Virus record (IMG/VR): IMGVR_UViG_3300033141_003077
Coordinates: 1-28,939 of that record
DNA: 28,939 nucleotides
Origin: a virus
Direction: 5' to 3' (one strand)
A model generated the notes under the pieces. It was given only the letters and a program-made list of their open reading frames with translations, searched no databases and was not told the DNA's origin. Shown here in pieces: positions 1-28,939 of the stretch. The position numbers and the translations under genes were made by a program. Within the stretch, counting starts at the first letter, position 1; every line of letters begins with the position of its first letter.

Positions 1-51
1 TAAGTTATCAACAGGATTACCATTAAATGTATAGTACACCGTATAAAACAT
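1..51 (-). CDS. 5' end of an unidentified gene, cut by the window edge
   Basis: Only the first 17 codons are visible. The ATG at 51-49 overlaps the TAA stop of the preceding gene in a TAATG arrangement, and an AAAGGA Shine-Dalgarno sequence lies about seven bases upstream inside that gene. The reading frame begins MFYTVYYTFNGNPVDNL and stays open to the window edge. The overlap and the binding site make a translationally coupled gene convincing. Its position after fibre-like genes suggests another virion component, but the product cannot be named from 17 residues. Confidence 0.7.
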   Translation of the reverse strand, partial: MFYTVYYTFNGNPVDNL

Positions 52-1043
52 TAAACAGTCCTTTCTCTATATAATGTTAAAACACACCCACAATACCAAT
101 CATGATCTGGCTCAATAGTCACTCCTGTAACTCTCAAACGCATACCTTGTCCTAACTCATCGGCATCGGCTGTCTGCATTCTCTGAAAACCATTCCCAAT
201 CATAGTTTGTTTATTGACAAAACGGAGTAGAGGTGTCTCGTATGCAAAAATATTATAAATACCATTTCCAGTTGGGGCAGGTGTTATGTTTTCATATTGT
301 TTAGTCGTAGAATTCCAATCAGCATTCCAAAACCCTGCAGTTCTATTTCCAGACTCATCTACTGGCATAAACACTAAGCCTCCCCGTGGATCAGTTAAAT
401 CTGAAACTATTTCAATACTACCATCCCCATTAGCTGGAATTATTAAATAATTATTATATAAATTATAATTAGTGCCACTACTCAATGTCCATGTAGGAAC
501 TATAGGTACTATATCAAAAGTAATCAAATCAAATCGTGCATCCTTCCATATAATATACCCTTCATGAATCCATGTACGATTTTCAACAATATTAAAATCA
601 AGGTATAAATATTGAGTAAACGGATCCCCAACTCTATGACTCAACATAAATAATTCACCATTACCAACATCTGTTATATCACTTGCATCATCCCCCGCTC
701 CAGTAAAATAAGTAGTGCTTCCAGAAACACGTGAAGACTCGTGCACTTCTAATTTACCACTTGCATTAGTACCTGCCAACTCAACTTCGTTTACAACTGA
801 AACTTCATCATAACTCTCTAAAGGTTCTCCATCATGATTATTAATCAAATCGCTTAATATAAGCTCATCTCCTGAAGATAATTCAGCCTTAAAATAAACA
901 TTACAAGCATCACCTATTACTGTAATATAATTTAGTGCAGTTACTATTTCTGAATTACGTATTTCATACCCTAATTTATCTGTTGCTACTATACCATTTG
1001 GAAAATCTTGAGAAACAGAAAATGTATATTTAACATCTGCCAT
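51..1043 (-). CDS. fibre-like virion structural protein sharing an N-terminal domain with the preceding gene
   Basis: A 330-residue protein of unrecognised fold, probably a virion surface or tail component. Residues 25 to about 75 closely resemble the N-terminus of the 623-residue product encoded just upstream. Both carry a YEI..SEI..AL.YI start, a FKAELS core and an HDGE or HEGE end. This suggests a common docking or oligomerisation module. The rest is predicted to be beta-rich and aromatic, and shows no DDDH repeats or collagen-like stretch. The ATG has a strong AAAGGAGG site that overlaps the stop of the upstream gene. A virion role is inferred from context and module sharing. Exact function is unknown. 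Confidence 0.75.
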   Translation of the reverse strand: MADVKYTFSVSQDFPNGIVATDKLGYEIRNSEIVTALNYITVIGDACNVYFKAELSSGDELILSDLINNHDGEPLESYDEVSVVNEVELAGTNASGKLEVHESSRVSGSTTYFTGAGDDASDITDVGNGELFMLSHRVGDPFTQYLYLDFNIVENRTWIHEGYIIWKDARFDLITFDIVPIVPTWTLSSGTNYNLYNNYLIIPANGDGSIEIVSDLTDPRGGLVFMPVDESGNRTAGFWNADWNSTTKQYENITPAPTGNGIYNIFAYETPLLRFVNKQTMIGNGFQRMQTADADELGQGMRLRVTGVTIEPDHDWYCGCVLTLYRERTV

Positions 1044-1057
1044 AAAAAAATCCTCCT

Positions 1058-2929
1058 TTAGTGATCAACCTTCCAAAATTCAAGCTCACAATTCCAAATA
1101 CTTGCTGTTGCTCTAGCCGACGGTTTATACTTAAGTAAAATAATATGAGTGCCTTCTTCTAAATCAATATATCTAAAATTAGAAACACTGTTCAAATCTC
1201 GCCAATCTCTAGGTCTTTTATAGTAATAAAAAATATCAGCTTCATCTACTACAACCATAGCTTCAAAATATCTAGATGTTGACGATATACTCCATTGATA
1301 ACCCCACCCAACCCTATACTTACCTTCTGGGACATCTACCACAAGTTTTAACTTAGTTGACCAATACTTATAATTAGTAGTGCTAGTGCGGTCAAGTTCA
1401 TTTATATGATAAAAGTAAGAAAATGGAAATGATTCCCCTCCACCACCATAGCCAGATTCTTCTAACTCAAATGAATCGCTGTCTAACCTATACACTAATC
1501 GTTTACCATCATCCTCCGACGTAGGCTCTACAACCGGCTTACTTTGTATCTGCACCGCATTATGTACTAGATCCGTAATATTGGCTTCTACATGAGTGTG
1601 TCCAATATCAGATTTAGTATTAATTTCAGATTCAAGATCACTAGCAGTTGAATTTACATACTCTACACTTGCTATATTATCTTTATGTAAACTTCCACTT
1701 GTAGTTAATTCATAAAACGTTAGCCCATCAGTCGTATTTAACCTAAAATAAGGTATATAACCAGAATCTAAATCCCCATGTGTAGCTCGTACCACTACCG
1801 GCCTTTCTGAACCAGATACACCTACAACAAAAGTTTGTGCATGCTCATTAAACATAAACCTATAATTTTCTTGTGTTCCTCTATCAACCTCTATACCAGC
1901 AACACCCGCTGACACACCAGGACCAGTCTCGCCGTTATTGATTATAAACATGTTATCATTAATAACAACAGTTTCTGTTTGCGAAATAAATTGAGTACCG
2001 CTAACCAATAAATTTCCGTATACTACTAAATCCCCATCAATAGGCCTTAATCCATTAACCAATAAATATTGAGGGTGATCGTCATTTGTTAAATTCGATA
2101 ATTCAGAATGTGTATGTGAATGTGTAATATCTGATTTCTGTCCCAAAAACTGATCAATTTCACTTTCCGTATAATATTCTTCATCATGGTCATGATTTGC
2201 GTCAGCCTTAGTATTAATTGCTGTAGTTAGTGATCCAGAAATAGTATCTACTTCCGCCCTCAAATAATACCTACTATCACCACGTTCATTAGTCAAATAT
2301 TGTAAATGATCATCAGAATCTAACCCACTTAATCCACTATGAGTTGTAACAAGCAAATCATCTATCTCAAATTTTTTATAGTAACGTAAATCATGATCAT
2401 GTGCTAAATCAGCCTTACCATTTAACAAATCATCTGTAGCTGTTTTAGTATAACAATTGTCTGCAAAATCTATTATATCCTGATACAAACTACCAGATAA
2501 TGTAGTCAAATCTATGTCGCGTACTATATTAGACGGAATTTGTACATCAGATAACTGCCCTAAGTGCTGAGCACCGCTAAGTTCATGCTCTTTAGGTATT
2601 ACAGACGCTAATACTTTAAATCTACCAAATGCATCTACATCTGCTATATTTGACGACTCTACTCCTAACAACTGCATGCGATCAAAGCCTACCTGTATAG
2701 CCTGACCTATAGCTTCACCTTCATGATCTGCAACTATAGAGTCCAAAAGCGTTTGTTCATCTTCAGATAACTCAGCCTTGAAAAAAATGTGACATTCAAT
2801 CTCATTTTCGACTGAAATATAAGCAAGAGCCTTTGTTATTTCAGATGTAGCTATTTCATAAGATAAGGTTTCTTCGTTTACTTTATTATTTTTGAAATCT
2901 TCTAGTGAATAAATATACTCAAAATTCAT
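1058..2929 (-). CDS. modular tail-fibre-like protein with histidine-rich repeats
   Basis: A 623-residue mosaic fibre protein. Residues 1-75 match the N-terminal module of the following 330-residue protein. Residues 155-290 hold phage-tail-repeat-like units with HDHD..YY..EID and HSxLSxLxxDDHxQY signatures, at about 178-190, 197-211, 246-259 and 270-288. Histidine pairs of this kind coordinate metal in some trimeric phage fibres. The final 120 residues form a domain that is also found at the C-terminus of the 402-residue fibre gene upstream, with YRVGW..QW and a closing LEFWKV. A likely receptor-binding or capping role for this end is inference. The ATG has GGAGG six bases upstream. It could be a tail or a capsid fibre. 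Confidence 0.8.
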   Translation of the reverse strand: MNFEYIYSLEDFKNNKVNEETLSYEIATSEITKALAYISVENEIECHIFFKAELSEDEQTLLDSIVADHEGEAIGQAIQVGFDRMQLLGVESSNIADVDAFGRFKVLASVIPKEHELSGAQHLGQLSDVQIPSNIVRDIDLTTLSGSLYQDIIDFADNCYTKTATDDLLNGKADLAHDHDLRYYKKFEIDDLLVTTHSGLSGLDSDDHLQYLTNERGDSRYYLRAEVDTISGSLTTAINTKADANHDHDEEYYTESEIDQFLGQKSDITHSHTHSELSNLTNDDHPQYLLVNGLRPIDGDLVVYGNLLVSGTQFISQTETVVINDNMFIINNGETGPGVSAGVAGIEVDRGTQENYRFMFNEHAQTFVVGVSGSERPVVVRATHGDLDSGYIPYFRLNTTDGLTFYELTTSGSLHKDNIASVEYVNSTASDLESEINTKSDIGHTHVEANITDLVHNAVQIQSKPVVEPTSEDDGKRLVYRLDSDSFELEESGYGGGGESFPFSYFYHINELDRTSTTNYKYWSTKLKLVVDVPEGKYRVGWGYQWSISSTSRYFEAMVVVDEADIFYYYKRPRDWRDLNSVSNFRYIDLEEGTHIILLKYKPSARATASIWNCELEFWKVDH

Positions 2930-2944
2930 AGCTTTCCTCCATCA

Positions 2945-4153
2945 TTATTTACTAACCATCCAAAACTCCAATCTAGCTCTACGAATTCTACTAGTAGCAG
3001 ATGTGTTTTCACCACAGTATTGCAAACTAAAAGTATGATTACCAGACGTTAACTGTATAATAGAATGACCACTAGACAAAGTCCACCCATTAGGATCTTT
3101 AGGCTCCGTATTTAACTCCATTAATACCGTAGATCCATCTAAAATAACTCTAGCTTTAAAATCATTACCAGTAGTATTTCTAAGCCATTCAAACTGATAG
3201 CCAATCCTATAATAACCAGCAGGCAAAGTACTGCCTGTATTATATATAACTTTTGTTTGCCAACTAGTACTATTAGTTGTACTTTCAGCTTCGCTCTGAC
3301 TCCAACCATACCACGAACCAAAAGGTTGCTCAAGATAAATAGTAGCTTGTCCACCACCGGCATTATAAATCTCATTAACAGCGTCACCAGTAAAATTCAA
3401 AATTGAAAACGGACTACCACTAACTGTAGTACCATCATCTTTTACTGTAATTGAAGAACCAGACCCAGGATCACCAGACTCTCCTTGATCGCCTTTAGCT
3501 CCTTGAGTATTAAATACTGTTAATGCAGACCCCTCTGGCAACAACTCTAATGTTGAACTACCGTCATCACGTTTAACCTGCACCTTTAATCTATCATCAA
3601 CGTCTAAATCCAATACCAATGCTACAGTAGCAGTATTTTCCCCAACATTATTTGTTCTATTATACATCACCGCAGTTGTACCTGATACAGCTACGTATCC
3701 AGTGCCAGTGTTTAACGCAAGCCTCATACTACTATCTGTTCTAGTAGTTCCGGTAGTAATAGTAGTAGTAACTCTAGCTATAATTATATAAGTACCAGTC
3801 TGTTTAATTATTAATTCCCCAGAAGAAATAGAAGAAGTATCGAAAAAAGCAAGATTAACTTTACGTACATTACTAAAAGGAACATCAGTCCATGTAGTGC
3901 CTATCGACGTTCCACCGCTACCATCATAAGCATCAAAATAACCAGCAGAATCTCCAGATGTAGTTACCTGAGAATCTACATAATACTTAGTAGCTAAATG
4001 ATAATCAGCAATAGGGTCTACCCCGCTAACAGTAGTCGTTATACACAACTCATCATCAGTCCCATCCCAAAACATAGCACTGTCATGATCAGTCCCAAAA
4101 ACCGCCATATCATTATCTTTAAAATAAATATCTTTTTGACTGAATTTGGCCAT
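2945..4153 (-). CDS. modular fibre-like protein with a short collagen-like segment
   Basis: I place the start at the ATG at 4153 (402 residues). A GGAGG site sits five bases upstream, and the N-terminus then aligns with MAKF of the neighbouring 505-residue protein. A longer frame from a TTG at 4165 would translate the binding site itself. Residues 1-60 form the shared module (KDN, FGxDxDS, WDG, TTxSGVxP, DYHLxTKxYVD). The middle is Thr/Ser-rich and beta-like, followed by a few Gly-X-Y triplets (GAKGDQGESGDPGSG) near residue 220. The last 120 residues match the C-terminus of the 623-residue fibre protein and end in LEFWMV. This is typical of a trimeric phage fibre. Its virion location is unknown. 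Confidence 0.8.
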   Translation of the reverse strand: MAKFSQKDIYFKDNDMAVFGTDHDSAMFWDGTDDELCITTTVSGVDPIADYHLATKYYVDSQVTTSGDSAGYFDAYDGSGGTSIGTTWTDVPFSNVRKVNLAFFDTSSISSGELIIKQTGTYIIIARVTTTITTGTTRTDSSMRLALNTGTGYVAVSGTTAVMYNRTNNVGENTATVALVLDLDVDDRLKVQVKRDDGSSTLELLPEGSALTVFNTQGAKGDQGESGDPGSGSSITVKDDGTTVSGSPFSILNFTGDAVNEIYNAGGGQATIYLEQPFGSWYGWSQSEAESTTNSTSWQTKVIYNTGSTLPAGYYRIGYQFEWLRNTTGNDFKARVILDGSTVLMELNTEPKDPNGWTLSSGHSIIQLTSGNHTFSLQYCGENTSATSRIRRARLEFWMVSK

Positions 4154-4173
4154 CAAAACCTCCAACTATTATA

Positions 4174-4226
4174 GTGAATGGGGATGTAAAGAATAACAAT
4201 AAACTATTCTACACCATCCCCCTCAC
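4174..4226 (-). other. imperfect inverted repeat between two fibre genes
   Basis: The spacer between the 505- and 402-residue fibre genes can fold on the minus strand. GGGGATG (4221-4215) pairs with CATCCCC (4186-4180), flanked by GTGA/TCAC arms and further AGAATA/ATTCT pairing toward the loop. No T-tract follows, so a simple intrinsic terminator is unlikely. An RNA stability or processing element is possible. Confidence 0.4.
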
Positions 4227-4237
4227 CGCTAACCAGA

Positions 4238-5755
4238 TTAATCAGGAATTACAGACCAATTTAATACATAATTAGCCGAATCAATATCACCCATAAAAGT
4301 AACTGTAAAACCTGTTGTTGTTTTCGAGCTAACAATAAACGCATAAATAGATGGCGGAGAATCAGTAGTATTTTCCAAAGATACATTTACTGTATAATTA
4401 GTGTTACTTAACGCAGTACTGAATGTAACAGTAACTTGAGACGATCCGTTAGATATAGCCTGCCTACCATGTTCATAAATCCTATAAGTGGTTCTGTTAT
4501 CAACATAATTCTTTGTCGCAAGATCCGAGGCTTGTACAGGATCAATTCCAGAAACAGTGGCTGTAAATCCTCGTGTACCATCCACTCTAATATACTGTGT
4601 ATGATCATCATCGGATAATCCTGATAAATCACCGTGGTCAGTTATGCCTTGAACCCCACTAACTGTAATAGTATTAGCAGAATCATTGTAGGTAACAGTC
4701 ACCCCTCCTACACCACTCATAACAGTACCTACAGCATCTTGAGCACGCTCATCGAAATCGTTGTTAATACTATCAATTTGTGTCTGTAAACTACCACTAA
4801 TAGTATCTACTTCGTTCTCGGTATAATACCTGTCGTCATGTATATGCTCAGAACTAGCATTAGATACACCCCCATAACTAGTCAATGCACTATATGAGGC
4901 TTGAGTTAAATGAAAATACTGGCCCGTAGTTCCGCCCTGTAATCCACTTAAATTACCATGTATAACAGTACTTCCAAAACGAACCCATTGCGATCCATTA
5001 TATACCATCAACCGATCGCCAGTCTCATCCCATAATGCAAAACCTTCATTAGGTGTAGTATAATCCCATGACGTCCCATTCCATTCAGCAATGTCGTCGT
5101 CATGCCCAGACCATGTGCCTGTACCACTTACAACAACATACCGATCCTCATTTGATGGAGACCCGGGTGGTGTATTTTGAAAATTAATTACACTATCTTG
5201 CCAATCCAAATTCTGAGCAACACTGTCTACATACTGCTTGTCCACCAATTGCGTATTAGAAGTAAAAGTCGGATGAGAAGAATAACTCACAATACCAGTA
5301 AAATCTCTAGTACCATCTACCAAAACATACTGAGTATGATCATCATCACTTAATCCAGACAACTGTCCGTGATCAGTAATAATAGAACCACTTATACTAG
5401 CAATCCCAGTATCTACATAATTCTTTGTAGCAAGCTCATAAGACTGAACAGGATCTACACCAGAAACAGTAGATGTAAACCCACGACTACCGTTGACAAG
5501 TATGTACTGAAGATGATCATCGTCTCCTAAACCTGTCAAATTACCATGATCCACTACAATAGAACCACTGATAGCATCTACATATTGTTTTGTAGTAAGA
5601 TGATAATCTTCAGTTGGTGAAACACCACTAATAGTAGTATCTAAACGCAACTCATTGTTAGAACCATCCCACCACAAATTAGAATCAAGGTTATCACCAA
5701 ATGTAACTCTTTGGTTATCTTTTAATCTCAAATCACCATTAGTAAATTTAGCCAT
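4238..5755 (-). CDS. modular fibre-like protein with DDDHxQY repeats
   Basis: A 505-residue mosaic. Residues 1-60 are the same N-terminal module as in the next fibre gene (KDN, FG, WDG, TTISGVSP, DYHLTTKQYVD). Three copies of a DHGxLxGLxDDDHxQYxxVxGxRxF unit lie at about 69-93, 128-152 and 373-397, each linked to a TKxYVD segment. Residues 185-260 resemble the DUF2793 phage module (PPGSPS..DRYVV, IAEWNG, WDE, VYNGSQW). HIHDDRYY near 304 is another histidine-rich repeat. Residues 428-505 form a domain that recurs inside the 558-residue protein upstream, and its sequence is reminiscent of H-type lectin-like folds. AGGAGG lies eleven bases before the ATG. A carbohydrate-binding role is inference. 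Confidence 0.8.
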   Translation of the reverse strand: MAKFTNGDLRLKDNQRVTFGDNLDSNLWWDGSNNELRLDTTISGVSPTEDYHLTTKQYVDAISGSIVVDHGNLTGLGDDDHLQYILVNGSRGFTSTVSGVDPVQSYELATKNYVDTGIASISGSIITDHGQLSGLSDDDHTQYVLVDGTRDFTGIVSYSSHPTFTSNTQLVDKQYVDSVAQNLDWQDSVINFQNTPPGSPSNEDRYVVVSGTGTWSGHDDDIAEWNGTSWDYTTPNEGFALWDETGDRLMVYNGSQWVRFGSTVIHGNLSGLQGGTTGQYFHLTQASYSALTSYGGVSNASSEHIHDDRYYTENEVDTISGSLQTQIDSINNDFDERAQDAVGTVMSGVGGVTVTYNDSANTITVSGVQGITDHGDLSGLSDDDHTQYIRVDGTRGFTATVSGIDPVQASDLATKNYVDNRTTYRIYEHGRQAISNGSSQVTVTFSTALSNTNYTVNVSLENTTDSPPSIYAFIVSSKTTTGFTVTFMGDIDSANYVLNWSVIPD

Positions 5756-5770
5756 TTATCGTCATACCTC

Positions 5771-7447
5771 CTACGTATTAATATAACCTACGTTCAACCC
5801 AGAATTAAAATTAATACTATTCGATGTAATAGCTATACCAACTACTTGTACCCAACTACCACTTACAGTTGGTTTTGTATTCGTCAGCGCCCCATCTACA
5901 GTTGAAACATAAATTATATCTCCTGGAGTCCATGACCAACTATCTTTTCTAATTATGCCGTTCCATAAAACTTTTTTATATCCAGTACCTTCTTCCAACG
6001 CCAACACTATACATGGTATTCTAAACACACCGCTTGCAGCCGTACATTGTTCAAAATGCCCATTCGTTTTAACACGAAGAGGGCATGCAAAACCTGTATC
6101 ATTCCAATCTACATTAACATATGAAAATTGGCCGCTATAACCAATTGTATAACCATGAATAAAATTACCACTGGGTGTGGTATCTAATTCAACACCGTAT
6201 TGATTAAATGTCAGATCTCCCCCTAACTCAGGAGATGTATCATCTTGTACTTTACTTATACAATTGCTTTGTGCAACACCAGATGCAGCAACTTGCCAAT
6301 TCAAATAATAATCAGTATCATCTATATACCCTGAAAAATTAACCCTAAAACCATTAACAGTCTTATTAGTAATAGTATAACCAAACTCTGAAATAGGTGG
6401 ATTTTCCTTTTCCAAAGATATTAGTACAGAATAATTTGACGAACTTAACGCACTATTAAAGGTAATATCAGTATATATACTGTCATAACTCAAATGCTCT
6501 CTGCCGTATCTAATAGATCCACTAGAAGCTAAAACATCATCTACATACTGTTTAGTAACCAAACTACCAGATTTAGTAGGATAAATACCTTCTACTTCTC
6601 CAGTAAAAGCTCTAGTGCCGTCTACTAAAATATATTGTGGGTGATCATCAGCTAATAAACCTGTTAATTTACTATGATCACTCACTCCAGACGCTACTAT
6701 ACCAGAAACAGTCGAATACACTAACCTATCTAAACTAGAGTTATAAATTAAAACCCTACCATCAGCAATGCCAGACTCTGTAACAAATTTTGTACCTAAT
6801 TGGTACGATGAATGTACCTTATCTACAGCGTTTTTAACTTGTATAGCAGTTGATGTATACACCCCATCAGTAATAGTCTCTGCTGCATTCACATAACCAT
6901 TGTTATCTGGATCATAAACAGATTTACGCATGTAAATTTCTGGTGTTCCTGATCCACTAATAGCAAGACCTTTAGCATGTGATCTTTTAGATGGTGTATT
7001 AGGGCACTGTACAATAATATTACCATCTTTATCACTAACACTAAAGGTCAAAAGGGGGGTGGTGCCATCGTCATCATATAAAATCCAATTATCGATATCA
7101 CCATCAAATAATTCTAATCTGTTAGTTTGAATTTTACGTAATAAATCAGTTCGTAAATCAACTATGCCAACAGTAGATTCAATGTCGTTTAGAACGCTGT
7201 TGTACTCGCCGCTGGCAGCGTATGTATACCTCTCCACGCCTGACAGTGTTATGCTATCACAAATAACCGCATAATTTTGTTCAAAATTAAAACTAGTAAA
7301 ATAATAACCGTAAAAGCCGTCACCTTTTTCAGCCATACTGGCGCCACTTATAACAATGTTGCCAGTTTCAACATCTCGTATAGTAACAACAGGCGATAAG
7401 CCCAAAGCTGGCTCACCATCATGTGTGAAGTAGGCCAGTATCCACAT
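5771..7447 (-). CDS. modular fibre or baseplate-like protein with a lectin-like domain
   Basis: A 558-residue structural protein. The first 80 residues look like a beta-sandwich attachment domain (THDGEPALGLSPVVTIRD...). One SDHSxLTGLxxDDHPQYxxVDGTRxF repeat lies at 256-281 and is followed by TKQYVD. Residues 314-387 match the C-terminal domain of the 505-residue fibre, including the TFxxALSxxNYxV start, the KT..GF.V.F.G.ID core and the closing YxLNW. The last 160 residues are unique to this gene and rich in Trp and Gly. GAGGT lies about ten bases before the ATG. It is the first of the fibre-like genes after the connector region, so it may be the one that joins the virion. That is inference. 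Confidence 0.78.
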   Translation of the reverse strand: MWILAYFTHDGEPALGLSPVVTIRDVETGNIVISGASMAEKGDGFYGYYFTSFNFEQNYAVICDSITLSGVERYTYAASGEYNSVLNDIESTVGIVDLRTDLLRKIQTNRLELFDGDIDNWILYDDDGTTPLLTFSVSDKDGNIIVQCPNTPSKRSHAKGLAISGSGTPEIYMRKSVYDPDNNGYVNAAETITDGVYTSTAIQVKNAVDKVHSSYQLGTKFVTESGIADGRVLIYNSSLDRLVYSTVSGIVASGVSDHSKLTGLLADDHPQYILVDGTRAFTGEVEGIYPTKSGSLVTKQYVDDVLASSGSIRYGREHLSYDSIYTDITFNSALSSSNYSVLISLEKENPPISEFGYTITNKTVNGFRVNFSGYIDDTDYYLNWQVAASGVAQSNCISKVQDDTSPELGGDLTFNQYGVELDTTPSGNFIHGYTIGYSGQFSYVNVDWNDTGFACPLRVKTNGHFEQCTAASGVFRIPCIVLALEEGTGYKKVLWNGIIRKDSWSWTPGDIIYVSTVDGALTNTKPTVSGSWVQVVGIAITSNSINFNSGLNVGYINT

Positions 7448-7465
7448 AAACAGATTACCTCATTA

Positions 7466-8383
7466 TTAATCTATTAGTACACCTTCTAAACCTAACATAC
7501 ATGAACATAAAGATTCTTTTATTAAAGCACTTAACTGTTTCCGTAATCTATCCACCAGAGCCGAGCGTTCACGTAATCCAGGAGATGGATCATAAGCTGT
7601 TTGATCATCACGTATACTGGCCCCATCAGTCATGGCTTCCTGCTTAATAAGGTTTTCTAATAAATCTATGGATGCTTGTAAAATTAAATGATCTTTTGTA
7701 ACACAGCTAAAAGGTACCATCGGTGGAATCATAGCATCGCCATATGCTTCATAAATTTCTCTGTCAGAAAAATTAAACGAATAATACCAAATTGTTAAAT
7801 CATTCTGACATCCACTACTAAGTGTAGATAAAGACCCACTAAATGTTAAATATTGATACCCATTAACAACAGGATTAGAAAGCGATGTAAATTCTAAATC
7901 CCCTATAGCTACACAAACCGGCCACCCACGATCACCTAAATTAACAGTTTTTCCATCAGACAAAACATGACTACATGAAATATCAGAATCGCATAACGCA
8001 TCTTTATCGACAACTAGCTGTTCTAACTCTTTATTATCACCTACTAAACGTCGAATTTTACGAATAATTATTTCTTCATCTGCATCAAACTCATATTCTG
8101 AAGGATAAGTTATATTATGAAAAATAGATGGGGATAAACCATGTGTGGGAGATGATAAAGAGCTTTCTGCTCCTGTGGTGGTATTGTAATAAGATGATTT
8201 ATACCAAATGTCACTTGTACCTTGTAAATGTAAATACTCATACGTAGAAACATTAGGTTGCAACGAAACAGAGTCTAAAAAAGTGTAAACTCCATCCTTA
8301 GCATCTGATGTATAAATACGCATAGTATTATAAATTTGAATAACAGTATCAATATCAGATACTTGAATCGTTAACTTTATCAT
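7466..8383 (-). CDS. probable connector/adaptor or other virion structural protein
   Basis: A 305-residue protein encoded between the capsid genes and the fibre genes. Residues 1-90 look like a fibronectin-III-type beta domain (IYNTMRIYTSD, STYEYLHLQG, WYKSSYYN). The remainder has an RRLVGD segment, a central beta part (GWPVCVAIGDLEF, NGYQYLTFSG) and a helical C-terminal part with ILQASIDLLENL and LRERSALVDRLRKQL. The ILQASIDLLE helix and the gene position are reminiscent of head-tail connector proteins, but I cannot assign a family. The ATG is preceded by AGGGAA at good spacing. A structural role is fairly safe and the exact role is not. Confidence 0.65.
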   Translation of the reverse strand: MIKLTIQVSDIDTVIQIYNTMRIYTSDAKDGVYTFLDSVSLQPNVSTYEYLHLQGTSDIWYKSSYYNTTTGAESSLSSPTHGLSPSIFHNITYPSEYEFDADEEIIIRKIRRLVGDNKELEQLVVDKDALCDSDISCSHVLSDGKTVNLGDRGWPVCVAIGDLEFTSLSNPVVNGYQYLTFSGSLSTLSSGCQNDLTIWYYSFNFSDREIYEAYGDAMIPPMVPFSCVTKDHLILQASIDLLENLIKQEAMTDGASIRDDQTAYDPSPGLRERSALVDRLRKQLSALIKESLCSCMLGLEGVLID

Positions 8384-8402
8384 AATATTATTCCCTAGCT
8401 TG

Positions 8403-8873
8403 TTATCTTCTAGTCAATTCAAGTTCCTGTATACGTTTACGTAATAATTTACATAAAGTCTCTTTATGAGCTAACTGATTTGCTTCTCTATACGCATACT
8501 TAAGTAATTTAATATCGGTTATTTTAGTTAATTCTTGTCTAGCTTTTCTAACCGGCATAGATACAATATCTTCAATCTCTAAATCCTTCTTTACAAAAGG
8601 AACGGTCAAATCCGAATTATCAGCATCTATTTCATTAGAACCATTAGATTGTGCCGATTCTCCAATCTCGTCTTCAAAAACTATTTCCCATACATCAAAA
8701 TCCCGTAGCTTAACATTCCGCAACCAATTAACAAACTCCTCATTTTCAGGAAGATCGTGTTTTTTACCGTATTGTTCATATAATTCATCTAGTGAAACTT
8801 TAGCTCTAGGACCAATCGAACGCTTGAGTGCGTGTCTCCATATATTACTTTTATTTTTAATATAACCTTTCAT
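8403..8873 (-). CDS. hypothetical protein in the head-connector region
   Basis: A 156-residue hydrophilic protein of unrecognised family. The N-terminus is basic (NIWRHALKRSIGPRAKVSLDE), followed by an acidic, low-complexity middle (residues 70-90) and a helical, Lys/Arg-rich end. Its start lies inside the end of the upstream membrane-protein gene, a 17-base overlap, and GGAGGAGA within that gene supplies the ribosome binding site seven bases before the ATG. Translational coupling is likely. Its position between capsid and connector genes suggests a structural or assembly role, but nothing in the sequence specifies it. Confidence 0.7.
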   Translation of the reverse strand: MKGYIKNKSNIWRHALKRSIGPRAKVSLDELYEQYGKKHDLPENEEFVNWLRNVKLRDFDVWEIVFEDEIGESAQSNGSNEIDADNSDLTVPFVKKDLEIEDIVSMPVRKARQELTKITDIKLLKYAYREANQLAHKETLCKLLRKRIQELELTRR

Positions 8874-9234
8874 CTTCCGTCTCCTCCTCTAAAATATTAC
8901 TTCCGTTCCCTATAAATAAAGTATGGTTAGAATCTACCCTATCTATAATAAAATGAAGTATGTTAGATAATCTATGCAATACAATAACCATAAAAAACAA
9001 CATCAGTATTGGCGGCAATAAATTATTAATATACAACTCATATAATCCAACCACAAACATCGCCACCCACACTGATACACAGTAAGGGCACTCTAGTAAA
9101 TCGTGCATAAAACTTAATAATTTATTATTAGAATCAAAGCAATACTTACGGATAGGTTTAAAAATATCCGATTTAGAAATTAAATTAGTTAACGCCTCTA
9201 CTAAAATTATTAAAACAACAACTTCTAAAAACAT
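8857..9234 (-). CDS. DUF1360-like integral membrane protein with a CxxC motif
   Basis: A 125-residue protein with three hydrophobic segments at about 2-19, 54-70 and 72-88. A charged loop containing PIRKY leads to LLECPYCVSVWVAM, with Cys49 and Cys52. This layout, and in particular a CPxC.xxWVA motif at the start of a membrane helix, resembles the DUF1360 family found in Firmicutes sporulation genes and in phages. That family has no established biochemical role known to me. The ATG is preceded by GGGGAT. It is the first gene after the hairpin that follows the major capsid gene. Roles in lysis or superinfection exclusion are possible but unsupported by anything specific. Confidence 0.65.
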   Translation of the reverse strand: MFLEVVVLIILVEALTNLISKSDIFKPIRKYCFDSNNKLLSFMHDLLECPYCVSVWVAMFVVGLYELYINNLLPPILMLFFMVIVLHRLSNILHFIIDRVDSNHTLFIGNGSNILEEETEDERLY

Positions 9235-9263
9235 AACTAATCCCCAACCAACTACTATAAGTA

Positions 9264-9287
9264 TGCTTTACAATATAATAATTTCAA
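9264..9287 (-). promoter_or_regulatory. weak candidate promoter before the DUF1360-like gene
   Basis: On the minus strand TTGAAA (9287-9282) is followed after 16 bases by CATACT, a four-of-six match to the -10 consensus. It starts at the base of the post-capsid hairpin, so it could restart transcription after a terminator. The match is weak in AT-rich DNA. Confidence 0.25.
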
Positions 9288-9317
9288 AGTTATGCCCACA
9301 ATACGTGGGCATAACTT
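9287..9317 (-). terminator. perfect 13-bp hairpin after the major capsid gene
   Basis: AAGTTATGCCCAC (9287-9299) and GTGGGCATAACTT (9305-9317) pair perfectly around the five-base loop AATAC. It begins ten bases after the capsid stop. On the minus strand the stem is followed by TGAAATTATTATATTG, which is AT-rich but lacks a clean T-tract. It could be a leaky terminator or a 3'-end stabilising structure that keeps the capsid message abundant. Confidence 0.65.
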
Positions 9318-9327
9318 ATTCAAATTA

Positions 9328-10395
9328 TTATAATGATCTATCAATGATACCCAAACCTAACATTCTTGGATCTAAACATGCAAATCCCACTTCTTCCCAT
9401 CCAAAAAAGCCTTGCTTCTGTACACGTAATAAAGTAGGATCATCATACGCTTCATACTCTTTCCTAATAGGCATTACTAACGAATCATTAACACTTAAAT
9501 CAAACCCAATAATCTGAGTTTCACCCAATGTATTTACAGTACCATCAGCCGCTGTAATATTAGGATTATCAAGTTTATACGCATTAAAATTATTGGAACC
9601 ATCAGCTACAAACTTACCATAAGCCGATCCATTGCCATTAATGTTATATAAACCAGTAGCACCTAAATGCTGCACCTCATGAAGTGCGACATCCCAGATA
9701 GACCCCATACCAGCAGCTTGGAAAATTTCCCTGCGTGTTACAGGATCAATATCAGTATCAGTCCACTCTCGAATATCGGCAGCATCTTCTGGAGACACAT
9801 AAAGATCTGTAAGTGTGCGGCCAATTCTTTTAAAACCAACAATCATCTTATTAATTAACTCTTTTGATAAATACCCAGCGCCGCTTCCGCCAGTAACTTC
9901 ATAAATAGGTGCGGGCCTAGATCCTAACAACCCCTTACCATGAAAGTTAGATGTAGCTGCAGGAATAATTACCCTCCAACCACACTCCTCTTCGTAATCA
10001 GCAATCGCCTTAGCAGCTTTTTCTGCTGCACGCGCTGGAATATCAATCCTAGAATCCCTAGCATAAGAAATCTTCCAATCTCCAGACGCGTCAATGCTAA
10101 ATGTAGGCACATACACATCTTCTCCTACACCTTCAATAAAATTCTGAGCGACATATCCAAGACCAGGTAATACCCAAACAGGGATTTCAAAGTCCTCTGC
10201 TACTGGGTAGCTAGCCTGAGCTCCTGGACCTAATGTCTCAACCGAAAACAATTGTCGCATAATAGAAGTTCTTTCGATAGCCTGTAATATAGGAGTAGTT
10301 AAAGCAGCCGCAAACGCTTTATAAGCCATTAATCCTTCAGGCGTATTAATAGCAGCTGTAGCTCTAAACAGTTCCCTCATTTCTCGTTCATCCAT
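9328..10395 (-). CDS. major capsid protein (probable HK97-fold)
   Basis: A 355-residue protein, most likely the capsid shell subunit. I start it at the ATG at 10395, where GAGGAGGGTG lies at normal spacing. A longer frame from a TTG would translate the binding site. The helical N-terminus (residues 1-45) leads to a compact alpha/beta region with GPGAQASYPVAEDFEIPVW and later TDLYVSPEDAADIREW. The C-terminal part includes a SLVMPIRKEYEAYDDP segment. The assignment rests on size, composition and position: directly after portal, protease and scaffold genes. No sequence motif alone proves the HK97 fold. A strong hairpin follows the gene. Confidence 0.85.
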   Translation of the reverse strand: MDEREMRELFRATAAINTPEGLMAYKAFAAALTTPILQAIERTSIMRQLFSVETLGPGAQASYPVAEDFEIPVWVLPGLGYVAQNFIEGVGEDVYVPTFSIDASGDWKISYARDSRIDIPARAAEKAAKAIADYEEECGWRVIIPAATSNFHGKGLLGSRPAPIYEVTGGSGAGYLSKELINKMIVGFKRIGRTLTDLYVSPEDAADIREWTDTDIDPVTRREIFQAAGMGSIWDVALHEVQHLGATGLYNINGNGSAYGKFVADGSNNFNAYKLDNPNITAADGTVNTLGETQIIGFDLSVNDSLVMPIRKEYEAYDDPTLLRVQKQGFFGWEEVGFACLDPRMLGLGIIDRSL

Positions 10396-10419
10396 ATTTA
10401 ACACCCTCCTCAATAGTTT

Positions 10420-10450
10420 AGGATGCGCATATATAAGCGCATTAATCCTA
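10420..10450 (-). other. small inverted repeat upstream of the capsid gene
   Basis: ATGCGC and GCGCAT pair around an eight-base AT loop, with outer AGGAT/ATCCT arms that can extend the stem across a bulge. It lies between the preceding structural gene and the capsid ribosome binding site. It could protect or process the capsid message. No T-tract follows. Confidence 0.3.
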
Positions 10451-10465
10451 TAAATTTATATCTAA

Positions 10466-11041
10466 CTACTTGAGTAGTTTAACTCTAATAGGGTATAGCG
10501 TAGTATTCGCCTCATTAGCAGAAACTTGTGCAGCTAAAGCACCCTTAACTACTACAGCAACAGCTTTATTAGCAGAAAGAGAGTTCATACTGCCACCTTG
10601 CCCTGTAAGCTCAGACATACTATTCTTCCTAACGCCAAGAACAGTTCCTGCGTTCAACGCACTGCTTCCATTAGCATAATGAATAGTATCCCAAATACCA
10701 AGGTGAGCAACTCCTACTGGCACTGGCTTAGTACCATTAATAACACCGTTATTATTATAACTAGGCTGTGCAATAGCATCCGAAGACCCTAAGTCTCCTG
10801 GCAGCACATATCCAACAGGATGTACAGAATGGTAGCCAGCCTTAACCTTCTGCATTAAAAATCCAAAACATTCTTTTGCTTCGTCAGCTGCAAAAATTTT
10901 AACAGACGCATCTGTCTGACTATCGTCCAAATAGCACGCAGATCCAGCATATGCCAAAACATTACCAGCGCCTCCGCTTATGGTAGTAGCTGCAAACTGA
11001 CAAAATTGATTTTCTACAACAGGATGTCTAGGAATAAACAT
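10466..11041 (-). CDS. probable capsid-associated structural protein
   Basis: A 191-residue protein encoded just before the major capsid gene. It is small-residue-rich (Gly, Ala, Ser, Val) and predicted to be beta-rich, with AGYHSVHPVGYVLPGDLG and VGVAHLGIWDTIHYANGS segments near residues 69-125. This composition is typical of decoration or minor capsid proteins, but no family motif identifies it. AAGGAGGGA precedes the ATG at normal spacing. It could be a decoration protein, a minor capsid subunit or a head-completion protein. The virion assignment rests on its place between scaffold and capsid genes. Confidence 0.65.
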   Translation of the reverse strand: MFIPRHPVVENQFCQFAATTISGGAGNVLAYAGSACYLDDSQTDASVKIFAADEAKECFGFLMQKVKAGYHSVHPVGYVLPGDLGSSDAIAQPSYNNNGVINGTKPVPVGVAHLGIWDTIHYANGSSALNAGTVLGVRKNSMSELTGQGGSMNSLSANKAVAVVVKGALAAQVSANEANTTLYPIRVKLLK

Positions 11042-11070
11042 AATTATAGTCCCTCCTTAACCAAATTTAA

Positions 11071-11856
11071 TTACTTATCACTTAATTTAGCCGCTAACGC
11101 TTTACCTAATTCTCTATACTTACTTACAACAGAATCATCTGGGGAAGTATTTAAATTAAGCAAAGAAGCTACAGCCTTCATAGCATCAATACCAGAACTA
11201 TCATCAACCCCATCTCCATCAACATTAGCATTGACAGAATCATCAGACCCATCTGCGTCAGCACTCGTGTCACTAGAATTATCAGAATTATTAGAATCGC
11301 TTGCGTTAGTAGCATCGTCTGAATCACTTACAGTGCCAGAAGTTTGATCTGAAGCGTCAGACAATTCTTTCATAAGTTCATTTCTCAATTCAATTCTTTC
11401 TTCCTTATAAGCGGCAAACTCGTCATCACTCATATCTCGTAGCTTAGCTAATTGCATTTTAATCGTATCATCTGTAGAAGCCGCGACTTTCTCTGCTTTT
11501 AGCTCTGCGAAACGAGTTGCTGCCAGCTGATCTTTTTTAATAGCTTCAAGTTCAGCTTCCAGCTTTTCAGCCTTTTCAATTAATTCTTCTTTTTCTGTTT
11601 CAATGCTAGATTTCTCTTCTGTTAATTCCTTAACCTTGTCGGTTAATTCAGAAACTGTTTTTTCAAACTCTTCCACACTAGCGGCTACTTCTTCAAGTTC
11701 TTTGTCTTTTGCCTCTAAAGACGCTGTTAACTCGTTGATTTTTTCCGCTGATTGTGTCAAAGCTTCTTCAGTTTCTTTACGCATAGCAACTTCTTCTTGC
11801 TGCTTAAAAATATCATCAACAATAGCTTTAACATCTTCAATTAATTTATCAGACAT
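11071..11856 (-). CDS. scaffold-like coiled-coil protein
   Basis: A 261-residue protein that probably forms the inner scaffold for prohead assembly. I start it at MSDKLIEDVK (11856), which has GAGGAGG nine bases upstream. The longer frame adds a basic, unlikely leader. Residues 1-130 form a long Glu/Lys/Leu coiled coil. About residues 165-220 are an unusually Asp/Ser/Asn-rich linker. The last 35 residues form a short helical domain (IDAMKAVASLL...YRELGKALAAKL), which may contact the capsid protein. Coiled coil plus acidic linker, placed between the protease and the capsid genes, is the classic scaffold arrangement. Cleavage by the upstream protease is expected but not shown. Confidence 0.75.
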   Translation of the reverse strand: MSDKLIEDVKAIVDDIFKQQEEVAMRKETEEALTQSAEKINELTASLEAKDKELEEVAASVEEFEKTVSELTDKVKELTEEKSSIETEKEELIEKAEKLEAELEAIKKDQLAATRFAELKAEKVAASTDDTIKMQLAKLRDMSDDEFAAYKEERIELRNELMKELSDASDQTSGTVSDSDDATNASDSNNSDNSSDTSADADGSDDSVNANVDGDGVDDSSGIDAMKAVASLLNLNTSPDDSVVSKYRELGKALAAKLSDK

Positions 11857-11954
11857 GAAACTAAACCTCCTCTTAATATGTAATTGTGCCGCCAACCTCA
11901 TTTTAATTAATACAACAACACAACTTATAATCCTTCGCCTATTCTATTATAAAT

Positions 11955-12323
11955 TTATACTGTAGCTTGATCGCCTAAAAACACTAAAATATCAAATTTA
12001 CAGTCTGCCGATGCCGCTACAGTAGCCTTAAATGTTACCACATTATTAATAGAATCCTTATCTATATAAGTGGTCAATCCAGCGGCTACAGCACTAAGCG
12101 GCGTTGCTACAACTTTTCCATCAGCAACTTTAAAATTGTTATATGTCACACCGCTAGACACTACTACCTCACTAGTGCCGGATGCCAACGTAATTTCTTT
12201 ACCCCAAAGCATTGGCACTCTATGCCCATTCCCTAAATTTCTATAAACCACAGCTTCTTTGTCATCAGCATTCATTCGTACCACCTTTGGGATACTACTT
12301 CCTTGTCTAATTGCTTGTGGCAT
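11955..12323 (-). CDS. small virion structural protein, possibly decoration
   Basis: A 122-residue, beta-rich protein with no recognised motif. It begins MPQAIRQGSS and has a region of alternating hydrophobic and polar residues (GTSEVVVSSGVTYNN, NNVVTFKATVAAS, FDILVFLG) typical of a small beta-sandwich. AAGGAGG lies nine bases before the ATG. Its position between the prohead protease and the scaffold gene suggests a head decoration or capsid-stabilising protein. A small structural subunit elsewhere in the virion is equally possible. About 100 bases separate it from the scaffold gene, without a clear promoter or terminator. Confidence 0.6.
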   Translation of the reverse strand: MPQAIRQGSSIPKVVRMNADDKEAVVYRNLGNGHRVPMLWGKEITLASGTSEVVVSSGVTYNNFKVADGKVVATPLSAVAAGLTTYIDKDSINNVVTFKATVAASADCKFDILVFLGDQATV

Positions 12324-12337
12324 GAGCGATTTCCTCC

Positions 12338-13483
12338 TTAAAATTTATTAAGTATAGATTTAAGCGTTGACAAAAGATAGCCTCGTTTATCTTTAGCCGA
12401 CGCGCTCTCTAACTTAGTTTTAGTATAGTCTCTTGTTTTTTCTATAATTTTTCGTCGTAAACACTCTGGATGTGTAGCTTCTCTAGATGGTGAAGTACAT
12501 CCAGTATCGTATAGTGTACACCAATTTTCATGTAAAATTTTTGTGTCTGGGCCTTCATACGCAGCATCGATTACACGCTTCTTATAATTTACACATGTAC
12601 CTACATAAGTTTGTCTTGTTAAATCTCTACTATTTAAACCACCAGGATCTTGTGATGGGCTAGTAAATTCTTGAGCATTATCTTTACCTCCACCAGCTCT
12701 TACATCATCTATACTCTCTCCATTTTTAATAGTGATGTCTACAGTAATAATATCATCATTACTATTAGTATCTGCATCTTGATTAGCCGTCTCTAAAATT
12801 AAAGATCTTGGATTTGCTGGCATTTTAACTAATCCACACCCAGAAAATAACAAAGTCTTTAATACCTTTGTTACTTTACCTTTAGCTATCTCTTTGCCAT
12901 TTTGTACCACCCTAACCAAACTACCAAATGAAGAATTATCAATTATTCCCAAAACCTCAGCTTCTTTACGAGATAAAATCATGGATCCTATTTTAATATC
13001 ATAATCTTGATAATAAGTCTCCATTGACAATTTCCACTTCCCGTCCTTAACTTCCTCCGCTAAATCAGGGAATCTACTTTTATATAAAATACCTGCAATT
13101 ACAACATCTAAATCCATAGAATTCAACTCTTTTACGTTTTTCGATTTTAAACTCTCAATATCAATTAAATTACCTTCAGGATCTGTTATAGAACAAGAAT
13201 AAATATGCCCAACAATTTGTGATTCATCGTGCTCTATATCAATAGCTTTATTAGGTATAGTGTTTAAAGCTTTAATCAATTCTTCAGGTAAAAAATAACT
13301 TTTGTTTAAATTCTCACCAGACGAAACAAAAATCCCACTAAAAAACAATAAATCTGGAGTTTTATTATCTGGGAAATCTACAACAGAAGCAACCTCTTGT
13401 AACATAGCCTCTGTTTCATCTACAACTTCTATTTTAGCTTCAACCTTAATAGGATCTTGTATATATCCGTTATCCGATTTCAT
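12338..13483 (-). CDS. prohead maturation protease with a C-terminal cysteine module
   Basis: A 381-residue protein, probably a serine protease of the herpesvirus-assemblin/prohead type that trims scaffold and capsid proteins. His85 in IDIEHDESQIVGHI and Ser153 in WKLSMETYY are likely catalytic residues, and the core closes near residue 228 with FSGCGLVKMPANP. After that comes a roughly 130-residue extension that a minimal protease would not need. It contains Cys297, Cys322, Cys329 and Cys341, which could bind a metal. AGGAG precedes the ATG. The location between portal and scaffold genes supports the call. The role of the cysteine module is unknown. Family assignment is by motif and context. 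Confidence 0.8.
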   Translation of the reverse strand: MKSDNGYIQDPIKVEAKIEVVDETEAMLQEVASVVDFPDNKTPDLLFFSGIFVSSGENLNKSYFLPEELIKALNTIPNKAIDIEHDESQIVGHIYSCSITDPEGNLIDIESLKSKNVKELNSMDLDVVIAGILYKSRFPDLAEEVKDGKWKLSMETYYQDYDIKIGSMILSRKEAEVLGIIDNSSFGSLVRVVQNGKEIAKGKVTKVLKTLLFSGCGLVKMPANPRSLILETANQDADTNSNDDIITVDITIKNGESIDDVRAGGGKDNAQEFTSPSQDPGGLNSRDLTRQTYVGTCVNYKKRVIDAAYEGPDTKILHENWCTLYDTGCTSPSREATHPECLRRKIIEKTRDYTKTKLESASAKDKRGYLLSTLKSILNKF

Positions 13484-13523
13484 TTTAATCTCCTATAAAA
13501 TAATAAATAGCGCTAATTTTAAA

Positions 13524-15461
13524 TTACTTCCCTAATCCAGATAAAAACCCTTCTAAAAATTCATCAAACTGTTTAGGAGAAAGTAACTCCTTAGCCTCCT
13601 TCAAAATATTAAATGCCGCCACATTTTGATCAGTTGGTGCTGGCTGATTACTTGGAGATTGATTTGGTACTTTAGTCTTAGGCGAAGTATTTTTACTCTT
13701 AGGCTTAGTTACTTTTCCTTTAGGCCTCCCTGAAGATGGGGTTCCTTTAGGAGCTCCTTGAGTCGGCTGTGTAATACCCATCTTTGCTTGTTGAAATGGG
13801 CTTCCAACTATACCAAAAGTCCCATCCATCACCATCTGCAGCTCTTCTTCCATATTAGACCTCTCTGTAAAAAAATCAAACCCCAACTCTTCTAATGCAG
13901 TTCTATACGATAACATTCTCCTATCTACAAGCTGTGATACAGTACTCATATAAAGAATTATATCCCTTAAAATAGTATTATCCCATCTAACTTTAGGAAA
14001 CCGATCAAACCCCATAGCCTCAGCTATTTGTCTATATTCTCTATAAATCCATCTTTCTACTAATCTTCTAGCATAGTTAATTTCTTCTATTACAGCTTTA
14101 ACTATTAAACCAGCCTCAGCAACATTAACATTTTCAGTACCATCTATCAAAGCTCTAGACATAGCAATAGCGCCAGTAATATCCTTATTTACTTGTGCAT
14201 ATTTATCCTCTCCTAAAATACTCTCTATTTCTGGAGACACTATCTTTTCTATCTCTAATGTATGATTCCACACAACATCAAATGATTTAGACGGAGTGTT
14301 AAATAACTGCGCTACTGCCGCTAACTGCTCTTGACTTGTACAAGGATATTCGTCATTACCAACTGTAATTTTCAAAATATAATTAGATATTCCATCTAAT
14401 GTACTTAAATCTGCGTCACGTAAAGCTTTTTTATATTCTAAAGATTCAAAAGCTTTAATACCTCTTGGTTTAGGATATAAATCATACGGCTGCTTTCTAT
14501 AGTCTATTTCACCAACATATAGCGGATCAAGCTCTATCTCACCTTTAGTAACAGACTTTTTAAAATCCGACGGAAGAAGTTTTATTAAAAGTTTTTCATC
14601 GTCAGTAAGATCTGAATACTCCTTATTAAATAACTTTTTTAGCTCTGAAGATGCTTTTAGTACTACCTTAGATTTATTAAATAATTGACTTCCTTCAAGC
14701 TTCAATAACGTTGGGTTTAATATAGTATAAGAAACAGGCATATAACCCTTAGACCATAACTTCTTTCTTGCAGCTAAATCTAATTTCAGAATACGATCAT
14801 CTAATTTACGGCCATCTAACTTTGACAGTCTACTATTTAAATACTTCAAATTATCATGCCTAACTTTATCTGCTTTCTCTACCATACTATACAAAACATT
14901 TTTGGCTTTTGAATCTCCTTTAATTTTATAATATGTAACACCAGGCACATATTTACCTATAATCTTATAAGTACGTACAAGCCCTACCCTAAACAAATCA
15001 AAAAATATCCAATCTAATATTTGCTGAAATCCTACATCAAAATTCCAAACATCATAAAATAACTTTATATCAGGATCATCTATATCATTTTCAAACCCTT
15101 TAGCAGCAAAGTTAGCCAAGATGTCTATATGAGCCCCATACACATCATACTCATAATAATAACGTATAGCGTCAGTATATAATACATTAGGATCTTTATC
15201 CACAGGACTAGTCTTAACAAGATCCAATGTACTTCTAGTCACTGCGTCTCGTTTTATTACAGAAGCTAATTCAAACGTTCTTAAATTTATTGCCTTAGAT
15301 GCTGGTAAACTAGCCAACTCTTTATTACGAGGCTGTAAATATAATGTAGACTTTCCACTAGACTCGTCTATTTCAACACGTTTAATCCCAACATCAGGAT
15401 ACTTTTCTTGCAATTCTTTTGTTATATTTTTTAATTTAATATTATCCATATCCCAACCCAT
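13524..15461 (-). CDS. portal protein
   Basis: A 645-residue protein, most likely the dodecameric portal through which DNA enters the head. Size, gene order (directly after the large terminase and a small membrane protein) and segments such as RYYYEYDVYGAHIDILANFAAKG and the helical region near residues 430-520 fit a portal. A Pro/Lys/Ser/Gln-rich tail at about 545-605 precedes a short C-terminal helix. The ATG overlaps the upstream stop as TAATG without a good binding site, so translation may be coupled. An alternative start at Met5 has a weak GGGTTGGGA upstream. The role is inferred from family layout, not from a diagnostic motif. Confidence 0.82.
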   Translation of the reverse strand: MGWDMDNIKLKNITKELQEKYPDVGIKRVEIDESSGKSTLYLQPRNKELASLPASKAINLRTFELASVIKRDAVTRSTLDLVKTSPVDKDPNVLYTDAIRYYYEYDVYGAHIDILANFAAKGFENDIDDPDIKLFYDVWNFDVGFQQILDWIFFDLFRVGLVRTYKIIGKYVPGVTYYKIKGDSKAKNVLYSMVEKADKVRHDNLKYLNSRLSKLDGRKLDDRILKLDLAARKKLWSKGYMPVSYTILNPTLLKLEGSQLFNKSKVVLKASSELKKLFNKEYSDLTDDEKLLIKLLPSDFKKSVTKGEIELDPLYVGEIDYRKQPYDLYPKPRGIKAFESLEYKKALRDADLSTLDGISNYILKITVGNDEYPCTSQEQLAAVAQLFNTPSKSFDVVWNHTLEIEKIVSPEIESILGEDKYAQVNKDITGAIAMSRALIDGTENVNVAEAGLIVKAVIEEINYARRLVERWIYREYRQIAEAMGFDRFPKVRWDNTILRDIILYMSTVSQLVDRRMLSYRTALEELGFDFFTERSNMEEELQMVMDGTFGIVGSPFQQAKMGITQPTQGAPKGTPSSGRPKGKVTKPKSKNTSPKTKVPNQSPSNQPAPTDQNVAAFNILKEAKELLSPKQFDEFLEGFLSGLGK

Positions 15462-15820
15462 TATGTTTTATCCATAGGATTTTGTGCATCTCTTTGCTCT
15501 TTCCACACGGCGGCCACTTGAAAAGCTCCTTTAAATCCTACAATGATACCTAAAACAGAAACAAACTGTATATTGGTTATTTTACCTAAACATAGAAGTA
15601 TAGTAATAAGCGCTATAATCCAAAGTTTAACAGAAATAAACTGTGCAAACAATTTTTGAAACCACACATCCCAATACCAATTTTCACAAATAAAATAGTT
15701 TCTAGTATTTTCGCTTATACTCTTGTTTTCTAACTGATTTAAGTCTGTTTCTAAAGACTCTTCAAACCCTTCCACATTCTTATGTACAACATTTTTCACA
15801 TCCTCTACTTTAACACCCAT
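15461..15820 (-). CDS. two-helix membrane protein between terminase and portal
   Basis: A 119-residue protein with a hydrophilic N-terminal half and two membrane-spanning segments at about 64-80 and 84-106, separated by a short turn, with a charged C-terminal tail. AAGGAG precedes the ATG at eight bases, and the stop overlaps the portal start. A helical hairpin of this size could be a holin, but there is no lysin gene nearby. Its place between terminase and portal would also suit a membrane anchor for packaging or assembly. Nothing in the sequence decides between these. Confidence 0.7.
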   Translation of the reverse strand: MGVKVEDVKNVVHKNVEGFEESLETDLNQLENKSISENTRNYFICENWYWDVWFQKLFAQFISVKLWIIALITILLCLGKITNIQFVSVLGIIVGFKGAFQVAAVWKEQRDAQNPMDKT

Positions 15821-15870
15821 TCACTAAACTCCTTATAAAAAAGAATAAATAGATCTTCTACAATTAACGG

Positions 15871-18800
15871 TTAGTTAATTCTTTTTAATATCGCTGCGTT
15901 ATGTGGGTAAGAAGAATTACTAAGTGAGGCTGTGTCAAATTTGGCTCCTGGAGTGTGAGGACGTACAAATCCCCGATCATGCAACACTTTAGTCTGTATT
16001 CCAGCCTGAGATAAAACTTCCTTTACTCCCCAAGAAGCTAACACTAACGCTGAGTACAAATCCTTATTTTGATCTCTTTTAGGAGTATCAAAATGTGCTA
16101 CGCCTCTAGTGGTTTGTGTAACCACAATGTTCACTAGTTGACTTTTTAATACTTTTACTTCTTCATAAAGTTTCTCTAGCTTTGCACTCGATGTTAATGG
16201 CAATTCAGGAAATAATAAATCTTTATTTTCTAATAAAGCTAACAAATTAAAATTAGCATCAGAAATCCACTGTACAGTAGGATTTAGCAAATGTAATATT
16301 CTTCTACCACTCATATGTTGATTATCTTTGTCTTTAACATCTAATATAGGCTCAAAACCATCATACCCCTCTTGTAATAAATCTTTCCACGCTTTGCCAC
16401 CACCCATAGAATCCATGTACATGCCAACTATGTTAAATGAGGTAAGAAGCCTTTGTATATGTTTAACATTATTCTGTATAGTCTTTTCATTTAGACGTTC
16501 TACATAAACTATTTTATGCGGAGGGCCTGCTTGAAGTACTACTATTCCAGCAGCAGCTCTACCGGCTTGGTTAGGATCTACTCCAAGCACATACTCGTTA
16601 TCCGATACACCAGATGTGTGAATAGTAAACCCTGTTTTTAAACTACACTCTTCTACTAACGAGGCTTTAAAAAACCCGCTACTATCAGAAACCATAGCTG
16701 CCTCATACTCCATCATAAATTCAATTGTTGACATTGTGCGCTTAGCTTTTTTAATATTTTCCTCATCTAAAAACCCTTCTGGTAATAACTTATAAGGTAT
16801 TTGATGAACTGCATACTTATCTTCCTCTCCTTCTTCAATCGCTCTCCAATATGCTTTCATCCTTTCCCACATATGGTTAAATTTAAAATACCCTGACGAA
16901 GTCATTATCATTTTGTTGGCCATATTATCAATAAAATCTTCTTCAGTAGCTAAACCTAATGCAACTAATTCTCGTTGGCGCTCCAACTCTCTAACTCTCT
17001 GCATAGGTTCTAATGATACCGCAGCCATAGGAGTAATAACTAAATCAATTATTTCGGACGGCATTTGAGCTAACTCATCTACCTCGATCAAATAAAACCT
17101 AGACCCGCGAATCTTTGCCCCATCCACGCCTACAGGCAGCGCTTCTATAAAACTACCATTACTACGATCAGTACCTTTAAATTGTAAATAACATGTGTCT
17201 GCACCCCTTACGGGTTTTTTCTCAGCGGCTTCACGTACAATTGAAGATCGTCTATATAATTTTTCTATCTCAGAAAAAATCATTTTTGAATTATGATTAA
17301 TAAATCCATTACACCAATATGCATTTTCTATATCAACTTCTATATCTACCGTATCAGCATAAAAATAGCTTTTATCTAACGGCCTGACAAAAAATAAATT
17401 ATTCTCAATTATTAACTTTAAAATATAATATTCATAAGATTTAAAGCCATGTGTATTGGAAATTCTTAGCAAGTTAATTATCTGATGTCTAAAAAAACCT
17501 TCTTTTTCACAGGGCTTAATTTTACTAATCAATTCAAGCTTATCTATACCTACATGTTTCGCTAATTTACTTATCAAATCATTTACAATATCAGAAGAAT
17601 TCTGTATAACAACATCATCATCCAAATTTATTGAAGTGTTTACATAATTTAATAATTTAACTTGTTTTTTATTTATATTAAATCCTATCTCATTAACAAA
17701 TTTATTGATATTGTCCTGTCCTGTAATACGTAATTTATATAAACCATATGTAACTAACTGCGCATCACCTATTTTAGTCACATCATACTCAAACTCAACA
17801 TCAAGTATAGACACTATGCCAAAATTAAGTAATATAGCTTGTAATGTTTTACACAAAAATTTATTAGCAGACGTATAATCAACTGTTAGTACTTCACCTG
17901 AGTCGCTGGTTACAACACAACAATCCCCATCAACATCATACAATCCCCGTAAAAACCACTTCCACTTATCCTTATTACACTTATACAAAATAGAAGGTAT
18001 ATATGATACACCAACCGATTTAAATAAATTACATAAATCTTTATTATACAACTCAGCAATAAAACAACCGCTATAATCTCGTCTAATAGAAGGTTTTACA
18101 CCAAACTGCTTATATATAACATCACTATATACATTAATTATATCTTCGTCTGTAGTACGTAAATAAACCAAATGTTCATTCTCTATACTACCATGCATAC
18201 AAATCAATCCTAAACAATAAGCTAACTCATTAGTTATAAACCCATTCTCAACCGAATCATCTAAAAATTCTTCCATACCTGATCTAATAACTAAATAATC
18301 ATTACTATCTATAGACTCCAATTTCTTATAGTCAAAGCCCAGGCCTGTCCATATTAAAACCCGATGGTTCTCATCACCTTCTATGCTAAACCCTTTTTCG
18401 CATTCCAATCGAATACACTTTCGATTATAATTTATCCATTTATTCTTTACTTCATTAAACCTCTCTAATGAAAATATACTATCACCAATATTAATATTAT
18501 CATACAACTCCTTAGTTGAACACATAATTCCCTTAGAAGTAATAAACACTGAAGGCTTATGAGAAAGCACTAGACATTGCCTAAATGAAGGACCTATTAA
18601 ACCTATCCTATACCCAGGATATAATAGTGCATGTAATAACGCATTGACTCCTAATAAAAAGGTATTATGATTTATAAATCCATTTGCAAAATAATTAGGC
18701 TCAGTATGCTCAACATCCATGTCCATTTCAAAATCATAACAATCCCCTTCCCACCGCTCAACACTCTTTACTTCATCAAAAAAATAATGTGTATAAAAAA

Positions 18801-19944
18801 GACTGGCTAACTTATCTAGACTAACTTCAACTTCAGACAAACTAAAGCCCCTATCCTCAATAAATTCACATTGTTTTAAAAAATTGTATAGTTGTATATA
18901 GGTCAGCCCTTTCTTAGTGTTAAAAAACATATTAAAAGAAAGTTTTGTAGAATCAAAATATGTAGAATTATAATACTCAATAATATCAGAACACAACTTC
19001 AACCCATAAGGTATAATATCATTACCAACATTTAAGTCACTATCAGTAACTCTATCTCTAGTATCTAATCTACTACCTATTAAATAATTAAAAAGCAAAT
19101 AATTATAAGAAACTACATCTAAAATTAAAACATCCTCACTTCTTCTTAATCTGGATACAATACCTAAATTAAGAAGCATTAATTGTATTTCTTTTAAAAA
19201 CTTATAAGATGTAGATAAACAAGTTAAACGGCCACTATTAAATGTACTATTAGCATCAAAATACCCTTGTAAAAACGCTATTTGCACCTCTATAGTCCCC
19301 TGCCTAATTATTATAGGCACGCTATCCGATGCACTGCTATCTCCTATAAGTAACCCAATTAAATATGCATCATCAAGTGAAAATTTATAGGTACCAAAAA
19401 CTCTCTGTCCTCTCTGAATACAAATTTTATCACCAACCTGTAATTCTGATAACGGCTTATACTCAAACTCGCAATTAGTATTCAATGTTAAAAGTGCATG
19501 CTGTTTAGAACCTTTATGTTCAAACCCATAATCAGTAACTACTTTACATCCTTCGATCTTCTTTTCCAAAGCAACTCTTTTTGTACATCTAAACCCATCA
19601 GAAGTATAAACTATTTCATCACATTCTATTACCTCATCATCCCCAGTAGCTAAATAGGTTGGAATAGATGGCAGTATTTCATATAAATAAACCAACCCTT
19701 TATTCTTAATATAAGTCAAGCTATCTATCGAACTACTTTTACCAAGACCACGACCAGCCACTGTTATAACAAAATTTTTAAACCACATATCCCTTAATAT
19801 AATACGCTGAACAGGCGCCAAATCTACCTTAAGTAAATCAAGAGCAGCCATTACTGGATCATGTCTATAAAACTGTATAAGTTCTGCGCCTCGATCTAAC
19901 AACAGCTCAAAATCATCATATACTTCAACTAATTTTGTAGTCAT
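15871..19944 (-). CDS. terL: terminase large subunit interrupted by two inteins
   Basis: The ATPase/nuclease that pumps DNA into proheads. The 1357-residue precursor splits into exteins 1-71, 428-456 and 886-1357, which would join to a normal 572-residue terminase. Walker A is AGRGLGKSS (63-71), completed only after intein 1 is removed. Walker B is YLIEVDE (951-957), with D956 and E957. A TSSG coupling motif lies near 1015. The RuvC-like nuclease has D1123 (GVDPNQ), D1178 (MYMDS) and a third acidic residue, probably D1295. Start and upstream stop are two bases apart and the binding site is weak, so coupling to the previous gene is likely. Both inteins keep His-Asn ends. Splicing is inferred. 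Confidence 0.95.
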   Translation of the reverse strand: MTTKLVEVYDDFELLLDRGAELIQFYRHDPVMAALDLLKVDLAPVQRIILRDMWFKNFVITVAGRGLGKSSSIDSLTYIKNKGLVYLYEILPSIPTYLATGDDEVIECDEIVYTSDGFRCTKRVALEKKIEGCKVVTDYGFEHKGSKQHALLTLNTNCEFEYKPLSELQVGDKICIQRGQRVFGTYKFSLDDAYLIGLLIGDSSASDSVPIIIRQGTIEVQIAFLQGYFDANSTFNSGRLTCLSTSYKFLKEIQLMLLNLGIVSRLRRSEDVLILDVVSYNYLLFNYLIGSRLDTRDRVTDSDLNVGNDIIPYGLKLCSDIIEYYNSTYFDSTKLSFNMFFNTKKGLTYIQLYNFLKQCEFIEDRGFSLSEVEVSLDKLASLFYTHYFFDEVKSVERWEGDCYDFEMDMDVEHTEPNYFANGFINHNTFLLGVNALLHALLYPGYRIGLIGPSFRQCLVLSHKPSVFITSKGIMCSTKELYDNINIGDSIFSLERFNEVKNKWINYNRKCIRLECEKGFSIEGDENHRVLIWTGLGFDYKKLESIDSNDYLVIRSGMEEFLDDSVENGFITNELAYCLGLICMHGSIENEHLVYLRTTDEDIINVYSDVIYKQFGVKPSIRRDYSGCFIAELYNKDLCNLFKSVGVSYIPSILYKCNKDKWKWFLRGLYDVDGDCCVVTSDSGEVLTVDYTSANKFLCKTLQAILLNFGIVSILDVEFEYDVTKIGDAQLVTYGLYKLRITGQDNINKFVNEIGFNINKKQVKLLNYVNTSINLDDDVVIQNSSDIVNDLISKLAKHVGIDKLELISKIKPCEKEGFFRHQIINLLRISNTHGFKSYEYYILKLIIENNLFFVRPLDKSYFYADTVDIEVDIENAYWCNGFINHNSKMIFSEIEKLYRRSSIVREAAEKKPVRGADTCYLQFKGTDRSNGSFIEALPVGVDGAKIRGSRFYLIEVDELAQMPSEIIDLVITPMAAVSLEPMQRVRELERQRELVALGLATEEDFIDNMANKMIMTSSGYFKFNHMWERMKAYWRAIEEGEEDKYAVHQIPYKLLPEGFLDEENIKKAKRTMSTIEFMMEYEAAMVSDSSGFFKASLVEECSLKTGFTIHTSGVSDNEYVLGVDPNQAGRAAAGIVVLQAGPPHKIVYVERLNEKTIQNNVKHIQRLLTSFNIVGMYMDSMGGGKAWKDLLQEGYDGFEPILDVKDKDNQHMSGRRILHLLNPTVQWISDANFNLLALLENKDLLFPELPLTSSAKLEKLYEEVKVLKSQLVNIVVTQTTRGVAHFDTPKRDQNKDLYSALVLASWGVKEVLSQAGIQTKVLHDRGFVRPHTPGAKFDTASLSNSSYPHNAAILKRIN
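17290..18576 (-). mobile_element. intein 2 in terminase, LAGLIDADG type, motif 1 degenerate
   Basis: Residues 457-885 (429 residues). It begins at Cys457 (FRQ|CLVLSHKPS) and ends YWCNGFINHN|SKMIF, with +1 Ser886. Removal restores GPSFRQSKMIF, an ordinary terminase sequence. The endonuclease part has motif 1 CLGLICMHG (577-585), with His584 where the catalytic Asp should be, and an intact motif 2 LRGLYDVDG (665-673). The block B position has EGDENH rather than the usual TxxH. Splicing residues look intact and DNA cleavage is probably impaired. Confidence 0.9.
18664..19731 (-). mobile_element. intein 1 in the terminase Walker A loop, LAGLIDADG type, degenerate
   Basis: Residues 72-427 (356 residues). 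It probably begins at Ser72 (GKSS|SIDSLTYI), since Ile2 and Thr6 then fit the intein start; Ser71 is a less likely alternative. It ends NYFANGFINHN|TFLLG, with +1 Thr428. Motif 1 LIGLLIGDS (195-203) keeps Asp202, but motif 2 LQGYFDANS (225-233) has Asn232. The two motifs lie only 30 residues apart, so most of one endonuclease half seems to be missing. GSKQH at 145-149 resembles block B with Ser for Thr. Confidence 0.88.
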
Positions 19945-19946
19945 AC

Positions 19947-20450
19947 TTAAGTACCGCTATCCACATCATTTCTATTACCAATAAAATATTTAGCACGTTC
20001 TTTTTTTAAACTTTCCTCTTCTTTTAACATACTACTAGATTTTTCATATAATTCACGCTTCTTATCGTTATCAAACTGCACAGCTAAATCTACAATAGAC
20101 AATCCTCCGTATTTCTTTGGATCGATACGATCTTTTCTCCTAGCTGCCAAATTCTCTTTTAATTTTTCTGTTTGTTTTCTAAGCTTCTCAACTGCAGAAG
20201 AAACATCAACGTGCCTAGTAGGATCGTCTTTACTAGTTTTAAGTAAACGCATCTCTAAAACTTTATTCATAGCTATACCCATCAAATCATCCATATCATT
20301 AGCACTTAATTGAGTTTCATCAAAATCATTTAAATAAATATCTACAAGACCTTCGTACATTTCAAACTCATCTGGAGTAAAAATATCGTTTATCGGTAAA
20401 TACTTCTTTAACATTTCTTTAATTTTAGGAACTTTTTTAGCACGTCCCAT
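19947..20450 (-). CDS. terS: probable terminase small subunit
   Basis: A 167-residue helical, charged protein encoded directly before the large terminase, whose start lies two bases after this stop. The small subunit normally recognises packaging sites and stimulates the motor. Helical stretches occupy about residues 45-70, and a Lys/Arg/Glu-rich coiled-coil segment lies at 83-105. The N-terminus is basic (MGRAKKVPKIKEMLKKYL). GGAGAGG precedes the ATG. No classical helix-turn-helix stands out, so the call rests mainly on position, size and charge. The NUMOD3-like protein upstream is an alternative site-recognition candidate. Confidence 0.6.
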   Translation of the reverse strand: MGRAKKVPKIKEMLKKYLPINDIFTPDEFEMYEGLVDIYLNDFDETQLSANDMDDLMGIAMNKVLEMRLLKTSKDDPTRHVDVSSAVEKLRKQTEKLKENLAARRKDRIDPKKYGGLSIVDLAVQFDNDKKRELYEKSSSMLKEEESLKKERAKYFIGNRNDVDSGT

Positions 20451-20513
20451 ATAAACCTCTCCTCCAAATCAAGTTGCTTACTTATCTAATCGGATTTGCG
20501 GAAAATCCAAGCC

Positions 20514-20918
20514 TTAGGTGTCGAGTCTATGACAATACTCCTTCAATAACAATAAAAACTCTGGCGTCATTTCATGACCAAATAAATCTTCTATTTCTAA
20601 TCCAAACCCGACTTCTAACTGAGAAAGATTTACCAATTTTTTAAAAGTCATAACATCATCTATAGAATCTAAAGATTCTTTATTAAGATCAAACCATTCC
20701 ATGACCTCATAATCCACATCTGCATATTCGCTCTTAAGACTGCCAGCTAAAGAATTTTTTCTTCTAAAATATGACTTTAATGACTTAGAAATTTTATTAC
20801 GTGTCTCAATACTATGTCTTGTACCTAACCTTTTTTGACGTATCTTCTCTTTTGTTTCTTCGCTAAGACAATGCCCAAACGGCCTTCCTCGTTTACGCAC
20901 TACTCTAACTTTATCCAT
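20514..20918 (-). CDS. AT-hook and NUMOD3-like DNA-binding protein
   Basis: A 134-residue protein with two DNA-binding signatures in its first 50 residues: an AT-hook-like core RGRP at 10-13 and two NUMOD3-type repeats (GHCLSEETKEKIRQKRLG and GTRHSIETRNKISKSLKSY). NUMOD3 units usually accompany GIY-YIG or HNH homing endonucleases, but no nuclease motif is present here. The rest is acidic and helical. The ATG abuts the TAA of the NusG-like gene, with AAGGGA upstream, so the genes are probably coupled. It may help recognise phage DNA for packaging, or it may be the remnant of a homing endonuclease. Both are inference. Confidence 0.65.
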   Translation of the reverse strand: MDKVRVVRKRGRPFGHCLSEETKEKIRQKRLGTRHSIETRNKISKSLKSYFRRKNSLAGSLKSEYADVDYEVMEWFDLNKESLDSIDDVMTFKKLVNLSQLEVGFGLEIEDLFGHEMTPEFLLLLKEYCHRLDT

Positions 20919-21401
20919 TTATAGTTTAGTCCCTTCAAATAATATATCGTCTATAGTGCACTTCAAGAACCTATCTGATCCAAACAATTCTACAGCGACT
21001 ACAATCTTACTACCTTCTACACTTACTACTCTACACAACATCCCTTTAAAGGGGGTTCTTTTAAGTTTATAATGTTCTCCTACAGCTATATTATTATTTA
21101 CAACTATCTCATCATACTCCTTAGTAGCAAGGTCTTTAACACGATCAATCTCAAAATCAGTACATTTTCCCACATAATTATAAAAATAAGGACTGGCCAA
21201 CAATCTATTAGTAATCCTATCATCATCTTTATATTTAATAAAAATATAATTGGCGTATAAAGGAACTTCCTTTTTAGTAGATCCACGCCTTTTATTAACT
21301 AGTGGATAAAAAACATTCTCTATTCCATCAAAAGCTTCCAAAAAATAAATAGCCTTTTTATACCTATTTCTATTTAATGTCCATACATGCCAATCACACA
21401 T
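20919..21401 (-). CDS. phage-encoded NusG/RfaH-like transcription factor
   Basis: I start this 160-residue protein at MCDWHVWTLN (21401), one base after the upstream stop and close to GGTGGAG. Earlier TTG or ATG codons would add a short, unlikely leader. Residues 1-95 fit a NusG N-terminal (NGN) domain: an N-terminal WHVWTLNR strand, then FYPLVNKRRGSTKKEVPLYANYIFIKY. Residues 103-155 fit a KOW domain (AVGEHYKLKRTPFKG...VAVELFGSDRFLKCTIDDI). NusG-family proteins bind RNA polymerase and promote processive elongation or antitermination. Its position just before the packaging and head genes suggests a role in their expression. That role is inference. Confidence 0.85.
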   Translation of the reverse strand: MCDWHVWTLNRNRYKKAIYFLEAFDGIENVFYPLVNKRRGSTKKEVPLYANYIFIKYKDDDRITNRLLASPYFYNYVGKCTDFEIDRVKDLATKEYDEIVVNNNIAVGEHYKLKRTPFKGMLCRVVSVEGSKIVVAVELFGSDRFLKCTIDDILFEGTKL

Positions 21402-21402
21402 T

Positions 21403-21648
21403 TTACTCCACCACATCAAACTTTGTTACTTTTTTACAAACAGTGCATACAGCCATTATAGTACTTTTAGGTGCATAAATCTCATTTCCACATTCGACAC
21501 ATTTAAAAAACTCACGTCTTCTAGAACGCCTTGGTTTTGAAAATTTAAAAGGTAACTTTTTATAATCATCTGCAAACTTACTCTCTTTATGTATACGCTC
21601 TCTATATTTACCTAACCCCTCTTCAGGAATCCATCTACGATCACCCAT
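21403..21648 (-). CDS. small zinc-ribbon protein
   Basis: An 81-residue basic protein. Cys50, Cys53, Cys68 and Cys71 form a CxxC-x14-CxxC zinc ribbon in its C-terminal half. The N-terminal half is rich in Lys and Arg (FKFSKPRRSRRR at 35-46). Its start adjoins the end of the HD-domain gene, and its stop is one base before the NusG-like start, so all three are likely translated together. Zinc ribbons of this kind often bind nucleic acid or RNA polymerase. A partnership with the NusG-like protein is possible but unproven. Confidence 0.75.
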   Translation of the reverse strand: MGDRRWIPEEGLGKYRERIHKESKFADDYKKLPFKFSKPRRSRRREFFKCVECGNEIYAPKSTIMAVCTVCKKVTKFDVVE

Positions 21649-22223
21649 TACAACGCCCCTCTATTATCAGAATTAAGGTGTACAAACCTTCTACTAGCTA
21701 TATAATCCGCCAAAAATACAGATAATTCCATACTAGAATACTGATTAATATCTTTCCTAACATGCACATCTGTCCACGGACCATAATGATAATACACACA
21801 ATAATAAATGATAGCTGCTGATTCTCTATCTAACTTATCAGTAAAACGTTTTTTATAAACATCAGCTATTAGTTTAGCCATAATTTGAGGATGTTCTTTT
21901 ACTGTATGGCCAGTTTTCTTTAACCCCTGTTTAGTCAAATCATGCAACAAAACAGCAGCAGAAACTTCGTCTCTTCTAGATTCACAATCTAGAGCTCTAG
22001 TCAACTCATACGCTAATTTAAAAACTTTCTTAGTATGTATAATAGTACCATCTCCACCAAGCTCTTCGATAGGATGGTATTTTCCAGAAGAACTTGACGG
22101 ACAATCATAAAATACATAATCAGGAGCTTCACTAATACAAGCCACAGTAAAATCCTTAATATCCTGCCTAGAAATCAAAGCCAGCTCATCTTCAAATACT
22201 TTTGTTTTATCTATAAGACTCAT
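21648..22223 (-). CDS. HD-domain metal-dependent phosphohydrolase
   Basis: A probable nucleotide phosphohydrolase or phosphodiesterase. With the start at MSLIDKTKVF (22223, 191 residues) the full metal-ligand set is visible: His63 (IIHTKK), His94-Asp95 (AAVLLHD), His111 (KEHPQ), His146 (YYHYGPW) and Asp173 (LADYIASR). The substrate cannot be read from sequence; a nucleotide or cyclic nucleotide is plausible. The start is uncertain. No binding site lies close to this ATG, and AAAGGGGGAAAGGG lies about 40 bases upstream. A TTG frame at 22274 would add 17 odd, hydrophobic residues. It overlaps the zinc-ribbon start by one base. Confidence 0.85.
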   Translation of the reverse strand: MSLIDKTKVFEDELALISRQDIKDFTVACISEAPDYVFYDCPSSSSGKYHPIEELGGDGTIIHTKKVFKLAYELTRALDCESRRDEVSAAVLLHDLTKQGLKKTGHTVKEHPQIMAKLIADVYKKRFTDKLDRESAAIIYYCVYYHYGPWTDVHVRKDINQYSSMELSVFLADYIASRRFVHLNSDNRGAL

Positions 22224-22229
22224 ATTAAA

Positions 22230-22257
22230 TAATAAAAAGCAGATAAAATCCAGCCTG
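22230..22257 (-). terminator. weak terminator-like hairpin before the HD gene
   Basis: On the minus strand GCAG and CTGC pair, extended by G-T wobbles, across a loop of about twelve bases and are followed directly by TTTTTATTATTT. The stem is short, but the T-rich run is better than elsewhere in the window. It would argue for the internal HD start at 22223. Confidence 0.25.
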
Positions 22258-22298
22258 CCCTTTCCCCCTTTCAAAATTCTAAATATATAAACTAATAA

Positions 22299-22532
22299 CT
22301 ATCTAGCCCTAATATACGGTGTATCAACAGTTAAATTAACTATATCCGTAGTAATTGCTGGAGATTGTGCATTATACCCAGGCCTTGGACGCATTCTCCA
22401 TGCACGATTAGGTTGATTATTATATTGTAATTCCATATAATCAAATTCAGCCCCAGCCCTTCTATCAAGAGTAGGCCCCTCATCTATCTTTATCCAGTAT
22501 GGATTACTAAACGCGCTTTCAGGTAATGGCAT
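22299..22532 (-). CDS. small hypothetical protein
   Basis: A 77-residue protein of unknown family. It is rich in Pro, Arg and Asn, with a WRMRPRPGYNAQSP segment in the middle, and has no cysteines, membrane helix or recognisable motif. The ATG directly follows the TAG of the upstream gene, and GAGGGTGA supplies a binding site, so it is probably coupled to it. The composition would suit a small structural or nucleic-acid-associated protein, but no function can be supported. Confidence 0.65.
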   Translation of the reverse strand: MPLPESAFSNPYWIKIDEGPTLDRRAGAEFDYMELQYNNQPNRAWRMRPRPGYNAQSPAITTDIVNLTVDTPYIRAR

Positions 22533-22817
22533 CTAGATCACCCTCTTTTTAAACTCTTCGTACTCAACATTTAATTTAGCTTTAACCTCATCATCAATTT
22601 CTTTATTCGCCTGTATCCATTGCATTAACATCAACGCAAATTCAGGGACTTGATCTCCTTTCCATTCATATGAAATAGATATATACTCATCAGCGTTACG
22701 CTTAACTCCCACACGCACGTATTTATAGTCCCCATTACGCATAATTTCTGAACCTATAATCTCACTCGTCTTTATTACCAACGTTAAATCATTATTTTTT
22801 GTTTTTTTACTTGCCAT
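22533..22817 (-). CDS. small hypothetical protein
   Basis: A 94-residue protein. I use the ATG at 22817, which has GGAGG eight bases upstream. A TTG frame beginning at 22832 would translate the binding site. The N-terminus is Lys-rich (MASKKTKNND), followed by a probable beta region (YKYVRVGVKR, YISISYEWKG) and a C-terminal helix ending KKRVI. No family is recognised. It lies in a row of small genes after the nucleotide kinase-like gene, and its stop is directly followed by the next start. Confidence 0.68.
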   Translation of the reverse strand: MASKKTKNNDLTLVIKTSEIIGSEIMRNGDYKYVRVGVKRNADEYISISYEWKGDQVPEFALMLMQWIQANKEIDDEVKAKLNVEYEEFKKRVI

Positions 22818-22832
22818 AATAACAACCTCCAA

Positions 22833-23408
22833 TCATTTATGATTTACTATAAGTCTTGCAGTACTTATAGCAGTCCTATACAAGTATTTTAAATCATAGT
22901 CATTATATATTATAAAATCACACACATCATCCGTTATAAAATCTACACTGACTTCAGATATATGATTAGCCCCATGTATCTCAGGAGCACTATTACGTAT
23001 AATTTTAATTAAAATACCATGCTTGGACTTAATATATTTTGCCTCATTAACATATCTTATATCTGTAATAATGAAATTCTTATCTCCTGAACCAATAGTT
23101 TTAGCTACCTTCTTAACCCAAAAATCGTTATCTATACTTCTATAAAACTCACCTACCATTTGTAATATTTCTCTAGCAGTTAAAAAAGATCCATCCGACT
23201 TAACAAACCTAGAATCCTCTACTTCTTTTTTATTGCCCCATAACTGCTCATATGTAAGTCCAAAATGCTCCATACACAAACATTTAAGTTCATCTGCAAA
23301 CGCTAATCGTAAAAATTCAATATCAAAATCAGTTAAAAATATTTTACTTAAATATTCAGCAAAAGTATCTTTACCTGCCCTAGCCTTACCAACCAAACCT
23401 ATAATCAT
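22833..23408 (-). CDS. deoxynucleoside monophosphate kinase-like P-loop protein
   Basis: A 191-residue P-loop kinase. Walker A is GLVGKARAGKDT (4-15). FIITDIRYVNEAKYIK and KIIRNSAPEIHGANHISE follow, a layout seen in phage dNMP kinases related to T4 gp1 and in adenylate-kinase-like proteins. Such enzymes phosphorylate dNMPs to supply nucleotides for phage DNA synthesis, often with altered substrate range in phages that use modified bases. No modification genes are visible here. The ATG overlaps the TGA of the upstream gene (ATGA), so translation is coupled. Substrate specificity is unknown. Confidence 0.85.
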   Translation of the reverse strand: MIIGLVGKARAGKDTFAEYLSKIFLTDFDIEFLRLAFADELKCLCMEHFGLTYEQLWGNKKEVEDSRFVKSDGSFLTAREILQMVGEFYRSIDNDFWVKKVAKTIGSGDKNFIITDIRYVNEAKYIKSKHGILIKIIRNSAPEIHGANHISEVSVDFITDDVCDFIIYNDYDLKYLYRTAISTARLIVNHK

Positions 23409-23656
23409 ATTTTACCACCCATCCTTTTTATAGTCTTATCTAATTTATCAAGTTCCATAGAAAATTTTCTCGTTTTAGCATCTACTACAGATATAAACTC
23501 ATCAAGCTTTTGATCATCGTTTGTTATACACTCACTTCTAGTTATTGGTATTAATTTAACAATAAACTCCTTACACCTAGGACAACTATGTTTATCTTTA
23601 TGTAATGCGATTATATCACCATTATCATCGAACTCTACCCAATATTTAAACAACAT
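23405..23656 (-). CDS. small hypothetical protein with a CPRC motif
   Basis: An 83-residue protein. SCPRCKEF at 24-31 gives one CxxC pair and a third Cys follows at 43, which is too few for a complete zinc finger unless it dimerises or uses a histidine. The C-terminal half is helical and charged (KLDEFISVVDAKTRKFSMELDKLDKTIKR). AAAGGATT precedes the ATG, and the stop overlaps the kinase start. No function can be assigned. Confidence 0.68.
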   Translation of the reverse strand: MLFKYWVEFDDNGDIIALHKDKHSCPRCKEFIVKLIPITRSECITNDDQKLDEFISVVDAKTRKFSMELDKLDKTIKRMGGKI

Positions 23657-23661
23657 TTTAA

Positions 23662-24123
23662 TTAATCCTTTATTGATATATCAGTTGACCATATAGCCTG
23701 ATCAATCCTATATGTAAGTGTTCTAACATCTACTTTAAGCTCTCTAATTTTATCAAACAAATCGTCTAAATCTAAAGACACTTTAGACTTATCCTCAACT
23801 TTTAATGCTTTTTCATATATTTCCAATAATAAATCTAATTTAGATTGGAACGCATCTCGTATTGCAATGGCATCAGTTAGTGCTAGTTTAGTCCCATCTA
23901 AATTAATAGCTATAGAAGACTTAGAACTCTCTATAATTCTAGCAAATTTTTGATATTTATTATACAACTCATCTAATTCACTCAGCTTAGTATTTATAGC
24001 CGCCGACAAAAACTTAATATTTCTATCGTCATATACAAACAAAGACTCTTTTATATGTCTAGCTAGCATATCTGCATTTTCTTTAATATGACTTTTTTCT
24101 ATTATAGCTTCTATTAAATACAT
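23662..24123 (-). CDS. DIP1984-like helical protein
   Basis: A 153-residue, all-helical protein. Three features match the DIP1984 family of small bacterial proteins (sometimes annotated as septicolysin-like): an N-terminal LIEAIIEKSHIKEN helix, a central GTKLALTDAIAIRDAF segment and a closing TLTYRIDQAIWSTDI. The family has no established function known to me, and the match is by memory of its pattern. The frame opens a few bases after the hairpin that ends the cold-shock gene; the binding site is TTAGGAG, a normal distance upstream. Whether this is a phage adaptation of a host protein is unknown. Confidence 0.6.
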   Translation of the reverse strand: MYLIEAIIEKSHIKENADMLARHIKESLFVYDDRNIKFLSAAINTKLSELDELYNKYQKFARIIESSKSSIAINLDGTKLALTDAIAIRDAFQSKLDLLLEIYEKALKVEDKSKVSLDLDDLFDKIRELKVDVRTLTYRIDQAIWSTDISIKD

Positions 24124-24147
24124 ATGCTACTCCTAATTCAAAAGTAC

Positions 24148-24175
24148 TAGCGAGGATCAATAATGATCCTCGCTA
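24148..24175 (-). terminator. perfect 12-bp hairpin after the cold-shock gene
   Basis: TAGCGAGGATCA (24148-24159) pairs perfectly with TGATCCTCGCTA (24164-24175) around an ATAA loop. It begins nine bases after the cold-shock stop. Minus-strand sequence after the stem contains only a short TTTT four bases on. A Rho-independent terminator or a 3'-end stabiliser is likely. It would close the ClpP-actin-cold-shock transcript. Confidence 0.7.
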
Positions 24176-24183
24176 TCACCTGC

Positions 24184-24402
24184 TTACTCAGGCTGAACTT
24201 CTTGTGCTTGTACGCCTTTATCAGTTTCTACTAATTTAAACGTGACTGCTTGTCCAGGCTTCAAAGTTTTATATCCATTCATTATAATATACGAATAATG
24301 TGTAAAATATTCAGTACTATCATCTCCTTCTTTCACTATAAAACCATATCCACGCTCAGGTGAAAACCACTTAACAACTCCAGCAACTCGTTCTTCAGAC
24401 AT
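24184..24402 (-). CDS. cold-shock-domain protein
   Basis: A 72-residue single cold-shock domain, the usual full length. KWFSPERGYGFI at 11-22 contains RNP1 (GYGFI), and YFTHYSYI at 32-39 replaces the usual RNP2 (VFVHFSAI). These proteins bind single-stranded RNA or DNA and can act as RNA chaperones or antiterminators. AGGAGG precedes the ATG. It is the last gene before a strong hairpin, so it is probably co-transcribed with ClpP and the actin-like gene. A role in phage RNA handling is plausible. Confidence 0.92.
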   Translation of the reverse strand: MSEERVAGVVKWFSPERGYGFIVKEGDDSTEYFTHYSYIIMNGYKTLKPGQAVTFKLVETDKGVQAQEVQPE

Positions 24403-24421
24403 AAAATCAATCCTCCTATAA

Positions 24422-25414
24422 TTATAAAATAGCCGCCATTAAACATCCATGTGCCACTGCTGTCATAGGATCCGATGCCCTTCTAATTTCCTTTACGTCA
24501 AACGGCAACTTTTTCTTACTACTTTCTTCTTTAAATCTTTCACTAAAATTCCTAGCTAATGTTAAACCGCCAGATAACACAATAGGTAACGGTTCCCTAA
24601 ATGATGGAAGTTTAGCCCTATCTAATTCATAGATCATGTTATCAATAGCATAATTAATTAAAATATTATAATACACAGACAGCGCTTCTTGTATTTTACC
24701 ATTAGGATTCAAAAGATCCACATCCGCCTCTTCTTTTTCAATCTGAACTAATGATTGCGTTAAATCAAGAGCAGTAGCTACAGACTGATCAATCCAATCC
24801 CCGCCTTTAGCCATAGAAAATTGAACAATAGGATCTCCTTCATACACAACAGCAATATTTACCATACCAGCTCCAAAAGAACAACACACCCCTGTAAGGT
24901 TGTCATCTAACAGTTCTGAAAAAGCTATGGCAAAAGCTTCGTTTATAGATGAAGGATTAAACCCCATCTCCCTCAAATAGGCTTTCATCATTTCTTCATG
25001 ATAAAATATATCAAACTCAGCATCTATAGGAACTGCAGGAATAGAAAAAACTAATTTCTCTCCGTCAGATGCCTGTCCTATAATACTCTTAATTAATAAT
25101 CTAATCATTGAAAGCGACGCTTTTTCTTTTGGTGACAACACACCTTTACTCATTGGTCTGCTAGCTATAGCATTCCTTTCATTAGCCATCTGAATAGCAT
25201 CCTCTCCTACAATTACAAAATCATCTCCGTCTATAATAAAATTTACCTCTCTGCCTTCAAGAGACATTCTTATACTTTTTTTATTAACTTCAGATTTAGG
25301 AGTAATTCTAAAAAATGCATCACGCTGCTTTTTATAAACAGGTCGTCCTTCACTGTCCATAACAGCAGCAACTAGCATGTTAGTACCTATATCTAACCCT
25401 ACACCCTTATCCAT
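24422..25414 (-). CDS. divergent actin/ParM/MreB-like protein
   Basis: A 330-residue actin-superfamily ATPase fold. Phosphate-1 is GLDIGTN (6-12). A NEAFAIAF helix lies at 158-165. The phosphate-2 position reads CSFGAGMVN (178-186), followed by GGDWID. The adenosine motif is IVLSGGLT (278-285). In ordinary members phosphate-2 has aspartates (D.G..TD); here they are Ser179 and Asn186. Nucleotide binding may remain while hydrolysis is reduced. Actin-like phage proteins can position DNA or build filaments in the host. GGGAGGAG precedes the ATG. It follows a coiled-coil gene that may encode its partner. A chaperone-like protein is an alternative. Confidence 0.85.
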   Translation of the reverse strand: MDKGVGLDIGTNMLVAAVMDSEGRPVYKKQRDAFFRITPKSEVNKKSIRMSLEGREVNFIIDGDDFVIVGEDAIQMANERNAIASRPMSKGVLSPKEKASLSMIRLLIKSIIGQASDGEKLVFSIPAVPIDAEFDIFYHEEMMKAYLREMGFNPSSINEAFAIAFSELLDDNLTGVCCSFGAGMVNIAVVYEGDPIVQFSMAKGGDWIDQSVATALDLTQSLVQIEKEEADVDLLNPNGKIQEALSVYYNILINYAIDNMIYELDRAKLPSFREPLPIVLSGGLTLARNFSERFKEESSKKKLPFDVKEIRRASDPMTAVAHGCLMAAIL

Positions 25415-25425
25415 AATTCTCCTCC

Positions 25426-26265
25426 CTATAATTTAAGAAGCTTACGTAATTTATGTATATCCTGCTCTACACTACGTTTAACAGTTTTGTTGTCTTCCTC
25501 AACTTTAATGTGGGTATCAAGCTTTCCCTCCCTTTCTTTAACAGACTCATCCAACGGATCTATAAATATGCGAGTCTCAAGCTCAGGTCTAGGAATCTTA
25601 CTTCCTACCAAAGGCTCTATAGACCCGTCAGATATTTTCTGATAAAGTTGATTTAATTGGTTTTGTAAATCTGTTATAAGCTCGTTAGAACTAACACTAC
25701 TCTCAAGCCTAGTAGTAAGTTCCGTCACTTTATTCTCTAAAACATGTGTTTTAGCAACCAACTCGTCTTTAGTCTTTGATAAATCTGCTATAGATTTATT
25801 AGCTTCTGCCAATTGGGTCTCTTTAACTGCCAACAAGTCTTTGAGTTCTTTAATTGTATTTTTAAAATTATTAATCTCTTCATTAGAGACAGATTTTGAA
25901 GACTGTATAACATTAGTAAGCTTAGCAATCTCTGCATTAGCATTTACTAATTTTTCTTCTGCTAAGGAAGCTTTCTTACGCATAGCATTCAATTGGTCAT
26001 TAAGATTTTTTAAGCCGCTTTCATAGCGTTTTCGTTCTTCTTCCTTAGCTGCCATTACAGCTTCATCAAGTTTTTTTCTAACTTCTTCCAACGGAAGTTG
26101 TTGTGGTGAACTTATACTTACATTCTCATGTGTAGCAGTAATACTTGGGCTCGCCTCTCGTATACTTTTTTCTAATTCTAATTTTTGTCTAAGTTGCAAA
26201 TCTCTAGGCCCTCTTCCCATAAGTATACGTCCTGGTTTTTGTTTATTATAAGTAATTTTTGCCAT
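25426..26265 (-). CDS. coiled-coil protein next to the actin-like gene
   Basis: A 279-residue protein. A basic N-terminus (KPGRILMGRGPRDLQLRQK) leads to a long coiled coil from about 55 to 215, broken by short Ser/Asn-rich segments. The C-terminal 60 residues are charged and hold a KIPRPELETRIFIDPLDES segment. It starts two bases after the ClpP stop, with AAGGGG upstream, and ends eleven bases before the actin-like start. Its position suggests a partner or regulator of one or both neighbours. No family is recognised. Confidence 0.68.
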   Translation of the reverse strand: MAKITYNKQKPGRILMGRGPRDLQLRQKLELEKSIREASPSITATHENVSISSPQQLPLEEVRKKLDEAVMAAKEEERKRYESGLKNLNDQLNAMRKKASLAEEKLVNANAEIAKLTNVIQSSKSVSNEEINNFKNTIKELKDLLAVKETQLAEANKSIADLSKTKDELVAKTHVLENKVTELTTRLESSVSSNELITDLQNQLNQLYQKISDGSIEPLVGSKIPRPELETRIFIDPLDESVKEREGKLDTHIKVEEDNKTVKRSVEQDIHKLRKLLKL

Positions 26266-26267
26266 GC

Positions 26268-26849
26268 CTAACCCCTTACTTTAAGTACCTTATCTACAAC
26301 TCCATATTTTTTAGCCTCATCTGCTGACATATAATAATCACGATCTATATCACTACGCAACTTTTTAACTGTTTTTCCAAGTAACATAGCTAACTCACGT
26401 ACTAAAACTTGATTCAATCGTTCAGCCTCTTTAGCTGTACGCATCATATCTTCTACATGTCCTTGTGCTCCAGCAGAAACTTGATGGAGCATTACTCTAG
26501 AATGTTTTAACGCGTAACGCTTTCCTTTAGCTCCAGCCGCTAACAAAAAAGCTGCAGCACTAATAGCCTCACCTACACAAATAGTAGATACATCAGGTTT
26601 AATATAATTTATAGTATCATAAATAGCCAATGCTCCGGTAACTATTCCGCCTCTACTATTAATATACATAGTAATATCTTTAGTAGAATCTTCAGCCTCT
26701 AAAAACAACAATTGTGCTACTATCGAATTAGCTAAAACATCATCAATTCCTCTACCTAAAAAAATTATTCTATCTTTCAGCAACCGTGAATATAAATCAT
26801 ACATACGTTCACTGCTGCCTTCTCCTTCAATCACATACGGAATACTCAT
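26268..26849 (-). CDS. clpP: ClpP-family serine protease
   Basis: A 193-residue full-length ClpP subunit. The start MSIPYVIEGEG is the usual ClpP N-terminus. The catalytic triad is Ser97 (ICVGEAISAAAFLLAAG), His122 (RVMLHQ) and Asp171 (DIDRDYYMS). The nucleophile segment differs from the usual GxAASMGA, with Glu94, Ile96 and Ala98 beside the serine. The oligomeric protease degrades proteins fed by a Clp ATPase; no ATPase is encoded here, so a host one would be needed. A separate prohead protease exists, so virion maturation is an unlikely main role. AGGAGG lies four bases before the ATG, and a strong promoter lies upstream. Confidence 0.95.
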   Translation of the reverse strand: MSIPYVIEGEGSSERMYDLYSRLLKDRIIFLGRGIDDVLANSIVAQLLFLEAEDSTKDITMYINSRGGIVTGALAIYDTINYIKPDVSTICVGEAISAAAFLLAAGAKGKRYALKHSRVMLHQVSAGAQGHVEDMMRTAKEAERLNQVLVRELAMLLGKTVKKLRSDIDRDYYMSADEAKKYGVVDKVLKVRG

Positions 26850-26905
26850 ACCGCCTCCTATAAAATAATAATACTTATAAAAATATTATTCACTGTCCTA
26901 TATAT

Positions 26906-26934
26906 ATTATAGAATATTTTCCAATATTTGTAAA
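26906..26934 (-). promoter_or_regulatory. near-consensus sigma70-type promoter before clpP
   Basis: On the minus strand TTTACA (26934-26929) and TATAAT (26911-26906) are separated by exactly 17 bases. The -10 is perfect and the -35 matches five of six. Transcription should begin near 26899, about 50 bases before the clpP start. It lies in the longest gap in the window (118 bases), which holds nothing else I can identify. Confidence 0.85.
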
Positions 26935-26967
26935 GCAAACTATATATAATATAAATATATCTTAGTG

Positions 26968-27864
26968 TTATTGCTCGTTATTTGCTAAAATTTTAATAAT
27001 ATCGGTATTTAAAAATTCACGCACATCCATACCCTCAAATTCTCCGTCACCAGTTCGTTTCGGAACCAGTTCATCCCAATAAATTTTATACAAATAATCA
27101 CCATCTATGGGATAACTTTCTTCAAACAGTTTTTTCCTTAAAAACGCTATATTTTTTAATACTTTGTTTTTTATAGGATCTGGAAGTTGCGCAATAGCTC
27201 CAAACGTACCACGATCAATTTGATGATCTCCAGTACGTAATTGTTTTTCAGCTTCAGAAGTAAAATACATTATATAATAAATGATTTCGGACTCTTCGTA
27301 AGACAGTCCAGACTCTTTTACCTCTAAAGAATATTTATCGACTAATTGCCGCTGCTGTACTACCTTTAACATAGCATCTTTAACTAGATGCATAGAAGAT
27401 TTAGATTCTCTTTCGGCCTCTTCTAAATAAATCAGCTTTTCAGCAATTGCTAATTCCATTCTTTTTCTATCATATTCTTGATCACACGTATCTAACTCAG
27501 CGTATAAATTTTCAAGCTCCAATTTAATACGCTCTACTTTAACAATAGCTTTTTTCTGACCCGTCTTAGCCGCATATAAAGCATTCAAACGATCTTGCAT
27601 TTCCATAACTGCTTGGCGCAATTTTTTATGTGGCGTAAAATGTTGCTCGTATTGAACACACATATCCTGAAACTGCGATTGAGAAATAACAACTTCAGAT
27701 AAAACTGTTGGGTATAAATCACTTATACTTTTTTCTTCTCTTATAATATTAAGTACATCATTAATTCCTTCCTGCAATGCAACTGGATATTCATTAGAAA
27801 TAAGTTGCAAAAACTTATTTTCTACCTGCTCTCCAATCACAGTCAAAGCCTTCTCTTTATCCAT
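26968..27864 (-). CDS. coiled-coil hypothetical protein
   Basis: A 298-residue protein. Residues 80-200 are a long, charged coiled coil, with helical segments on both sides. The C-terminal third contains YIMYFTSEAEKQLRTGD, FGAIAQLPDPIKNKVL and YLYKIYWDELVPKR, which look globular. No catalytic motif or membrane helix is visible. AAGGAG precedes the ATG. It is the last gene before the clpP promoter and lies after the propeller-like fibre gene. I cannot assign a function. Confidence 0.7.
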   Translation of the reverse strand: MDKEKALTVIGEQVENKFLQLISNEYPVALQEGINDVLNIIREEKSISDLYPTVLSEVVISQSQFQDMCVQYEQHFTPHKKLRQAVMEMQDRLNALYAAKTGQKKAIVKVERIKLELENLYAELDTCDQEYDRKRMELAIAEKLIYLEEAERESKSSMHLVKDAMLKVVQQRQLVDKYSLEVKESGLSYEESEIIYYIMYFTSEAEKQLRTGDHQIDRGTFGAIAQLPDPIKNKVLKNIAFLRKKLFEESYPIDGDYLYKIYWDELVPKRTGDGEFEGMDVREFLNTDIIKILANNEQ

Positions 27865-27876
27865 GTAAATTCTCCT

Positions 27877-28939
27877 TTATATAAACATTGATACAAAATC
27901 TGTACCATCAACACCTGTAGCTTTAGTTCTAGAAGAACTTAAATTACCAACATGACTAGCTGTACCAGAATTAAAAGGAAATAATAATCGTTGTATGGCT
28001 GTGGATAATGATCCAGTATAGCCACCCATTGCATATCCATAATCTGTAGAGTTGCATGGAGCCGCATACCCATTATTACTATACAAATTACCTACTGCTG
28101 ATGCAGTTCCAGAATCAAATGGAAACGTAATCCTATCAACGTTAGATAAATAAACTCCATATTGACCTCCACAGATATACCCATGAGTAGAAGAATTATG
28201 CATTGAACAATTTCCTCTTTTACCACTCATATGTCCTACATTAGTAGCAGTACCAGAATTAAACGGAAATGCTATCCTATTTATTTGACTGATAAAATCA
28301 CTCCCATTATGACCTCCACAACTAAACCCATACAATGATGAATTTATACCTCCATACAAATACGCCTGCTGAAACGGCAATGAACCAACATTACTAGCTG
28401 TCCCTGAATCAAATGGAAATGTTATTCTGTCTATTCTATTACCTGACCACTCTCCTCCGACAGAATATCCATATGTAGAACAATTATACGCACCTCCAGT
28501 CTTAACACTAGACGATAAATTACCTACTGTTGATCCAAGACCAGAATCAAAAGGAAATGTAATCCTGTCTATCCATGTAAACCCGGTGTTTTCATTAGTT
28601 TGTCCTAAAGCAAACCCATATTGAGAGGAGTTGCATCCTGAAATTGCCTTCCTAGAACGCTCTAAGTTACCTACCTGAGCAGCAGTTCCAGAATTAAATG
28701 GAAATGTTATTCTATTTACATTCTTTTCTAAACCACCACCAGTATTTTCACCTGCCATTAAATATCCATATGGAACATTACTATATCCGCTAGAACTACT
28801 AGACCCTTTACTTACTAAGTAACTTACTAAAACAATATCTCCTACTTCAGGTGCGGTGTTAAAAGTAATAGTCCCGCTAGTTATTGTATAATCTTCGCTA
28901 CTCCCATAATTTTGTAGTAACCCATTTAAGTACACGCTT
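27877..28939 (-). CDS. partial fibre protein with six kelch-like propeller repeats
   Basis: The 3' part of a longer gene that continues past the window edge. The frame stays open through codons S-V-Y-L-N-G, so the GTG at 28935 is not a convincing start. The visible part opens with a phage-type beta domain (VYLNGLLQ...DYTITSGTITFN...VGDIVLVSYL). It is followed by six repeats of about 48 residues with a YGYxxGG start, an RITFPFDSG or close variant in the middle, TASxVGNL and an NSS-type end. Six blades would close a beta-propeller. Similar propellers occur in phage fibre and receptor-binding proteins. The binding target is unknown. Confidence 0.85.
   Translation of the reverse strand, partial: SVYLNGLLQNYGSSEDYTITSGTITFNTAPEVGDIVLVSYLVSKGSSSSSGYSNVPYGYLMAGENTGGGLEKNVNRITFPFNSGTAAQVGNLERSRKAISGCNSSQYGFALGQTNENTGFTWIDRITFPFDSGLGSTVGNLSSSVKTGGAYNCSTYGYSVGGEWSGNRIDRITFPFDSGTASNVGSLPFQQAYLYGGINSSLYGFSCGGHNGSDFISQINRIAFPFNSGTATNVGHMSGKRGNCSMHNSSTHGYICGGQYGVYLSNVDRITFPFDSGTASAVGNLYSNNGYAAPCNSTDYGYAMGGYTGSLSTAIQRLLFPFNSGTASHVGNLSSSRTKATGVDGTDFVSMFI

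Follow-up and report, generated by a model that had tools for sequence, protein, structure and literature searches.

What does a gene for a NusG-like protein contribute to a phage when it sits before the packaging and head genes? The question is raised by IMG/VR record IMGVR_UViG_3300033141_003077, a linear record of 28,939 bases that was analysed over its full length (the window). All main genes of the window lie on the minus strand. Their order is ClpP, a coiled-coil gene, a volactin-like actin, cold-shock protein, deoxynucleotide kinase and HD protein, followed by a zinc ribbon, the NusG-like gene, a NUMOD3/AT-hook gene and a putative small terminase, and then by large terminase, portal, protease-like, scaffold-like, decoration-like and capsid genes and the tail genes; several of these names are assigned by position alone. 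The NusG-like ORF of 160 aa was found exactly where the preliminary description had placed it (20919-21401, minus strand), with an ATG start and the ribosome site GGTGGAG. Directly upstream lies the zinc-ribbon gene (21403-21648, minus strand; 81 aa, CxxC..CxxC), and the stop codon of the NusG-like gene is immediately followed by the start codon of the NUMOD3/AT-hook gene (20514-20918, minus strand; 134 aa), which matches PF07460 with 24.4 bits at a cut-off of 20.4 and carries an RGRP AT-hook core. The coupling to these two real, abutting neighbours that had been proposed thus holds for position. It does not extend beyond position, since both genes are kept in phages with and without the NusG gene.

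Further downstream, the putative small terminase (19947-20450, minus strand), named from its position only, has an AT-hook-like N-terminus in relatives. The large terminase (15871-19944, minus strand) contains two in-frame intein-like insertions, with the C-terminal extein at 15871-17289; judged by spacing in relatives, the insert content seems variable. The actin-like protein (24422-25414, minus strand) matches the Volactin family with an E value of 3e-71 and is conserved across the phage group.

The NGN domain (residues ~1-100) was recognized by Pfam PF02357 with 23.2 bits at a cut-off of 22.2. The protein also matched PHROG_6386, ‘transcription antiterminator’, with 4e-10 up to residue 144, and all 27 of the 27 family members do so with E values down to 5e-14. 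A profile of these 27 members found T. maritima NusG (2e-8), the best sequence match in the PDB, and E. coli RfaH (4e-6); for the KOW domain (~108-152), the PDB profile matches are to NusG CTD chains. An AlphaFold2 model based on the family alignment (pLDDT 87.6) consists of an NGN domain and a beta-barrel C-terminal domain with strands at 110-149, the relative orientation of the two domains not being fixed by the model (pTM 0.62). With Foldseek, all significant PDB matches were NusG, RfaH and Spt5 (best E 2e-9). Sequence profiles and the predicted fold thus agree on the NGN and KOW domains that had been noticed in the 160 residues.

Invariant positions include W4, Y52, F54 and G141, with Y52 and F54 kept in 27 homologues, and the residue before Gly141 is either Phe or Leu, a pattern shared with NusG CTDs. 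Y52/F54 align with Tyr54/Phe56 of RfaH, two residues of its binding surface for the beta' clamp helices; of these, Phe56 is described as typical of RfaH-like proteins, most NusGs carrying Leu instead (PMC2871177). T. maritima NusG has Phe at this position too, hence Phe is not exclusive to the RfaH type. Judged by these invariant residues, the protein would bind the beta' clamp helices of RNA polymerase. Sequence, predicted fold and contact residues together bear out the proposed NusG/RfaH-type paralogue, and we regard the protein as almost certainly a NusG-family paralogue.

To place the gene among related phages, relatives were collected with a terminase query, which gave 51 viral loci, and with an alignment query, which added more together with three MAG contigs (96 including the window); a search of viral contigs with the single NusG-like protein had found nothing. 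Gene order across these relatives is strikingly constant. Where present, the NusG gene occurs once per record and always in the order ZnR-NusG-(NUMOD3)-TerS-TerL. It was found in 33/33 loci of the window's clade with the site covered, a count that includes near-identical contigs and a few loci seen from one side, and it is absent from all 36 sister-clade loci that have both flanking genes, where the zinc ribbon adjoins NUMOD3. Among 24 syntenic-gene profiles it is the sole gene that separates the two clades cleanly (31/31 vs 0/36); nearly all others are near-universal in both, and the small genes g15.8 and g9.2 are patchy in both.

On the terminase tree, calculated with a quick IQ-TREE method, one change of NusG state suffices (support 99). 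A direct search revealed three more loci with the NusG gene between ZnR and TerS, which form a deeper lineage (L143, L144, L146). When rooted with terminases of Bacillus and Microcystis phages the tree gave a polytomy in which the order of the lineages is not settled. The present distribution goes back either to a loss in the sister clade or to a gain in its relatives, and both are possible because the third lineage also carries the gene. Values of dN/dS between 0.07 and 0.18 (six close pairs) demonstrate that natural selection maintains the gene, which holds one fixed place in a lineage of large phages coded on a single strand. As it is intact under strong constraint in all 33 sampled members, it does something.

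A second difference between the clades concerns promoters. In the NusG-carrying clade a long promoter-like motif, TATCTAGCAAA-N-AAAATATTCTATAATATA, stands upstream of the ClpP and cold-shock genes. A matrix built from 23 of these sites found 31 sites in 677 kb of NusG-carrying loci, all co-directional with the genes and none on the opposite strand, and 0 sites in 580 kb of loci without the gene; as the matrix was derived from NusG-carrying sites, the zero and not the 31 is informative. The only match in the window is a divergent variant upstream of ClpP (26903-26938, minus strand; TTTACA-17-TATAAT, 21.3 bits). In the sister clade, similar places carry CTTGACAAA...TTATATT. Across the whole of IMG/VR, the exact core pattern of the motif of the NusG-carrying clade occurs in 55 stretches, many of them in contigs of this clade; others are in contigs without terminase, which may be other parts of such genomes. 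The P-type -35 box was rejected as a NusG element, as it sits upstream of the transcript.

Promoter class and NusG gene separate along the same deep branch, as would be expected if the NusG-carrying clade infected another kind of host, gene and promoters reflecting that host and not a phage mechanism. Since the gene is under the constraint described above in every sampled member and the third lineage carries it too, we consider such a host shift very improbable.

The promoters are sparse. In the 99-kb record G030 no second site of this class occurs in the 77 kb after the ClpP promoter, a stretch coded wholly on the plus strand; in the 150-kb record G196 the first 68 kb lack such sites and seven come later. 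The phages of G030, G196 and G023 have genomes coded almost entirely on one strand. Giant ORFs occur in G030 (at 64862, 6,976 aa) and G196 (at 29140, 7,354 aa), in both within the promoter-free stretch, and in G023 (at 33007, 7,871 aa). Bacterial NusG paralogues such as LoaP, TaA and UpxY are encoded beside or in their own very long target operons (PMC7819879, PMC7593976), and by analogy the promoter-poor late operon appears to be the setting in which such factors work. Position and promoter-free stretches of tens of kb thus support an action on the long structural operon, as had been proposed. G023, however, belongs to the clade without the gene and has ~90 kb between promoter-like sites. The factor is therefore not needed for such a long operon as such, the sister clade managing without it, and operon length alone fails to explain the gene.

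The same comparison bears on the idea that the protein is a transcription-translation coupler, its KOW domain tethering the ribosome (S10) to RNAP to keep Rho out while very long messages and giant ORFs are being translated, with antitermination as a by-product. A KOW core with the invariant Gly141 of NusG CTDs and the ~7,000-aa ORFs of the operon would suit such a role, and RfaH is thought to support long polypeptides likewise (PMC7593976). Giant ORFs are, however, equally present in the clade without the gene, and we consider this explanation improbable.

Terminator-like hairpins had been put forward as support for antitermination. The stem-loop at 9287-9317 in the post-capsid intergenic stretch (9235-9327, minus strand) is a stable one, with -27 kcal/mol calculated for the whole gap. 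What comes after it is TTGAAATTATT, however, not a U-tract, and it is not listed by the terminator scan. Hairpins of the relatives keep this position in both clades, generally without a U-tract, and intrinsic-terminator-like sites after the capsid gene are not commoner in NusG-carrying loci (7/20) than in those without the gene (5/16). This support therefore falls away, and post-capsid hairpins were rejected as NusG targets. Neither the long operon nor the hairpin proves antitermination, the hairpin being present in both clades.

Searches for recruitment sites of known type gave a similar picture. The window contains four ops-like matches where 7.75 are expected, none of the 31 promoters has an ops-like site within 300 nt, and UNCG-tetraloop hairpins show no excess in NusG-carrying loci. 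The discriminative 9- and 11-mers in non-coding DNA were promoter and ribosome-site variants and RNA elements common to both clades. A window hairpin between NUMOD3 and TerS was rejected as a LoaP-type site because it is missing there in other relatives. Separately, a strong 12-bp hairpin lies between the cold-shock gene and the next gene (24124-24183, minus strand); it is missing in the relatives examined, where the corresponding gap measures 0-24 nt.

A NusG paralogue could also do without such an operon-specific site if it served host takeover or anti-silencing. By occupying the NusG site of RNAP it would exclude host NusG and uncouple Rho-dependent termination genome-wide on AT-rich phage transcripts. 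The lack of ops-like and UNCG elements in our searches agrees with this, a single RNAP site serves all NusG homologues and RfaH keeps Rho out (PMC7819879, PMC7593976), and the clade's own promoter class would fit a wider alteration of transcription. In contrast, the gene lies within the virion-gene operon and not among early genes, so that its product would come late for a general takeover. On balance this explanation seems unlikely to us.

As to the polymerase, host RNAP is the likely partner, since none of 20 fragmentary viral records had a sigma factor or RNAP beta' subunit above the cut-off. Because an identical terminase occurs in a WOR-3 bin and a Parcubacteria bin (L054, L055), the MAG binning is untrustworthy and a host assignment from MAG matches was rejected. 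In 147 genomes of the phylum of the WOR-3 MAG there were ordinary NusG-level matches only, at most one per genome.

Taken together, the protein most likely acts on the late operon, where it would serve the host polymerase as an elongation and antitermination factor, and its best reading is probably that of an RfaH/LoaP-like processivity factor. The NGN domain would dock on the beta' clamp helices of the elongating host enzyme, as in NusG and RfaH, and suppress pausing and termination, so that very few promoters could suffice for transcription of the co-oriented late operon (ClpP, volactin, terminase, portal, capsid, tail and the ~7,000-aa ORF). A further partner, either S10/ribosome or NusA/Rho-type factors, may be recruited by the KOW domain. 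Tentatively, NusG paralogue and promoter class (TCTAGCAAA...TATTCTATAATAT) might even be parts of one phage transcription programme. A phage factor would then bring host RNAP to the promoters and the paralogue would give processivity over the ~70-90 kb late operon, which the sister clade would run from sigma-70-like promoters without it; we regard this extension as possible but doubtful.

Other RNA elements were observed along the operon. A conserved bulged hairpin immediately precedes the ribosome site of the major capsid gene (10414-10465, minus strand). Its consensus, UGGAU-UAA-n-GCAC..GUGC-AUCCA-AAACUA, is also found in the gaps between decoration and capsid genes of relatives of both clades, with 99% of cells paired and two-sided changes in 29 cells vs 5.6 in shuffles. 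It has no match in Rfam and may serve the capsid gene as a translational operator. A recurrent element, UAAUwAACUAACC-N8-AUAGAGG, marks 3' ends of structural genes in relatives, where it follows terminase or portal stop codons, and occurs in some ClpP leaders; in the window it lies near 15875. Before the scaffold-like gene a G-rich leader element, AGG..AAGGAAATGG..GAGGTTGGT, is conserved (gap between g12.3 and scaffold, e.g. L004:9600-9700), and its counterpart in the sister clade is CAGGTTGGT.

Antibiotic, capsule and conjugation operons are known to have specialised NusG paralogues. In phages, scattered NusG-like proteins are already annotated (PHROG_6386, e.g. Synechococcus phages and uncultured Caudovirales); those of the phage collection searched share only 23-24% identity with the window protein, and the literature searched held no mechanism for them. 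Housekeeping NusG has the same two-domain fold, but the phage-encoded protein reaches 20.3 bits with TIGR00922 (cut-off 135.7) and has Phe instead of the usual Leu at the clamp-contact position. RfaH, which promotes long operons, aligns over residues 1-135 and shares the N-Y-x-F contact motif; its HTT motif is absent at the aligned positions, its model gives 16.5 bits (cut-off 124), and no ops element was found for the phage gene. The CTD of RfaH is an autoinhibitory alpha-hairpin, whereas that of the phage protein is predicted as a beta-barrel, though AlphaFold2 gives one state only. LoaP (NF033641) is likewise an NGN and KOW paralogue tied to very long operons and acts on intrinsic terminators. 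It differs in score (21.9 bits, cut-off 125) and in its UNCG-type leader hairpin, which was not found in the phage loci. The NCBIfam models of UpxY, NusG, RfaH and LoaP all match the protein; UpxY (NF033644), the antiterminators of Bacteroides capsule operons, scores best among the curated subfamilies and is matched by all 27 members. Similar to the phage gene with its putative target, UpxY is encoded with its target operon; it acts, however, in capsule operons and not in phage ones, the score of 40.4 bits lies below the cut-off of 100, and no upxZ gene was seen within the window. Because all four curated cut-offs were missed, the protein is not a member of NusG, RfaH, LoaP or UpxY and should be named a phage NusG-family paralogue. 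New compared to the annotated phage antiterminators are a fixed place that defines the lineage, a paired lineage that lacks the gene and the co-varying promoter class. A phage lineage that has fixed the paralogue within the operon of its virion genes, next to a sister lineage that has the same genes but lacks the paralogue, provides a natural comparison, in which one can ask what such a paralogue adds to very long transcription units.
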